This document shows, in pieces, positions 1 through 64,000 of a DNA stretch of 64,000 nt. Positions within the stretch are counted from its first letter, which is position 1. Each line of letters opens with the position of its first letter. The notes under the pieces are model-generated. The model searched no databases. It worked only from the letters and a program-made list of their open reading frames with translations, and had not been told where the DNA came from. Where the stretch lies: positions 186,001 through 250,000 of the forward strand of contig NZ_SBIW01000007.1 of the NCBI RefSeq assembly GCF_004054195.1. Direction: 5' to 3'. The stretch comes from Mucilaginibacter gilvus. GTDB lineage: Bacteria; Bacteroidota; Bacteroidia; Sphingobacteriales; Sphingobacteriaceae. The translations under genes were made by a program, and so were the position numbers.

Positions 1-330
1 ATTAAAAGGTTTCCTGATAAAATCTACCGCGCCTGCCTTGTACCCTTTAAACATAGCGGCTTCCTCATAATCGTGCGCGGTAATAAAAATTATAGGTATT
101 TGCTTTAGCTTATCCCGTTGGTAGATCAGTTCGGCAGTTTCGTAACCATCCATAATAGGCATTTTTACGTCCAGCAGTATCAGGGAGAAGTCGTCTTCAT
201 GCAATAATACCCGGAGCGCTTCGCGGCCCGAGTTTGCCCTGAAAAAGGTATAATTTACGTTCTCCAGGGCTACTTCCATCGATAACAGATTATTTTCGTT
301 ATCGTCAACCAATAATATTTTTACAGGCAT
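1..330 (-). CDS. Response regulator receiver domain protein (3' end outside window)
   Basis: This is the N-terminal 110 residues of a receiver-domain protein whose C-terminus lies beyond the window. It starts at the ATG at 330 and reads MPVKILLVDDNENN. The acidic pair DD, the phospho-acceptor Asp in LILLDVKMP, the Thr of FITAHD and the Lys of DFIRKPFN are all present, so the receiver should be phosphorylatable. It begins 12 bp after the stop of the large hybrid kinase, so the two are probably co-transcribed and this protein may be a phosphorelay partner. DFIRKPFN is common in receivers that sit at the front of REC-PAS-kinase proteins, so the full protein may be a second hybrid kinase rather than a stand-alone regulator. 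The output domain cannot be seen. Confidence 0.85.
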   Translation of the reverse strand, partial: MPVKILLVDDNENNLLSMEVALENVNYTFFRANSGREALRVLLHEDDFSLILLDVKMPIMDGYETAELIYQRDKLKQIPIIFITAHDYEEAAMFKGYKAGAVDFIRKPFN

Positions 331-342
331 CAGCTACATTTT

Positions 343-3300
343 TTATTTGATCAACCACACACGCATAAGGGATAAAAGTTGGTCGGTTTTAACGGGTTTT
401 GTTATATAATCTGATGCGCCGGACGAAATGCATTTCTGCCTGTCGCCTATCATTGCTTTTGCAGTTACGGCAATAATTGGCAGGCTTTTGTTCCGTGGCT
501 CCTTGCGTATCATCTGTATCGTTTCATACCCATCCATTTCCGGCATCATAATATCCATCAACACAATATCTATACTTTTGTCCTTACTCAGTATTTCAAG
601 CGCTTCGCGTCCGCTTTCGGCCGTTATCACGTCAATCTTCGATCTTTCGAACACCGCGGTTAAAGCAAACAGGTTACGCACATCATCATCTACAACCAAA
701 ACTTTTTTCGAATCGAGCACATCGGTGGTTACCCGGATGTTGCTGATCATTTTTAGTTTGCTTTCGCTGATGTGTTTTTTATCAATATGCAGCAGCACCA
801 ATATCTCTTCGAGCAGGTAAACATGTGATAAAGGCGTTTTGGTAATTATCTTATGGTTTAACCTTTTAAGTTTAATTAACTCTTCCTGTGTGAAATCTCT
901 TGCCGAATGTAGGATGATAGTAGTGCCCTGTTGTTTGATCAGGTCTATCTTGTTCAAGAAATCGATGCCGTTTGCGTCGGGTAATACAAAATCCAGTACA
1001 ATACAGTCAAACAATTCTTTTTTTAGTATCGCGAGTCCCTTTTTAGCGGTGGTTGCGCCAAAAATTTCAATTTGGTCGTTAACCAAAAGTTCAGAAAGCC
1101 GCTGTAATTCGTTCTCATTATCTTCAATGATCAATACCCTTTTTTTGGTGTGCGCATTAAAGTTTACAATACCGGCAATTAATTCATGCAGCGAGGTGTT
1201 AGATAAAGGTTTCAAACTAAATGATTTGGCACCATGTTTCAGGGCCAGTAGCTTATTATCCTCGCCGGATATTACGTGTACCGGGATATGCCTTAAGTTT
1301 ATATCGGTTTTTAATAGTTTAAGTATTTTCCAACCGTTAGATTCGGGCATATTCACGTCCAGCGTTATCGCAATAGGGTTGTATTTGATAATGCTGTCAA
1401 ATATCTCAAGGTAGCTAATTGCCACTACAACCTTCATATCCAGGTCGTGTGCTTTATCTATTAATATCTTGGTGAAACGCAGGTCGTCCTCAATCACCAG
1501 CAGCACCTTATCTTCGGCCACAATATTATGGCGGTCGTCATCCATTATCAATTCGGCAGTATCTATAGTGCTGGCGCGCAAGTGTGCAACCGGTTGAATT
1601 TCTTTTATTCTCACCGGAACCGATTTCTCTTCGCGGTATTTTAACGGCAGGTATAGCGTAAATACGCTGCCTTTACCCAATTCACTCCCCACGGTAATAG
1701 TGCCTCCCAGTAATTCGGCAAAGCCCTTACTAATGGATAGCCCCAGTCCGGTTCCTCCATATTTACGGCTGGTAGAACCTTCGGCTTGTTGGAAAGCCTC
1801 GAATATAATCCCCTGTGTGTTTTTAGAGATACCGATACCAGAGTCTTCGATAGAAAATGCGATCACAGCGTCGGGCCCAATTAATGGGTTTTCCTGGCCG
1901 CGGCCAGGTCTGAAAACGTGCAATTTAACGCGGCCTTTTTCGGTAAATTTAAACGCGTTTGAAAGCAGGTTTTTTAATATCTGGTTAAGGCGCTGCATAT
2001 CTGTCTCCATCAGTTCCGGAAGGCTGTCTTCCAGTTCTATCTCAAATTTCAGGTTCTTGGCCTCAGAGATTGGTTTAAACGTCGATTCGGCAAAGGCGGC
2101 TATCTCTTTAAAGCTCACCGGCATAACATCCGCCGCAATAACGCCCGATTCGATCTTCGAAAGGTCAAGAATATCATTAATGAGCTGGATAAGATCATCC
2201 CCGCAAGAGTGGATGGTTTTGGCAAACATTCGCTGTTTTTCGGTAAGGTTACCCTCGGGGTTTTCAAATAACTGTTGGGCAAGTATCAATAAACTATTAA
2301 GCGGAGTGCGCAACTCGTGCGACATGTTGGCCAAAAACTCGGATTTATACTTGGAGGTTAATGTTAACTGCTCTGCTTTTTCCTCCAGCGAACGACCTTT
2401 ATCATGCAGCTCATCATTGGCGCGCCTCAACTCTTCCTGCTGGGCAGAAAGCTCGCCTGCTAACGATTGTGATTGCGATAACAGCTCTTCCGTACGGGTA
2501 TTGGTTTCAATATTGTTTAACACGATACCGATACTTTCTGTCAATTGGTCCAAGAAGTCGATGTGCGTATCGCTGAAATTCTCAAACGAGGCCAGTTCAA
2601 TAACGGCTTTTACATTGTTTTCAAATAATACCGGCAGGATAACGAGATCGATAGGGGCTGCGTTACCTATGCCCGAACTGATCTGCAGATATTCGTTAGG
2701 CACGTTGGCTAACCGGATGCGCTCTTTATCGGTGGCACACTGTCCAACCAGGCCTTCACTTAGCGAAAATTCCTGATCGATAAGTTTTCGGCTTTTTTGG
2801 GCATAACCTGCAAATAACCGCAGTTTTGGCTCATCTGCAGATTCCGGTTGCTCCAAAATATAGAACGCGCCGTAGCGTGCGTTTACCAGTTCGGCCAGCT
2901 CGGAAAGTACCTTATTTGCTACCGCGTTCCTGTCACGCTGCCCCTGCAGCATCTGAGCAAACTTGGCCAGGTTGGATTTTAGCCAATCCTGCTCGTGGTT
3001 ACGCAGGGTTGTGCCTTTAAGGTTGGCAATCATTTGGTTAATAGTATCTTTTAGCGCTTCCAGCTCGCCTTTTGCTTCCACGCGGATGGTACGGGTAAGG
3101 TCACCCTTGGTTACTGCGGATGCTACCTCGGAGATAGAACGTACCTGTGTGGTTAAGTTTTGCGCCAGCTGGTTTACGTTCTCTGTCAAATCTTTCCAGG
3201 TGCCCGAGGCACCCGGTACACTGGCCTGCCCGCCCAGGCGCCCTTGCACACCCACCTCACGTGCCACAGTAGTTACTTCGTCGGCAAACACTGCCAGGGT

Positions 3301-5991
3301 GTCAATCATTTCGTTAATGGTATCAGTCAGCTGCGCTACCTCGCCCAACGCGTTGATGGATAGGCGCTGTTTTAAGTTCCCCTTGGCAATACCGGTGGCC
3401 ACTTTCGCGATACCACGGATCTGCCCGGTTAAGTTAGATGCCATCTGGTTCACCGAATCCGTTAGATCCTTCCAGGTACCACCTACGCCTTTTACGTGTG
3501 CCTGCCCGCCCAGTTTACCCTCGGTACCTACCTCACGCGCTACACGCGTTACCTCAGATGCGAAAGAGTTTAGCTGATCCACCATCGTATTAATGGTGTT
3601 CTTTAAGTCCATTATCTCACCCTTTACGTCGATGATAACCGTTTTGGAAAGGTCACCACTGGCCACCGCTTTGGTTACCTCGGCAATGTTACGTACCTGC
3701 GAGGTTAAGTTGCTCGACATTTGGTTCACCGAATCCGTTAAATCCTTCCAGGTACCCGCAACACCCGGCACAAAGGCCTGGCCCCCAAGGTTACCATCGG
3801 TACCTACCTCTCGAGCTACACGCGTTACTTCGGACGCGAAACCACGCAGCTGATCCACCATGGTATTAATGGTTTCTTTAAGCTGCAGGATCTCGCCACG
3901 CACGTCAACCGTAATCTTTTTAGATAAATCGCCGTTTGCTATCGCGATGGATACATCAGCTATATTTCTCAACTGCGCAGTTAAGTTACCGGCCATTTTA
4001 TTTACCGAATCTGTTAGATCCTTCCAGGTACCATCTACACCCGGCACGTTTGCCTGGCCGCCCAGCTGCCCTTCCGAACCCACTTCTCGCGCAACACGCG
4101 TTACTTCGGATGCGAAACCACGCAGCTGATCCACCATCGTGTTGATGGTGTCTTTCAACTCCAATAACTCACCTTTGGCATTCACCGTTATCTTTCGGGA
4201 CAGATCGCCTTTGGCCACCGCTGTAGTTACCTCGGCAATGTTACGTACCTGCGAGGTTAAGTTGTCCGCCATTTTATTTACCGAATCGGTTAGATCCTTC
4301 CAGGTACCGCCTACACCCGGCACATTGGCCTGGCCTCCTAACTGCCCTTCGGAACCCACTTCGCGCGCTACACGCGTTACTTCCGAGCCGAAAGAGTTAA
4401 GCTGATCCACCATGGTATTGATGGTAATCTTCAGCTCCAGCATTTCGCCTTGTACGTCAACCGTGATCTTTTTGGAAAGGTCGCCTTTTGCTACCGCTGT
4501 TGTTACTTCTGCTATATTTCGAACCTGGCCGGTTAAGTTACCCGCCATTTGATTTACAGAATCTGTTAAATCCTTCCAGGTACCGCCTACGCCCGGCACG
4601 TTTGCCTGGCCGCCAAGCTGGCCTTCAGAACCTACCTCACGTGCCACACGGGTTACTTCTGATGAGAATGAGTTTAACTGATCCACCATCGTATTAATGG
4701 TGTTCTTTAATTCCAATAACTCGCCTTTGGCATCTACCGTTATCTTTCGCGATAAATCGCCTTTTGCCACGGCGGTGGTTACACCTGCTATATTACGTAC
4801 CTGGTCGGTAAGGTTGCTGCCCATTTGGTTTACCGAATCGGTGAGGTCCTTCCATACACCGCCTACGCCTTTTACACGGGCCTGGCCGCCCAGTTTACCT
4901 TCGGTACCTACTTCGAGCGCCACACGCGTTACTTCGGATGCAAACGAGTTGAGCTGATCCACCATCGTATTAATGGTTTTCTTCAGTTCCAACATTTCGC
5001 CTTTTACGTCCACCGTAATTTTCTTGGAAAGGTCACCGTTTGCCACGGCAGTGGTTACACCCGCTATATTTCGCACTTGCGAGGTTAAGTTCCCCGCCAT
5101 ACGGTTTACCGAATCTGTTAGATCTTTCCATGTACCTGCAACACCAGGCACTTTAGCCTGGCCGCCCAGCTTACCCTCGGTACCCACCTCAAGCGCCACA
5201 CGAGTTACTTCAGATGAGAAGGAGTTGAGCTGATCCACCATCGTATTAATGGTGTTCTTTAATTCCAATATTTCGCCCTTGGCTTCCACGGTAATCTTCC
5301 GCGAAAGGTCACCCTTGGCCACGGCTGTTGTTACTGCTGCCACGTTACGTACCTGGGCGGTAAGGTTACCTGCCATTTGGTTTACAGAATCTGTTAATTC
5401 TGCCCATACACCGGCAACGCCCTTAATTTTTGCTTGTTCGCCCAGTTTACCTTCCGAACCCACTTGTCTTGCTACCCGCGTTACCTCCATCGAGAAGAGC
5501 TGTAATTTGGAAAGCATCTGATTGGATTCTTTGGCGATGCGCAAAAACTCACCTTTTAACGGATGCCCTTTTATTTCTAAAGGGATGTGTTTGGAAAGGT
5601 CGCCATTGGCTACGGAATTGATCATCCCGGCTATCTCCAGCGTTGGTGAGGTAAGGTCCTCAATAAGGTTATTGAGAGAGGCTACGCCGCTTGCCCATTC
5701 GCCTTTGGCATCTGGTAATTCAATTCGTTTTGATAAATTTCCTTTTTTACCGATGGTTATTTCGGCAGAGGATATTTCGGCCACAAGCCGTTCATTCATT
5801 TCAATTATATCATTAAGTACTTCGCATATCCGTCCATTTATACCGGCCTGGGTAACCGGCATTCTAACGTTCAGTTTTCCGTTTTTGACAAGCGAAAGAA
5901 CACTTAAAAGTTCTTTTACGTCGAGATGGTCTTCGGTACCATTAACAACAGAGGCTTTTTTTTGCTTGGGTTCGAGTAAAGCTGGTTCCAT
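343..5991 (-). CDS. Poly-HAMP cytoplasmic hybrid sensor histidine kinase with three receiver domains
   Basis: This 1882-residue protein would sense a signal through a HAMP stack, autophosphorylate and pass phosphate through its own receivers. I prefer the ATG at 5991 ([10 protein letters not shown]); an ATG 45 bp upstream adds a stretch unlike the family. No transmembrane segment is visible. Order: about 12 HAMP units over roughly residues 20-1000, of which the central nine share the core GDLS(R/K)KITV and recur about every 92 residues (276 bp); a GAF-like domain (about 1015-1165); coiled coil; HisKA with SHELRTPL (about 1220); HATPase with SGIGIS and GGTGLGLS (about 1340-1460); then receivers with candidate Asp in LDVNMP, LDFVLP and LMDIMMP. 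There is no HPt domain, so an external one is likely needed. The arrangement recalls fungal Nik1-type osmosensing kinases. The ligand is unknown. Confidence 0.93.
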
Positions 5992-6418
5992 ATATTTATT
6001 GCAATAGGTTGATAAGCAAGGAGGAAACCTTAACACGCTATAGCGCGAAAAGTGTAATAATTACCATATTTGGTAACCATTATAAATTAAGTTTTTAAAG
6101 GTATCGGCGAAATATGACAGTAGTAACACCACAAGTTAGTTGTTGTTTTAAAAAAATTAAATTTAAAAAAAAATAATTCAGGTCTAACCTGCTTGACATC
6201 TGTGTTCTCAATAGGGTTAATTCATGATTAAACGAAATTAGCCCGATAAAGAACATTAATAAAAAAGGTTGTAAAATCTAAATTTTAAATGTTATTTTGA
6301 CAATAATTATAGAACGCTTCCAACTTTAATTAATCAATTTTGATATTGAATTAAAGTCGTCTTTTACGAAGCCAAGCCTGAAATTGTTTATTTATTAGTG
6401 AATGTTTTGCCGCATGTA
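5992..6418. other. AT-rich intergenic region with a perfect 6-bp dyad
   Basis: No convincing gene is present between the divergent poly-HAMP kinase and the sensor remnant. The only structured element I see is the dyad TTACCATATTTGGTAA at 6061-6076 (6-bp arms, 4-bp spacer), about 70 bp upstream of the kinase start, which could be an operator or chance in AT-rich DNA. Confidence 0.4.
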
Positions 6419-6781
6419 ATGAAATATATCGCTGATTTGCCCGTGAAGAAGAAGTTTTGCTTTTTGGCTTTCTTTCTGTTCGCTACCCTGCTGTGCTATG
6501 GCCAGGCGCCTGTTAAAAATAAGGTGCTTAAATACGCGCTTAAGGGATGGCCTCTCATTCGGCATAGTAAATAGCATTACCCAAGATGCCGATGGTTTTA
6601 TGTGGTTTGCCACAAGCGATGGCTTAAACCGGTTTGATGGGTCCACATTTAAGGTTTTTAAAACAAGCGCCGGGAAGTCCAACGGTTTATCAAGCAATTT
6701 TGTCCAAAAGATATTTTCAGATCGTGCCGGCAACGTGTGGGTTTCATCCAGGGATGGCTTAAGTAAACTGGATGCGAAGAG
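6419..6781 (+). pseudogene. Remnant of a beta-propeller two-component regulator (N-terminus only, frameshifted)
   Basis: The ATG at 6419 opens a Sec signal peptide (MKYIADLPVKKKFCFLAF, then a hydrophobic run ending CYGQA). After about 40 codons the frame runs into a stop. The frame starting near 6530 continues with RLRDGLSFGIVNSITQD, GFMWFATSDGLNRFDG and GNVWVSSRDGLSKLD. These are the first propeller blades (Reg_prop) of a hybrid two-component or one-component polysaccharide sensor. Such proteins are usually 900-1400 residues, and here only about 120 codons remain. One frameshift lies near 6525-6537, and the 3' part has been replaced by a GH2 enzyme tail at about 6780. This is a dead gene that once sensed a glycan next to degradation enzymes. 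Confidence 0.8.
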
Positions 6782-7438
6782 CCGATGGTTTATATAGGTG
6801 CACGCGAAATTACCAGTGCGGAGGACAAAGGCATCTGGAGTCACAGGAACGCCCTGCCTATTTGGAACTGGCAGGCCGGCAGTAAAATAAAAATAGATTG
6901 CTACACCAATTGCCAGGAGGTTGAACTTTTCTTAAATGGTCGGTCGCTTGGTAAACAAGCGCGCAATGCAACGGCTGGTCACATGCCTTCATGGCAGGTT
7001 GATTATGAGCCGGGCGAATTGGTGGTGAAAGCTTTTAACAACGGCATTGAGGTTTGCCGCAACGTTATAAAAACAGCCGGAGAAGCCTCTCAGCTTAAGG
7101 CATTACCAGACAACGCCTTGTTTGCAGCCAAAACAAAAGGTCTAAGCCAGGTAGAAATAGCCATTAACGATAATAAAGGCAACCCCGTTTTTAAAGCTGA
7201 TAATGAAATAACGGTATCTGTAACCGGCCCCGGCAAACTTATCGGGCTGGAAAGCGGGAGCACTACGAGCCACGAAGATTACAAAGGGGCGCAAAGCAAA
7301 GCGCTTAATGGCCGCTTGCTGGCTTATATTCAAACAAATGGTACAGCAGGTAAAATACAGGTGCTTGTGAGCTCGCCTGGTTTAAAGCCTGCGTCAATAA
7401 TACTCATCGTAAAACAACCAAACTCAATTCAACTGTAA
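6782..7438 (+). pseudogene. C-terminal fragment of a GH2 beta-galactosidase
   Basis: About 218 residues beginning PMVYIGAREITSAEDKGIW match the C-terminal part of a Bacteroidota glycoside hydrolase family 2 beta-galactosidase. An Ig-like segment with the typical EVELFLNGRSLGKQ is followed by a DUF4982/invasin-like segment (GLESGSTTSHEDY, then NGRLLAYIQTNGTAGKI). The sugar-binding, Ig-like and catalytic TIM-barrel domains expected in a protein of about 800 residues are missing. The reading frame is open from about 6750 but upstream it belongs to the sensor remnant. It could be translated from the ATG at 6785, but without a signal peptide or active site it should have no enzymatic role. It lies 22 bp before the intact GH35 gene and was probably the upstream member of the same operon. 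Confidence 0.8.
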
Positions 7439-7460
7439 AATAACATCCTCCATCGTTTTT

Positions 7461-9296
7461 ATGAAATTTATAAAACTCTCATTGCTTTCGGCTTTTCTTT
7501 CTATCTCACTTGTGGTACAGGCACAGCAGGGAAAGCACGCCTTTTCGCTAAGCGATACGTCTTTTGTGCTCGACGGTAAGCCGCTACAGATCGTCTCCGG
7601 CGAAATGCACTATACCCGCGTACCGCGCGAAGCATGGCGGCAAAGGATGCGCATGGCTAAAGCTATGGGCCTTAATACCATTGGTACCTACGTTTTTTGG
7701 AACGTGCATGAACCGCAAAAAGGCCAATACGATTTTATAGGCAATAATGATATAGCTGCGTTTGTGAAAACCGCGCAGGAGGAAGGCCTTTGGGTAATAT
7801 TACGCCCAAGCCCTTATGTATGTGCCGAGTGGGAATTTGGCGGCTACCCATACTGGCTGGAAAAAGAGGAGGGACTTGTAGTGAGGAGTAAAGAACCTAA
7901 ATACCTGGCGGCCTACAAAAGGTATCTCACAGAGGTCGGTAAGCAACTATCACCGCTACTGGTGAATCATGGCGGCAACATTTTGATGGTGCAGATTGAG
8001 AACGAATACGGTTCTTACGGCAACGATAAAGAATACCTGGAACTGAACCGTAAAATGTTTGTGGATGCAGGTTTTGATGGCCAACTGTACACCTGCGACC
8101 CGGTTGCGGCTATTAAAGACGGGCATTTGCCCGGCTTGCTTCCGGCAATAAACGGCATAGACGATGTGAAAAAGGTGAAACAGCTTATTGGTGATAACTA
8201 CGGTGGCAAGGGCCCGTACTTTATTGCAGAATGGTACCCGGCCTGGTTCGATTGGTGGGGAACAAAACACCATACGGTGCCTGCTGAAAACTACCTCACT
8301 AAATTGGATGCCGTGCTGGGCGCGGGGGTTTCCATCAATATGTATATGTTTCACGGCGGTACCACCCGCGGCTTTATGAATGGTGCCAACTATAACGATA
8401 TAGATCCGTACGAGCCGCAGATCAGTAGTTATGATTATGATGCGCCACTAAACGAGGCTGGTAACGCTACTGATAAATTCATGAAATTCAGATCGGTTAT
8501 AGCTAAGCATCTGCCAGCAGGTCAAACCCTGCCCGATGTGCCTGCCGCGAAACCATCTATGAGCTTTCCGGCTGTTAAATTTACACGGTCTGCAAGCTTA
8601 TTTAACATATTGCCTGCCGCTAAACTAAGCGAAAAGCCGCTAAGCTTTGAGGACTTGAACCAGGCTTATGGCTTTGTTTTATATCGGACTACACTAAACG
8701 CTGCTAAATCGGGATTACTCAAAATTAATGGCCTGCGCGATTATGGACTGGTGTATATCAACGGAAAACGTGTGGCTATACTCGACAGGAGATTAAAGCA
8801 GGATAGTGTGAATGTCAATCTGCCAAAAGGGAAAGTGGTGCTGGATATATTGGTAGAGAATCTCGGCCGTATTAATTTTGGCCCTTATCTGCTTAAAAAT
8901 AAAAAGGGAATTACCGATTATGTACTACTGGCTGGCAAAGAAATAAAAAACTGGAAGATGTACGGCTTGCCGTTTAACGATATCACCAAAGTTGCTTTGA
9001 AGGCAGGTATCAACAAAGCAAACCAGCCCGTAGTAAAAAGCGGTTCGCTTAATTTAGCCAAAGTTGCAGATACCTACCTGGATATGAGTGGTTGGGGTAA
9101 AGGTATCGTATGGATAAATGGCCATAACTTGGGCCGTTACTGGTATATCGGTCCGCAGCAAACGCTTTATGTGATAGCCGAATGGTTGAAAAAGGGTATT
9201 AACGATGTGAAAGTGATGGAACTAATTAAACCGGAGCAAAACGAGCTCACAGGGATAGATCATGCGATTCTGGATAAACTAACAGATCAAAAATAA
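7461..9296 (+). CDS. GH35 beta-galactosidase, exported
   Basis: This secreted or periplasmic enzyme should remove terminal beta-galactose from plant or other glycans. It has 611 residues. A Sec signal peptide runs MKFIKLSLLSAFLSISLVVQAQ, with cleavage likely after VQA. The GH35 TIM barrel follows (about 35-350): QIVSGEMHYTRVPREAW, the acid/base Glu in VQIENEYGSYG and the nucleophile Glu in FIAEWYPAWFDWWG. The C-terminal half carries jelly-roll galactose-binding-like domains, with the conserved WGKGIVWINGHNLGRYWY. Length and motifs are those of complete family members. It is the only intact enzyme of what looks like a decayed utilisation locus: the GH2 tail and sensor remnant lie just upstream and no SusC/SusD pair is present. 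Substrate preference (beta-1,3 or beta-1,4) cannot be read from the sequence. Confidence 0.93.
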   Translation: MKFIKLSLLSAFLSISLVVQAQQGKHAFSLSDTSFVLDGKPLQIVSGEMHYTRVPREAWRQRMRMAKAMGLNTIGTYVFWNVHEPQKGQYDFIGNNDIAAFVKTAQEEGLWVILRPSPYVCAEWEFGGYPYWLEKEEGLVVRSKEPKYLAAYKRYLTEVGKQLSPLLVNHGGNILMVQIENEYGSYGNDKEYLELNRKMFVDAGFDGQLYTCDPVAAIKDGHLPGLLPAINGIDDVKKVKQLIGDNYGGKGPYFIAEWYPAWFDWWGTKHHTVPAENYLTKLDAVLGAGVSINMYMFHGGTTRGFMNGANYNDIDPYEPQISSYDYDAPLNEAGNATDKFMKFRSVIAKHLPAGQTLPDVPAAKPSMSFPAVKFTRSASLFNILPAAKLSEKPLSFEDLNQAYGFVLYRTTLNAAKSGLLKINGLRDYGLVYINGKRVAILDRRLKQDSVNVNLPKGKVVLDILVENLGRINFGPYLLKNKKGITDYVLLAGKEIKNWKMYGLPFNDITKVALKAGINKANQPVVKSGSLNLAKVADTYLDMSGWGKGIVWINGHNLGRYWYIGPQQTLYVIAEWLKKGINDVKVMELIKPEQNELTGIDHAILDKLTDQK

Positions 9297-9327
9297 AGTA
9301 AGTAGATTTTGAATTAAGTCAAAAATA

Positions 9328-9622
9328 TTATAACGACCGAAGAAAGGGGATTTTATCCCAGTGCCGACGCATTAAAAGTTGTCGGTTAGAAGATTGATTA
9401 GATATTTGTCGTTCCAACCTGCATTCTTTTGGCTTTAAGGCTGGCCTTGCTTGATTATCCGCTTTGAGGATATTGAGAGCCATTTTTCTAACAACGGCGA
9501 GGTTTAGGGCGGCCTTTCCATTGCGGGTAGTGTTTTGGTCTTCGTTAAAACCAACGTCTAACTGCCAGTGCAATTGTTTTCAATTCCCCAATGGGTTCTG
9601 ATGGCCTGGTTAAAAAATTGAT
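9328..9622 (-). pseudogene. ISAs1-family transposase fragment (C-terminal part, frameshifted)
   Basis: Read on the minus strand from about 9622, the sequence gives FNQAIRTHWGIENN. After a one-base shift near 9570 it continues LHWQLDVGFNED, RNGKAALNLAVVRKMALNIL, and basic residues to the stop. HWGIEN-LHWQLDV-F-ED is the hallmark of the C-terminus of ISAs1 (H-repeat associated) transposases, including the catalytic Glu region. The first roughly 270 residues are absent, and I saw no terminal inverted repeats. It marks an old insertion between the GH35 gene and the isomerase gene and may have contributed to the decay of the neighbouring carbohydrate genes. Confidence 0.8.
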
Positions 9623-9738
9623 TTTTACTGATTAACTACACAATTATTCACTCCTCGGCACTCACTGACCATCCACTCAACATACTATTGCGTTAAAAAG
9701 ACACAATAATGTTTTTTTATTCGATTTAATTGATTTAG

Positions 9739-9757
9739 ATTTACTTACCAAGTAAAT
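9739..9757. promoter_or_regulatory. Perfect dyad upstream of the sugar isomerase-like gene
   Basis: ATTTACTTACCAAGTAAAT is a perfect inverted repeat with 8-bp arms around ACC, ending 15 bp before the start codon at 9773. Its position suits an operator or 5' hairpin. No cognate regulator is recognisable nearby. Confidence 0.35.
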
Positions 9758-9772
9758 AAACACTAAATTATA

Positions 9773-10702
9773 ATGAATAATAACAGGCGTAATTTCTTAA
9801 AAACGGCCGGCACGCTGGCCATTGGCGGCTTGGCTTTATCGGGTAAAGCGGCTTCCCTTTTAAACTTTAAAGGTAAACATGCTGTTGGCATACAGTTGTT
9901 TACGTTTTTTAACGTAATGGACGCCGATGTAAAAGGCACATTAAGCAAAGTTTCGGCTGCAGGATATAAGGAGATCGAGTCGGCCTTCAGCAAGAAGGGC
10001 GGTTACTACGGCCTGAAAGCCAAAGAGTTTAAAGCTATGGTGAATGGCGAAGGCCTGTCCTGGAAATCACACCACGTATTGGGCGCGCCTTTTAAATTGC
10101 CTCCGGGTGCAAAAATGCCGGAAGGGCCAGATGGCAAACCGATAGTAATACCACCAATGGCTAACCTGCGCGATAACATGCAGCAACTGGTTGATGAAGC
10201 TGCCGAGGGTGGTGTTAAATACCTGGTTTGCGCCAGTACACCTATCACCTCGTTAGACGAAATTAAACTCTCGATAGATACTTTAAACAAAACCTCAGAA
10301 TTGGCAAAGAAAGCCGGTTTGCAGTTTTGCTATCATAACCACGATGCGGAGTTCCATACTGTAGAAGGTAAGGTTCCTTACGATCTGTTCCTCGCCGAAA
10401 CCGACCCGAAACTGGTGAAGTTTGAACTGGACCTGGCCTGGGCCATCAAAGGCGGTAAAAACCCGGTAGAAATGTTTAAACAAAACCCGGGGCGTTTCCC
10501 GCTGTGGCATGTAAAGGACTTGGACGCTGCGCGCGTTGAGATCTTACCGGTAGGTAGCGGTACCATCGATTTTAAACCCATTTTTGCTGCGGCAAAATCA
10601 TCAGGTATGGAGCACTTTTTTGTGGAGCACGATATGCCTAAAGACCCATTTGCCAGCATGGTGAGCAGCATTGGGTATATCAATAAAAATCTGATCGCCT
10701 AA
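9773..10702 (+). CDS. Tat-exported sugar phosphate isomerase/epimerase-like TIM-barrel protein
   Basis: This 309-residue protein belongs to the xylose isomerase-like/AP-endonuclease-2 TIM-barrel superfamily. It begins with a twin-arginine signal (MNNNRRNFLKTAGTLAIGG, then a hydrophobic stretch ending SGKAASLL), so it should be folded before export to the periplasm. Barrel motifs include ESAFSKKGGYYG early on, CYHNHDAEF in the middle, FELDLAWAIKGG, and WHVKDLD near the C-terminus. The His, Glu and Asp residues in these are likely metal ligands. Bacteroidota encode many such exported members near sugar loci, and their substrates are mostly unassigned. The stop codon overlaps by 4 bp the stop of the convergent gene at 10699. 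The enzymatic reaction is not claimed. Confidence 0.85.
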   Translation: MNNNRRNFLKTAGTLAIGGLALSGKAASLLNFKGKHAVGIQLFTFFNVMDADVKGTLSKVSAAGYKEIESAFSKKGGYYGLKAKEFKAMVNGEGLSWKSHHVLGAPFKLPPGAKMPEGPDGKPIVIPPMANLRDNMQQLVDEAAEGGVKYLVCASTPITSLDEIKLSIDTLNKTSELAKKAGLQFCYHNHDAEFHTVEGKVPYDLFLAETDPKLVKFELDLAWAIKGGKNPVEMFKQNPGRFPLWHVKDLDAARVEILPVGSGTIDFKPIFAAAKSSGMEHFFVEHDMPKDPFASMVSSIGYINKNLIA

Positions 10703-10980
10703 TCCTCGTTTTCGAGAAAAGTATTTACAAACTCATCATCGGCAATGCTGGTGATGAGTAAGTTCAGGATGTCTTTTTGAGGAGAATCATCGTCCACCTC
10801 ATCGGCCAGGTCTTCCAACTGATCTAAATATGTTACAGCCTGCTGTTCGTTCTCGAACAGCAGGATAACATCTTCGTTTATTTCTTCATCGGTTCCGTTT
10901 GGTGGTTTCGGGATTTGATATTCATCAAACATCCCCAACGATATCAAGGCAGAGCCCCTCGGTATATTTATTTTTAGCAT
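10699..10980 (-). CDS. Small acidic hypothetical protein
   Basis: I do not recognise this 93-residue protein. It is strongly acidic, notably in the runs DEEINEDVILLFENEQQ and DQLEDLADEVDDDSP, with no signal peptide or membrane segment, so it should be cytosolic. Two helical stretches alternate hydrophobic and acidic residues. It lies 3 bp downstream of the stop of the DUF4251 gene on the same strand, which suggests one transcript, and its stop overlaps that of the convergent isomerase gene. The tight packing supports it as a real gene. Confidence 0.7.
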   Translation of the reverse strand: MLKINIPRGSALISLGMFDEYQIPKPPNGTDEEINEDVILLFENEQQAVTYLDQLEDLADEVDDDSPQKDILNLLITSIADDEFVNTFLENED

Positions 10981-10983
10981 AAT

Positions 10984-11499
10984 TTATATTTTTGCCTTCG
11001 GCGTTTCGGTAATGTACCCGCTAAAACGAATCATTTGCCTGTTATTGCTTTGTACCGATAGGCTTGCATAACCGTTTGATGAAACAGTCAGGATCATTTG
11101 CGCGGTGTTTTTGTTATCCTTCGGTTTTATATAAACCATATAACTGCCATTTGTTTTCTCTTCGAGGTTATAATCGAATTTTGTAGAGGTAAATTGTATG
11201 CCCGACTCTGATGGATTATTATACCCAGCGTTAAAATAAACCACGCCAAAGTAGGGTAGATACGATACCAAGGTATCCTGTCCAACCTTCACATCGTAAT
11301 CGCTGGTGAGGTACTGTTGTGTGCCGCTCATGGGGTACATGTACTGCGCTTTAAACAGGTAGTTTTTAGATTGCATCAGTTGTTTTATTTCGGCTTCTTT
11401 CGCTGCTTTTTTGTCGGCTTTTTTGTTTTGTGCCAGCCCTGGCTGAATGGCGGAAACCGCTATGATTAGGGTGAAGATGATTTTTACTAAAGTTTTCAT
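10984..11499 (-). CDS. DUF4251 domain-containing exported protein
   Basis: This 171-residue protein starts at the ATG at 11499 (MKTLVKIIFTLIIAVSAIQPGLAQ), which gives a clean signal peptide. An ATG 60 bp further upstream would bury that signal and is rejected. After a Lys-rich linker it carries the DUF4251 fold: LFKAQYMYPMSG, SDYDVKVGQDTLVSYLPYFG, FNAGYNNPSESGIQF, and a C-terminal beta region ending FSGYITETPK. The family is found almost only in Bacteroidota and has no known function; a periplasmic location is expected. It appears to be first in a two-gene unit with the acidic protein downstream. Confidence 0.88.
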   Translation of the reverse strand: MKTLVKIIFTLIIAVSAIQPGLAQNKKADKKAAKEAEIKQLMQSKNYLFKAQYMYPMSGTQQYLTSDYDVKVGQDTLVSYLPYFGVVYFNAGYNNPSESGIQFTSTKFDYNLEEKTNGSYMVYIKPKDNKNTAQMILTVSSNGYASLSVQSNNRQMIRFSGYITETPKAKI

Positions 11500-11591
11500 T
11501 GCTAATGTATTATGGTATAAATATAACGCTTGTTTGCTGTATAACAGTATAGTTATCAATAAGTTTAAACGCGATAGACGCGTGTACAGGG

Positions 11592-11738
11592 TTAGACCTT
11601 TTTGGCGGCTTTTGGTTTAAGCCAACCGGGCCGTAAACCTTTTTTGTTATTATCCTTTTCATGTTTTCCTATTGTTTGTATGTAGGATGCAAAACGAAGA
11701 AGGATTCCACAAACGGCAACAATAATTTTTAGGGGAAT
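11592..11738 (-). CDS. Possible small membrane protein without an ATG start
   Basis: A 48-codon minus-strand frame reads IPLKIIVAVCGILLRFASY, then IQTIGKHEKDNN and GLRPGWLKPKAAKKV before a TAA. That is one hydrophobic helix followed by a basic tail, a composition typical of real small membrane proteins rather than random AT-rich DNA. There is no ATG or GTG in frame; ATT at 11736 is the first plausible codon and lies just past the htpG terminator. It may be a remnant of a longer gene cut by the terminator-bearing repeat, or not a gene at all. Confidence 0.25.
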   Translation of the reverse strand: MPLKIIVAVCGILLRFASYIQTIGKHEKDNNKKGLRPGWLKPKAAKKV

Positions 11739-11741
11739 AAA

Positions 11742-11768
11742 ATAGCCGCCCCTTTTGAGGGCGGCTAT
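11742..11768. terminator. Bidirectional intrinsic terminator after htpG
   Basis: A perfect 10-bp stem (ATAGCCGCCC paired with GGGCGGCTAT, 7-nt loop) is followed by a TTTTATT tract on the minus strand, about 45 bp past the htpG stop. On the plus strand it also has a short T run nearby. Confidence 0.8.
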
Positions 11769-11780
11769 ATGCTTTTCAGA

Positions 11781-11808
11781 AGCTCCCCTTCAGGGGGGTG
11801 GGGGGCTT
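11781..11808. repeat. GC-rich intergenic inverted repeat
   Basis: The arms AGCTCCCC and GGGGGGCT flank TTCAGGGGGGT. The same design recurs at 15749-15775, and a related compound form is at 20867-20952, so this is a dispersed intergenic element, here next to the htpG stop. Confidence 0.55.
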
Positions 11809-11812
11809 GGGT

Positions 11813-13696
11813 TTATATCAAGCTCACACTTCTGTTCACAAACTCCGTTAACTCGGCACCGGTCAACAAACCTTGCGAAAGCAGGGCCAGGTCAAACGCC
11901 TGTTTGGCGAATTGAGCTTGTGTTTCAACATTCTCATCGGCCAGTATCCGACTGATGAGTTTGTGGTTACCGTTTACAATAACGTTATAGTTATCTGGCA
12001 TACTGCCATAGAAACTCATACCGCCGCCCATGGCTGCCATATCTTTCATACGGCGCATAAACTCGTCCATGGTTACGGTTACCGGCAATTCATCCGGGCT
12101 CAGGCTTTCCAGTTTTACTTTGTAAGCAGGTTTGTTAATGGCCTTATCAAAGATCTCTTTTATCTGGGTCGATTGCTCTTCGGTTAATACCGATTCAGGG
12201 TTCTCATCCTTTTTGATCAACTTATCGGCAACATCAGCATCCACACGTTTTAATTGTGTTTTCTCTAACTTCTGCTCTAACTGACTAATGAAGTGGTTAT
12301 CAATCGGCGAGTTCATCATCATTACATCGTAACCTTTTTTAGTGGCCGACTGGATGAACGCATCTTGCTTCTCCGGGTCGTTGGTATAAATGTATACCAG
12401 CTGACCGTCTTTATCGGTTTGGGTAGCTTCTACCTTGTCTTTGTACTCGGTAAGGGTGAAATTCTCTTTTTTGGTGTTGGTCACCAAAACAAAGTCTTTT
12501 GCCTTATCGTAGAATTTATCTTCGCTGATCATACCGTATTTCACAAACAGGCCAATGTCGCCCCATTTTTCTTCGAAACCTTTACGGTCGCTTTTAAACA
12601 GGTCGGCTAATTTATCGGCTACTTTTTTGGTGATGTAGGTATTGATCTTTTTAACATTGCTATCGGCCTGCAGGAAGCTACGCGATACGTTCAACGGGAT
12701 GTCCGGTGAATCAATAACGCCATGCAACAACATCAAAAATTCCGGAACAATGTCTTTTACCTCGTCGGTAATGAACACCTGGCGGCTGAATAATTTGATC
12801 TTGTTTTTGGTGATCTCAAAATCATTTTTCAGTTTAGGGAAGTACAATACGCCGGTTAAGTTAAACGGATAATCTACATTCAAGTGGATCCAGAATAATG
12901 GGTCTTCGCTGTATGGGTAAAGTTCCTTGTAGAATTTAAGGTAATCTTCGTCCTTCAGTTCGGTAGGCGATTTTGTCCAGATGGGGGTGGTATCGTTGAT
13001 GATGTTATCTGTTTCAACCGATGTGTATTTCGGTTTGCCTTCTTCATCCACGCCGTCTTCTTCTTCCTGTGTAGTTGTACCAAACTTGATAGGTACAGGT
13101 AAAAACTTAGCGTATTTGTCCAGGATCTCCTGTAGCTTTTGCTTGTTAAGGAATTCTTCGCTTTCGGCGTTGATGTGCAGGGTAATTTCGGTACCGCGCT
13201 CTTCCAGGCTGCCTTCGCTTATTTCAAACTCGGTGCTGCCGTCGCAAGTCCAGCGGGCAGGCTCTGCACCTTCCTGGTAGCTTAGGGTTTCAATATCCAC
13301 ACGGTCGGCCACCATAAATGCCGAGTAAAAACCAAGTCCGAAACGGCCTATGATCTCGTTTGCATCTTTAGCCTCTTTAAATTTCTCAACAAACTCTGTA
13401 GCACCCGAGAAAGCGATCTGGTTGATGTATTTTTTTATTTCTTCCGCCGTCATGCCCAAACCGTTATCAGATATGGTGATGGTCTTTTTGTCTGCATCAA
13501 AGGCAACTTCCACACGCAGGTCGCCCAACTCGCCGGTGTATTGCCCTAAAGATGCTAAACGTTTGATCTTTTGCGTAGCATCAACGGCGTTTGATACCAA
13601 TTCGCGCAGAAATATCTCGTTATCAGAGTATAAAAACTTTTTAATGATAGGGAAAATGTTTTCGGTGTGTATCGAAATCGATCCTTTTTCTTGCAT
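11813..13696 (-). CDS. htpG: Molecular chaperone HtpG (bacterial Hsp90)
   Basis: This cytosolic ATP-dependent chaperone has 627 residues, the normal size for HtpG. The GHKL nucleotide-binding domain is complete: FLRELVSNAVDATQKIKRL with the Mg-binding Asn, ISDNGLGMTAEEIKKYINQI, and the lid/ATP glycine motif IGRFGLGFYSAFMVADRV. The middle domain carries RQVFITDEVKDIVPEFL and DSPDIPLNVSRSFLQ, with the catalytic-loop Arg. The C-terminal dimerisation domain ends FVNRSVSLI, without the eukaryotic MEEVD. The start MQEKGSISIHTENIFPI is the standard Bacteroidota HtpG start. It is a single-gene unit with a strong terminator. Confidence 0.98.
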   Translation of the reverse strand: MQEKGSISIHTENIFPIIKKFLYSDNEIFLRELVSNAVDATQKIKRLASLGQYTGELGDLRVEVAFDADKKTITISDNGLGMTAEEIKKYINQIAFSGATEFVEKFKEAKDANEIIGRFGLGFYSAFMVADRVDIETLSYQEGAEPARWTCDGSTEFEISEGSLEERGTEITLHINAESEEFLNKQKLQEILDKYAKFLPVPIKFGTTTQEEEDGVDEEGKPKYTSVETDNIINDTTPIWTKSPTELKDEDYLKFYKELYPYSEDPLFWIHLNVDYPFNLTGVLYFPKLKNDFEITKNKIKLFSRQVFITDEVKDIVPEFLMLLHGVIDSPDIPLNVSRSFLQADSNVKKINTYITKKVADKLADLFKSDRKGFEEKWGDIGLFVKYGMISEDKFYDKAKDFVLVTNTKKENFTLTEYKDKVEATQTDKDGQLVYIYTNDPEKQDAFIQSATKKGYDVMMMNSPIDNHFISQLEQKLEKTQLKRVDADVADKLIKKDENPESVLTEEQSTQIKEIFDKAINKPAYKVKLESLSPDELPVTVTMDEFMRRMKDMAAMGGGMSFYGSMPDNYNVIVNGNHKLISRILADENVETQAQFAKQAFDLALLSQGLLTGAELTEFVNRSVSLI

Positions 13697-13877
13697 TGTT
13701 TTATGATTTTAGAATTATAGTATAGTTTACGGTAGGGAGTTAACAAGGGCCGTTCCAAAATGGGTAGGAGTGACGAATTGGCAGAGAGGGGCCAGATGTG
13801 CAGATGAGGAATAAATACTTTTATCGTGGTGGTGATTGATTATTTTTTCTAAATTTAAAAGGCCCATCACGAGTAAA

Positions 13878-14576
13878 ATGAAAAGATTATTTAATCGCTT
13901 ACCCCTCGCCGCATTGCTGTTATTCTCAACCTGTAGCAACCCGAAACAAAAACCAACCCACGCAATCGGCACTTCTTTTTTAGCTGATAGTAATTTTAGG
14001 TTTATCAACAAGGATTTAAATACGGATTGCATCCATCTTTATTCTCGGAAAAACAAGTCGGAGGAAATCCATAACTGGTATGCCGATTCGTTACACAAAC
14101 AACCCTATACCGACTTGACGGAAGACCAAAGAGGAATTCTTTTGGGGTCATCGTTTCCGGCAAAAGGCTACGGCGCTGAGTTTGCGCGGAACGCCATACA
14201 AGCATGTTTTGTAGCGAAGCAGGAAAAGATAGGAACGTTGCAGCCGATAATTGTCTACTGGGAGCATAAGGGTGAAGGGTGGTTGGAAATGTTACTGCTG
14301 GATAAAAATGGTAAGCCAATTAATCATATTGTTATTTCGGGATGTTATGAGGACGATAAAGACTATCATATAACAACCTGCAACCGCTCCACCCTAAGTA
14401 AAAACCAGGTTATAACTTACCAGGTTACCAAAAAACCGATTGCTGATACGCTTAAAGAACCGATGGAGGTGGATTCTGTTATAACTAAATATACCATGTT
14501 ACCATCCGGAAAAATGTACACGCAAGTGTGGGAGCGGAAAAGTGGTGTTCGGAAGAAGCTTGTTATTTCGCAATAA
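13878..14576 (+). CDS. Hypothetical lipoprotein
   Basis: I do not recognise a family. The ATG at 13878 gives MKRLFNRLPLAALLLFSTC, a lipoprotein signal with lipobox LFSTC, so the mature protein should start at that Cys and be membrane anchored. The earlier ATG at 13836 would spoil the signal. The 232-residue product is soluble-looking, with alternating strands in the second half (IVYWEHKGEGWLEMLLLD, HIVISGCYEDD, MYTQVWERKSGVRKKLVIS). It is divergent from htpG, about 180 bp away, and stands before a small membrane protein gene 49 bp downstream, which may share its transcript. Confidence 0.8.
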   Translation: MKRLFNRLPLAALLLFSTCSNPKQKPTHAIGTSFLADSNFRFINKDLNTDCIHLYSRKNKSEEIHNWYADSLHKQPYTDLTEDQRGILLGSSFPAKGYGAEFARNAIQACFVAKQEKIGTLQPIIVYWEHKGEGWLEMLLLDKNGKPINHIVISGCYEDDKDYHITTCNRSTLSKNQVITYQVTKKPIADTLKEPMEVDSVITKYTMLPSGKMYTQVWERKSGVRKKLVISQ

Positions 14577-14625
14577 AGTAGCGTGTCATTTATAATTGTA
14601 GTATATTAATAACTTTCAAGCCAAG

Positions 14626-15114
14626 ATGGTCTATTTCAAGAAAGTATACATAACTGATTTGTCAAAGGCCGAAGTGGAACTCCTTTTAAGAAAAGCTTCT
14701 GTAAGGCGCGATTCTTCGTTGGACCTGGCTTCGGCAACTACGGATATTGGTACCAACAAATTGTTCTTGGGCCGAATAGGTAAGTCGGCATTAACTTTTA
14801 CCCGGTTGAGGACCTCGTTTGAAAAGTTTCTTCCTAAGCTTATTATTAGACTTCCACTCGATACTGCAGAATGTTATTACCAGCTCAGGTTTAGTTTATC
14901 GTCTACCTTTTTCTTCGTTTTTTATGCAATAGCTTTTTTGGGTACTGTAACAAGTTTTTTATTGGGTGACGTCCTAATAGATGGTTTGTTATCGATAGTA
15001 TTTACAGGCTCAATATATGCGTTAGTCATACTTTTGGAGATAAACCTGACATCAAAGCGACTGAACAAAGCGCTTAGCCAATCGCTTTTAGTAAATCCTC
15101 TACAACCCTTTTAA
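14626..15114 (+). CDS. Small hypothetical membrane protein
   Basis: This 162-residue protein has no recognised family. The first roughly 90 residues are soluble and charged. Two hydrophobic helices follow (about residues 93-113, FFFVFYAIAFLGTVTSFLL, and 117-140, GLLSIVFTGSIYALVILL), and then a short polar tail. Its last 41 bp overlap the 3' end of the convergent FMN reductase gene, so one of the two ends is constrained by both frames. Confidence 0.65.
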   Translation: MVYFKKVYITDLSKAEVELLLRKASVRRDSSLDLASATTDIGTNKLFLGRIGKSALTFTRLRTSFEKFLPKLIIRLPLDTAECYYQLRFSLSSTFFFVFYAIAFLGTVTSFLLGDVLIDGLLSIVFTGSIYALVILLEINLTSKRLNKALSQSLLVNPLQPF

Positions 15115-15604
15115 CTTCCTCCCGCGTCTCCCCATCCACAATCTCCCCATCCGCGCCCATTTTAGAGCGGATGAATTGTATCAGCAAAGTAGCTTCTGGT
15201 ATTACGGTAGAATTGATCGCACCTAATATCAGCAGCATCGCCGCGTGGCAAGCATCGCCGCCTAAGGATGCGGTGATAAGGGAAACGGATTTGTCTACAA
15301 ACGTGCCGCTGCTGACCATCCAGTCTAAAGCGTTTTTAAGCTGGCCGGGTACACCGTAGGCATATTCGGGCGTGCAGATGATGATGGCATCGGCGTTGGA
15401 GATAAGACCGCGAAGCTCTGCGACGGCTTGCGGCGGCGTGTCATTATCCAAACCCGGGTCGAAAGGTGGGATGGTAGCGAGGGCATCGTAAATGTGGTAA
15501 TCGAATTTCGGTGGAAGTAAGGTGCCAACGTGTTTCAGAATATTATGATTGGTTGAGCCAACCCTTAAACTGCCAGAAATAGCAAAAATGGTTTTCTTAT
15601 TCAT
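15074..15604 (-). CDS. NAD(P)H-dependent FMN reductase family protein
   Basis: This cytosolic flavodoxin-fold oxidoreductase of 176 residues should reduce FMN or quinone-like substrates with NAD(P)H. The N-terminal phosphate-binding loop is FAISGSLRVGSTNHNIL, and the second flavin motif is CTPEYAYGVPGQLKNALDW, both classic for the FMN_red family. The middle has FDPGLDNDTPPQAVAELR, where family members vary. The gene is isolated, convergent with and overlapping the small membrane protein gene, and not linked to a pathway. It could function in quinone or chromate reduction; the substrate cannot be told. Confidence 0.9.
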   Translation of the reverse strand: MNKKTIFAISGSLRVGSTNHNILKHVGTLLPPKFDYHIYDALATIPPFDPGLDNDTPPQAVAELRGLISNADAIIICTPEYAYGVPGQLKNALDWMVSSGTFVDKSVSLITASLGGDACHAAMLLILGAINSTVIPEATLLIQFIRSKMGADGEIVDGETREEVKRVVEDLLKAIG

Positions 15605-15688
15605 CGATTATAATCATTTAAGGCACATCGCAAACGAGTAATCCTCACGGCGTAGCGATTTGCACGGTTGGTCACTTTGCCTGTGGGG

Positions 15689-15707
15689 TGCCGAAATAAA
15701 TTCGGCA
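15689..15707. repeat. TGCCGAA hairpin repeat
   Basis: TGCCGAAATAAATTCGGCA is a perfect 7-bp stem with a 5-nt loop inside the 170-bp gap between the FMN reductase start and the histidine kinase stop. It is probably a dispersed intergenic repeat or a weak terminator. Confidence 0.45.
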
Positions 15708-15748
15708 TGACGTTGTTGTTGAAAGAACTCAAGTCGTGCTAATCAAAA

Positions 15749-15775
15749 GTTCCCCCTTCAGGGTGCGGAGGGGGC
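15749..15775. repeat. GC-rich intergenic inverted repeat (same family as 11781)
   Basis: CCCCC and GGGGG arms enclose TTCAGGGTGCGGA. The element abuts the stop of the minus-strand histidine kinase gene, as the 11781 copy abuts htpG, which suggests a role as a 3'-end hairpin. Confidence 0.5.
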
Positions 15776-17124
15776 TAAAACTGCAATATAAATGTAGCGC
15801 CCTTACCATCGGTAGATTGTACCTGGATGTTGCCCTTGTGCAACAGCATGATCTGTTTACAAAGGCTCAACCCAATACCACTGCCGGTTTTTCGGGTACT
15901 AAAAAATGGGATAAAGATCTTATCCAGTAATTCCGGTGGCATGCCAAGGCCGTTATCCATAATTTTCACCAGCACTTTGCCATTGCCTTTTGCTTCGGCG
16001 CTGAGGGTAATGCGTGGCTCAGGCTTGTCTTTTACAGCCTCAATGGCGTTCACCAACAGGTTGATCATTACCTGGTCGATGAGGTTGATGTCTGCTTCAA
16101 TAGCCAATGCGGGGTCGCGGAGGATGATCTCCAGTTCGATATGCTTTTTTTCCAGGGTTGGGCGCATCAGGCTGTTGAGGTTCTCGAACATGTTGCGCAC
16201 CAATATCTTGGTCAGGTCCAGCTTGGTGATCTTGTTAAGGCTGCGGTAGCTTTCGGTAAATTTAAGCAGGCCTTCGCTGCGGCGTTTAATGGTATCTATC
16301 CCCAGTTCAATATCTTCCAGGTCGGAGTTAGCTATACCGCCGGTTATCTCCGGGCTTTGCAGGCGGTTTTTCAGGGTATCCGCCAGCGAAGAGATCGGCG
16401 CAACCGAGTTCATGATCTCGTGCGTCATTACGTTCAGCAGTTTCGACCAGGCCTTTGATTCGGTCTCGTCCAAAGCCTCGCTCACGTTCTGGAAGGCCAC
16501 CAGCTTATACATCTTCTCATCGCTGCGCATAATACTGGCCGATACCAGCATTTTTACCTGTTGCTGATTACGGGTGATGCTGAGTACCTGCGCGTCGCCG
16601 GGCTTTAGTTTAATGATATCTGAATAGAGTTCCGGCTCGCGTTTTTCAAGCGAGTGAATGGTTTTTAGATAGGGGACACCAATAAGGGTTTTAAAGGCTT
16701 CGTTTATCCAGCCGGTTTCGCCGGTTTCCTGTTCGTAGGAGAGCAGGCCGGTATCTACCAGTTCCAATATCTTTTGCAGGTAATGGTACTGCGTTTCGCG
16801 TTCGCGACTGATAAGTTTAAAGGTGGTGTTGATCTCGTTGAATCCTTTACGGAGTGGTTTCAGCTCGTTTGGTGCGCGGCGAACATCAAAGTGGCGACTA
16901 AAATCGCGGTAGTGGATAGATTCTACAAACTGGTTCACCTCGTCCTGCGCCTTGCGCTGAAAACGGATGAGGTCGAGTACAGAAAATACCACCATAGGTA
17001 TGGTAAGCACCCCATAAATGTAATTGGCCCTGCCCGATACCACCAGTACAGAGGTAGCCGTAATGGCAATAAAAAGGAATATGACCCGCAGCAGTAGCCG
17101 CCATTCGTAACGGTTAAATGTCAT
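15775..17124 (-). CDS. Two-component sensor histidine kinase partnered with the NtrC-type regulator
   Basis: This 449-residue inner-membrane kinase has two N-terminal hydrophobic helices (about 10-50: LLLRVIFLFIAITATSVLVV, then YIYGVLTIPMVVFSVLDLI) with almost no periplasmic loop, so the signal is probably sensed in the membrane or cytosol. A PAS-like segment spans about 110-225. The H-box is VMTHEIMNSVAPISSLADTL, the N-box is QVMINLLVNAIEAV, and the G-boxes are DNGLGMPPELL and GSGIGLSL. The architecture is NtrB-like. Its start overlaps the regulator's stop by 11 bp, so the regulator and kinase are translated from one transcript. This pair lies divergently beside the efflux island whose promoters carry the proposed binding sites. 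Confidence 0.93.
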   Translation of the reverse strand: MTFNRYEWRLLLRVIFLFIAITATSVLVVSGRANYIYGVLTIPMVVFSVLDLIRFQRKAQDEVNQFVESIHYRDFSRHFDVRRAPNELKPLRKGFNEINTTFKLISRERETQYHYLQKILELVDTGLLSYEQETGETGWINEAFKTLIGVPYLKTIHSLEKREPELYSDIIKLKPGDAQVLSITRNQQQVKMLVSASIMRSDEKMYKLVAFQNVSEALDETESKAWSKLLNVMTHEIMNSVAPISSLADTLKNRLQSPEITGGIANSDLEDIELGIDTIKRRSEGLLKFTESYRSLNKITKLDLTKILVRNMFENLNSLMRPTLEKKHIELEIILRDPALAIEADINLIDQVMINLLVNAIEAVKDKPEPRITLSAEAKGNGKVLVKIMDNGLGMPPELLDKIFIPFFSTRKTGSGIGLSLCKQIMLLHKGNIQVQSTDGKGATFILQF

Positions 17125-18472
17125 ACTTGCTCAATCTGCGGTAAAGGGCGGTGCGGGTTAAACCGAGTTCTTTTGCGGCGCGGGTAATATTGCCGCTGTG
17201 TTTTTCTATAACGCGGAGAATGGCGTTCTTCTCCATCGCGCTCAGCGGGATGTTGCTGTCGTCCTCGGAAAGGGTTTCACCGGGTGTTTCAAGTATTGAA
17301 AAGATCAGGTCATCCGGGCGTAGAATATGGTCGTCTGCCATAATTACCGCACGCTCAATGGTATATTGCAACTCGCGTACGTTGCCGGGGAAGTTGTACG
17401 ATTTTAATTTTGTTAAAGCCGCGCTGTCAAAATCAACGCTCGGTTTTAGGTATTTGCTGGCATAAAGCTTGGCAAAGTGGCGGGCCAGTATCACAATATC
17501 TTCGTTACGGCGGCGCAATGGCGGCATATTTATCTCTACAGTGTTGATACGGTATATCAAATCTTTCCGGAATTTATTCTCATTGGCCAGTTCGCTTAGC
17601 GGCACGTTTGTAGCGCAAATGAGGCGGATATTAATATCAATGGCTTTGTTGGTGCCTAATCGTGTTACCTGCCTGTTTTGCAGTATGGTAAGCAATTTGG
17701 CCTGTTGCTGCAGGCTGATGTTGCCAATTTCATCCAGGAACAAAGTACCGCCTTCAGCTTCTTCAAAGCGGCCCATGCGGTCTTCACGCGCATCGGTATA
17801 AGCGCCTTTTTTGTGGCCGAAGAGTTCGCTCTCGAACAAGCTATCGGTTAACGCGCCAACATCCACTTTGATAAACGGCTTATCTGCACGCAGCGAACGT
17901 TCGTGGATAGCTTTTGCCATCAGGTCTTTACCCGTACCGTTTTCGCCCAGTATCAAAATATTGGCATCGGTAGGGGCAATCTTATTCACTTTATGGAAGA
18001 TATCCTCCATCACTTCCGAATCGCCCAGTATGGATGTCCCCGCATTGCTTTTGCCCGATGGCTTGCTGGTTTTGCTGGTGCCTTCCTTTTTATCAAGCAG
18101 GTCTTTAATGGTCTCTATCAGTTTCTCGTTATGCCAAGGCTTCACCACAAAATCGTTGGCGCCTTCTTTCAGCGAGCGCACCGCAAGGTCTATATCCCCA
18201 TACGCGGTGATCATGATCACGCAAACGTTTGGTTTCCACTCTTTAATTTTACGCAGCCAGTAAATACCTTCGTTGCCGGTATTAATGGCGCTGTTAAAGT
18301 TCATATCCAGCAGCACCAGGTCAACCTGGTTGCGTTGTAGCAGCCAGTTCAGGTTCTCGGGGTTCTTTTCGGTGATAATTTCCTGTGTTTCTGTTTTAAG
18401 TAATAACTTAACAGCCGTTAGTACATCGGGGTCGTCGTCAACAATTAAAACGGTCGCTTTTTTAAGTATCAT
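17114..18472 (-). CDS. NtrC-family sigma-54-dependent response regulator
   Basis: This 452-residue transcription activator is the likely controller of the permease island. Order: a receiver (about 7-120) with DD pair and phospho-Asp in LVLLDMNF; an AAA+ domain (about 145-385) with Walker A GENGTGKD, the sigma-54-contacting loop region ELFGHKKGAYTDAREDR, Walker B GGTLFLDEIGN and Arg finger region FRKDLIYRINTV; then a Fis-type helix-turn-helix ending NITRAAKELGLTRTALYRRL. The canonical GAFTGA loop reads GAYTDA here, a variant I believe is common in Bacteroidota. It is the first gene of the minus-strand regulator-kinase operon. Its start lies about 190 bp from the nearest tandem dyad at 18664, so autoregulation is possible. 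Confidence 0.95.
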   Translation of the reverse strand: MILKKATVLIVDDDPDVLTAVKLLLKTETQEIITEKNPENLNWLLQRNQVDLVLLDMNFNSAINTGNEGIYWLRKIKEWKPNVCVIMITAYGDIDLAVRSLKEGANDFVVKPWHNEKLIETIKDLLDKKEGTSKTSKPSGKSNAGTSILGDSEVMEDIFHKVNKIAPTDANILILGENGTGKDLMAKAIHERSLRADKPFIKVDVGALTDSLFESELFGHKKGAYTDAREDRMGRFEEAEGGTLFLDEIGNISLQQQAKLLTILQNRQVTRLGTNKAIDINIRLICATNVPLSELANENKFRKDLIYRINTVEINMPPLRRRNEDIVILARHFAKLYASKYLKPSVDFDSAALTKLKSYNFPGNVRELQYTIERAVIMADDHILRPDDLIFSILETPGETLSEDDSNIPLSAMEKNAILRVIEKHSGNITRAAKELGLTRTALYRRLSKYDI

Positions 18473-18663
18473 ATTAGTTCATTGGTTCAATAGTTCATTT
18501 GTTCATTGGTGCATAGCTTATTATCTATATCATCCCAAAGTTTTATCACCCATGCAATTTAGTATTTGCTTGTTAAATATCATACCATTTATAGTATAAT
18601 AGCTATAGTCTTGATAATCAACCATGAACCATTATCCATCAACTATGAACCCAAAAAAGCCAT

Positions 18664-18769
18664 TGTATCAATACCGAACACATGCTGTAACAATAGCGTA
18701 CGGTGTAATTTAGCTAAATGGGTTTAATTGGCTGAAATACAGTAATTTAATTTGTGGCATGTGTTTTTG
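18664..18769 (+). promoter_or_regulatory. Tandem activator sites and promoter element A, upstream of the adaptor gene
   Basis: Site 1 is TGTATCAATACCGAACA (18664-18680) and site 2 is TGTAACAATAGCGTACG (18686-18702), separated by 5 bp. A TGGCAT-GTG-TTTTT element follows at 18755-18768, 52 bp after site 2. Four other places in the window carry the same layout. The promoter element overlaps the ATG at 18759, which argues that translation starts later, at the GTG at 18801. The sites are probably bound by the neighbouring NtrC-type regulator (inference). Confidence 0.75.
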
Positions 18770-18800
18770 TATCTATCAACAAAATAATAAGATTTATACA

Positions 18801-20060
18801 GTGGACAGAGTAATACAAAAAAAGACATGGGGTACCAAAAGGCTTGTAACTATAGCCGGTATAACAGCAGCAGTTTTATTTGGCGGTTGGATGATCATCA
18901 GCACCGCTTCCAGCAAAAGCAAGTTAAACGTAGATACCGAACGCATAACTGTTAGCGAAATAAAAAAAGGTCCGTTCCAGGAGTTCATCCCTGTTAATGG
19001 CGTAGTGATGCCGCTTACTACCATTTATTTGGATGCAGTTGAAGGTGGCCGTGTTGAAGAGAAATATGTGGAAGATGGCGCAAACCTTAAAAAAGGCGAC
19101 CCGATCATCAAGTTAGCCAACACCGACCTTGAACTAAATCTGGCCAACCAGGAAACAGCCGTATACGCGGCGCAAACGCAGATGCAGATCTCGCATAACA
19201 GCGCACAGCAAAACACCATCACCAAACTAAACCAAATGGCCGATGTAGATAATGCTTATAAAGAAGCTGAACGCGTTTACCTGTTGGATAAGAGATTACT
19301 AGACCAGAAAGCGATAGGCTTGCAGGAATATAAAGCTGCCGAAAATGCTTATGCTTACCAGGTGAGGCGCAAAAAATTGACTACGCAGATCTTAAAGCAA
19401 GATACTTCGTTAACCAAACAGGAAGCAGACCAGGCCCGTGAGCAATACGCCCACATGAAGAGCACACTCGAGCTGATGCGTAAAAAAGTGGCCGACCTAA
19501 CTGTACGTGCACCTATAGACGGTCAGTTAACATCGATGGATGCTGAAGTAGGGCAAAACAAAAACAAAGGCGAACACTTGGGCCAGATAGATGCGCAAAA
19601 CGGCTTTAAAGTAAGGGTAGACGTAGAAGAGCACTATTTAAGCCGCATTTACACCGGCTTAATGGGCGATTTTAGTTTTGCTAACAAAACCTATAAATTG
19701 GTAATAAAAAAGGTATTTACACAGGTTACCAGCGGCCGTTTCCAGGTAGATATGCAGTTTGTAGGCGAAGTGCCTAAGGGCATCCGCAAAGGACAAACCC
19801 TGCAAATACGCCTTTCTTTAAGCGACGAGACAACCGCTTTATTAGTGCCTAAAGGTGGCTTTTTCCAGCAAACCGGCGGTAACTGGATCTTTAAAGTATC
19901 AGACGATGGCAAAACAGCTTACAAGGTTGATATTCAAATTGGTCGCCAAAACCCTGATTATTATGAAGTATTGCAAGGCTTAAAACCTGGCGACAAAGTA
20001 GTAACATCGAGCTACGAGAACTATACCGATATACAGGAACTGGTGCTGAAGAAACCCTGA
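18801..20060 (+). CDS. HlyD/MacA-type periplasmic adaptor subunit
   Basis: This 419-residue membrane fusion protein should bridge the inner-membrane permease and an outer-membrane channel. I choose the GTG at 18801 (read MDRVIQKKTWGTKRL); an upstream ATG at 18759 lies inside the conserved promoter element. One membrane helix spans about 14-36 (VTIAGITAAVLFGGWMII). The lipoyl half-motifs are GGRVEEKYVEDGANLKKGDPI and DLTVRAPIDGQLTSM, separated by a coiled-coil hairpin of about 120 residues. A beta-barrel region with RVDVEEHYLSRIYTG follows, and the end has LKPGDKVVTSSYENYTD. It is first in the island, followed by the ATPase 113 bp away and then permeases. No TolC-like gene is present in the window, so the outer-membrane partner must be encoded elsewhere. 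Confidence 0.93.
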   Translation: MDRVIQKKTWGTKRLVTIAGITAAVLFGGWMIISTASSKSKLNVDTERITVSEIKKGPFQEFIPVNGVVMPLTTIYLDAVEGGRVEEKYVEDGANLKKGDPIIKLANTDLELNLANQETAVYAAQTQMQISHNSAQQNTITKLNQMADVDNAYKEAERVYLLDKRLLDQKAIGLQEYKAAENAYAYQVRRKKLTTQILKQDTSLTKQEADQAREQYAHMKSTLELMRKKVADLTVRAPIDGQLTSMDAEVGQNKNKGEHLGQIDAQNGFKVRVDVEEHYLSRIYTGLMGDFSFANKTYKLVIKKVFTQVTSGRFQVDMQFVGEVPKGIRKGQTLQIRLSLSDETTALLVPKGGFFQQTGGNWIFKVSDDGKTAYKVDIQIGRQNPDYYEVLQGLKPGDKVVTSSYENYTDIQELVLKKP

Positions 20061-20173
20061 CGGGCAGCAGCCATAAACGAGAAAGCAAATAATTAATTAA
20101 AAATATACAAATCACAATTAAATCAAAAATAGCCCTTTCGCTTTAGCCGGCGGAAGGGTTTAAGGGAGGCCAA

Positions 20174-20851
20174 ATGATAAAAATTACAAATCTTGAGAAA
20201 TTTTACCGCACAGAAGAGGTAGAGACCATTGCACTAAACAAGCTGTCGATGGAAGTTAACACCGGCGAGTTTGTGGCCATCATGGGCCCATCCGGTTGCG
20301 GTAAATCTACACTGCTAAACATTTTGGGTATGCTGGACGATCCGGATAACGGCAGCTACGTTTTCAACGGTGTTGAGATTGCCCACTTTAATGAACGTAA
20401 ACGTGCCGACCTGCGCAAGCACAACATCGGTTTCGTTTTCCAAAGCTTTAACCTGATAGACGAGCTTACCGTTTTTGAAAACGTTGAGTTGCCATTGATC
20501 TACACCGGCGTAAGCAGTGCCGACCGTGTTAAACGCGTGGAGGAAGTGTTGGATAAAATGCAGATCATGCATCGCCGCAACCACTACCCGCAACAGCTAT
20601 CGGGTGGTCAGCAACAGCGTGTGGCCATTGCCCGTGCGGTTGTAAACAAACCAAAACTTATCCTTGCGGATGAGCCTACCGGTAACCTGGATAGCAGCAA
20701 CGGTAACGATGTAATGGAATTGTTGACAGACCTGAATGAGCAGGGTACAACTATCATTATGGTTACGCACTCTGAGCACGACGCCCGCTACAGTCACCGC
20801 ATCATCCGTTTGTTAGACGGACAAACCGTGATGGAAAACATCATGGTATAA
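20174..20851 (+). CDS. ABC transporter ATPase, LolD/MacB type
   Basis: This 225-residue cytosolic ATPase should energise MacB/FtsX-type permeases by mechanotransmission. All catalytic motifs are intact: Walker A GPSGCGKST (about 38), Q-loop GFVFQSFNLIDELT, signature LSGGQQQRVAIARA (about 141), Walker B LILADEPTGNLD and H-loop MVTHSEHDA. The start MIKITNLEKFYRTEEVET is the usual family start. It is the only ATPase gene in the window, yet fourteen full-size permease genes follow. Since each permease is a fused two-half protein, a homodimer of this ATPase could pair with any of them. That sharing is an inference; other ATPases may exist elsewhere in the genome. Confidence 0.96.
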   Translation: MIKITNLEKFYRTEEVETIALNKLSMEVNTGEFVAIMGPSGCGKSTLLNILGMLDDPDNGSYVFNGVEIAHFNERKRADLRKHNIGFVFQSFNLIDELTVFENVELPLIYTGVSSADRVKRVEEVLDKMQIMHRRNHYPQQLSGGQQQRVAIARAVVNKPKLILADEPTGNLDSSNGNDVMELLTDLNEQGTTIIMVTHSEHDARYSHRIIRLLDGQTVMENIMV

Positions 20852-20866
20852 CACCAATATTTAATA

Positions 20867-20952
20867 GCCTCATCCGCCCTTTGGGCACCTTCTCCAAAGG
20901 AGAAGGGTTGGTTATCAAAAGTCCTCTCCTTTGGAGAGGATTTAGGTGAGGC
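20867..20952. repeat. Compound intergenic hairpin repeat between the ATPase gene and the first permease gene
   Basis: The outer arms GCCTCA/TGAGGC enclose two hairpins: CCTTCTCC-AAA-GGAGAAGG (20888-20906) and CCTCTCC-TTT-GGAGAGG (20923-20939). It is a dispersed-element type of sequence and could attenuate or process the transcript between ATPase and permeases. Confidence 0.6.
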
Positions 20953-21103
20953 TGGGTTAACCTTTTTGATTAATATTTAGTTAAGTGTGCCTCCGGCTTT
21001 ACCCACCGCCAATGCAAATTGGTGGTGGGATGCTTGAGTTTTGCCCCGTTTTTTGGGTAATTGGCAAGTGCTTTTTTTGTGGGATAGATTGATAATCATT
21101 GTG

Positions 21104-21137
21104 ATCTGTGAAATCAATAAATTAAATCTGTGTAATC
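21104..21137 (+). repeat. ATCTGTG(T/A)AATC leader repeats before permease 1
   Basis: ATCTGTGAAATC (21104-21115) and ATCTGTGTAATC (21126-21137) occur in direct orientation, the second touching the ATG. The same 12-mers precede permeases 2, 3, 4, 6 and 13. Confidence 0.7.
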
Positions 21138-23495
21138 ATGTTCAAAAATTACCTTAAAATAACCTGGCGTAACTTGTTGAAAAACAAGGGCTTTACTGCA
21201 ATAAATATTGCCGGTTTAGCTGTTGGGATGGCCAGTGCCGCCCTTATTTTGTTTTGGGTGCAAAACGAGGTAAGCTACGATCAGTTCCACACTAATAAAG
21301 ACCGCCTTTACCAGATGTATAACCGCTCGGTTTTTGATGGTAAAATGTGGTGCTGGGGTACTACGCCAAAAATAATGCGCAGCAGCCTTAAGCAGGATTA
21401 CCCGCAGATAGAGCAGGTTGCACGTACTACACGGGCTAATTTTCTATTCACTTTAGGCGAAAAGCACCTCGTGCTTGCCGGAAATCACACCGATCCGGAT
21501 TTTCTCACAATGTTCAGTTTTCCGCTGGTAAAAGGAAATCCAAAAACAGCACTAAACGAAATGAAAAATATTGTCCTCACTGAAAAAACAGCAAAAAAGT
21601 TGTTCGGAGATGAGGACCCAATGGGCAAAACCATCAAGATAGACAGTGTAGACTATTTTACGGTTACCGCTGTGATGAAAGACCTGCCTAATAATACCCA
21701 ATTCGATTTTGAATACCTGATGCCGTGGACGTACATGGAGAAAGTAGACAAACAAGTAGAGAAGAACTGGGGTAACAATTCGGTACAAACCTGGGCACTT
21801 TTAAAACCCGACATAACCGAAGCGGCTGCAAATACACAAGTTAAAAACATAACCCGTTCGCATTCCGAGATCAAGGACATCGACGTATTTATGCATCCCG
21901 CCACCAAATGGCGTTTGTATTCTAAATTCGAGAACGGCAAAATTGTAGGCGGCCGTATAGAAACCATCAGGTTGTTCAGCATTATTGCGGTATTTATTTT
22001 GCTGATCGCCTGCATTAATTTCATGAACCTAAGTACCGCCCGTAGCGAGAAACGCGCCAAAGAGGTGGGCATCCGTAAAGTGGTTGGGGCATCAAAGGGC
22101 AGCCTTATCACACAGTTCCTCGGCGAAAGTATCATGATCGCTTTCTTGGCGGGCATATTGGCGCTTCTCATTGTACAAGTTTCACTTTCAGGCTTCAATA
22201 ACTTAACAGATAAACAATTATTCATCCCTTACAGCAACCCGGTATTCTGGATTATATCTGTATCATTTATATTATTTACGGGAGTTTTATCAGGCAGTTA
22301 TCCTGCGTTATACCTATCGTCGTTCATCCCCGTAAAGGTATTAAAAGGGACGTTCAGGGCGGCTAATGCAGCCCTTTCGCCCCGCAAGGTTTTGGTGGTT
22401 ACACAATTCACTTTTGCTATTGTACTCATCATCTCTACCATAGTTGTACGCGAACAGTTAGAGTATGCACAAAACCGCGATACCGGCTACAAAAAGAACA
22501 ACCTCGTGTACAGTTTCATGTCGGGTAACGTAGAAAAAAATTATAAACTTATTCGTAACGAGTTGCTTACCAGCGGTGCGGCCACATCCGTATCAAAAAC
22601 CAGCGCGCCTATGACCGAGGGATGGAGCGATACATGGGACTTTAGCTGGACCGGCAAGCAGGAGGGCGCTAAAATAGACTTTAACGTGTATAATACCGAT
22701 GGCTCCTTCACCCAAACAATGGGTTTAAAAATAGTTGAGGGCCGGGATATTGACGCGGTGAAATACCCCTCAGATTCGCTCGCTATTATGCTGAACCAGG
22801 CATCTGTGAAAATAATGGGCTTTAAAGATCCGATAGGCCAAATTGTTAAGAACGGCGATACTAAAATGACTGTAGTAGGAGTGGTGAAAGATTTTATATT
22901 GCAATCTCCTTATGAGCCCGTTAAGCCAATGGTAATACAAGGGCCAAAAGCATGGTTCAATGTTATCCATTATAAACTCAACGAAAAAAATACTACCGCC
23001 CAAAACCTTAAACTGGCGGAAGGCGTGTTCAAGAATTTTAACTCAGAGTACCCTTTCGACTACCATTTTGTGGACGATGAATACGCCAAAAAATTTAAGG
23101 ATGAACAACGTACCGGCACCCTGGCAACACTTTTTGCGGGCTTAACCATCTTTATATCCTGCCTGGGTCTCTTTGGCTTGGCAACTTATATGGCGCAGAA
23201 CCGCATTAAAGAAATTGGTGTACGTAAGGTGCTTGGCGCATCGGTAATAGGTGTTAGCTCCATGCTATCTAAAGACTTTTTAAAGCTGGTTGCCATTGCA
23301 TTTTTAATAGCTACGCCGTTGGCCTGGTACGGTATGCATACGTGGCTGCAGGGATACACTTATAGGGTGCCTATCAGCATATGGGTGTTTATAACCGCCG
23401 CGGTAGTAACCATTATGATATCCATTATAACCGTGAGCTTCCAGGCGATAAAAGCCGCATTGGCAAACCCGGTGAAGAGCCTTAGATCGGAATAG
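21138..23495 (+). CDS. FtsX-like/MacB-type ABC permease 1
   Basis: This 785-residue inner-membrane protein has the fused layout used across this island: helix 1 (about 20-42), a periplasmic MacB-core domain, three helices (about 285-405), a linker helix (about 425-445), a second periplasmic domain and three C-terminal helices. The cytoplasmic coupling motifs EVGIRKVVGA (about 308) and EIGVRKVLGA (about 692) mark the two FtsX halves. Its first ectodomain ends RLYSKFENGKIVGG before the second helix, a signature shared with permeases 4 and 11 (subgroup A). The start codon directly abuts an ATCTGTGTAATC repeat. It probably belongs to the transcript starting at promoter A. The substrate is unknown. 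Confidence 0.92.
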   Translation: MFKNYLKITWRNLLKNKGFTAINIAGLAVGMASAALILFWVQNEVSYDQFHTNKDRLYQMYNRSVFDGKMWCWGTTPKIMRSSLKQDYPQIEQVARTTRANFLFTLGEKHLVLAGNHTDPDFLTMFSFPLVKGNPKTALNEMKNIVLTEKTAKKLFGDEDPMGKTIKIDSVDYFTVTAVMKDLPNNTQFDFEYLMPWTYMEKVDKQVEKNWGNNSVQTWALLKPDITEAAANTQVKNITRSHSEIKDIDVFMHPATKWRLYSKFENGKIVGGRIETIRLFSIIAVFILLIACINFMNLSTARSEKRAKEVGIRKVVGASKGSLITQFLGESIMIAFLAGILALLIVQVSLSGFNNLTDKQLFIPYSNPVFWIISVSFILFTGVLSGSYPALYLSSFIPVKVLKGTFRAANAALSPRKVLVVTQFTFAIVLIISTIVVREQLEYAQNRDTGYKKNNLVYSFMSGNVEKNYKLIRNELLTSGAATSVSKTSAPMTEGWSDTWDFSWTGKQEGAKIDFNVYNTDGSFTQTMGLKIVEGRDIDAVKYPSDSLAIMLNQASVKIMGFKDPIGQIVKNGDTKMTVVGVVKDFILQSPYEPVKPMVIQGPKAWFNVIHYKLNEKNTTAQNLKLAEGVFKNFNSEYPFDYHFVDDEYAKKFKDEQRTGTLATLFAGLTIFISCLGLFGLATYMAQNRIKEIGVRKVLGASVIGVSSMLSKDFLKLVAIAFLIATPLAWYGMHTWLQGYTYRVPISIWVFITAAVVTIMISIITVSFQAIKAALANPVKSLRSE

Positions 23496-23536
23496 AATCA
23501 AGAGACAAGAATCAAGAATTAATAAGAATCAGCGCA

Positions 23537-23569
23537 ATCTGTGAAATCAATTTTCAGATCTGTGTAATC
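23537..23569 (+). repeat. ATCTGTG(T/A)AATC leader repeats before permease 2
   Basis: ATCTGTGAAATC at 23537-23548 and ATCTGTGTAATC at 23558-23569, 13 bp before the chosen start, in the same order as ahead of permease 1. Confidence 0.7.
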
Positions 23570-23581
23570 AAAATGACAATC

Positions 23582-26011
23582 ATGTTCAGAAACTATATAA
23601 AAACAGCATTCCGTAGCCTCTTAAAAAATAAAGGCTTTACGGCTATCAACATTTTGGGGCTGGCCCTTGGGCTTGGCGCTTGCCTGCTTATTGTTTTTTA
23701 TGTAGCAGATGAATTGAGCTATGACCGCTACAATACCAAAAGCGAGCGCATCTTCCGCGTAAATGCCGACCTTAAACTGGGGGAGAACCGAAAAGATTAT
23801 GCTGTAGTAATGCCGCCGCTGGCCAAAACATTGGTTGCCGAATACCCATACGTAGAAGATGCTGTGCGAATAAAGAACGCATACAACATGCACGTTAAAA
23901 AGGGTGAGGTGAATATGGTAGAGAACAAGGTTGCCTTTGCCGATCCATCTCTATTTAATGTTTTTACGTTACCATTGATTAGCGGCGACGCTAAAACCGC
24001 CCTTGCAGAACCGAACTCGGTAGTATTAACCGAAAGCAACGCCAAAAAATATTTTGATAAAACGGATGTGGTTGGTAAGATGATGGTGATAAACGACAAT
24101 CAAAGTTTTAATATCACCGGGGTGATAAAAGATGTGCCGAAAAACTCGCACTTTAATTTCGATTTCTTTTTATCGATGGCCACCTGGGCGGATAGCCGTT
24201 CAAATGCCTGGCTGCGTAATGATTATAATACCTATGTATTGCTGAAGGACGCTAAAGACGCTAAAAAGCTCGCCGGAAGCTTAGATGCCTTTCTGCTTAA
24301 AATGAGTGGTGACCAGATGAAAAGCGAGATAGGCATGAGCTACGCCGACTTTGAAAAAAGCGGCAGCTATTTCCGTTTAAACCTTACGCCGCTTACCGAT
24401 ATCCACCTCAAATCTAACCGTACAGGCGAATTGGGTGCAAACGGTACCACGCAATACGTTTACATCTTCTCGGCCATTGCCATATTTATATTATTAATAG
24501 CCTGTGTAAACTTCATGAATCTTTCTACTGCCCGCTCATCAAACCGCGCCCGCGAAGTTGGTGTACGTAAAGTACTTGGTTCGCCACGCAAATACCTTAT
24601 CGCGCAATTCCTGTCAGAATCTATCATGATCACCTTCTTTGCAACCATTATCGCGCTTTTTGCCGCTATAGCATTGCTGCCGTTGTTTAACCAGCTTGCC
24701 GGGAAGGATATAGCTATTACACAATCAACATTGCTCTGGTTATTGCCGGTATCTGCGCTTATTGTATTGGTTGTTGGTTCGTTGGCCGGTTCGTACCCGG
24801 CGTTCTTTCTGTCGGCTTTCCAGCCGATAGATGTGCTGAAGGGCAAACTTTCAGCCGGTTTTAAAGGCGGTGGTTTGCGCAGCTTTTTGGTGGTTTTCCA
24901 GTTCGGCATATCGGTATTTCTGATAATGGGTACGCTTGTCATCAAAAATCAGTTGAACTTCATTCAAACCACAAACCTCGGCTTCAATCGTAACCAGGTG
25001 CTGGTGATACAAAATGCCTACGAGCTTAACAAAGAGACGAAAAATTTTAAGAACGAACTGACGCAATTGCCCGGCGTAACCAGCGCCACCATGACGGACT
25101 TCCTGCCCGTATCGGTAAATCGGCGCAGTACGTCCATCTTTTTTAAAGATGCCACGCTTGACCAAAAGAACTCCATTTTCCCGCAATTTTGGGAGGTTGA
25201 TAGCGATTGGATACCTACGCTGGATATAAAAATGGCAGCCGGCCGCAACTTTGACAAAGACAGGTTGAGCGATTCGTCGGTAATTATTATCAACGAAGCT
25301 GCTGCCAAATTCCTGGGGTATAAAAACACCTTGGGCCAAACGCTGTACGAGTCGAACGGCAGTAGAACCAAACCAGTAAATGCCCTGAAATACGAGGTGA
25401 TAGGAGTGATGAAGGATTTTCATTATAGCTCGATGCACGAAAAAATTGAACCGCTCATTATCCACCTTGCCGAAAACAACGGCTCCATCAGCCTGCGGGT
25501 AAATACAGCTAACCTGCCGGGTTTAATGTCGCAGATCAAAAACAAATGGTCAGGGTTTTCGCCTATGCAAATGAATTACTCCTTTATGGATCAGGATTTT
25601 GACGCGTCGTACCGTTCGGAGCAGCGTGTGGGAACCATCTTTATCATATTTACCACGCTGGCTATTATTATAGCTTGCCTGGGCTTGTTCGGGCTGGCGG
25701 CTTATGCGGCAGAGCAACGCACCAAAGAGATAGGCATCCGCAAAGTATTGGGTGCCGACGTAAGCGTTATTGTAGCTATGTTATCAAAAGATTTTGTAAA
25801 GCTGGTAGTTATATCCATCGTGGTAGCCTCGCCGTTGGCCTGGTACTGTATGCACCTGTGGCTGCAAGATTTTGCCTATCGCATTAACATACAATGGTGG
25901 GTAATCGCAGCAGCGGGGATAACAGCCATTTTAATAGCTGTAGTAACCGTAAGTTTTCAGGCAGTTAAAGCAGCATTGGCAAATCCGGTGAATAGCTTGA
26001 AGAATGAGTAA
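23582..26011 (+). CDS. FtsX-like/MacB-type ABC permease 2
   Basis: This 809-residue permease has the start set at the second ATG (MFRNYIKTAFRSLLKNKGF) to match the paralogs; an ATG 9 bp upstream is also possible. Coupling motifs EVGVRKVLGS (about 325) and EIGIRKVLGA (about 715) are intact. It shares with permease 9 the phrases YPAFFLSAFQPIDVLKGKLS and DFEKxGSYFRLNL in the first ectodomain, so these two are recent duplicates (subgroup B). The second ectodomain ends with YSFMDQDFDASYRSEQRVG before helix 6, the usual hallmark. It is preceded by leader repeats but by no activator-site pair, which fits co-transcription with permease 1. Confidence 0.92.
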   Translation: MFRNYIKTAFRSLLKNKGFTAINILGLALGLGACLLIVFYVADELSYDRYNTKSERIFRVNADLKLGENRKDYAVVMPPLAKTLVAEYPYVEDAVRIKNAYNMHVKKGEVNMVENKVAFADPSLFNVFTLPLISGDAKTALAEPNSVVLTESNAKKYFDKTDVVGKMMVINDNQSFNITGVIKDVPKNSHFNFDFFLSMATWADSRSNAWLRNDYNTYVLLKDAKDAKKLAGSLDAFLLKMSGDQMKSEIGMSYADFEKSGSYFRLNLTPLTDIHLKSNRTGELGANGTTQYVYIFSAIAIFILLIACVNFMNLSTARSSNRAREVGVRKVLGSPRKYLIAQFLSESIMITFFATIIALFAAIALLPLFNQLAGKDIAITQSTLLWLLPVSALIVLVVGSLAGSYPAFFLSAFQPIDVLKGKLSAGFKGGGLRSFLVVFQFGISVFLIMGTLVIKNQLNFIQTTNLGFNRNQVLVIQNAYELNKETKNFKNELTQLPGVTSATMTDFLPVSVNRRSTSIFFKDATLDQKNSIFPQFWEVDSDWIPTLDIKMAAGRNFDKDRLSDSSVIIINEAAAKFLGYKNTLGQTLYESNGSRTKPVNALKYEVIGVMKDFHYSSMHEKIEPLIIHLAENNGSISLRVNTANLPGLMSQIKNKWSGFSPMQMNYSFMDQDFDASYRSEQRVGTIFIIFTTLAIIIACLGLFGLAAYAAEQRTKEIGIRKVLGADVSVIVAMLSKDFVKLVVISIVVASPLAWYCMHLWLQDFAYRINIQWWVIAAAGITAILIAVVTVSFQAVKAALANPVNSLKNE

Positions 26012-26058
26012 GTTAGTGAGTGGTGTGTAGTGAGTAGTGAGTGATGAATAGTTGGACG
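26012..26058. repeat. GTGAGTGG-word intergenic repeat
   Basis: This stretch after the permease 2 stop is built from the words GTTAGTGAGTGG, GTAGTGAG and TGATGAATAG. It is one arm type of the GTGAGTGGTGAATAG family that recurs after other array genes (40024, 45236, 57592). Confidence 0.5.
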
Positions 26059-26071
26059 GGGAGTAGTTAAG

Positions 26072-26146
26072 AATCGGTGTAATCATAAAATAAAATCTGT
26101 GAAATCACCTAAGTAATCTGTGAAATCAATATAGAAATCTGTGAAA
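26072..26146 (+). repeat. Four ATCTGTGAAATC-type leader repeats before permease 3
   Basis: Four direct copies (one ATCGGTGTAATC and three ATCTGTGAAATC) are spaced about 20 bp apart just before the permease 3 ATG, the largest such cluster in the window. Confidence 0.65.
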
Positions 26147-26158
26147 TCTAAATAAATC

Positions 26159-28555
26159 ATGTATAAAAATTATTTAAAAACAGCCTGGCGTAATATCTTA
26201 GGGAATAAGTTTTACGCTTCCATCAACGTGGCTGGCCTTACGGTTGGGCTGGTTGTTGGTTTATTTATGCTGCTTTGGGTGCAGGATGAATTGAGCTACG
26301 ATAAATTCAATTCCAAAGCCGATAATATTTACAAAATAGGCATCGTTGGCGGCACGGGCATCAGCAAGCAGATCTTTAACAACATCATTGCGCCGGTTGC
26401 AACCTTCGCCAAAAGGGAGGTGCCCGAAGTACAGGATGCTGTGCGCATCATGACTTTGGGTAACGCGCCGTTCAGATATAAAGACAAAGTTTTTTATGAA
26501 GACGATTTCGCCTTTACCGATGCATCGTACTTTACCTTGTTTGATTTTAATCTCATTAAAGGAGACAAGCGCCATCCTTTTCCCGATAATAGCTCCATTG
26601 TAATTACCGAGGATATGGCCGATAAATACTTTGGCAAGGAAGATCCTATTGGTAAAGTGGTAACGCTTGGGCAGGATGAGCAACTGAAAGTAACCGGTGT
26701 TATCCCCAATTATCCCGCAAATTCCAGCTTTAAGTATCGCATTCTGATGCCCTTAGCCAGGTTTAATGACCTGGCTTACATCAAAAACAAAAAAAGCTAT
26801 GATAACAAAACCTTTATCTCATCAATGGATGCTGATTGGAGCATGTTTGGTTTCCAAACCTATCTGCTGTTGAAACCAGGTACCACTGTCAACACCACTG
26901 CATTAGAGAAAAAATTGCAGGCCATACATGAGCGTAATAAACCGGAAGATGCGCCGGTACCATACCTAACGCAACCATTGCTTAAAATGCACCTATACAA
27001 AGCCGATGGCACCGATGGCGGCATCTCCACAGTGCGCACTTTTGGTATTGTAGCGTTGATGATATTGGTTATCGCCTGCATTAACTATGTAAACCTGTCA
27101 ACCGCGCGCAGTATGCTGCGGGCCAAGGAGGTAAGCATGCGCAAAATAATAGGGGCCAACAAATTCCAGCTGTTTATGCAGTTTATGGCCGAAACTACTT
27201 TGCTGTTTGTAATAGCCGCCATATTTGCCTTCGCGTTGATGTTTGTGCTGTTACCTTATTATAATCAGTTCTCGGGCAAGCAAATTGCGTTGAGTCTGTC
27301 CAGCTATAACATCTGGGCCTGCATTTTGGTTACGCTAATTGGCACGCTTGCCGCATCCAGCATATACCCTGCTCTGCTGCTTTCCTCGTTCGAGCCGCTA
27401 AAAGCGCTAAAAGGACGGGTAACTATTGGCATAGGTAACGCAGCTTTTCGCAGGATATTGGTGGTACTGCAATTTGCGGTATCTATTGTGCTGATCATCG
27501 GCACGCTCATTATTGGTAAACAACTAAAATACATCAGGGATAAAAACCTGGGGTATGATAAGGGGAATGTGCTATCCTTTAGTATGCGCGATGAAATGAT
27601 ACCGCATTACGACGTTATTAAAAATGAGCTGCAAAAGAACCCTGCCGTATTGGGTATAACCCGTGCCGGCCGCGATATTGTGACAGGTGGCAGTTCCACC
27701 GGCGATACCGATTGGGACGGCAAACCGGCCAACTCCAACATGTGGTTTAACCAGATCTATGCCGATAAGGACCTGCTGAGCTTCTTCAAAATGAAGATCA
27801 TTGATGGAGCAGGCTTTACCGGCGCCGTAGCAGATTCCGCACACTTCCTCATCAACGAGACTGCCGTAAAAGAAATGGGCCTTAAAAACCCCATCGGCAA
27901 AAGGCTGCGTGTGCAAACAGTAAATGGAACTATTATTGGCGTGGTAAAGGACTTTCATTTCGCCAGCATTCACAAACAAATAGAACCCGCGGTATTTCAG
28001 TACAACCCTAATAACTGCTGGAAAGTATACCTGAAAACAACCGGTCGTGATGCCCAAAGTGCCATTGCATCAGCACAAGCCATGTGGAAGCAGTACAACG
28101 GTGATATTCCTTTCAACTTCACCTTCCTGGACGAGAGCTATAAGAAACAATATACCGATGACCAGCGCACTGGCTCCTTATTCAACATGTTCTCTGGCAT
28201 AGCCATTATTATTTCATGCCTGGGCTTGTTCGGGTTGGCCACGTACTCGGCACAGGTTAAAACAAGGGAGATCGGCATTCGCAAGGTATTAGGCGCCAGC
28301 GTGAGCCGCATTATAGGTTTGCTGGCGGCAGAGTTTATGGTACTCATCATCATTGCCATCGTGATCGCTATCCCGGTAGGCTGGTATGCCATGAGTGCCT
28401 GGCTTAGGGATTTTGCTTATAAAATAAATATAACCTGGGTGGTATTCCTGTTAGCAGGCGGTGGCGCAACTTTTATAGCACTGGCAACCATCAGCATCCA
28501 ATCGGTAAAAGCGGCAATAGCCAACCCGGTGAAGAGTTTGAAAAACGGAGAGTAG
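26159..28555 (+). CDS. FtsX-like/MacB-type ABC permease 3
   Basis: This 798-residue permease has the standard fused architecture: helix 1 with LTVGLVVGLFMLLWV, first coupling motif variant EVSMRKIIGA (about 323) and second EIGIRKVLGA (about 703). Its first ectodomain (about 45-280) is unlike the other paralogs and ends LLKMHLYKADGTDGG. The first FtsX half ends ASSIYPALLLSSFEPLKALKG, whereas most paralogs have GSYPALYLSSF. The second ectodomain contains TFLDESYKKQYTDDQRTG before helix 6. It is probably transcribed with permeases 1-6. The divergent ectodomain suggests a different ligand, but this is inference. Confidence 0.92.
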   Translation: MYKNYLKTAWRNILGNKFYASINVAGLTVGLVVGLFMLLWVQDELSYDKFNSKADNIYKIGIVGGTGISKQIFNNIIAPVATFAKREVPEVQDAVRIMTLGNAPFRYKDKVFYEDDFAFTDASYFTLFDFNLIKGDKRHPFPDNSSIVITEDMADKYFGKEDPIGKVVTLGQDEQLKVTGVIPNYPANSSFKYRILMPLARFNDLAYIKNKKSYDNKTFISSMDADWSMFGFQTYLLLKPGTTVNTTALEKKLQAIHERNKPEDAPVPYLTQPLLKMHLYKADGTDGGISTVRTFGIVALMILVIACINYVNLSTARSMLRAKEVSMRKIIGANKFQLFMQFMAETTLLFVIAAIFAFALMFVLLPYYNQFSGKQIALSLSSYNIWACILVTLIGTLAASSIYPALLLSSFEPLKALKGRVTIGIGNAAFRRILVVLQFAVSIVLIIGTLIIGKQLKYIRDKNLGYDKGNVLSFSMRDEMIPHYDVIKNELQKNPAVLGITRAGRDIVTGGSSTGDTDWDGKPANSNMWFNQIYADKDLLSFFKMKIIDGAGFTGAVADSAHFLINETAVKEMGLKNPIGKRLRVQTVNGTIIGVVKDFHFASIHKQIEPAVFQYNPNNCWKVYLKTTGRDAQSAIASAQAMWKQYNGDIPFNFTFLDESYKKQYTDDQRTGSLFNMFSGIAIIISCLGLFGLATYSAQVKTREIGIRKVLGASVSRIIGLLAAEFMVLIIIAIVIAIPVGWYAMSAWLRDFAYKINITWVVFLLAGGGATFIALATISIQSVKAAIANPVKSLKNGE

Positions 28556-28642
28556 AAAGTCAATGGTCGATGGTCCATAGCCGAAAAGAATAATTGAACA
28601 AATGAAGCTGTTATGGACTATTGACCATGGGCTATGGACTAA
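28556..28642. repeat. Imperfect hairpin after permease 3 (GGTCCATAG words)
   Basis: The left arm words GTCGATGGTCCATAG and the right arm GGGCTATGGACT can pair across about 50 nt. The same word family follows permeases 5 and 6. A terminator or mRNA-stabilising role is possible. Confidence 0.5.
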
Positions 28643-28643
28643 A

Positions 28644-28680
28644 TAATCGGTGTAATCACAAAATAAAATCAGTGTAATCC
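28644..28680 (+). repeat. AATC(G/A)GTGTAATC leader repeats before permease 4
   Basis: Two variant copies (ATCGGTGTAATC and ATCAGTGTAATC) lie just upstream of the ATG at 28689, diverged from the consensus ahead of permease 1. Confidence 0.6.
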
Positions 28681-28688
28681 TAAATATC

Positions 28689-31043
28689 ATGATAAAGAAC
28701 TATTTTAAAATAGCATGGAGGAACCTCATCAGGAACAAGGGTTTCTCGTTAACCAACATTTTGGGGTTAACCATCGGGATGATCTGTACCATCTTCATTT
28801 TTTTATGGGTAAAGGATGAGGTCGCGTACGATAAGTTCCACCAGAATCACGATAATATCTACCAGGTAATGGCTACGCGCGACTTTAAGCCGACCATCTT
28901 TACCGACCCTAACATGGTGCTGCCTTTAGCCAAAACGCTGGAAGGCGGCAACCCGCAGGTATTGCGCACCGTGGTAACCACGCACCAGGAATCGCACCTG
29001 TTTGAGTATAAAAATACCAAACTAAAAAAAGATTCGTACCAGGTGAGCGATCAGTTCTTCAATATTTTTAGCTGGAAGGTTATAAAAGGCAGCACCGCTG
29101 CTGTTTTAAGTGACCCTAAGTCTATCGCCATTACCGAATCTGCCGCCAAAGCATTTTTTGGTAACGACGACCCGATGGATAAAGTGGTAAAAGTGGATAA
29201 TCAGTTAAATTATAAAATTGCAGCGGTATTAGCCGACCCTCCGGGCAATTCAACCTTTAAGTTTGATTTTATTGCGCCCTTCGACAAATCATCAGATTTT
29301 TTTAAAAACAGGATGAAGGAATGGAACGGTTCATCGCATAGTGTGTTTATCCAAACTACGCCGAACGCTAACATGGCCGCAGTGGATAAGTACATTGATA
29401 AAGTAAAACATGACCACGCGAAGGGCGATAAAATAAGCACGTACTGGACCTTCCCGATGAATAAATGGCACCTGTACAGCGAATTTAAGGACGGCAAAAA
29501 CGTAGGTGGTATGATAGAGTATGTGCGCATGTTCACCGTAATAGCCATCATTATTTTGCTGATAGCCTGCGTGAATTTCATGAACCTTTCTACAGCCCGT
29601 TCAGAAAAACGCGCTAAGGAAGTAGGCATCCGCAAAACGTTAGGCTCCGACAGGAGGCAACTGCTTACCCAGTTCTTCTTCGAGTCTATCATACTGGCGC
29701 TCATCGCCTTTGTACTGGCCATTGGCTTTGTTTACCTGCTGATGCCATCATTTAACCTATTGGTAAGCAAGAGCCTGCATCTAAGTATTATCGATCCGTT
29801 CTTCCTGATCGGGGCGCTAATTATCATCCTGTTCACCGGCGTGGTTGCGGGTAGTTACCCGGCGTTGTACCTGTCGTCATTTAACCCGGTTAAGGTGCTT
29901 AAAGGCACATTCGCGGCGGGCAAGAGCGCGGTATTGCCGAGGCGTATATTGGTTGTGGGGCAGTTTGTGATGTCGATACTGCTGATATCTGCTACCATTA
30001 TAGTTTACCAGCAGATCCAGCACATCAAGGATAAGAGCATCGGTTACAACCCCAATAACCTGATTATGATACCCTCTTCACAGGATATTGATAAAAACTA
30101 CGCGGCCATTAAACAAGATTTGGAAAATACTGGTTTGGTGACCTCTACTACGCGCACCTCATCACCGATAACCGAGATCTGGTGGAAATCGGGCTCGCCG
30201 GAATACGACGGGAAGGCCGCCAATGGCGATATCATTTTCTCGGGCTTGCAAGCCGATGCCGACTTTACCAAAACCATGGGCATTAAAGTATTGCAGGGCC
30301 GCGATTTTAACAAAACCCCGGGCGATACATCGGTAATGCTACTGAACAAGGCCGCTGTTGAAGCTATGAAATTGAAAAACCCGGTAGGGATGGTAATGAA
30401 GTACGGACGTAAATTTACCGTTGCCGGCGTTATTGATAACGTGGTAATGGCATCTCCATATGATCCGGTTGAACCCCTGATGATCTATTACGACCCAAAT
30501 AACTCCAGCGTGGTAAACGTGCGCTTAAAAGAAGGCGTACAGCCAAAAGCGGCCATCACCACATTGGAAACCATCTTTAAAAAATATAATCCGCAAAACC
30601 TGTTCGAGTATCAGTTTGTAGACCAGGAGTTCGGCAAGAAATTCCTGACGGAGGAACTGATCAGCCGTATCACCAATATTTTTGCAGGGCTGGCCATCTT
30701 TATCTGCTGTATCGGTTTGGCCGGTTTAGCATCGTTTACCATCGAAAAACGCTTCCGCGAAATTGGTGTGCGCAAGGTAATGGGCGCATCGGTACAACAA
30801 CTGCTGATGCTCATCTCAACTGAGTTTTTAAAGCTGGTAGCCATTGCCTTTGTGATAGCCGTGCCGCTAACCTGGTACCTCATGAGTAACTGGCTAAAAA
30901 AATACACCTACCATATCGACGTAAGCGTTTGGGTATTTGCCGCCGTAGGGGGATTGATACTGCTGCTTACCCTTGTGGTAGTAAGCCTCAATACCATGAA
31001 AGCCGCATTGGCCAATCCGGTGAAAAGCTTGCGCTCGGAATAG
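28689..31043 (+). CDS. FtsX-like/MacB-type ABC permease 4
   Basis: This 784-residue permease falls in subgroup A with permeases 1 and 11. They share HLYSEFKDGKNVGGMIEYVRMF before helix 2 and a DNVVMASPYDPVEPLMIYY-like block in the second ectodomain. Coupling motifs are EVGIRKTLGS (about 310) and EIGVRKVMGA (about 690). The segment SYPALYLSSFNPVKVLKGTF links the first FtsX half to the second. Helix 6 has the variant FICCIGLAGLASF, where most paralogs read ISCLGLFGLA. The start at MIKNYFKIAWRNLIRNKGF matches the family. The gene is intact and probably expressed as part of the promoter A operon. Confidence 0.92.
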   Translation: MIKNYFKIAWRNLIRNKGFSLTNILGLTIGMICTIFIFLWVKDEVAYDKFHQNHDNIYQVMATRDFKPTIFTDPNMVLPLAKTLEGGNPQVLRTVVTTHQESHLFEYKNTKLKKDSYQVSDQFFNIFSWKVIKGSTAAVLSDPKSIAITESAAKAFFGNDDPMDKVVKVDNQLNYKIAAVLADPPGNSTFKFDFIAPFDKSSDFFKNRMKEWNGSSHSVFIQTTPNANMAAVDKYIDKVKHDHAKGDKISTYWTFPMNKWHLYSEFKDGKNVGGMIEYVRMFTVIAIIILLIACVNFMNLSTARSEKRAKEVGIRKTLGSDRRQLLTQFFFESIILALIAFVLAIGFVYLLMPSFNLLVSKSLHLSIIDPFFLIGALIIILFTGVVAGSYPALYLSSFNPVKVLKGTFAAGKSAVLPRRILVVGQFVMSILLISATIIVYQQIQHIKDKSIGYNPNNLIMIPSSQDIDKNYAAIKQDLENTGLVTSTTRTSSPITEIWWKSGSPEYDGKAANGDIIFSGLQADADFTKTMGIKVLQGRDFNKTPGDTSVMLLNKAAVEAMKLKNPVGMVMKYGRKFTVAGVIDNVVMASPYDPVEPLMIYYDPNNSSVVNVRLKEGVQPKAAITTLETIFKKYNPQNLFEYQFVDQEFGKKFLTEELISRITNIFAGLAIFICCIGLAGLASFTIEKRFREIGVRKVMGASVQQLLMLISTEFLKLVAIAFVIAVPLTWYLMSNWLKKYTYHIDVSVWVFAAVGGLILLLTLVVVSLNTMKAALANPVKSLRSE

Positions 31044-31112
31044 GTCATTAGGTCATTGAGTCATTTGCAAAATGGAATGATTTAATGACCCAATGACGAG
31101 AAGCAAAATGAC
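31044..31112. repeat. Inverted repeat of TCATTGAGTCATT words after permease 4
   Basis: GGTCATTAGGTCATTGAGTC can pair with the downstream words TTTAATGACCCAATGACG, making an imperfect stem directly after the permease 4 stop. Confidence 0.5.
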
Positions 31113-31129
31113 TTAATAACTAAAATATT

Positions 31130-33522
31130 ATGCTAATAAACTACGTCAAAATTGCCTTGCGCATCTCACCAAACAGAAAATGTACAGCCTCATCAATATC
31201 AGTGGTTTGGCTATTGGGCTTGCTGTCTGTATGACCATACTGATGTACGTTTCGCATGAGATGACGTATGACAGCTTCCAGGTAAATGGTAAAAGCATTT
31301 ATAAGCTGCAAGCGCAAATAAAGATCGGTGGCAATATTATGAACACGGCTTACATGAGCTATGTTACCGGGCCTATGGTAAAGCAACGCCAGCCGCGCGT
31401 AGAACAATTTTCGCGTACCATGAAATATCCAAAGCAAGTTTTGGTTAGCCTTGAGGCGAATCCTCATCAAAAGTTTGCCGGAGAAAAATTGCTCTTTGCC
31501 GATCATAATTTCTTCGATTTCTTTTCTTTTAAGCTCATATCGGGTAGTAAAACGGATGTGCTGAGCAAGCCCTTTTCGGTGGTACTATCCAAAGACATGG
31601 CCGATAAATATTTCGGTGCCGAAAACCCCGTAGGCAAAGTACTAACCATTAAAACCGACAGCACTTATAACTACCAAGTTACAGGCGTAGCCGAAAATAG
31701 CCCCTCCAACTCATCTATCGATTACAATTTCATCGTATCTGGCCCCACATTGCAGGCCACAAAGGAAGGGAAGAAAGCAATTAGTACACAGGGAATAGGC
31801 CCGGGCTCGTTTGATAATTACCTGCTTTTAAAACAACCTGCAGATACCGCGACTGTACGCGCCGACCTGCAATCGCTCCCCGCCAAGGATGTTAGTATGG
31901 AGGGCGAGATCTTCAGCCTTACCGCGTTAACTGATGCCCATTTGAACTCCAATTACGGCGATTCATCAAACACCAAATACCTTAAGATCTTCCCGTTGGT
32001 GGCCGTGCTGATATTGCTGCTGGCGCTGGTGAATTACATGAGTCTATCCACCGCCCGATCTACCTTACGAGCTAAAGAGGTCGGGGTACGCAAGGTATCC
32101 GGTGCCAGCCGCAAAACCATTGCTTTGCAGTTTTATGTCGAGTCGGGGATATTTACTTTGCTCTCTTTTATATTGGGCTATTTGCTTTGTTATGCTTTTA
32201 AGCCGTGGTTTACTAATACACTGCAATTAAAAATAGACAATACGTTTTTATACAGTCCGTTGGTGCTTGCATTGTTTGTCGCGATGTTTTTGTTAACCGC
32301 CTTAATTGCGGGTAGTTACCCGTCATTGGTGCTGTCGGCCTTTAAGCCTATTGCCATGCTAAAGGGCAAAATGAGCAAGCAAACCGGCGGTGTAGCCGTG
32401 CGTAAAGTATTTACCACTTTGCAGTTTGCCATATCGGTTGGGCTGATCATCTGCGGGATCATTATCGACAGGCAACTATACTATTTCCGCCATGCCGATA
32501 CGGGTATAGACAGGGAAAACATTGTGATGATACCCGTTTCCAATAGCTTCGGTGAAAATTACCCGGCCTTTAAACAGGATATTCAATCGCTCGCCGGTAT
32601 AGCCAATACCGCTACCTCGCACTACGCCATGTTTAAGGGGTACGACATGAATTTTATCAATGGTAAAACCAAGGATGAGAGTGTAGCGCTATCGGCATTA
32701 TCAGTTGATAATCATTACATTAATACGCTTAATTTAAAGTGGAAAATAGCGCCGGTATCTGAAGCCAGTATGCGGGGCTACAATAAAGTGGTGATCAACG
32801 AAGAAGCTATCGACAAGCTCCACCTGAAGCCAAACCCGGTCGGCAGCTACATTAATACAGGGAACGAAAAATTCCAGATCACCGGGGTGCTTAAAAATTT
32901 TAACTTCAGTTCTATGCAGTCCACCATTGCGCCACTCGGACTGTTCATCTCACCCGATACCACCAAAAATTGGGCAAAGGTGGGTTGCAGCATGTTCGCC
33001 AAAATAAAACCCAATACCAACCTGCCAACGCTGCTGGCCAGCATGGAAAGCATTTACAGAAAGTACGATAGCGATACACCTTTCAGCTATTCGTTTATGG
33101 ATGATGCCTTTAACGAGCAATATAAGGCGGAGGACAGGCTGGCTTCCGTCTTTAGCATATTTACCTATATCACCGTGTTGCTGGCTACCATGGGGCTGTT
33201 TGGCTTAACCGCATTCACTATAGAGCAGCGTAATAAGGAGATAGGCATCCGCAAAATATTAGGTGCGAGCCTTGCCACCATCACGTCGTTATTATCGGTA
33301 GATTTTATAAAATTGGTAGCAATATCCGTATTAATAGCCTCGCCGGTAGCCTGGTGGGCCATGCATAACTGGCTGCAAAACTTTGCGTACCGAATAGCAA
33401 TCCCCTGGTGGGTATTTGTAGCGGCGGGTGTGATAGCGGTGCTCACAGCAATTGTAACTATTAGTTACCATGCGGTAAAGGCAGCAATAGCAAATCCGGT
33501 AGCAAGTTTAAGGAGCGAATGA
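31130..33522 (+). CDS. FtsX-like/MacB-type ABC permease 5, with an N-terminal one-base frameshift
   Basis: The family-type start MLINYVKIALR is at 31130, but after codon 11 one base is missing (31163-31164). The remaining 780 codons are open only in another frame, from the ATG at 31180 (MYSLINISGLAIGL). Restoring one base would give the normal MLINYVKIALRNLTKQKMYSLINISG. From 31180 the protein would keep helix 1 but lose the cytoplasmic N-terminal amphipathic helix. The rest is intact: coupling motifs EVGVRKVSGA and EIGIRKILGA, and the hallmark YSFMDDAFNEQYKAEDRLA. This is either a true recent mutation or a base-calling error. Three features set it apart: an ectodomain ending LTDAHLNSNYGDSSNTKY, a helix 2 with LLALVNYM, and YPSLVLSAFKPIAMLKG. 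Confidence 0.8.
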
Positions 33523-33606
33523 AGTCCATAGCTATAGTCCATGGACAATAGCAGAAAAAGTATATATAAACGTCGAGTACCATGGTCTATCGACTATGGG
33601 CCATGG
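33523..33606. repeat. Imperfect hairpin after permease 5 (AGTCCATAG words)
   Basis: AGTCCATAGCTATAGTCCATGG on the left pairs imperfectly with CTATCGACTATGGGCCATGG on the right, closely related to the element after permease 3. Confidence 0.5.
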
Positions 33607-33611
33607 ACTAA

Positions 33612-33650
33612 ATAATCTGTGAAATCAAAATATTAAATCTGTGTAATCCT
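33612..33650 (+). repeat. ATCTGTG(A/T)AATC leader repeats before permease 6
   Basis: ATCTGTGAAATC and ATCTGTGTAATC occur in the same order and similar spacing as ahead of permeases 1 and 2, ending about 10 bp before the ATG at 33659. Confidence 0.65.
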
Positions 33651-33658
33651 AAAATATC

Positions 33659-36078
33659 ATGATAAAAAACTATTTAAAAAGTGCCCTGCGTAGTATTACC
33701 CGGCACAAGTTTATCTCGTTCATCAATATATTCGGCTTAACGGTAGGGCTTACTTGCTGCCTGCTTATTTTAACTTATATCGTCAACGAGAACAGTTATG
33801 ATAAGTACAACACCAATGCTGATGATACCTACCGTGTAACGCGCACCTTTTATTCGGCGCCGGGGGTAGAGAGCTTGCACTTAAGTGCCGTGGCACCGCC
33901 ATTTGGCCCCTTGCTGCAAAATGCCTTCCCCGATATTAAGAAAATGACCCGTGTTTTGTACACTGGCACAAGCGCCCTGCATTATAAAGAAAAGCTATTT
34001 AACGAAACAGGCACCGCCCTGGCTGATGAAAATTTCTTTGACGTTTTTGATGTATCGGTTACAAAAGGTAATCCACACACCGCTTTAAACAACCCATACA
34101 GCATTATGCTAACTGAGGAGTTGGCTAAGAAGTACTTTGACAAGGAAGACCCTATCAATAAAACTGTTCGGCTGGATGATAATAAGCATGAATTTAAAGT
34201 TACGGGCATTTTTAAACCCTTGCCGGCAAACGCGCATTTGCACCCGGAAATGTTGTTGTCATTTAGTACTTTAAAGGATAGCGTTGTTTATGGCGAAAAA
34301 AATCTTCAAACCAATTTTGGTAATAACGCTTTCGATACTTACCTGTTATTCCCAAGGGGGTACAATACGGCGAGAATAGAGGCGCAGTTGCCAGCGTTTT
34401 TAGATAAGTACGTTAACCTTGGCGGTACGGTTAAAACCCATTTACAAACCAAACTCGAGCTTCAAAAGCTAACAGATATACACCTCCGCTCGCACCTCGA
34501 CGATGAGTTAGAGCAAAACGGCGATATTAAACGTGTGTATGTTTTCTCGGCGATTGCACTCTTTATTTTGCTGATAGCGTGTATCAACTACATGAATTTA
34601 TCTACCGCCGTTCGGTTTTGCGCGCTAAAGAAATAGGTATCCGTAAAGTGATAGGAGCACAGCGCAAAGAGATCATCTCCCAGTTCCTCAGCGAAGCGGT
34701 ATTGATCACCGGGGTGGCGCTTATTTTGGCAATTCTGTTAACAGTTATTACACTGCCTTTTATCAATAAAATGTCCGGCTTAGGGCTGTCCATCAACAGC
34801 CTGCTGCAGTTTAAAATTTTACTGCCTGTGTTGGCATTACCCTTTGTGATTGGCTTAATAAGCGGCATATACCCGGCTATCTTTATGTCATCCTTTATCC
34901 CGGCTAAGGTTTTAAAAGGGATGCTGAAGGTGGGCTCGGGCAATGTATCGTTCCGCCAGGTGCTTGTAGTTTTACAGTTCTCTATCTCAATTATCTTAAT
35001 TGTAGCAACTACTGTTGTGTTTAAGCAATTACAGTATATCCAGAATAAAGCCCTCGGTTTTAGTAAGGATAATATCATCACTATGGGGTATTATAATGGC
35101 CTTACGCCGCAATACAATGCTTTTAAAGATGACCTGCTAAAAACCGGGCTGGTTAAAGATATAGGGCGTTCTTCGCGGATCCCTTCGGGCAGGTTGCTGG
35201 ATATGCAGGGAGCATCTGTTATGGAAAATGGCACAGCGCAGCCTGTAAAATTCGACCTTAAAAATATTACGATAGATTACGGTTTTATACCCACTTTCGG
35301 CATTAAAATGGCCGCCGGGCGCAATTTTTCGGAAGCTTTTAAAACCGATAGTGTTAACTGCATCATTAATGAGCAGGCGGTTAAAGAACTTGGATGGAAA
35401 ACCCCTGAAAACGCGATCGGAAAAAATTTAACCTATGGCGGTGTTGACGGTAAAGTGGTTGATGTGGTTAAAAATTTCCATTTCGAATCGCTTCATCAAA
35501 AAATTCTCCCCATGATATTTAAACTGCCTAACCGCGACGGCCTCAACCGTACGTCAATTAAAATAAGCGGTACAAATGCGCAGGCATCTATTGCTGCTGT
35601 GGAAGCTACGTGGCACAAATACCTGCCCGAAACACCCTTCGATTATACTTTTTTGGATGAACGCTTTGGCAAACTTTACCAGAGCGAGCAACAGCAGAGC
35701 AGCTTGTTCACCATCTTTTCGTTCATAGCCATATTTATCGCTTGTTTGGGCTTATTCGGGCTATCGGCCTTCACTATAACGCAGCGGGTAAAAGAAATTG
35801 GCGTACGTAAAGTATTGGTTGCCAGCGTGCCGCAAATTGTGGCGGAGCTATCACAGGATTTTTTAAAACTGGTAATATTAGCGGCAATAATATCGCTGCC
35901 AATAGCCTGGTACGCCATGAACAAATGGCTGCTCGATTTTGAGTTCCGCATCAGCATTAGCTGGTGGATACTGGCCATGGCGGGTGTACTGGCGCTTATT
36001 GTAGCATTTGTAACCATCAGCTTCCAATCCGTAAAAGCCGCGCTGGCAAACCCAGTGAAGAGCTTGAGAAGCGAGTAA
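33659..36078 (+). pseudogene. FtsX-like/MacB-type ABC permease 6, internally frameshifted
   Basis: The first 318 or so residues (MIKNYLKSALRSITRHKF to CINYMNLSTA) run into a stop at 34636. The rest of the permease (RSVLRAKEIGIRKVIGA to KSLRSE) is open in the next frame. One C is missing in the GCCCGT that should encode Ala-Arg near 34607-34611. Adding it restores a normal permease of about 806 residues. The break falls exactly before the first coupling motif, so the first half alone would lack ATPase contact. The second coupling motif also deviates (EIGVRKVLVA instead of LGA), which hints at relaxed selection. A sequencing error cannot be excluded. Confidence 0.85.
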
Positions 36079-36106
36079 ATAGTCGATAGTCCATAGACCA
36101 TAGTCT
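36079..36106. repeat. Orphan hairpin arm after permease 6
   Basis: Words AGTCGATAGTCCATAG and ACCATAGTCTA match the left arms seen after permeases 3 and 5, but the matching right arm is absent because the fossil at 36110 begins immediately after it. Confidence 0.5.
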
Positions 36107-36109
36107 ACA

Positions 36110-36205
36110 GGGGCGATAGCGGTAGTAATCGCATTCATCACCATTAGCTTCCAAGCCCTAAAAGCCACCATGGCAAACCCGGTGAAGAGCTTGCGTTCCG
36201 AGTAG
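36110..36205 (+). pseudogene. Fossil 3' end of a lost FtsX permease gene
   Basis: Thirty-one codons read AIAVVIAFITISFQALKA, then TMANPVKSLRSE and TAG. This is the last half-helix and tail of a permease of this family, with no gene body upstream. It lies between the orphan hairpin arm after permease 6 and the GTGAGTGG-type repeat before promoter B. A permease gene has been deleted here, leaving about 96 bp. Confidence 0.85.
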
Positions 36206-36288
36206 GTGGTGAATGATGAGTTGAGAATGGCAAGTAGTAAGTTGTTCTTTAGTACGGCAACTATTCTCTGCTCACCACTCACTACTGC
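36206..36288. repeat. GTGGTGAATGATGAG / CTCACCACTCACTA inverted repeat
   Basis: Arms of GTGGTGAATGATGAG-type and ACTATTCTCTGCTCACCACTCACTAC words flank about 40 bp just before the activator sites of promoter B. The same design precedes promoters C, D and E. Confidence 0.55.
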
Positions 36289-36293
36289 CTACC

Positions 36294-36400
36294 TGTATCA
36301 TAACCGAACACAGCATTGTAACACATGCGTACAGGCTTTATAATACATAATATCATAACTAACTTATAATCATTGTTTTGTATGTTTGGTATATCTTTTA
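36294..36400 (+). promoter_or_regulatory. Tandem activator sites and promoter element B, upstream of permease 7
   Basis: Site 1 is TGTATCATAACCGAACA (36294-36310) and site 2 is TGTAACACATGCGTACA (36317-36333), here separated by 6 bp. A TGGTAT-ATC-TTTTA element is at 36387-36400, 53 bp after site 2. The element lies inside a longer open frame beginning at 36373, which decides the permease start at 36427. Confidence 0.78.
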
Positions 36401-36426
36401 CTATGGATATGCCAAACTACAACATC

Positions 36427-38817
36427 ATGCTTAGGAATTACTTTAAAATAGCTTGGAGAAACTTAACAAAGCACAAAGCTTTTTCGTTCATCAATATTTT
36501 TGGCCTTGCTGTTGGCATCGCCGCGTTCTGGTTGATAGCCCTTTATGTAACCGACGAACTTAGTTACGACCGGTATAACACCAAAGCCGACCGCATCGTT
36601 CGCGTAGTACAACACGGCACCTGGGATGGCGGCGGGTTTGATTTCGCGGTTACATCCGCACCTTATGCGGGAGCGTTAAAGTCAGATTTCCCGCAGGTAG
36701 AACAAACCGCCCGCATAGATAGGGAGGGTGGCGGTAAAATAACCGTTGGCGATAAAATTATTGAGGAAGGCAACATGGTACTTGCCGATAATGCAATTTT
36801 CAAGATCTTCAGCTACCAGTTTTTGCAGGGTGATGCCCAAACCGCTTTAACCAAACCGCAAAGCATTGTATTAACCAAAACCCTTGCGGAAACACTTTTT
36901 GGCGATGCGGAATCAGCATTAAACAAAACCATATCTATAGATGGCACCGCAACCAATGTTACCGGCGTAATTGCCGATGTGCCGGTAAATTCTCATATTA
37001 CATTTACAGCGCTGCGTTCGTTACCGGAAGGTTTCACAAGCGCCTGGGACGATGCAAGCATTTACACCTATTTGCTTTTAAAAGATGCCAACGATAAGCA
37101 AGTTATTGAAGCAGCAAGCAGTGTTTTTTTTAATAAATACCTGAAAAAGAAAATGGGCGATCTGAAGTTTGGCTTAGAACTTCAGCCGCTGACATCTATC
37201 CACCTGCACTCTAACCTGGGCTACGAAGCGGGCTCCAATGGCAATATCACCTACGTTTATGTGTTTAGCATTACTGCTTTACTTATATTAGTGATAGCCG
37301 TTATCAACTATGTAAATTTGGCTACAGCACGTTCATCTATCCGTATTAAAGAGATCGGCGTGCGCAAAGTGATCGGGTCTGACAGAAGCCAGCTGATCAT
37401 CATGTTCTTTGCCGAATCGGTCTTGCTTACCTTTATCGCTACGGTCATTGCCGCGGTGATCATCCAATTCTCGTTACCGTTCTTTAACCAGTTATCAGGT
37501 AAAACCCTGGTGCTGATGCAATTTGGTACGGTGCAAACTGTCGCTATATTCCTTGGCTTCTCTTTATTCACCGGGTTGTTCAGCGGTATTTATCCGGCTA
37601 TGTTCCTATCCGGTTTTGGTACCATTAATGCCATGAAGGGGCAATTAGGCAACCAAATGGCGACAATCTTCTTCCGTAAATCGCTGGTAGTGTTCCAGTT
37701 TGTGATCACCATCGTCATGATAGTGGGTTCCTTTGTAATTTACCAGCAGCTGCGCTTCGCCATGAATAAAGATCTTGGCTTTAATAAGGCGCAAACGCTT
37801 ACTTTTCATGTCAACAACCACGATGTGAGGGGCAAAATTGCTGCCTTAAGGCAGCAGCTTTTACAAAACCCAAATATTGAAGATGTGTCTACCGCCGGCA
37901 ACCCTATTGGCAGCAACAGTATGAACAGCGGCGGATTTAACGTAGGCGTGGATGGCAAATCCAATTCTGAGTCGCTGTTAGTTCAAAAACTTACTATCGA
38001 CGAAGATTTTATCCCAACGTTGCAGATCAAAATGAGTAAGGGCCGCAATTTCTCGAGGGATATTACAAGCGATGTAAACGAAGCTATTTTAGTAAACCAA
38101 ACCCTTGTAGATAAAATAGGCTGGAAGAACCCGGTTGGCCGCAGGGTTAACCTCGGTGTAGATAATCAAGGCAAGGTAATAGCGCGCACCATTGTAGGCG
38201 TTGTGAAAGATTTTAACACCTTTTCGCTTCAGCATAAAATATCACCGTTGGTTATGAGCTTACCACAAGAGGCTAACGATAAAGATAACCTGTACGTTCG
38301 CGTTGGTAAAAACAATATCAAGGCATCGTTGGCCTACATTACTAAAACTTACGGCGACTTTGACATCGAACAAAAACCAGAGTTCCACTTCCTCGACCAA
38401 AACTTTGCCGCGCAATACCAAACCGAGCAAAAACAAGGCAACATCCTGCTCATCTTTACCATATTGGCCATCAGTATTGCCTGCTTAGGCTTATTCGGTC
38501 TGGTGACTTTTACCGCCGAACAACGCGTTAAAGAGATCGGTATCCGCAAAGTTTTAGGTGCGAGTGTTACCAGTATTGTAAGCCTGTTGGGCACCGATCT
38601 GATGAAGCTGGTGTTCATCGCTACTATTATAGCTTGCCCAATTGCTTACTTCGCTATGAACAAATGGCTGCAAGATTTTGAATATAAGATAGCTATCAAC
38701 TGGTGGGTGTTCCTACTGGCAGGCGGCGGCGCAAGTTTAATAGCGCTGGCAACCATCAGTATACAATCTGTAAAAGCAGCCATCAAAAACCCGGTGAAGA
38801 GTTTAAAGAGCGAGTAA
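36427..38817 (+). CDS. FtsX-like/MacB-type ABC permease 7
   Basis: This 796-residue permease is read from the ATG at 36427 (MLRNYFKIAWRNLTKHKAF). The frame is open from 36373, but that would place the promoter element inside the coding region. Coupling motifs are EIGVRKVIGS (about 308) and EIGIRKVLGA (about 701). The first ectodomain is Gly-rich near its start (WDGGGFDFAVTSAPYAGAL) and ends LTSIHLHSNLGYEAGSNGNI, and the first half closes with GIYPAMFLSGFGTINAMKG. It has its own activator-site promoter and is followed 134 bp later by the DUF4097 gene, with which it may form a two-gene unit. Confidence 0.92.
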   Translation: MLRNYFKIAWRNLTKHKAFSFINIFGLAVGIAAFWLIALYVTDELSYDRYNTKADRIVRVVQHGTWDGGGFDFAVTSAPYAGALKSDFPQVEQTARIDREGGGKITVGDKIIEEGNMVLADNAIFKIFSYQFLQGDAQTALTKPQSIVLTKTLAETLFGDAESALNKTISIDGTATNVTGVIADVPVNSHITFTALRSLPEGFTSAWDDASIYTYLLLKDANDKQVIEAASSVFFNKYLKKKMGDLKFGLELQPLTSIHLHSNLGYEAGSNGNITYVYVFSITALLILVIAVINYVNLATARSSIRIKEIGVRKVIGSDRSQLIIMFFAESVLLTFIATVIAAVIIQFSLPFFNQLSGKTLVLMQFGTVQTVAIFLGFSLFTGLFSGIYPAMFLSGFGTINAMKGQLGNQMATIFFRKSLVVFQFVITIVMIVGSFVIYQQLRFAMNKDLGFNKAQTLTFHVNNHDVRGKIAALRQQLLQNPNIEDVSTAGNPIGSNSMNSGGFNVGVDGKSNSESLLVQKLTIDEDFIPTLQIKMSKGRNFSRDITSDVNEAILVNQTLVDKIGWKNPVGRRVNLGVDNQGKVIARTIVGVVKDFNTFSLQHKISPLVMSLPQEANDKDNLYVRVGKNNIKASLAYITKTYGDFDIEQKPEFHFLDQNFAAQYQTEQKQGNILLIFTILAISIACLGLFGLVTFTAEQRVKEIGIRKVLGASVTSIVSLLGTDLMKLVFIATIIACPIAYFAMNKWLQDFEYKIAINWWVFLLAGGGASLIALATISIQSVKAAIKNPVKSLKSE

Positions 38818-38888
38818 TTTTTAGTTCATTGTTGATAGTTCATAGCGAAAAACTGCAGCTACCATGAACTATCAACTATTATCTATGA
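38818..38888. repeat. TTCATTGTTGATAGTTCATAG inverted repeat after permease 7
   Basis: The left arm GTTGATAGTTCATAG pairs with the right-arm words CCATGAACTATCAACTAT across about 20 nt, a strong but AT-rich stem that may act as a terminator between permease 7 and the DUF4097 gene. Confidence 0.55.
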
Positions 38889-38951
38889 ACTTTCTTAAAA
38901 CTAATGCAACTATTTAACAACAATAGCCATCTATTATAAAAACTAAATAAC

Positions 38952-39971
38952 ATGAAAAAATTCCTATTTTTCTTAGTGCTGGCATCTCCGGTATACCTTG
39001 CTTCGGCACAGGATAGCAAAACGCCATATCTCACCAGGTCATTAGCATCTGACAATGTAAAAACCGTATTTGTAAACACCAGCGGCGGCAGCATTTCCGT
39101 TAAAGGCGGCGAGGAGCCACGCATTGAGGTTTACGTAGTTGGTAACAACAACCAAAACCTGAGCAAAGAAGAGATCAAAAAACGCCTGGACGAAGATTAC
39201 ACTTTAGATATTGCTGTGCATGGTGGCGAATTACACGCTACTGCCAAGCAAAAACACAACATTAATAACTGGAGAAAGAGCCTGAGCATTGGCTTTAAAG
39301 TGTACGTAAACAAAGCCACCGAAACCAACTTAAACACCAGTGGTGGGAGCATCAGCATTGCCAATTTAACAGGTAACCAAAACTTTGAAACCAGCGGTGG
39401 CAGCTTGAATATTAACACCGTTGCGGGCATTATTAAGGGCGAAACCAGTGGCGGCAGCATCAATGTAGCTAATTCGAGCAAAGAGATCGAGCTGACTACC
39501 AGTGGCGGCAGCATTAGCGCGAGCAACTGCCAGGGCCATATTAAATTGGAAACTTCGGGCGGTTCGGTTAGGTTGGATAACCTGAAAGGTTATGTAAAGG
39601 CAGAAACCAGCGGCGGCAGCGTTAACGGCAGCAAAATTGATGGCGAACTGATTGCCGGTACCAGCGGTGGCAGTGTTAGCCTCATGGATGTTGCAGGCAG
39701 TGTAGACGCATCAACCAGTGCGGGCAGCATTCACGTGCAAATGACCCGGGTAGATAAATATGTAAAAATTGACGGCAACTCGGGCCATGTAGACCTGCAA
39801 TTACCGGCTAAACAAGGCTTTAACCTGGATGTACGCGGCGATCGTGTAAACATGTCCGTGAATGGTACGTTCGAAGGTCAAAAAGAAAAAGAAAAAGTTG
39901 TTGGTAAGCTAAATGGCGGTGGTTCACCTGTTGAAGTGCGCGGCGATGGCAGTGTTAATGTAACTTATTAA
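38952..39971 (+). CDS. DUF4097-family exported beta-repeat protein
   Basis: This 339-residue protein has a Sec signal peptide (MKKFLFFLVLASPVYLASAQ). The mature part is a right-handed beta-solenoid-like repeat. The phrase TSGGS(I/V/L) recurs about nine times at roughly 20-residue spacing (for example NTSGGSISVKGG, ETSGGSLNIN, TTSGGSISASN, ETSGGSVRLDN, GTSGGSVSLMD), as in DUF4097/adhesin-like proteins. The end returns to a non-repetitive strand region (GGGSPVEVRGDGSVNV). It should sit in the periplasm or at the outer membrane. It is the only non-transport gene inside the array under promoter B, so it may be a periplasmic partner or a cargo-related protein; that link is inference. Confidence 0.85.
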   Translation: MKKFLFFLVLASPVYLASAQDSKTPYLTRSLASDNVKTVFVNTSGGSISVKGGEEPRIEVYVVGNNNQNLSKEEIKKRLDEDYTLDIAVHGGELHATAKQKHNINNWRKSLSIGFKVYVNKATETNLNTSGGSISIANLTGNQNFETSGGSLNINTVAGIIKGETSGGSINVANSSKEIELTTSGGSISASNCQGHIKLETSGGSVRLDNLKGYVKAETSGGSVNGSKIDGELIAGTSGGSVSLMDVAGSVDASTSAGSIHVQMTRVDKYVKIDGNSGHVDLQLPAKQGFNLDVRGDRVNMSVNGTFEGQKEKEKVVGKLNGGGSPVEVRGDGSVNVTY

Positions 39972-39999
39972 GCTTATAGATCATAGTTGATGGTTCATA

Positions 40000-40023
40000 G
40001 TGAAGAGTTCGCGGTCGGAATAG
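40000..40023 (+). pseudogene. Second fossil 3' end of an FtsX permease gene
   Basis: GTGAAGAG followed by TTCGCGGTCGGAATAG reads VKSSRSE-stop and nearly matches the VKSLRSE-stop at the end of most permeases here at DNA level. It sits between a TTCATAG hairpin arm and the GTGAGTGG repeat upstream of promoter C, the same arrangement as the fossil at 36110. Confidence 0.65.
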
Positions 40024-40131
40024 TTTGGTGAGTGGTGAATAGAGAGTAGTGAATGGTGAGTTGAGGATATCAGCTCACCATTTTATTTTTCGGTTTAACG
40101 CTTAAAACCATTCACCACTCTCAACTCACCA
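40024..40131. repeat. GTGAGTGGTGAATAG / CATTCACCACTC inverted repeat
   Basis: The left-arm words GGTGAGTGGTGAATAGAG and GTAGTGAATGGTGAG pair with right-arm words CCATTCACCACTCTCAACTC about 70 nt on, just before promoter C. Confidence 0.55.
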
Positions 40132-40134
40132 GAG

Positions 40135-40241
40135 TGTATCATAACCGAACGATCACTGTTACACATACGTACACCGTACAGTTATAAATTCAAATTAAAT
40201 ATCTGATTATTAATATATTATATAATTGGTATTTGTTTTAA
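40135..40241 (+). promoter_or_regulatory. Tandem activator sites and promoter element C, upstream of permease 8
   Basis: Site 1 is TGTATCATAACCGAACG (40135-40151) and site 2 is TGTTACACATACGTACA (40157-40173), separated by 5 bp. TGGTAT-TTG-TTTTA is at 40227-40240, 53 bp after site 2 and only 16 bp before the permease 8 ATG, so the leader must be very short if transcription starts at the usual sigma-54 distance. Confidence 0.78.
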
Positions 40242-40256
40242 GCTATTGGCATTACC

Positions 40257-42674
40257 ATGATAAAAAATTACTTAACCATCGCCTGGAGAAGCCTTACAAA
40301 AAACAAGGTTTTTTCATTCATCAACATATTCGGGCTTGCTATTGGTTTAACCTGCTGTATGCTCATCAGTGCCTACATTTACCAGGAAGTTACCTATGAT
40401 ACCTATCCCGCAAACGCCAAAAATATTTACCGTGTGGGCCTGCATTTAACCGAGAATGCAGGCGTTACCGATTTCGCTTTGGTTGATGCCGCAGTAGGGC
40501 AGGGCATCAAAAATAATATCCCCGGTGTGGTGTCATCTACCCGCATCAGCGGCAGGGGATCGGTCTACGTAAAATATGACGACAAACTATTTAAAGAAGA
40601 ACACTTCAGCATAGCCGACTCTAATTTTCTGGCTATGTTCTCGCTGCCGCTTATTCAGGGTGACGGACGCAGTGCGTTGGTTAGTCCAAACAGCGTAGTA
40701 ATCACCAGCCAAACAGCAAAAAAATATTTTGGCAGCGAATCGGCTATCGGTAAAACACTCGTGCTGCAGGGCGAGCGGGATTTAAAAGTTACCGGCGTAA
40801 TTGATAAAGTGCCCGATAACTCCCATTTTCATTACGACGCGTTCATTAGCAAATCTACCTATCCATCTAAGCGTGAGACTTGGAGTAATATCAGTTTTTA
40901 TACTTATTTACAGCTAAACAACGGTGCCGATGCTAAAAAGATAGAGGCACAATTCCCTGCGCTCGTGTTAAAATACGCCGCTCCCGAAATTCAGAACGAT
41001 ATGGGGGTGAGCCTTGCCGAAGCGCAAAAGTCGGTTAATACCTTCCGGTTTTTCCTGATGCCGTTGACCGATATCCACCTGCACTCTGCAACCAAATTTG
41101 AGATGGAGCCAAACGGCGACATCCACTACGTTTATATTTTCAGCGCGCTGGCAGCATTTATTTTATTGCTGGCCTGCATCAACTTCATGAACCTGTCTAC
41201 CGCCAGCTCGGTTAAACGCGCAAAAGAAGTTGGCATCCGCAAGGTGATGGGCTCGTTAAAAAGTTCGCTCATCTCGCAGTTCCTTACCGAATCGGTAGTG
41301 GTAACGGCTTTAGCCATGGTCATTGGCTTAATGCTTGTTTATTTTGCCCTACCATATTTTAATGCCCTTGCCGGTAAGCAGTTTGAAATGGGTTTGTTTG
41401 TAAGCTTCAAAAGTATTGCAATAGAAGTATTCCTGGTTTTGCTTGTTGGTATCATCGCAGGCATTTACCCGGCTTTCTTCCTGTCATCATTTAAAGTGCT
41501 CAATGTTTTAAAAGGCAACAGCTCGGCAGGCCCGGCAAAGCGTAACTTTTTACGCAGCGGCCTGGTAGTGTTCCAGTTCTTTATATCTACATCGCTTATT
41601 ATAGCTACCATGGTGGTATACCGCCAGCTAAACTACATGCAGAATATAAAATTGGGATATGATAAGGAGCAGGTACTGGTGATAAATGACGCATATTCGC
41701 TTGGCAACAATATCGATGCATTTAAACAGCAACTCCTGCGCGACCCGCGAGTGGCCAACGCTACCGTAACGGGTAGCGTACCCGGAGCGGCTAATATGGA
41801 TGGCACCCAGATCTACGCCAAGGAGTTTAACGACAAACAGGAACACAAAGAGATCCACACCAATATTTACCACGTAGAGGATAGCTACTTAGCCACCCTC
41901 GGCATAAAAATGGCCATTGGCCGTAACTTTTCCTCCGCATCCCCGGCAGATTCATCGGCTGTGGTGATAAACGAGGCGCTTGTGCGCGAAATAGGCTGGG
42001 GCAATACCGATCCGATTGGCAAAACTATTGTACGCTCCGGTCAGCATGAATTTAAGGTGGTAGGCGTGGTGAAAGATTTTCATTATAAATCGGCGAAAGA
42101 AAAAATAGCGCCGCTGATGTTTTTACCCGGCCGCAGCAATATGCTGATGGCTGTTAAAGTGCATTCGGCAGATATAGCGCCATTTTTAACCGATGTGAAA
42201 AAACAATGGGATAGTTTTCGCGCTACAGCGCCGTTCAGCTATTCGTTCCTGGATGAGCAGTACGCTGCCTTGTACAGTGCAGAACAACGTACAGGAAAGA
42301 TCTTTACCTCGTTTGCCTTCGTAGCGGTAATCATCGCCAGCCTCGGCTTGTTTGGCCTGGCAGCATTCAGCATTCGTCAAAGGGTGAAAGAAATTGGCAT
42401 CCGCAAGGTATTGGGCGCATCGTCTGGTACTATTACGGGCATGCTCTCTACAGAGTTTTTAAAGCTGGTGGGGATAGCCATTGTGGTATCGGTACCGGTA
42501 ACCTGGTACGCAATGTATAAATGGCTTCAGGATTTTGCTTATCGCGTTGAAATATCGTGGTGGGTATTTGTGCTGGCGGGCTTTATAGCCATATTGGTAG
42601 CTTTTGTTACGGTAAGTTTCCAGTCGGTAAGGGCGGCGTTGGCAAACCCTGTAAAAAGTTTGCGAAGCGAGTAA
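40257..42674 (+). CDS. FtsX-like/MacB-type ABC permease 8
   Basis: This 805-residue permease sits directly under promoter C. Coupling motifs are EVGIRKVMGS (about 323) and EIGIRKVLGA (about 711). Helix 1 (FGLAIGLTCCMLISAYIY) contains a Cys pair that also appears, shifted, in permease 6. The first ectodomain ends LTDIHLHSATKFEMEPNGDI. The first half closes with GIYPAFFLSSFKVLNVLKGN, and the second ectodomain is related to those of permeases 2 and 9 (a VLVINDAYSLG block against VLVIQNAYEL and VLIVNNTYVL), suggesting partial shared ancestry. The hallmark YSFLDEQYAALYSAEQRTG precedes helix 6. Permease 9 follows 134 bp downstream without its own activator sites. Confidence 0.92.
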   Translation: MIKNYLTIAWRSLTKNKVFSFINIFGLAIGLTCCMLISAYIYQEVTYDTYPANAKNIYRVGLHLTENAGVTDFALVDAAVGQGIKNNIPGVVSSTRISGRGSVYVKYDDKLFKEEHFSIADSNFLAMFSLPLIQGDGRSALVSPNSVVITSQTAKKYFGSESAIGKTLVLQGERDLKVTGVIDKVPDNSHFHYDAFISKSTYPSKRETWSNISFYTYLQLNNGADAKKIEAQFPALVLKYAAPEIQNDMGVSLAEAQKSVNTFRFFLMPLTDIHLHSATKFEMEPNGDIHYVYIFSALAAFILLLACINFMNLSTASSVKRAKEVGIRKVMGSLKSSLISQFLTESVVVTALAMVIGLMLVYFALPYFNALAGKQFEMGLFVSFKSIAIEVFLVLLVGIIAGIYPAFFLSSFKVLNVLKGNSSAGPAKRNFLRSGLVVFQFFISTSLIIATMVVYRQLNYMQNIKLGYDKEQVLVINDAYSLGNNIDAFKQQLLRDPRVANATVTGSVPGAANMDGTQIYAKEFNDKQEHKEIHTNIYHVEDSYLATLGIKMAIGRNFSSASPADSSAVVINEALVREIGWGNTDPIGKTIVRSGQHEFKVVGVVKDFHYKSAKEKIAPLMFLPGRSNMLMAVKVHSADIAPFLTDVKKQWDSFRATAPFSYSFLDEQYAALYSAEQRTGKIFTSFAFVAVIIASLGLFGLAAFSIRQRVKEIGIRKVLGASSGTITGMLSTEFLKLVGIAIVVSVPVTWYAMYKWLQDFAYRVEISWWVFVLAGFIAILVAFVTVSFQSVRAALANPVKSLRSE

Positions 42675-42808
42675 CCTAAATTATTAAAGTGTGGTCATAA
42701 ATGGTGAACCATTTTTTATCGCCTGATAAATAGGGGTAAATGGTTTGTTGGTTGTATTACATCAGGTAAGTAACCATAAATTTTTCACGTTAACCAATTT
42801 AAAATATC

Positions 42809-45235
42809 ATGTTTAAAAACTACGATAAAACAGCTTTCAGGAGCTTAATGAAAAACAAAGGCTTTACAGCCATCAATATACTGGGGCTTGCCCTGGGCCT
42901 GTGCGTTTGTATGCTGATCGTTTTCTACGTGATAGATGAGGTTGGCTACGATACCTATAACACCAAAGCCGATAGGATTTACCGGGTAAACAACAATATT
43001 AAGTTCGGCGGGAAAACAAGCCAGTATGCGGTTTCGCCGGCACCGCTTGCCGCAACGCTTAAAAGTGATTTCCCCGAAGTAGAAAATACCGTACGTTTTA
43101 GAGGGCGCGGCGGTTTTAAAGTACGGAAAGACGCCCAAAATGTTCAGGAAGACCGCATGATCTATGTAGACTCTACCTTGTTTGCTGTCTTTACCTTGCC
43201 GATGATACAGGGTGACCCTAAAACCGCCCTTACAGAGCCTAAAAGCGTGGTCATAAACGAAACCACAGCGCTGAAATATTTTAACGCAACAAATGTAGTT
43301 GGCAAAACGCTGACCTTTAACGACACCATCCTGTATAAAGTAACCGGGGTAATTAAAGATATCCCAAAGCAATCGCACTTTAATTTCGACTTTTTCCTGG
43401 CTATGAACGGGCTGGACGAGAGCAAGGAAGGCGCCTGGTTAAGTAATAATTTTAACACATACGTTCTATTGAAAAATGGGGCTAATCCTAAAGCACTGGA
43501 ATCAAAATTCCACGCCTTTGTAACCAAATATGTTGGTGGGCAGCTGCAAGCCGCCACGCACATGAGCTTTAGCGACTTTGAAAAAGACGGCAGCTACTTT
43601 AGATTAAATTTAGTTGCGCTGAAGGATATCCACCTGCGCTCTAATGCGCAGAACGAGCTGGGCGGTAACGGTAATATCCAGTATGTGTACATATTTTCGG
43701 CGGTTGCTATTTTTATATTGCTCATTGCCTGCGTAAACTTCATGAACCTCTCCACCGCGCGCTCGTCTAACCGTGCCCGCGAGGTAGGCGTGCGTAAGGT
43801 ATTGGGCTCGGCACGCAGTTCGCTTATCGCGCAGTTTTTGTCAGAGTCGGTTCTGGTAACTTTTGCCGCAACGGTTATTGCTGTTGTGGGCGCATGGTTA
43901 TTACTGCCGGTATTTAACCAAATGGCAGATAAGCAGCTGGCATTTACCAGCGGTACCTTTGTATGGTTGCTGCCCGTGCTGCTGCTCATCGTTGCTGTAA
44001 TTGGCTGCCTGGCGGGCTCGTACCCGGCCTTCTTTTTATCAGCTTTCCAACCCATAGACGTGTTGAAAGGTAAATTGTCTGCCGGTTTTAAGGGTGGTTT
44101 TCTGCGGAGTTTTTTGGTGGTATTTCAATTCTCTATTTCCATATTCCTCATCATAGGCACGCTGGTTATTTATCACCAGCTAAAATTCATCCAAAGTAAA
44201 GACCTGGGCTATAGACGCGAGCAGGTGCTTATTGTTAACAATACATACGTTTTGGATAAACAAGCCAAGGTGTTTAAACAGGAAATAAAAGCACTGCCCG
44301 GTGTTAAGAATGCCACTTTAACTGGCTATATCCCAACCGGGGGCTGGAGAAACAATACATCGATGTTTGAGAGCCCCACATTAGATACTAAACATGCCGT
44401 ATCCATCGGCGTTTGGGACGTTGATGAGGATTATATCAATACCATGTGCATGCGCATAAAGTATGGCCGCGATTTTTCGCCAGAAATGAAAATGGATTCC
44501 TCCGCTGTGATCATAAACGAAGCTGCGGTGCAAATTTTAGGTTATAAAGACGCGCTGAACAAGGAACTTTATATGCCAACAGATAACATGGCTAAGAACC
44601 TGAAAAAGCTTCATATAATTGGAGTGATAAAAGATTTTAACTTTAGCTCCTTACGCGAAAATATTTCGCCGCTTGCATTTTTACTGAACCAGAACACCGG
44701 TGCTTTAAGCGTGCATGTAAACGCGGCGAATGCCACCGCCGTACTGGCACAGGTTAAAGAAAAATGGCATTCCTTAGCGCCAAACCAACAGTTCGACTAC
44801 TCGTTTATGGACGAAGATTTTGAGAACAGCTACCGTACCGAGCAGCGCATAGGCGGCATATTTATCGCCTTTACCTCCATGGCTATTATTATCGCCTGCC
44901 TGGGCTTATTTGGCCTTGCAGCTTATGCTGCCGAGCAGCGCACTAAGGAGATAGGCATCCGCAAGGTACTGGGTGCCAACATATCCATTATAGTAGCGAT
45001 GCTTTCCAAAGATTTTATTAAACTGGTTATCATCGCCATCGTTATCGCGTCGCCATTGGCCTGGTTTAGTATGCAGCACTGGTTTCTATCAGGTTTTGCG
45101 TACCGCGATGGTATTAAATGGTGGATAGTAGCCACTGCCGGCGGCGGGGCCATCATTATCGCGTTTGTCACCATCAGTTTTCAATCAATAAAGGCCGCGC
45201 TGGCCAACCCGGTAACGAGTTTGAAGAATGAATAG
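42809..45235 (+). CDS. FtsX-like/MacB-type ABC permease 9
   Basis: This 808-residue permease is the closest relative in the window of permease 2: both have KGFTAINILGLALGL, SHFNFDFFL, YPAFFLSAFQPIDVLKGKLS and near-identical C-terminal halves. Coupling motifs are EVGVRKVLGS (about 324) and EIGIRKVLGA (about 713). The N-terminus has an unusual Asp (MFKNYDKTAFRSLMKNKGF, where paralogs have Leu or Phe). The second ectodomain differs from permease 2 over ESPTLDTKHAVSIGVWDVD, so the duplicates have diverged mainly outside the membrane. It probably shares a transcript with permease 8. Confidence 0.92.
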   Translation: MFKNYDKTAFRSLMKNKGFTAINILGLALGLCVCMLIVFYVIDEVGYDTYNTKADRIYRVNNNIKFGGKTSQYAVSPAPLAATLKSDFPEVENTVRFRGRGGFKVRKDAQNVQEDRMIYVDSTLFAVFTLPMIQGDPKTALTEPKSVVINETTALKYFNATNVVGKTLTFNDTILYKVTGVIKDIPKQSHFNFDFFLAMNGLDESKEGAWLSNNFNTYVLLKNGANPKALESKFHAFVTKYVGGQLQAATHMSFSDFEKDGSYFRLNLVALKDIHLRSNAQNELGGNGNIQYVYIFSAVAIFILLIACVNFMNLSTARSSNRAREVGVRKVLGSARSSLIAQFLSESVLVTFAATVIAVVGAWLLLPVFNQMADKQLAFTSGTFVWLLPVLLLIVAVIGCLAGSYPAFFLSAFQPIDVLKGKLSAGFKGGFLRSFLVVFQFSISIFLIIGTLVIYHQLKFIQSKDLGYRREQVLIVNNTYVLDKQAKVFKQEIKALPGVKNATLTGYIPTGGWRNNTSMFESPTLDTKHAVSIGVWDVDEDYINTMCMRIKYGRDFSPEMKMDSSAVIINEAAVQILGYKDALNKELYMPTDNMAKNLKKLHIIGVIKDFNFSSLRENISPLAFLLNQNTGALSVHVNAANATAVLAQVKEKWHSLAPNQQFDYSFMDEDFENSYRTEQRIGGIFIAFTSMAIIIACLGLFGLAAYAAEQRTKEIGIRKVLGANISIIVAMLSKDFIKLVIIAIVIASPLAWFSMQHWFLSGFAYRDGIKWWIVATAGGGAIIIAFVTISFQSIKAALANPVTSLKNE

Positions 45236-45382
45236 GGTAGAGAGTGGTGAATAGAGAATAGAAAGTAGTGAGTAGAGAATAGTCAGTGGAGAATAGAGAA
45301 TGGTGAGTGGTTTTGGGCCGCTCACCATTTTTTAGTTTGTTACAAGTGTAAATTCACCACTCTCTATTCACCACTCACCAAA
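45236..45382. repeat. Long GTGAGTGG-word inverted repeat after permease 9
   Basis: Direct words (AGAGTGGTGAATAGAG, AGTGAGTAGAGAATAG, GAATGGTGAGTGG) are followed by reverse-complement words (CTCACCATT, TCACCACTCTCTATTCACC). It is the longest member of this family in the window and lies just before promoter D in a 377-bp gene-free stretch. Confidence 0.55.
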
Positions 45383-45389
45383 ACCACAG

Positions 45390-45496
45390 TGTATCATAAC
45401 CGTACAACTGTTGTTACGCATGCGTACAGTGTGTAATATTTTTTTTACGTTATTGTATTGATTTTTAGATTATTGTAAAATTGGTATCGCTTTTAA
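45390..45496 (+). promoter_or_regulatory. Tandem activator sites and promoter element D, upstream of permease 10
   Basis: Site 1 is TGTATCATAACCGTACA (45390-45406) and site 2 is TGTTACGCATGCGTACA (45412-45428), the most symmetrical copy in the window, separated by 5 bp. TGGTAT-CGC-TTTTA is at 45482-45495, 53 bp after site 2. The permease 10 ATG is 117 bp further on, the longest leader of the five. Confidence 0.78.
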
Positions 45497-45612
45497 TATA
45501 TTAACAGTGTTATAAACAAATACATAAATAGCCTGGCGCGGTGCATAAAGCAAGCGGGCGATAATTATAACCAAAATACTATCACCTCACGAAACTGAGT
45601 AATCAAAAACTA

Positions 45613-48087
45613 ATGATAAAGAACTATTTTAAAATCGCCTTAAGGGGGTTCCGCCGGCACAAGCTGTTTACCTTTATCAACATTGTGGGCTTATCCATAG
45701 GCATCAGCGCCGCGCTGGTGATATACCTCATTGTGCATTTCGATTTTACGTTTGATAAGTTCCATAAAGATAGCGACCGCGTTTACCGTGTAACTACTGA
45801 TTATTCGTTCGCGGGTGAAGTTGGGCACAACGGTGGGGTAACCATGGCCCTGGCGCCGGCATTGAGCACCGAAGCAACCGGTATCGACCAGGTAGCACCA
45901 TTCTACATATACGGTAACGTGAATGTGCTGGCGCCCAATGGCTCATCGGTAGGTAACAAGTTAAAAAAGCAAAGCGGGATAATTTTCGCCGAAGGCCATT
46001 ACTTTAATATTTTTGAATATAATTGGGTAGTGGGCAATAAAAAAACCGCCCTTAAAGATCCCAACACCGTTGTGCTTACTACAAAGCAAGCGAAACTGTA
46101 TTTCCCTAAGCTGGAGTATGCCGATATGCTGGGCAAGCAACTCATCTATGATGATTCGCTTAAAACCACTGTTACCGGTATTGTAGAACCTTTTAAAGAA
46201 CGTTCGGACTTTATGGCACATGATTTTATATCCTACATCACCGGCACTACCGACCATTACGTCAAAGACAATTTTGAGGTAACGCAGTGGGGAAATACCA
46301 ACTCTGCCTCGCAGTTATTCATCAAACTCGCGCCAACTGCTTCAGCTGGTAAATTAGAGAAGCAATTGAATGTAATGCTGAACAAGCATAACCCGCCAAC
46401 GCCCGAAAATAAGGGCAATACCCAGGGTTTATCGCTCCAGCCTATCGGCGATCTGCATTTCGATCAAGTGTATGGCGGCTTTGATGGTGTGCGTACGGCC
46501 AGCAAAACAACGCTTTACGGTTTATTGGTTATAGCGGCTTTCTTGCTGATGTTAGGCTGCATCAACTTTATTAACCTTACCACAGCGCAGGCATCGCAAC
46601 GCGCCAAAGAAATAGGCATCCGCAAAACAATGGGGAGCAGGCGGGGGCAGTTGATCATGCAGTTTTTAAGCGAAACGTTTTTGATAACCCTTTTAGCGGT
46701 TATTATTTCTGTGGCTATAGCGCCGGTAATATTAAAATTGTTTGCCGACTTTGTTCCAGAGGGGATCGCCATAAATATCCTCGCTCAGCCCGATCTAGTT
46801 GTGTTTTTAATATTACTGACCTTACTCGTAAGCGGCTTGTCGGGCTTTTATCCGGCCCTGGTTTTATCTGGCTATAAACCGGTTACGGTGCTTAAGAACC
46901 AGTCGGCAGGTAATAGCAGTAAATCGCGTAACGCCTGGCTGCGTAAAGGGTTAACGGTTACCCAGTTTGTGATAGCGCAGTTCTTTATCATGGCTACCTT
47001 ATTGGTGAGCAAACAGATCTACTACGCGTTGCATAAGGACCTTGGTTTTAAGAAAGACGCTATTGTAAATATCAGCACACCGTATAAAAGCATAAATACC
47101 GATAAACAACAGGTGTTTATGAATAGGATCCGCGCCATAGCGCAGATAGAACTAATGAGCGTGGGTGGTGCGCCGCCATCGTCGGGCAATACAAACTCTA
47201 CCACCGTAACCTACAAGGACGGCAAAAAAGAGGTAAAAATAGACCTGCAGCAAAAATTTGCCGATGAAAATTACCTCAACGTTTACCAGATAAAATTATT
47301 AGCCGGGCGTAACCTGCGCTCAACCGATACGGCGGGGGCGGGTAATATCCTCATTAATAATACCTACGCCAAAGTTTTAGGTTTCCGTAACCCAAATGAT
47401 GCCATTGGTAAGCAGTTGGATTATAACGACAAGCAAAAAACCATTGTAGGTGTAACGGCCGATTTTTACCAGAAATCGCTTCATTCACCTATAAAACCAC
47501 TTGCTATCCTGCAGCCCGGGAACAGGAAATGGAATAACCGCACTTTCCATATCGCCCTAAAACCGCAAACTGCCGGCGGAAACGAATGGAAAACTGCCAT
47601 AGCCGGGTTTGAAAAGATATGGAAGGAGATTTATCCCGACGAAGATTTTGAATACACTTTTTACGACGAGAACATTGCCAAGTTTTACACCGCAGAGCAA
47701 CACACTTCGCAATTGCTTACCTGGGCAACAGGCCTTTCTATATTTATCAGCTGCCTTGGTTTATTAGGTTTGGCTATTTATACCACCAGCCAGCGCACTA
47801 AGGAAATCGGCGTACGCAAGGTGTTGGGCGCTTCGGTAGCGCAGATTGTTACGCTGCTATCAACCGAATTGATCTGGCTCATAGTACTGGCTTTTGTAGT
47901 AGTAACACCAATTGCCTACTACGCCATGCAAAAATGGATGGAGAACTTTGCAGACCGCACTGCCATCAGCTGGTGGATCTTCGCGCTAAGCGGTGGAGGG
48001 ATGCTTACAGCAGCATTGTTTACGCTAAGCTTCCAAACGGTAAAAGCAGCAGTTGCGAACCCTGTGAGGAGTTTGCGAAGTGAGTAG
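45613..48087 (+). CDS. FtsX-like/MacB-type ABC permease 10
   Basis: This is the longest permease, at 824 residues. With permease 12 it forms subgroup C, recognised by IGDLHFDQVYGGFDG (LSDMHFDTRFGN in permease 12), by CINFINLTTAQA in place of the NLSTARS seen elsewhere, and by YTFYDENIAKFYTAEQ in the second ectodomain. Coupling motifs are EIGIRKTMGS (about 332) and EIGVRKVLGA (about 730). Helix 1 has GLSIGISAALVIYLIVHF. The first ectodomain is larger than in other subgroups and includes NVLAPNGSSVGNKLKKQ. It is driven by promoter D; permease 11 follows after 167 bp without activator sites. Confidence 0.92.
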   Translation: MIKNYFKIALRGFRRHKLFTFINIVGLSIGISAALVIYLIVHFDFTFDKFHKDSDRVYRVTTDYSFAGEVGHNGGVTMALAPALSTEATGIDQVAPFYIYGNVNVLAPNGSSVGNKLKKQSGIIFAEGHYFNIFEYNWVVGNKKTALKDPNTVVLTTKQAKLYFPKLEYADMLGKQLIYDDSLKTTVTGIVEPFKERSDFMAHDFISYITGTTDHYVKDNFEVTQWGNTNSASQLFIKLAPTASAGKLEKQLNVMLNKHNPPTPENKGNTQGLSLQPIGDLHFDQVYGGFDGVRTASKTTLYGLLVIAAFLLMLGCINFINLTTAQASQRAKEIGIRKTMGSRRGQLIMQFLSETFLITLLAVIISVAIAPVILKLFADFVPEGIAINILAQPDLVVFLILLTLLVSGLSGFYPALVLSGYKPVTVLKNQSAGNSSKSRNAWLRKGLTVTQFVIAQFFIMATLLVSKQIYYALHKDLGFKKDAIVNISTPYKSINTDKQQVFMNRIRAIAQIELMSVGGAPPSSGNTNSTTVTYKDGKKEVKIDLQQKFADENYLNVYQIKLLAGRNLRSTDTAGAGNILINNTYAKVLGFRNPNDAIGKQLDYNDKQKTIVGVTADFYQKSLHSPIKPLAILQPGNRKWNNRTFHIALKPQTAGGNEWKTAIAGFEKIWKEIYPDEDFEYTFYDENIAKFYTAEQHTSQLLTWATGLSIFISCLGLLGLAIYTTSQRTKEIGVRKVLGASVAQIVTLLSTELIWLIVLAFVVVTPIAYYAMQKWMENFADRTAISWWIFALSGGGMLTAALFTLSFQTVKAAVANPVRSLRSE

Positions 48088-48176
48088 CTGTTAGTTGATG
48101 GTTCATAGTTCATGGTTTATAGCAGGCGTAAAATAATTGCTGGGCTACCATGAACTATCATCAATGAACAATCAGC
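48088..48176. repeat. TTGATGGTTCATAG inverted repeat after permease 10
   Basis: The left arm GTTGATGGTTCATAGTTCATGG pairs imperfectly with CCATGAACTATCATCAATGAAC across about 35 nt, in the same family as the elements after permeases 7, 11 and 12. Confidence 0.55.
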
Positions 48177-48254
48177 CAATAAAAGTTAACGAATGTTAAA
48201 GGTTTAGGATTCGAAAGCTATAGTGCTGATATTGTAGGCAATTACAAAAAGCCT

Positions 48255-50621
48255 ATGCTGAAGAACTACTTTAAAATTACCTGGCGCAGTATTGCCAATA
48301 ATAAAATATCCTCGCTTATTAATATCGGCGGGCTCTCCGTGGGTATAGCAGTGAGTTTTATGTTGTTGCTGTATGTATACAACCAATACAGTTTTGATAA
48401 ATTCCACAATAATAGCGACCGGCTGTACCAGGTTTTTAAAAACCAACCATCAAACGGAGAAATAAGAACTAAAGCATTTACGCAGCAGCGGCTTGCCGGC
48501 GTGCTAAAAAAAGATTTCCCGGAAGTAGAGAATGTAGCACGCATCAACGAATCTAAAGAAGCACTCATCACCTTTAACGACAAAGGTATTAAAGTGAACA
48601 CCGTAGCATCTGACGCGGCGCTGTTTGACTTATTCAACTTTCAGTTGGTTTGGGGCGACAGGCGCACCGCACTTAGCGACCCAACCGGCATCGTAATTTC
48701 AGAATCAACCGCATTGGCCGTATTCGGCAACAGGAACCCGGTGGGGGAGATGATCCAATACGACAACCAATTCCCCATGAAAATAAGCGCGGTTATCAAA
48801 GATAACCCGCAAAATTCCAGTTTTACTTTTAAAGCCATCATACCATGGCAGGCTTTTTTAAACGAGATGCCCTGGCTAAAAGATGAAGGCTGGGATAATT
48901 ACTCCTATTTCACGTATGTGCGTTTAAGGCCCGGCACATCTTTGGAGGCGGTAAATGCCAAAATAAAAAACCTCATAGGGCAGCATTTCCCACAGGATAA
49001 GGCGGTGAAGCTATTTATGTTCCCGTTTACCAGGCTACATTTGTATGGCGAGTTTAAAAATGGTGTGAACACCGGCGGCAGCATCGAATATGTGCGGTTG
49101 TTTTTATTCCTTGCCATTGGCATATTGCTCATAGCTTGTATCAATTTCATGAATCTGTCAACTGCCAGGTCGGAAAGAAGGGCGCGCGAAGTTGGCATTC
49201 GCAAAGCCATTGGCGCAAGGCGCGGTTCGCTCATAAAACAATTCATGAGCGAGTCGCTACTGATGGCTTTTGCAGCTTTCCTGCTTTCCCTCATGCTCAT
49301 TATGGTATTACTTCCTGTGTTCAGGAATATCGTTAATATCAATTTAAGCCTGCCCTATGCCAACCCATGGGCCTGGTTAATGGCTTTGGCAGTTACAGTG
49401 TTTACAGGGTTGGTTGCAGGTAGTTATCCGGCACTTTTCCTTTCGTCGTTTAACCCGGTTAAGGTGTTGAAAGGGCAAATGATAAGCACACAAAGCAGCA
49501 TCCGCCCAAGGCAGGTGCTGGTGGTTATGCAGTTCACCTTTTCAACCTGCCTCATCATCTTCAGCATTTTTGTATACCGGCAAATAGGCTTTATTAAAAA
49601 CCGCCCGGTTGGTTACAACCGCGAAGGGATGATAGAGATCGCCTCTGATGGCAGGATGTACGACCAGTTCGATCTTTTCCGGCGCGATGCGCTGGCATCA
49701 GGCGCCATTACCGATGCTGCATTGATATCCGAACCTATAACCGGCGTTACCGGCGCCACCTGGAATAACACCTGGCCGGGACAGCTCCCCGGCGAGCGTA
49801 GTATCTCTATAGATTGTGTTGCGGCTACCTACCATTTTATTGATACTTACCAACTGCAATTAACCAGGGGGCGTGATTTTGCTGCCGGCCGCCCCTCAGA
49901 TTCTACCGCTGTTATACTTAACGAATCGGCAGTGAAACTGATGCGCTTAAAAGAACCCGTTGGGCAACAAATAACGTGGATGAACAGCAAGCGCACAATT
50001 ATAGGCGTAGTTAAGAATTTTGTATTGGCATCGCCTTACGAACCGGTGAAGCCAGTTATTATCGGGTTTTCGAAAGACTGGGCCACCAGTATAGGCTTGC
50101 GGCTCAACCCCAATACATCAATATCGCATAACCTGATAGTTTTAGAAAGCATCTACAAAAAATATAACCCTACGTACCCTTTCGAGTACAAATTTACCGA
50201 TGAAAGTTTTAGCGCCAAATTTCGTAACGAGAAATTACTCGGCACTATGGCAGTTTCATTTACCTGTTTAGCTATAATGTTGTCTGCGCTCGGGTTGTTT
50301 GGGCTTGCCTCATTCTCTGCCGAACGCAGGCGTAAGGAGATCAGCATCCGCAAAGTTTTGGGCGCAGGTACGGGCGCGCTATGGTTAAAACTTTCACAGG
50401 AGTTTTTGGTGTTGGTGGTACTGTCGTTCGTTATCGGCTCGCTTATTAGTTGGTACCATATCAGCAGGTGGTTGTCGCAATATACGTATCACACATCTAT
50501 CAGCATTTGGGTTTTTGTGGCTACGCTGGCTTTAAGCCTTGCCACTTGCCTTATTGCGGTAAGCTGGCAGGCTGTGAAGGCGGCCCTGGTAAACCCGGTG
50601 AAGAATTTGCGGAGTGAGTAA
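48255..50621 (+). CDS. FtsX-like/MacB-type ABC permease 11
   Basis: This 788-residue permease belongs to subgroup A (HLYGEFKNGVNTGGSIEYVRLF; ASPYEPVKPVIIGF in the second ectodomain). Coupling motifs are EVGIRKAIGA (about 311) and EISIRKVLGA (about 694), the second with Ser in place of the usual Gly. The loop after the second motif is also unusual (GTGALWLKLSQEFL). It is the last gene of the first part of the array; the next gene, recR, begins 126 bp downstream after a hairpin repeat. It probably reads from promoter D with permease 10. Confidence 0.92.
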   Translation: MLKNYFKITWRSIANNKISSLINIGGLSVGIAVSFMLLLYVYNQYSFDKFHNNSDRLYQVFKNQPSNGEIRTKAFTQQRLAGVLKKDFPEVENVARINESKEALITFNDKGIKVNTVASDAALFDLFNFQLVWGDRRTALSDPTGIVISESTALAVFGNRNPVGEMIQYDNQFPMKISAVIKDNPQNSSFTFKAIIPWQAFLNEMPWLKDEGWDNYSYFTYVRLRPGTSLEAVNAKIKNLIGQHFPQDKAVKLFMFPFTRLHLYGEFKNGVNTGGSIEYVRLFLFLAIGILLIACINFMNLSTARSERRAREVGIRKAIGARRGSLIKQFMSESLLMAFAAFLLSLMLIMVLLPVFRNIVNINLSLPYANPWAWLMALAVTVFTGLVAGSYPALFLSSFNPVKVLKGQMISTQSSIRPRQVLVVMQFTFSTCLIIFSIFVYRQIGFIKNRPVGYNREGMIEIASDGRMYDQFDLFRRDALASGAITDAALISEPITGVTGATWNNTWPGQLPGERSISIDCVAATYHFIDTYQLQLTRGRDFAAGRPSDSTAVILNESAVKLMRLKEPVGQQITWMNSKRTIIGVVKNFVLASPYEPVKPVIIGFSKDWATSIGLRLNPNTSISHNLIVLESIYKKYNPTYPFEYKFTDESFSAKFRNEKLLGTMAVSFTCLAIMLSALGLFGLASFSAERRRKEISIRKVLGAGTGALWLKLSQEFLVLVVLSFVIGSLISWYHISRWLSQYTYHTSISIWVFVATLALSLATCLIAVSWQAVKAALVNPVKNLRSE

Positions 50622-50727
50622 GGATAGTTCATAGGTGATGGCCCATGGTTTGTAGCCGAATTAGAGGTATCAGATCCGTTATGCCCAAAACTCGTGCATA
50701 TGAACTATCATCCATAACCATCAACTA
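50622..50727. repeat. GATAGTTCATAGGTGATGG inverted repeat between permease 11 and recR
   Basis: The left-arm words ATAGTTCATAGGTGATGG pair with the right-arm words TGAACTATCATCCATAACC, separated by about 60 nt of unrelated sequence. It could end the array transcript before recR. Confidence 0.5.
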
Positions 50728-50747
50728 ATTTTCTTTATTTTCGCACA

Positions 50748-51362
50748 ATGAATTTTTCGTCGAAACTGCTGGAGGATGCAGTTGCTGAATTTACTAAATT
50801 ACCTGGGGTGGGGCAAAAAACTGCCCTGCGTTTGGTGCTGCATCTGCTCAACCGGGAGAAGGAGGAAGTAACCCGTTTCAGTACCGCCATCAGTAGATTA
50901 AGAAACGAAATCCAGTTCTGCAGCACCTGCCACAATATCTCTGACAGCACTATTTGCGAGATCTGCGCTTCACATAAACGCGACCATTCTTTGGTTTGCG
51001 TGGTAGAAGATACGCGCGATGTAATGGCCATTGAGAACACCAACCAATATAACGGCGTATACCACGTACTTGGTGGCTTAATATCGCCAATGGATGGTGT
51101 GGGTCCGTCCGACCTGCAGGTGGATACATTGGTGGAAAGATTAAAGGAATCGGGTGTAAAAGAAATAATTTTCGCCCTTAGCGCCACCATGGAGGGCGAT
51201 ACCACTATTTTTTACCTGCATAAGCGGTTAAAACAATTTAATATAAATATCTCTACCATTGCCCGTGGCATAGCTTTTGGTGGTGAATTAGAGTACGTGG
51301 ACGAGATCACTTTAGGAAGGTCTATTGTGACAAGGGTTCCGTACGAAAATTCATTATCCTGA
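50748..51362 (+). CDS. recR: Recombination mediator protein RecR
   Basis: This cytosolic DNA-repair protein acts with RecF and RecO to load RecA on gapped DNA. It has 204 residues, the normal RecR length. The helix-hairpin-helix is at [18 protein letters not shown] (about 18-35). The four-Cys zinc finger is CSTC followed by CEIC (about 60-80). The Toprim domain spans about 83-180, with [12 protein letters not shown] and [16 protein letters not shown]. The start [15 protein letters not shown] matches other Bacteroidota RecR. Its stop is 6 bp from the glycosyltransferase start, so the three genes recR, GT2 and SDR appear to form an operon. Confidence 0.97.
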
Positions 51363-51368
51363 TTGCTT

Positions 51369-52205
51369 ATGAAACTCTCTGTTATTGTAGTTAATTACAA
51401 TATGTGCGCTTTGTTGAAGGCTTCGCTTAGCTCTTTAACTAAAGCTTGTAAGCATATTGATTATGAATTAATTGTGGTTGACGATGCGTCTACAGATCGT
51501 TCGGTAAAAATGCTGGAAACGGAGTTCCCAAAGGCCCACGCCATCCTGAATGAGAAGCAATTGGGTATCGCCAAAAGCCGCAACCTGGGGCTTGCAAAAG
51601 CAAACGGACAGTATGTTTTAATGGTCAATGCGGATACAATTACAGCCAGCAACGCGCTGGATGGCACACTGGCATTTATGGATGAGCATACCGATGCCGG
51701 CGGTGTTGGCGTGCGTATGCTAAACCCGCAGGGGCGCTTCTTGCATGTATCGCGCAGGGGCTTTAACAAGGCATGGGAAAACTTCTTTAAACTTACCGGC
51801 CTGGCAAAACACTTTGTAAAATCGAGGTTGTATAAGCACGAGAACAATAACTGGGTTGATGAATTTGAAACCGCCGAGGTTGACGTGATCAACGGCGCTT
51901 TTATGTTATTGCGCAGATCGGTATTGAACGAGGTGGGTGAGCTTGATGAGCGTTTAGCGATGTTCGGGCATGATATCGACTTATCTTACCGCATCCGCCT
52001 TGCGGGATATAAAAATTACTATTACCCCAAAACCTATATTCTTAACTATAGGAAGCACCTGGGCTCAAAATTTACCTGGAGCTACATCAGGCATTTTTAT
52101 GGTGCTATGATTATATTCGCTGCCAAATATATGTTCCGTATGCCGGAGATCAAGATGCCGGACGTACAGCAGATATTTGCCCCGAAATATGAACTTGAAA
52201 AATAA
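51369..52205 (+). CDS. Family 2 glycosyltransferase
   Basis: This cytosolic or membrane-associated GT-A fold enzyme of 278 residues starts at the ATG at 51369 (MKLSVIVVNYNM). Motifs are VVDDAST for nucleotide binding (about 40), a VNADTI segment at the usual DxD position (about 88), GAFMLLRRSVLNEVG and the acceptor-site acidic block GHDIDLSYRIRLAGY (about 195). No membrane helices are evident. It resembles dTDP-rhamnosyl-type transferases of cell-surface polysaccharide synthesis, but the sugar donor cannot be assigned. It lies between recR and the SDR gene, overlapping the latter by 17 bp. Confidence 0.9.
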   Translation: MKLSVIVVNYNMCALLKASLSSLTKACKHIDYELIVVDDASTDRSVKMLETEFPKAHAILNEKQLGIAKSRNLGLAKANGQYVLMVNADTITASNALDGTLAFMDEHTDAGGVGVRMLNPQGRFLHVSRRGFNKAWENFFKLTGLAKHFVKSRLYKHENNNWVDEFETAEVDVINGAFMLLRRSVLNEVGELDERLAMFGHDIDLSYRIRLAGYKNYYYPKTYILNYRKHLGSKFTWSYIRHFYGAMIIFAAKYMFRMPEIKMPDVQQIFAPKYELEK

Positions 52206-53004
52206 GGTAATTGTTATCACCGGTGCCTCATCTGGTATCGGTAAAGCCCTCGCCATAGAATTTGCCAATCGCGGCGCCAACCTGGTTTTAGGAGCAAGGC
52301 ATTACGTGAATTTGTGCACCATCGCTCAAAATATTGAAACTCATCAAAAAGTAAAGGCCGTTGCTGTACAATGCGATGTTACGGTTGAACAGGACTGCGC
52401 CATGCTGATCAAGCAAGCCGTATCAACCTTCGGTAGGGTAGATGTGCTTATCAATAACGCCGGTATCAGTATGCGCGCGCTTTTTAAAGATGTTGACCTA
52501 AAGGTTTTAAAAAGCCTGATGGACGTAAACTTTTGGGGCACTGTATACTGCACCAAATACGCCCTCCCCGAGATCACCAAAACAAAAGGCAGCATAGTGG
52601 GCGTGTCGTCCATAGCAGGTTATAAGGGCCTGCCGGGTCGTGCCGGCTATTCCGCCAGTAAATATGCCATGAATGGTTTTTTAGACGCCCTGCGCGTAGA
52701 AAACCTGAAAACAGGCGTACACATTATGGTGGCTTGCCCTGGCTTTACAGCATCCAACATCCGCAATACGGCGCTCGATAAAAGTGGCAAAGAGCAGGGC
52801 GAAAGTACACTGGAAGAAAATAAAATGATGACATCTGAAGAGGTGGCAACCATTATAGCCGATGGCGTGGAGGGCCGCACCCGCACACTCATAATGACCA
52901 CACAGGGCAAACTCACCGTTTTCCTCAGCAAATTCTTCCCTGCTTTTTTAGATAGGCAGGTGTATAAGGTTTTTGCAAAGGAGAGAAATGCTTTAGTTCA
53001 ATAG
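52189..53004 (+). CDS. Short-chain dehydrogenase/reductase
   Basis: This 271-residue classical SDR starts at the ATG at 52189 (MNLKNKVIVITGASSGIGKA), overlapping the end of the glycosyltransferase gene. The cofactor loop TGASSGIG, the structural NNAG, the catalytic Ser in GVSSIAG and the YSASKYAMNGF (YxxxK) motif are all present, as is the PGFT segment after strand 6. The C-terminus is basic and hydrophobic (LTVFLSKFFPAFLDRQVYKVF), which might bind membrane, as in lipid-modifying SDRs. The cofactor preference and substrate are unknown. It is last in the recR operon, followed by a hairpin. Confidence 0.93.
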   Translation: MNLKNKVIVITGASSGIGKALAIEFANRGANLVLGARHYVNLCTIAQNIETHQKVKAVAVQCDVTVEQDCAMLIKQAVSTFGRVDVLINNAGISMRALFKDVDLKVLKSLMDVNFWGTVYCTKYALPEITKTKGSIVGVSSIAGYKGLPGRAGYSASKYAMNGFLDALRVENLKTGVHIMVACPGFTASNIRNTALDKSGKEQGESTLEENKMMTSEEVATIIADGVEGRTRTLIMTTQGKLTVFLSKFFPAFLDRQVYKVFAKERNALVQ

Positions 53005-53019
53005 TTCAATAGTTCACTG

Positions 53020-53069
53020 GTGGGTTGTTGGACTTCCTTTATCTTTTTGTATTGAACAAACCCACCATG
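53020..53069. terminator. TGGTGGGTTGTT hairpin after the SDR gene
   Basis: TGGTGGGTTGTT and AACAAACCCACCA form a near-perfect stem around a T-rich loop just past the SDR stop, and probably end the recR operon transcript. Longer arms of AGTTCAATAGTTCA and TGAACTATTGAACC (53262 on) embrace the whole gap. Confidence 0.5.
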
Positions 53070-53238
53070 TCATCCCGAACGAGCTGCGGTGGAGTGTGTG
53101 CGGGGGCGAGGAGGGAACTTGTACGCCCTGCTTGGGCAATGCGCGGTCATATAAAAAGCTTGGATGCATGGCTTATAAGATTTCTCACGCTCGCCTTTCA
53201 CGCACCACCAACCACACGCTGGTTCGATGACATAATGT
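53067..53238. repeat. Imperfect inverted element, about 170 bp
   Basis: The ends TGTCATCCCGAACGAGC and GCTGGTTCGATGACA are imperfect reverse complements, and similarity continues inwards (GGTGGAGTGTG against CACACGC). It lies between convergent genes. This is the shape of a dispersed non-coding inverted-repeat element. Confidence 0.45.
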
Positions 53239-53265
53239 AGGATGTTTGGCTTTACCATCGCTGAA

Positions 53266-54213
53266 CTATTGAACCACTGAACCAAACAAGCTTATCTTGC
53301 TCATATCCAATACAATCCTGCCATCTTCATCCCGTTCAAACATCGGTACAAATTTAGCATCCCATACCATATCGGCGTAGGTGTAAGAGGTGCGGGAGTG
53401 TACGGTTTGAGAGAACGTGTCATCAAAGGCTTTTAGCAGCACCGAGAACGAAGCCTGCGTGCGTTCCAGTTCATCGGGCGTAATTTCGGCGAGGGGACTG
53501 TTCTCATCAAGGGGGTGTACTATTGTCCAGTTGAGGGTGAGGATGCTTACGTTAGAGCGCTCCAGTTCCAGCGGGAAGAACCGACGGGTGGCTTTTCCGT
53601 TCACTATCTCGTTATAGGAGAAGATGACCTCGATGCCCAGATCTATTAAAACATTCTTCCGCAGGTTGGAGATCCGGAACATCAGTCCTTTGCCGCTTTC
53701 CTGGTAGGGGCTTACCAGCAGGTTATCGCTGTACACAATTTTAGCCGATGGCTTAGAAAAACGTCCGTAAAGCAAACCCGTAGCTAACGCGAAAGCCAGC
53801 AAACCCATCATGGATTCGATAGCCGCAACGCTGTTTGCCACCACGCCCCGCGGACTGATGTGCCCGTAGCCCACGGTAGATATGGTTTGTGCCGAAAAGA
53901 AGAACGCGTCTAAAAAACGGCCGTAAGGCGTAATGCCGGTTGCACCATCCAGGCTATTCATACCTATGGACACGTATATGGTAGCAAAAAACAAGTTGGC
54001 AAAAAGATAGCCGCTCAGTACGATGAGCCAGAACTTGCCCCAACTCATTTTAATAAGGGTGTGGTAATTATCGGCTGTATTAAAAAATGCCAGCCCTTTA
54101 CGCCGCACATTCACCGAACCATCTTTGTTGATAAGCGGCTGGCTTTTGATAACCGGCTGTGGGCCAAAACCAAGGTCGTTTTCTGGATTTATCTTTTGTT
54201 CGCGTATGGACAT
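53266..54213 (-). CDS. Inward-rectifier (KirBac-type) potassium channel
   Basis: This 315-residue inner-membrane potassium channel has an outer helix at about 60-85 (FWLIVLSGYLFANLFFATIY), a pore helix and the selectivity filter TVGYGHISP (about 117), and an inner helix at about 130-150 (SVAAIESMMGLLAFALATGL). The C-terminal Ig-like cytoplasmic domain (about 165-305) has KGLMFRISNLRKNVLIDL, typical of the IRK family. The N-terminus has a Trp/Lys slide-helix stretch (DNYHTLIKMSWGKF). The gene stands alone on the minus strand between convergent recR-operon genes and the divergent trp leader. A perfect 10-bp inverted repeat sits 34 bp upstream of its start. Confidence 0.95.
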   Translation of the reverse strand: MSIREQKINPENDLGFGPQPVIKSQPLINKDGSVNVRRKGLAFFNTADNYHTLIKMSWGKFWLIVLSGYLFANLFFATIYVSIGMNSLDGATGITPYGRFLDAFFFSAQTISTVGYGHISPRGVVANSVAAIESMMGLLAFALATGLLYGRFSKPSAKIVYSDNLLVSPYQESGKGLMFRISNLRKNVLIDLGIEVIFSYNEIVNGKATRRFFPLELERSNVSILTLNWTIVHPLDENSPLAEITPDELERTQASFSVLLKAFDDTFSQTVHSRTSYTYADMVWDAKFVPMFERDEDGRIVLDMSKISLFGSVVQ

Positions 54214-54661
54214 CTGGTAATAATTAAATTGAATAAAAAAGCAATCTTGAATTAAATGCGGTCCATCTTTAATTCAATAACTACCTATGAAAAATGTGTG
54301 GATAGATGTATGAGCAATTTTACAGAAATTCCTTTACATTTTAAGGGCATCCCGGCCTTGGTGAGCTTATATCTGGTGTTTTACAAAAGTGTTTTATTGT
54401 GTTTTTTTATTTCGACGTAAAATATATACATTGTTCATAATAAACTATTTATAAATATCATCTAAAGTATAGGGGTGTTCCAAAGTGTTTCACAAAAAAC
54501 TGTAAAATACTGATAATCAATATGGTCTTAAAATAAGTGTTCCACATTTAAAAGTAGCACACCTAAGCCGACAGCTCAATAAAATTTAAACGCATTTGCT
54601 TTTGTAAAAACATCATTCCGCTTGCTTTTAGTGAAAAGTATTTCCATATTTGCCTTAACAA
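54214..54661. other. Divergent intergenic region between the Kir channel gene and the trp leader
   Basis: This AT-rich gap has no gene. It contains the inverted repeat TTGAATTAAA-N11-TTTAATTCAA (54247-54277). A trp promoter must lie in its right part, but I could not identify a convincing -33/-7 pair. Confidence 0.4.
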
Positions 54662-54715
54662 ATGAAAACAATAGCATTAAACAACAATTGGTGGTGGCTT
54701 AACGAAAACTCGTAA
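54662..54715 (+). CDS. trpL: trp operon leader peptide (three tandem Trp codons)
   Basis: A 17-codon open frame encodes MKTIALNNNWWWLNENS and a TAA, with three consecutive TGG codons at 54689-54697. It lies 75 bp upstream of trpD and directly before a stem pair that can switch between antiterminator and terminator. Trp is rare, so three in a row in a short leader just ahead of Trp-synthesis genes is strong evidence for ribosome-mediated attenuation. When charged tRNA-Trp is scarce, the ribosome should stall on these codons. Confidence 0.9.
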   Translation: MKTIALNNNWWWLNENS

Positions 54716-54780
54716 GGCAGCCTCATTTTTTGTTTTTTACAGATATACAGAAGGGTTGCCGCAAGGTAGCCCTTTTTTTA
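54716..54780 (+). promoter_or_regulatory. trp attenuator: antiterminator/terminator switch
   Basis: GGCAGCC (54716-54722) can pair with GGTTGCC (54754-54760) as antiterminator. Alternatively, AAGGGTTGCC (54751-54760) pairs with GGTAGCCCTT (54764-54773) around a GCAA loop, followed by a T run to 54779, forming an intrinsic terminator 10 bp before trpD. The leader stop codon abuts the antiterminator strand, so a ribosome that completes the leader would mask it and let the terminator form. Confidence 0.88.
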
Positions 54781-54789
54781 TGCCCTAAC

Positions 54790-55779
54790 ATGAAACAGAT
54801 ACTTAACCATCTTTTTGAACACAAAACCTTTAGCCGTGAGCAATCGAAAGAAATTTTGAAGAACATCGCACTGGGTAAATACAATAATTCGCAAATGGCC
54901 GCCTTTATGACTGCCTATTGTATGCGCAGCATCACAGTGAACGAACTGGAAGGTTTCCGCGATGCGATGCTAGAACTTTGCCTGCCTATCGACCTGGAAA
55001 CCGGTGAACTTATCGACCTTTGCGGCACCGGCGGCGATGGCAAGGATACATTTAATATCTCTACCCTTGCGTCATTCGTGGTAGCGGGGGCAGGTTATAA
55101 GGTGGCCAAACACGGCAACTACGGCGTTTCTTCGGGCTGCGGTTCATCCAACGTAATGGAGCATTTGGGCTATGTGTTCACCAACAATACCGATGCCCTC
55201 AAACGCAGCATTGATAAAGCAAATATCTGCTTCTTGCACGCGCCGCTTTTCCATCCGGCTATGAAAACTGTGGCGCCTATCCGCAGGGAATTGGGCGTGA
55301 AAACCTTTTTTAATATGCTTGGCCCATTGGTAAACCCCGCAAAACCGGGTAACCAGTTGGTAGGTGTATTTAACCTGGAACTGGCGAGGGTTTATGCTTA
55401 CCTGTACCAAAAATCGGGTATTAAATATACCATCCTAAACGCCTTAGACGGCTACGATGAGATTTCGCTCACCTGCGATTTTAAAACTTTCTCCGGCGAA
55501 GGCGAAAAGATGAATACCATAGAAAGCCTCGGCTTTGCCAAACTGAACGAGAACGAAATAACCGGCGGGCATACCGTTGGCGATTCGGCAGACATATTTA
55601 TGAAGGTGCTTAATGACGAAGCTACAAAAGCGCAAGCCAACGTAGTGTTGTCAAACGCGGCAATGGCCATTAAAACCATTTCGCCCGGCAAAACATTTGC
55701 AGATAGTTTTTACGAGGCAGAGGAATCGCTCACCAGCAAAAAAGCGCTGCGAAGCTTTAAAACTTTGATTGCGAGCTAA
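54790..55779 (+). CDS. trpD: Anthranilate phosphoribosyltransferase TrpD
   Basis: This cytosolic enzyme transfers phosphoribose from PRPP to anthranilate, the second step from chorismate to tryptophan. It has 329 residues from the ATG at 54790 (MKQILNHLFEHKTFSREQ). The frame is open upstream through the attenuator, so that extension is rejected. Signature motifs are DLCGTGGDGKDTFNIST (PRPP-binding, about 78) and KHGNYGVSSGCGSSNVMEHLG (about 105), then RRELGVKTFFNMLGPLVNP (about 165). The product is consumed by TrpF, encoded 1 bp downstream. There is no trpE or trpG upstream: the neighbour is the divergent Kir channel gene. Confidence 0.97.
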   Translation: MKQILNHLFEHKTFSREQSKEILKNIALGKYNNSQMAAFMTAYCMRSITVNELEGFRDAMLELCLPIDLETGELIDLCGTGGDGKDTFNISTLASFVVAGAGYKVAKHGNYGVSSGCGSSNVMEHLGYVFTNNTDALKRSIDKANICFLHAPLFHPAMKTVAPIRRELGVKTFFNMLGPLVNPAKPGNQLVGVFNLELARVYAYLYQKSGIKYTILNALDGYDEISLTCDFKTFSGEGEKMNTIESLGFAKLNENEITGGHTVGDSADIFMKVLNDEATKAQANVVLSNAAMAIKTISPGKTFADSFYEAEESLTSKKALRSFKTLIAS

Positions 55780-55780
55780 T

Positions 55781-56410
55781 ATGAAGATAAAGATTTGTGG
55801 TTTAAAACACCCGGATAATATCGAAGCCGTAGCGGCACTATCGCCCGATTATATGGGCTTTATCTGTTATAGCAGGTCGCCGCGCTTTATTGGGGAGCTT
55901 GACGAAGATATTTTGGCAACCCTGCCAGATAATATCCTTAAAACTGGAGTGTTTGTAAATGCCTCGGTAGAGCGCATCAACAAAACGATGAATAAATATG
56001 GTTTCGAGGCCATTCAGTTGCATGGTGCCGAAACCCCGGATAACTGCGCCATGTTCCGCACCAAAGTGACCGTTATCAAAGCTTTTGGTGTAAATGAGGA
56101 TTTTGATTTTAGCCGATTGGAAAATTACGCTAACAAAGTAGATTATTTCCTGTTCGATACCAAAACGGTAGCACATGGCGGCTCGGGCAAAACCTTTAAA
56201 TGGGAAGTGCTGAATAAATACACGGGCGATGTGCCTTTCTTTTTATCGGGCGGGTTAAGCCTGGAGAATTTGGCTGAAGTGGGTAGCATCAAACACCCTA
56301 TGCTGTATGGTGTTGATATGAACAGCAGGTTCGAATCGGCCCCGGCTTTAAAAGATGTAGATAAGCTTAAAGAAGCATTTAATATTATAAAAACATTCAA
56401 TAACAAATGA
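55781..56410 (+). CDS. trpF: Phosphoribosylanthranilate isomerase TrpF
   Basis: This 209-residue TIM-barrel enzyme converts phosphoribosylanthranilate to CdRP in tryptophan synthesis. The start is the ATG at 55781 ([17 protein letters not shown]), one base after the trpD stop. The catalytic Cys in KICGLK, QLHGAE (about 85), [15 protein letters not shown] with the usual phosphate-loop glycines (about 125-140), and the C-terminal GVDMNSRFE are the expected motifs. Length is normal. The trpC gene that usually lies between trpD and trpF in related operons is absent here. The stop overlaps the trpB start by 4 bp (ATGA), indicating translational coupling. Confidence 0.96.
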
Positions 56411-57588
56411 AGTACGGAGTTAACGAACAGGGCTATTACGGAGATTTTGGCGGGGCGTATATCCCCGAAATGCTTTACCCTAACGTAGAGGAACTGCGCC
56501 AGGAATACGTGAAGATAATGAACGACCCGAGCTTTATAGCCGAGTTTGACCAGCTGCTGCGCGATTATGTGGGCCGCCCGTCGCCTTTATACCATGCCAA
56601 ACGCTATTCGGAAAAATACGGAGCGAACATTTTCTTCAAACGGGAAGACCTGAACCATACTGGTTCGCATAAAATAAACAATGCCATCGGGCAGATACTT
56701 TTAGCTGAACGCCTAGGCAAAAAACGCATCATCGCTGAAACTGGGGCCGGGCAGCATGGCGTGGCTACGGCTACTGTTTGTGCGCTTAAAGGCATCGAGT
56801 GTATAGTATACATGGGCGAAATAGACATGGCACGCCAGGCACCCAACGTATCTCGCATGAAGATGCTGGGTGCCAGGGTAATACCGGCAACATCAGGCAG
56901 TAAAACCCTTAAAGATGCCACCAACGAGGCCATGCGCGACTGGATAGGCAACCCGGTTGATACCCATTATATCATCGGCTCGGTAGTTGGCCCGTATCCT
57001 TACCCGGATATGGTGGCCAAATTCCAATCCATCATTTCCCTCGAAGCAAAAAAACAACTGCTGGAGCAAACCGGCAATGAGTTACCACAATATGTAATGG
57101 CTTGTGTAGGGGGCGGCAGCAATGCCATGGGTATGTTTTACCATTTTTTGGACGATGAGGATGTGAAATTAGTAGCGGTTGAAGCAGCAGGCAAAGGTGT
57201 AGAGAGCGGCCACTCGGCAGCAACCACTTTTCTTGGCCGCGAGGGCGTTTTACACGGCAGCCGTACCATACTGATGCAAACAGCCGATGGGCAGGTGGAA
57301 GAACCGTATTCCATATCTGCAGGGTTGGATTATCCCGGCATAGGTCCGCAGCATGCACATTTGTATAAAGTAAACCGTGCCAAATACGTAAGCATTACCG
57401 ATGATGAGGCGCTGCAGGCGGGCTTGCTGTGCTCGCAAATGGAAGGCATTATCCCTGCCATAGAAACCGCGCACGCGCTGGCCTATTTGGAGAAAATGGT
57501 ATTTGATAAAGGCGATAATGTAGTGATCTGTCTGTCGGGCAGGGGAGATAAGGATCTGGATACTTATATTAAGTATTTCGGGTACTAG
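56407..57588 (+). CDS. trpB: Tryptophan synthase beta subunit TrpB
   Basis: This 393-residue PLP enzyme condenses indole with serine to give tryptophan. The PLP lysine is in [13 protein letters not shown] (about 85), the phosphate-binding glycine loop is [10 protein letters not shown] (about 228), and substrate-binding [12 protein letters not shown] is at about 107. The start [21 protein letters not shown] and the end [16 protein letters not shown] are complete. It normally works with TrpA, but no trpA follows: the next feature is the inverted repeat and promoter E of the permease array. TrpA must be encoded elsewhere. Confidence 0.98.
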
Positions 57589-57591
57589 GGG

Positions 57592-57703
57592 TGTGGTGAG
57601 TAATGAATAGTCAGTGGTGAGTGGTGAATTGTTTTGACCCCAACCACCACTCACTATTCACCACTCTCTATTCTCTACTACTACTCACTATTCTCCACTC
57701 AAC
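57592..57703. repeat. GTGAGTAATGAATAG / CACCACTCACTATTC inverted repeat after trpB
   Basis: The left-arm words GTGGTGAGTAATGAATAG and GTGGTGAGTGGTGAATTG pair with right-arm words CACCACTCACTATTCACCAC. As before promoters B, C and D, this family sits immediately upstream of the activator sites. Confidence 0.55.
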
Positions 57704-57706
57704 AAG

Positions 57707-57814
57707 TGTATCATAACCGAACACACACTGTTACACTTGCGTACATACGGACACTTTTCTTATCTTTGTAAATCACTTATAATTAAATACTTATAAAACT
57801 GGTATAGCTTTTAA
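57707..57814 (+). promoter_or_regulatory. Tandem activator sites and promoter element E, upstream of permease 12
   Basis: Site 1 is TGTATCATAACCGAACA (57707-57723) and site 2 is TGTTACACTTGCGTACA (57729-57745), separated by 5 bp. TGGTAT-AGC-TTTTA is at 57800-57813, 54 bp after site 2. It restarts the array after the 7-kb housekeeping block. Confidence 0.78.
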
Positions 57815-57839
57815 CTACGTTAAGGCAAAATCGGTTTGT

Positions 57840-60266
57840 ATGTTAAAAAATTACTTTAAAATAGCCTGGCGCAACATTCTCCGCCATAAAGGTTATTCCA
57901 TCATAAATATTTCTGGTTTAAGCGTGGGCATCGCAGCCTGTCTGCTCATATTTGTTATCCTGCAGTTCGAGTTGAGCTTTAACACCGGTTTTACGAACTA
58001 TAAAAGTCTGTACCATGTGGCTACTAAGCAAATAGGCGAGGACGGTACCACTTATAATCCCGGCGTATCCGTACCGGCTCTCGATGCCTTGCGGATCGAC
58101 TTTCCGCAGGTAAAGTTTGCTGCCTTAAACTCCAGCTATGGCAGCCAATTAACTGTTCCGGGTAACGACCCAAACAACGCCTTGAACGATAAAAAATTCA
58201 GCGAAGACGTTGGCGTGTTTTTTATGGAACCGCAGTTCTTCGATATCTTCCATTCTGATTGGCTGGCAGGAGATAAAAGTGCTTTAGACCAGCCAAACAT
58301 GGTGGTGATAGCCCAAAGCACGGCCACTAAATACTTCGGCAACTGGAAACAGGCCATGGGTAAAACCCTGAAAATGGATAACGTTTTAACCCTGCGTGTT
58401 GCCGGCATTATTGGCGACGCGCCTGATAACAGCGATTTCCCGCTGAAGGTGATGGTATCCTACACTACCTGGAAAGAGCATCCTAAAGATTATAATTACT
58501 CCCATGAATGGGGCTCACTAAGCAGCAATCACCAGATATTTGCCGAGCTGCCGCAAAATATGACGGCCGCCAATATGGATAAGCAGTTGGTACGCTTCAC
58601 CGCAAAATTCGCAAAGGATAAAACTAAGGTAACCCGTGCCCATTTTTTACAGCCATTAAGTGATATGCACTTTGATACCCGTTTCGGTAACACCATTGGC
58701 GACCACAGCACCAGCATGGCAACCTTGCGCATATTGGGGCTTATTGCCGTGTTGATCATCGTTATGGCGTCCATCAACTTTATTAACTTGTCTACCGCGC
58801 AATCGGTAAGCCGGTCAAAAGAGGTAGGCATCCGTAAGGTATTGGGTAGCACCAGGAAACAACTGATCTCGCAGGTACTTGGCGAAACCACGCTTATTGT
58901 GGTATTTTCGGTTGCAATTGCAGTCGCAATAGCAGAACTTGCTCTGCCATACCTCAAAAATATCGCCACCGTGCCGGATAATATCCGCTTGTTTAACGCT
59001 GGAACAATGATGTTTTTGGCATTGACAACCATCGCGGTTATTATACTTTCCGGCATCTATCCCGCACTCGTCGTATCGGGCTTTAAGCCAATACTGGCCA
59101 TCAAAAACAAAATCACAGCAGCTTCCGTTGGCGGCATCCCACTGCGCAGGGCATTGGTTGTCGGCCAATTCTTTATCGCGCAATTATTGATCATCGGCAC
59201 TTTGGTTGCGGTAAAACAAATGAACTATGTAAACGATGCCGACCTCGGATTCAACAAAAGCGCTGTACTAATACTACCCGGTTATACCGACAGTATCAGC
59301 CTGGGCAAAATGCAAACCTTTAAACAGCAACTATTGCAAAATCCGCAGGTAAAATCGGTGAGCTTTACTTCTGATGCGCCATCATCTGATAACAACTGGG
59401 GATCCAACTTTTATTATAACAACGATATGAAAGGCGCTACCTTCGGCGTTTTCATGAAGTTTGCCGATGCGGATTACTTTAAAACCTTTGGTTTTAAATT
59501 TGCCGCAGGCGGAGGTTTCGACCTAAGTGATACTACCCGCCAGGTAGTTGTTAACGAAACATTGGTACACAAACTGGGCGTAAAAAACGCAGGGGACGCT
59601 ATTGGCAAAACGTTTAAGTTGGGCGGCGCTAAAAAGTGGGCAAATATTATTGGAGTGGTTAAGGATTTTAAAACCAATTCTTTGCGCGATGCTGTTAGAC
59701 CCATTGTTATTTTAACGCAAAAGGAATATGAAGGGCAGGCGGCCGTAAAAATTCAGACAACAAGCCTGTCGAAAACAACAGCTGCCGTTAAGGCCCTGTG
59801 GGAGAAAACCTATCCCGAGTATGCTTACAGTGGCTATTTCCTTGATGAAAAAATCGCTAAATTTTATGAGCAGGAGAACAAGCTTGCGCTGGTTTACAAG
59901 ATCTTTGCCGGTATTGCCATCTTTATTTCCTGCCTTGGCTTGTACGGCCTGGTATCGTACATGGCTGTGCAACGCACCAAGGAAGTTGGTGTAAGAAAGG
60001 TATTGGGCGCGTCTGTAGCCAATATTGTTTTCATGTTCTCCAAAGAGTTTTTATTGCTGATAGGGATCGCCTTTTTAATTGCCATGCCAACCGCTTGGTA
60101 TCTGATGTCGCAATGGCTGCAGAATTTTGCTTACCGCATCCCATTAACCGCAGGCGTATTTTTGCTGGCGATAGTAGGATCTATGGGGATAGCATGGCTT
60201 ACCGTGAGCTACAAAGCCTTAAAAGCCGCGCTGGTAAACCCGGTAAAGAGCTTGAAGTCGGAATAG
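57840..60266 (+). CDS. FtsX-like/MacB-type ABC permease 12
   Basis: This 808-residue permease belongs to subgroup C with permease 10 (LSDMHFDTRFGNTIGDHST; INFINLSTAQS; YFLDEKIAKFYEQENKLA). Coupling motifs are EVGIRKVLGS (about 327) and EVGVRKVLGA (about 714). Helix 6 carries FISCLGLYGLVSYMA, with Tyr where paralogs have Phe. The first half closes with GIYPALVVSGFKPILAIKN, close to the GFYPALVLSGYKPVTVLKN of permease 10. Promoter E drives it, and permease 13 follows after 107 bp with leader repeats but no activator sites. Confidence 0.92.
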   Translation: MLKNYFKIAWRNILRHKGYSIINISGLSVGIAACLLIFVILQFELSFNTGFTNYKSLYHVATKQIGEDGTTYNPGVSVPALDALRIDFPQVKFAALNSSYGSQLTVPGNDPNNALNDKKFSEDVGVFFMEPQFFDIFHSDWLAGDKSALDQPNMVVIAQSTATKYFGNWKQAMGKTLKMDNVLTLRVAGIIGDAPDNSDFPLKVMVSYTTWKEHPKDYNYSHEWGSLSSNHQIFAELPQNMTAANMDKQLVRFTAKFAKDKTKVTRAHFLQPLSDMHFDTRFGNTIGDHSTSMATLRILGLIAVLIIVMASINFINLSTAQSVSRSKEVGIRKVLGSTRKQLISQVLGETTLIVVFSVAIAVAIAELALPYLKNIATVPDNIRLFNAGTMMFLALTTIAVIILSGIYPALVVSGFKPILAIKNKITAASVGGIPLRRALVVGQFFIAQLLIIGTLVAVKQMNYVNDADLGFNKSAVLILPGYTDSISLGKMQTFKQQLLQNPQVKSVSFTSDAPSSDNNWGSNFYYNNDMKGATFGVFMKFADADYFKTFGFKFAAGGGFDLSDTTRQVVVNETLVHKLGVKNAGDAIGKTFKLGGAKKWANIIGVVKDFKTNSLRDAVRPIVILTQKEYEGQAAVKIQTTSLSKTTAAVKALWEKTYPEYAYSGYFLDEKIAKFYEQENKLALVYKIFAGIAIFISCLGLYGLVSYMAVQRTKEVGVRKVLGASVANIVFMFSKEFLLLIGIAFLIAMPTAWYLMSQWLQNFAYRIPLTAGVFLLAIVGSMGIAWLTVSYKALKAALVNPVKSLKSE

Positions 60267-60373
60267 TGTTCATAGTTCATGGTTCAAAGTAAAAGGACTA
60301 CAGGAATTACCATGAACTGTCATCCATCAACTAAATAAATCTGCGTAATCACAAAATATAATCTGTGTAATCA
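60267..60373. repeat. TTCATAGTTCATGG hairpin plus ATCTGTGTAATC repeats before permease 13
   Basis: TGTTCATAGTTCATGGTTC pairs imperfectly with CCATGAACTGTCATCCATC. Then ATCTGCGTAATC and ATCTGTGTAATC follow in direct orientation, the last one ending 1 bp before the ATG at 60374. Both intergenic repeat families meet in this one gap. Confidence 0.6.
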
Positions 60374-62770
60374 ATGTATAAAAACTATTTTAAGGTCGCC
60401 TGGCGCAATCTGTGGAAGAATAAAGTTTCCTCTGTTATCAATATCGTTGGGCTTGCCGTGGGTATGGCTGCCTGCATTGTGATACTGCTATTTGTATCGT
60501 ACGAGAAAAGCTTCGACAGTTTTCATGGCGAAAACATTGTAAGGCTGAATGAGGTACAAAAGTGGCCCGGATTAGCCGCACCTCAAAAGGTAGCCTTATC
60601 TATGTTCCCGATGGCACCGGCTATCAAGGCAGAGTTTCCTGAAGTGAAGGATTACACCCGTATAAAATGGGACGATAAATATCAGTTCACCTACAACGAG
60701 AAAAGAATATTTGTACCCGAGGTTTTTGCCGTCGACCCTTCTTTTTTTAATATATTTAATTTTAAGGTGATAAAAGGCGATGCACTTGCGGCGATAACCA
60801 AACCAAACAGCATTGCCATTACCGAGGAAACTGCCCAAAAACTTTTTGGTAAGGAGGATCCCATCGGCAAAATAATAAACCATTACGGTGGCGATACGCT
60901 TAAGTTTACCGTAACAGCCGTGATGGCTAATGTGCCAAAAAACTCCCAGCTACAATTTGATGCCTTATACTCTTTGCCGGGCATCCATCAAAAATGGATG
61001 GATAACTGGGGCGGTAACTGGTTAAATACCTACTTTAAAATGTCGCCCGGAGCCGATTTGAAATCCTTTGAAGCTAAGATGCCGGGTTTCTTAAAAAAAC
61101 ACCTCAATGGCGACGGCTGGAAATATTATGAACTATTTTACCTCCCGCTGAAAGACATACATGCAGGTTCTACAGACATCGGGCTGGATTACCTCAACTT
61201 TCAAAAGTTCGACCAGAAATCGACCAACCTATTCGCCATCATAGCTATTATTGTGCTCGTTATCGCCTGCGTAAACTTCATGAACCTTTCTACAGCACGC
61301 TCTGCTGATAGGGCGAAAGAGGTGGGCATACGTAAATCTATAGGTGCAAACAGGCCCCAATTGGCTTTGCAGTTCCTTGGCGAAACCATTTTGTTATCCT
61401 TACTGGCGCTGGTGTTTGCTATTATATTGGTAGAGCTTGCTTTACCCTACGTAAATAACCTCAGCCTTCGCGGCATTTCGCTGCCTGTTTTCAGCCAGCC
61501 ATTATTCCTGCCGCTCATTTTGGTGGGGACTATTTTGGTGGGCTTCATTTCGGGTATTTATCCTGCTTTGTTCCTTTCCTCCTTTAAGCCGGTTAAGGTT
61601 TTAAAGGGATCGGTAGAAACCGGCAAGAACAAAGGGGCTTTGCGCAACGTGTTGGTGGTTGGCCAGTTTACCAGTGCTGTTTTCCTGATGATAGCCACCG
61701 TATTTGTGGTGAAGCAGCTTAAATTTATGCAGGCTAAAGACCCCGGCTTTACCCGCGAGCAAATGGTTACCATTCCGCTGGATAGAATTTCGGGCAAAGG
61801 CTACCAGCTGTTTAAACAGCAACTATTAAACAACACACTTGTTGCCGGTGTAACTGCTTCGCAAGACCAACTTGGCAGCCATTTAGATCAAAATGGTGTT
61901 ACGTTTCAGTATAAAGATTCTCCAAAGAAGGATTTGGCGGCCACGCAGCTTATTGTTGATAACGATTATCTCAACGTTTATAACATCAAATTGTCGCAAG
62001 GCAAAAACTTTTCTACCGAAAAATCTCAAAACGGTCGTGAATACATTGTGAATGAAGCCATGGCCGACGAACTCTTAAAAGATCATCCCGGGGCTACACG
62101 CGCTTCGTTGATAGGGCAGCGCTTCGGCTTCGATTCGCTTGGCGTAATTACCGGTGTGTCCAAAAACTTTAATTTTAATTCGATGCATTATAAGGTAGAA
62201 AACCTATTCCTCGTAAATCAAAGTGAATGGGGATTCCGCAAGGTTTCGGTAAAAATAAATGCGGGCAAATCAAAAGAGGCCATTGAGTTCATCAAAGCTA
62301 CCTGGAAGCAAATTAACCCCGACCACCCGTTTGAATACCAGTTTTTGGACGACCATTTTGCGGAGGTTTACCGAGCCGATAACCAGGTGAGCAAAATTGT
62401 GGGGATACTGGCCGGTTTGGCCATTTTGATATCCTGCCTTGGCCTATTTGGCCTCGCATCTTTCTCTGCCGAAAAACGGGTGAAAGAAATAGGGGTGCGC
62501 AAAGTACTGGGCGCATCGGTGAAAAATATTGTAATGTTATTATCCGGCCATTTTATAAAATTAGTGATGATATCAAACCTTATAGCCTGGCCGCTAGCAT
62601 GGTACGCTATGAATTTGTGGTTGAAAGATTTTGCCTACCATATCAGCATCACCTGGGGCACGTTTCTATTCGTAGCCTTGCTATCGGTAATCATTGCCTT
62701 GCTAACCATCAGTTTTCAATCAGTAAAAGCAGCCATAGCCAACCCGGTGAAGAGTTTGCGGAGCGAATAA
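60374..62770 (+). CDS. FtsX-like/MacB-type ABC permease 13
   Basis: This 798-residue permease is not close to any other in the window. The first ectodomain lacks the usual YDxFHxxxDRIYR pattern after helix 1 and instead reads EKSFDSFHGENIVRLNE. It ends LKDIHAGSTDIGLDYLNFQKF. Coupling motifs are EVGIRKSIGA (about 315) and EIGVRKVLGA (about 705). The first half ends ISGIYPALFLSSFKPVKVLKG, and YQFLDDHFAEVYRADNQVS precedes helix 6. The complete frame and canonical tail NPVKSLRSE indicate a functional gene, likely co-transcribed with permease 12. Confidence 0.92.
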   Translation: MYKNYFKVAWRNLWKNKVSSVINIVGLAVGMAACIVILLFVSYEKSFDSFHGENIVRLNEVQKWPGLAAPQKVALSMFPMAPAIKAEFPEVKDYTRIKWDDKYQFTYNEKRIFVPEVFAVDPSFFNIFNFKVIKGDALAAITKPNSIAITEETAQKLFGKEDPIGKIINHYGGDTLKFTVTAVMANVPKNSQLQFDALYSLPGIHQKWMDNWGGNWLNTYFKMSPGADLKSFEAKMPGFLKKHLNGDGWKYYELFYLPLKDIHAGSTDIGLDYLNFQKFDQKSTNLFAIIAIIVLVIACVNFMNLSTARSADRAKEVGIRKSIGANRPQLALQFLGETILLSLLALVFAIILVELALPYVNNLSLRGISLPVFSQPLFLPLILVGTILVGFISGIYPALFLSSFKPVKVLKGSVETGKNKGALRNVLVVGQFTSAVFLMIATVFVVKQLKFMQAKDPGFTREQMVTIPLDRISGKGYQLFKQQLLNNTLVAGVTASQDQLGSHLDQNGVTFQYKDSPKKDLAATQLIVDNDYLNVYNIKLSQGKNFSTEKSQNGREYIVNEAMADELLKDHPGATRASLIGQRFGFDSLGVITGVSKNFNFNSMHYKVENLFLVNQSEWGFRKVSVKINAGKSKEAIEFIKATWKQINPDHPFEYQFLDDHFAEVYRADNQVSKIVGILAGLAILISCLGLFGLASFSAEKRVKEIGVRKVLGASVKNIVMLLSGHFIKLVMISNLIAWPLAWYAMNLWLKDFAYHISITWGTFLFVALLSVIIALLTISFQSVKAAIANPVKSLRSE

Positions 62771-62836
62771 AAGAGATTTCGGATTTCGAATGTTCGATTT
62801 CGGATTTAGTATTTAGAAATTAGAATTTACTGCATA

Positions 62837-64000
62837 ATGATAAAAAATTATTTAAAAACAGCATGGCGTAATTTGTTGCAAAACAAGGCAACGTCCTTCA
62901 TCAGTATAGCGGGGCTGGCAGTAGGAATCTGCTGCTTTTTGCTATTGGCGACTTACCTCATCAACGAGCTTAGGTACGATCGTTTCCACCAGAAAGCGGA
63001 TAGGATAGTGCGCATCATCCAAAACCACAAATCGCCGGATTATAACGAAGTGAATACTATAGCAGTAACGCCAACCGCGCCGGTGCCGGTTTTTAAACAA
63101 CAGCTAACCGATGTTGAAGACGGAGTACGCATTATAGATTATTCGGACATGCGCCCCGCCATCGTTCAGTTTGGCGATAAGCTTTTTAAAGAGAAAAACG
63201 TGCTGATGGCCGACGGATCGTTCTTTAAGATCTTCAGTTTCAAATTCATATCCGGCGATGCGGGCTCTGCTTTGGGCAATTCATCATCTATAGTGATCAC
63301 GGCTTCCACAGCCACTAAATATTTTGGTGCCGATAACCCCATCGGCAAAATTTTAAAGGTAGATGGAACCAACAACATGATGGTTACCGGAGTGGTAGAA
63401 GATGTGGCCGAGTACTCGCAGATAAAGTTTGATATGGTAGGCAGCTACGCTATGATGCCGCGCTCGCTCATCCGCAAATGGGACTCGGCAAACGATTACT
63501 CTTATCTACTGTTAAAACCGAGCGCGGATAGGGTAGCTACCGAGAGGAAAATAAACACCTACCTGGATAGCCTCTACAAAAACGACCTGGCCGCCGGCGA
63601 AAAAATATGGTATAACCTGGAGCCGCTTACCTCTATACACCTGTACTCTACCGCCGGTGGTTTAGAACCTTCGGGCAATATCAAATACGTCTACATCCTG
63701 GGCATTGTAGCCGTTATACTGTTGGTATTGGCCTGCGTAAACTTCCTGAATCTGGTAACCGCCCGCTCGGCCGAACGTTCTAAAGAGATTGGCGTGCGTA
63801 AAGTTATGGGCGCGCAGCGTAAGCAATTGTTCTTCCAGTTTATTACCGAGGCGGGTATCATTACCCTCGTATCGCTCATAGCAGGCGTAGTTTTTGCGTC
63901 GTTTTGCTTCCCGGCGTTTAGCGATTTTAGCGGGCAGGCGCTCAATTTTAATACCTGGAATATTACATGGTTGGTTACAGCAATACTTGGCCTATTTTTT
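62837..64000 (+). CDS. FtsX-like/MacB-type ABC permease 14 (3' end outside window)
   Basis: The first 388 residues of another permease, open to the window edge, start at the ATG at 62837 (MIKNYLKTAWRNLLQNKATSF). Helix 1 (GLAVGICCFLLLATYLI) has a Cys pair. The first ectodomain ends LTSIHLYSTAGGLEPSGNI. The first coupling motif EIGVRKVMGA is at about 316, preceded by NFLNLVTARSAERS. The second half lies beyond the window, so the array continues. The 66-bp gap before it contains TTTCGGATTTCGAATG-type repeats but no activator sites. Confidence 0.9.
   Translation, partial: MIKNYLKTAWRNLLQNKATSFISIAGLAVGICCFLLLATYLINELRYDRFHQKADRIVRIIQNHKSPDYNEVNTIAVTPTAPVPVFKQQLTDVEDGVRIIDYSDMRPAIVQFGDKLFKEKNVLMADGSFFKIFSFKFISGDAGSALGNSSSIVITASTATKYFGADNPIGKILKVDGTNNMMVTGVVEDVAEYSQIKFDMVGSYAMMPRSLIRKWDSANDYSYLLLKPSADRVATERKINTYLDSLYKNDLAAGEKIWYNLEPLTSIHLYSTAGGLEPSGNIKYVYILGIVAVILLVLACVNFLNLVTARSAERSKEIGVRKVMGAQRKQLFFQFITEAGIITLVSLIAGVVFASFCFPAFSDFSGQALNFNTWNITWLVTAILGLFF

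Follow-up and report, generated by a model that had tools for sequence, protein, structure and literature searches.

The trpD, trpF and trpB genes of the soil bacterium Mucilaginibacter gilvus lie together in the window analysed here (the whole stretch of 64,000 nucleotides, from contig NZ_SBIW01000007.1), and the short region in front of them raises the question of how this part of the tryptophan pathway is controlled. A sequence-only reading had proposed a ribosome-mediated Trp attenuator, assembled from a leader peptide with three tandem Trp codons, an antiterminator strand touching the leader stop codon, and a terminator with a GCAA loop and a T run. All of these parts can be read directly in the window (Table 1), and the proposal withstands comparison with related genomes, in which leader, codon-to-segment spacing and helices are conserved. 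On this comparative evidence, the locus is by far best explained as a transcription attenuator that acts in cis and is ribosome-mediated, as in the E. coli trp operon, with a probability of roughly 0.93.

Table 1. Features of the trpD leader region, the genes behind it and the corresponding trpE leader. Positions are those of the window unless a locus is named.
Feature	Position	Strand	Details
Predicted primary-sigma promoter	54622..54652	+	TTG (-33 region) 54622-54624; CATATTTG (-7 box) 54645-54652
Leader ORF MKTIALNNNWWWLNENS	54662..54715	+	17 codons; coordinates include the stop TAA; direct reading and genus comparison
Leader start and stop codons	ATG at 54662; TAA at 54713-54715	+	direct reading
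Sensor, three tandem Trp codons (TGG)	54689..54697	+	direct reading and genus comparison
Segment 1:2 protector hairpin	54698..54717	+	segment 1, CTTAACGA 54698-54705, with TCGTAAGG 54710-54717
Segment 2, antiterminator 5' strand GGCAGCCTC	54716..54724	+	abuts the leader stop codon
Segment 3 GGGTTGCC	54753..54760	+	common to antiterminator and terminator
Intrinsic terminator	54749..54779	+	stem 54749-54760 / 54765-54776, GCAA loop, T run
trpD, anthranilate phosphoribosyltransferase	54790..55779	+	TIGR01245 above cut-off; heads the controlled unit
trpF, phosphoribosylanthranilate isomerase	55781..56410	+	best match NF002298, below cut-off, and gene order
trpB, tryptophan synthase beta	56407..57588	+	TIGR00263 above cut-off
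trpE-G-C leader MKKTLNNIYWWHQTKIWQPDSF and terminator	L124 2258-2400 (same genome, contig C15)		before trpE

The core of the terminator, GGGTTGCC-GCAA-GGTAGCCC, occupies 54753-54772 and runs directly into seven T residues at 54773-54779. The leader is the only short ATG-initiated ORF with a WWW run in the window, against a mean of 0.05 and a maximum of 1 in 100 first-order Markov resamplings. Searches for trpD in 149 genomes gave a match in 86 of 90 from the same genus (M. gilvus included), and 84 of these 86 loci were read, leaving out G052 and G058, in which trpD matched only partly. Conservation of the leader in relatives, which the sequence-only reading had put forward as a check, was found throughout: an in-frame WW or WWW leader precedes trpD in 84/84 Mucilaginibacter loci, with three tandem Trp codons in 79 and two in 5, starting with ATG in 82 and GTG in 2, and a terminator-like hairpin stands ahead of trpD in all 84. 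A chance origin of the leader is, on this sequence comparison, untenable, because it is kept in every same-genus locus read. The terminator and trpD are separated by at least 60 nt in 51 of the 84 loci (for example, L002, L013 and L037), and 32 of these 51 wide gaps contain a CCCC..GGGG element that is absent from the window.

Beyond the genus, a Trp leader lies ahead of the trpD unit in 49 of 51 other loci, nearly all from Sphingobacteriaceae, and the genera concerned also include Pedobacter, Pelobium, Pararcticibacter, Parapedobacter and Sphingobacterium. The two misses are L223, in which no leader was found in 1,271 nt upstream of trpD, and L204, in which none was found in the 204 nt of upstream sequence covered. 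Six loci of other families had no leader within 500 nt before trpD, apart from one chance ORF in L088. Outside the family, 21 genomes have a strong trpD match (E < 1e-90), and in 19 of these trpE closely precedes trpD, so that any leader would there be expected ahead of trpE. In the remaining two, G094 and G101, the trpE and trpD matches fall on different contigs, near contig ends.

Two of the three predicted helices are stronger in the window than in shuffled sequences. Folding energies are -18.2 kcal/mol (z -5.65) for the terminator piece and -15.6 kcal/mol (z -3.71) for the 2:3 piece, with 0/200 shuffles as good in either case, and the fold of the entire leader beats 200/200 shuffles (z -3.43). 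The 1:2 piece (-12.3 kcal/mol, z -1.43, 18/200 shuffles as good) is not significant alone. Pairing was then counted across the genus, the 84 trpD leaders being collapsed to 59 distinct sequences, or 472 cells per helix; these sequences are related and the counts are therefore not independent. Segments 3 and 4 can pair in 471 of the 472 cells, 2 and 3 in 449, and 1 and 2 in 402, 56 of the 70 unpaired 1:2 cells coming from a single A-A position. A control in which the partners were slid by one or two positions, covering the 2:3 and 1:2 helices, gave fractions of 0.28-0.61 and 0.18-0.61, respectively. By predicted pairing, the antiterminator (2:3) and terminator (3:4) helices exclude each other, the property that marks the attenuator class.

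Segment 3, bound to pair twice, is almost invariant. Covariation within the genus is, at the level of sequence, weaker than conservation, since most pair changes affect one side only, through G-U, and few affect both sides. Covariation is stronger in the trpE leaders of a sister group in the same family, g55, which together with g56 we take, from trpE identity, as Sphingobacterium and Pedobacter. One column of the g55 trpE leaders changes in all three strands, reading G-C-G in 16/30 and A-T-A in 11/30; of the remaining three, one is mismatched and two were not placed. The 2:3 helix passes the shuffle test at the 5% level in 82/84 Mucilaginibacter trpD leaders and 27/30 g55 trpE leaders, and more weakly elsewhere: in 28/49 other trpD leaders, 36/70 Mucilaginibacter trpE leaders and 0/4 Cytophagales trpE leaders.

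Segment 2 keeps a nearly fixed distance from the Trp codons: of the 84 Mucilaginibacter leaders, 83 have it starting 17 nt past the last of these codons and one 18 nt past it, whereas the stop codon occupies two positions, 9 nt behind the Trp run (47 leaders) or 15 nt behind it (37 leaders). The codons at +5 and +6 are kept as TCG (82/84) and TAA (78/84) even though the ORF stops earlier in 47 leaders; this persistence past the end of the ORF is put down to the demands of the RNA structure. Segment 2 is assumed to stay free while a ribosome is stalled at the Trp codons, and to be wholly or mostly covered once the ribosome stands at the stop codon, on the basis of the 17-nt ruler and the reach of a ribosome at a stop codon, taken from a passage of PMC4833913, with the same reach assumed at the stall. 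With the footprint at the stop extended to the Trp stall in this way, the geometry is that of a ribosome-mediated trp attenuator.

From parts, spacing, conservation and alternative pairings, all of them read from the sequence and its comparison, we infer ribosome stalling, termination, a Trp response, ribosome-polymerase coupling and the exact transcription start. RNA polymerase would begin a few bases ahead of the leader AUG, with a ribosome loading almost at the 5' end of the transcript. When charged tRNA-Trp is scarce, this ribosome would stall at the Trp codons and cover segment 1 without reaching segment 2, leaving 2 to pair with 3; the 2:3 helix would block the terminator, and trpD-F-B would be transcribed. 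When Trp is plentiful, the ribosome would proceed to the stop codon and cover segment 2, so that 3:4 could form and transcription would halt at the T run. Without any translation, 1:2 and 3:4 would both be expected to form, again halting transcription. The scheme assumes ribosome-polymerase coupling in Bacteroidota. Leaders of this type work only if the ribosome closely follows the polymerase, and a Trp response in Mucilaginibacter would for that reason also bear on transcription-translation coupling in a phylum described, in a passage of PMC9723704, as lacking Shine-Dalgarno sequences, and would do so on RNAs with a predicted 5' untranslated region of just a few bases.

Each of the 84 Mucilaginibacter trpD leaders has a promoter-like NAnnTTTG box upstream, as CATATTTG in 80, TATATTTG in 3 and CATCTTTG in 1, with TTG 19-21 nt ahead of it in 84/84 and the leader ATG 7-17 nt past it in 79/84. 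Against the full consensus, TAnnTTTG, the box in the window has C at the first base; the first base deviates in 81 of the 84 boxes and only three fit completely. The corresponding box of trpE leaders is TAAATTTG in 55/70. If the box lies at -12 to -5, where a passage on Flavobacterium psychrophilum places it (PMC9723704), +1 is predicted at about 54657, which would give a 5' untranslated region of about 5 nt in the window and of about 3-13 nt across leaders. A region of about 5 nt would leave no room for a Shine-Dalgarno site. According to a passage of PMC7366714, 5' untranslated regions under 10 nt are a small minority (about 3.7%) in Bacteroides thetaiotaomicron.

The peptide itself, NNNWWWLNE, might matter beyond the time spent on its Trp codons, as a Trp-sensing arrest peptide or one acting in trans, and of the other explanations this one fares best, improbable as we consider it. 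The residues around the Trp run are well kept: Asn stands at -3, -2 and -1 in 80, 80 and 79 of the 84 leaders, and the run is followed by Leu (81/84), Asn (83/84) and then Glu (68) or Asp (11). The Asn codons before the run look like a case of peptide-level conservation, being written AAC or AAT in a ratio of 141:98, whereas codon +2 is AAC in 83/84 and AAA in one, never AAT, a restriction attributable to the 1:2 helix (Fisher P 4e-16 for this contrast, which, the sequences being related, is not a true probability). NN also precedes WWW, commonly as NNTWWW, in most of the RF01692 leaders read (the best 30 of 42; see below), and a Trp leader peptide acting in trans has been described in Sinorhizobium meliloti (a passage of PMC7298713). 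However, folding of 72 distinct sequences (leaders with three Trp codons) predicts that the Asn codons pair through their A bases with the U-rich linker in 70, and their conservation may thus be partly a matter of RNA structure; this duplex itself reaches a z of only -0.84 against dinucleotide shuffles. The C-terminal parts of trpE leaders, moreover, vary widely, and the complete attenuator anatomy makes a second role for the peptide unnecessary.

It is very improbable that the hairpin is a Trp-independent terminator, or the end of a processed small RNA, that finishes a constitutive short transcript over which the ORF is incidental. The terminator is indeed strong and ends 14 nt before trpD by the boundary used in the locus scan, but Trp codons, start codon and 17-nt ruler are conserved, and Trp-rich leaders also stand before trpE in the genus and in four whole operons from Cytophagales.

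T-box (tRNA-binding) and TRAP-type sensors also control trp genes through alternative terminators and antiterminators, but a sensor of this kind in place of a ribosome-read one is hardly credible here, given the conserved in-frame Trp codons, which argue for reading by the ribosome, and given that the window contains no Rfam match above threshold and that the 13 matches obtained at E<=10 in 54500-54900 do not include a T-box. These 13 all lie below their cut-offs; the runner-up to Bacteroid-trp, ctRNA_p42d, falls on the terminator hairpin with 28 bits against 50. The E. coli Trp_leader family, RF00513, gave no match in the window at gathering, nor at E<=10 in 54500-54900, and so both a T-box and an E. 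coli Trp_leader reading are without Rfam support. In its anatomy, the attenuator proposed here nevertheless resembles the E. coli type in its tandem Trp codons, its 1:2, 2:3 and 3:4 helices and its terminator; it differs in a predicted 5' untranslated region of only a few nucleotides, in its place before trpD, and in belonging to a split pathway with a second leader.

The nearest catalogued element is Rfam RF01692, Bacteroid-trp, listed in a table row of PMC2864571 (Table 1 there) as the Bacteroidete tryptophan peptide leader RNA. This family is characterized by a Trp leader peptide that precedes trp genes of Bacteroidota. The window leader shares this trait and matches the model over its full length at 48.2 bits, just below the gathering cut-off of 49; the alignment contains gaps and has 10 aligned positions marked as non-standard pairs. 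The trpD leader of a Sphingobacterium metagenome-assembled genome (MAG; L218) passes the cut-off with 51.6 bits, and the Mucilaginibacter and Pedobacter trpD leaders seen besides the window score from 33.7 to 48.0 bits (L003 of Mucilaginibacter 40.0, Pedobacter L197 41.2 and L184 33.7). Judged by sequence, the window leader is a near-threshold relative of RF01692 rather than a certified member and, being so close to a leader already catalogued in Bacteroidota, not a new kind of element; it is therefore less surprising than the sequence-only reading had implied.

A search of 395 genomes across the phylum located RF01692 at E <= 0.001 in 42, of which 37 lie above the cut-off, and in 1 of 14 control genomes, under filters strict enough to lose weak matches. 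Among the rows listed, it occurs in 3/6 Mucilaginibacter genomes, all below the cut-off, and in 0/5 genomes of other members of the family. Within the M. gilvus genome, this site alone matches at E <= 10, a level at which 7/14 control genomes also match. The best 30 of the 42 loci, most of which we take as Flavobacteriaceae, resemble the window in the leader peptide, for the most part with an Asn pair ahead of WWW, and in their place upstream of trp genes. They differ in the gene that follows, which is trpE in 27 and trpB then trpE in 3, as opposed to trpD. The matched model, furthermore, stops at segment 3 and omits the terminator that the window possesses. What the present locus adds is the extension of a catalogued leader, little described in the passages cited here, to trpD in the Sphingobacteriaceae genera read, with a complete four-segment anatomy.

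That the leader stands before trpD rather than trpE, as the sequence-only reading had stressed, proved half of the story: it does precede trpD-F-B, but trpE-G-C carries a Trp leader and terminator of its own (Table 1). The notion that trpE escapes attenuation was accordingly rejected, and by its anatomy the trpE unit would be attenuator-controlled too. In M. gilvus, contig C15 carries trpE (best match TIGR00564, below cut-off) grouped with trpG and trpC, and contig C25 carries a solitary trpA; trpE and trpD are more than one megabase apart in all 14 single-contig Mucilaginibacter genomes. A WW leader was found at 70/70 Mucilaginibacter trpE loci read (from 90 genomes searched, the other 20 being mostly fragmented assemblies and including two without a match). 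WW or WWW stands at 30/30 trpE loci in g55, read from 30 of 40 genomes, and W-x-W at 30/30 in g56, read from 30 of 31 genomes, with the leader of L344 lying 347 nt upstream. No RF01692 match at E <= 10 was obtained with six trpE leaders, five from the family and one from Cytophagales; one of them, L300, matches RF00513 at chance level (23.2 bits, E 2.7, cut-off 41).

Between segment 2 and the terminator, outside the proposed pairings, many trpE leaders (for example, L128, L278 and L320) contain an ATCAA..AAACC element, present in 37/70 from Mucilaginibacter, 29/30 from g55 and 25/30 from g56, and absent from 4/4 Cytophagales trpE leaders and from 133/133 trpD leaders.

Only trpA is without a Trp leader among the trp units of the M. 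gilvus genome: none was found at its lone locus (L126 1001-2244), which has a promoter-like box, TATTTTTG. Tryptophan synthase alpha thus appears to lie outside the control of its beta partner. In six of 24 named Mucilaginibacter loci (L158-L162 and L181), trpA was not found in the approximately 2 kb behind trpB; L172 ends too early to show it.

Four Cytophagales loci (two Algoriphagus, one Dyadobacter and one Cyclobacteriaceae MAG) keep trpE-G-D-C-F-B-A together, with one WWW leader ahead of trpE. Since the trpD leaders score in RF01692 and the trpE leaders tested give no match, sequence comparison suggests that it was the trpD half that took the ancestral leader, the catalogued one, along. 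A wider history can be offered tentatively, as a possibility to which we give somewhat less than even odds: a trp operon may have split, in Sphingobacteriaceae, into trpE-G-C and trpD-F-B-A, with the ancestral Bacteroid-trp leader remaining in front of trpD, while the trpE half carries a second, uncatalogued class, distinguished by two tandem Trp codons in Mucilaginibacter and the conserved ATCAA..AAACC element. Early and later steps of the pathway could then respond at different thresholds, the first step through one sensor and the later steps through the other. The mechanism itself is ordinary and, as far as anatomy and comparison go, well supported; of modest interest, and worth a specialist's time, is the presence of two half-operons with an attenuator each. 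A sensor on each half would make a tidy natural case of a regulon surviving the break-up of its operon.

A comparable split is found in S. meliloti, whose trpLE(G) attenuator is described in a passage of PMC7298713. As in Mucilaginibacter, the trp genes are divided, and the leader AUG lies at the very 5' end of the RNA, compared with a predicted few nucleotides from it here. Of the three trp operons of S. meliloti, only trpE(G) is attenuated according to that passage, the trpDC mRNA being reached in trans by a small RNA, whereas in M. gilvus the trpE and trpD units each have a leader. Within the phylum, passages on F. psychrophilum, from which leader-peptide attenuation has been proposed, report clues for leader peptides before amino-acid operons, TAnnTTTG promoters and Bacteroid-trp upstream of the trp operon (PMC9723704, PMC6414381); these passages are silent on Sphingobacteriaceae, on a leader borne by trpD and on two Trp leaders per genome. 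No description of a trpD-borne or doubled Trp leader was found in the literature searched, whose coverage mostly excludes subscription journals and is not proof of absence.

Several other elements lie close to the trp genes. A dispersed repeat of about 95 nt, at 54465-54580 of the window, has 19 matches in the genome (two of them overlapping), one of which is just upstream of trpA. With that many matches, and none in the M. glaciei locus L158, a role as an operator shared by trpD and trpA is unsupported. Similar words, TGTTCCA/GTGTTTCAC, can be made out by eye in the M. pankratovii locus L181, which gives no blastn match. In Pedobacter borealis (L197 2257-2413), a Flavo-1 RNA match of 49.5 bits, above the cut-off of 42, lies upstream of the trpD leader. 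The trp genes of the window are flanked on both sides by four large ORFs (45613-50621 and 57840-62770), which resemble duplicated ABC-transporter permeases.
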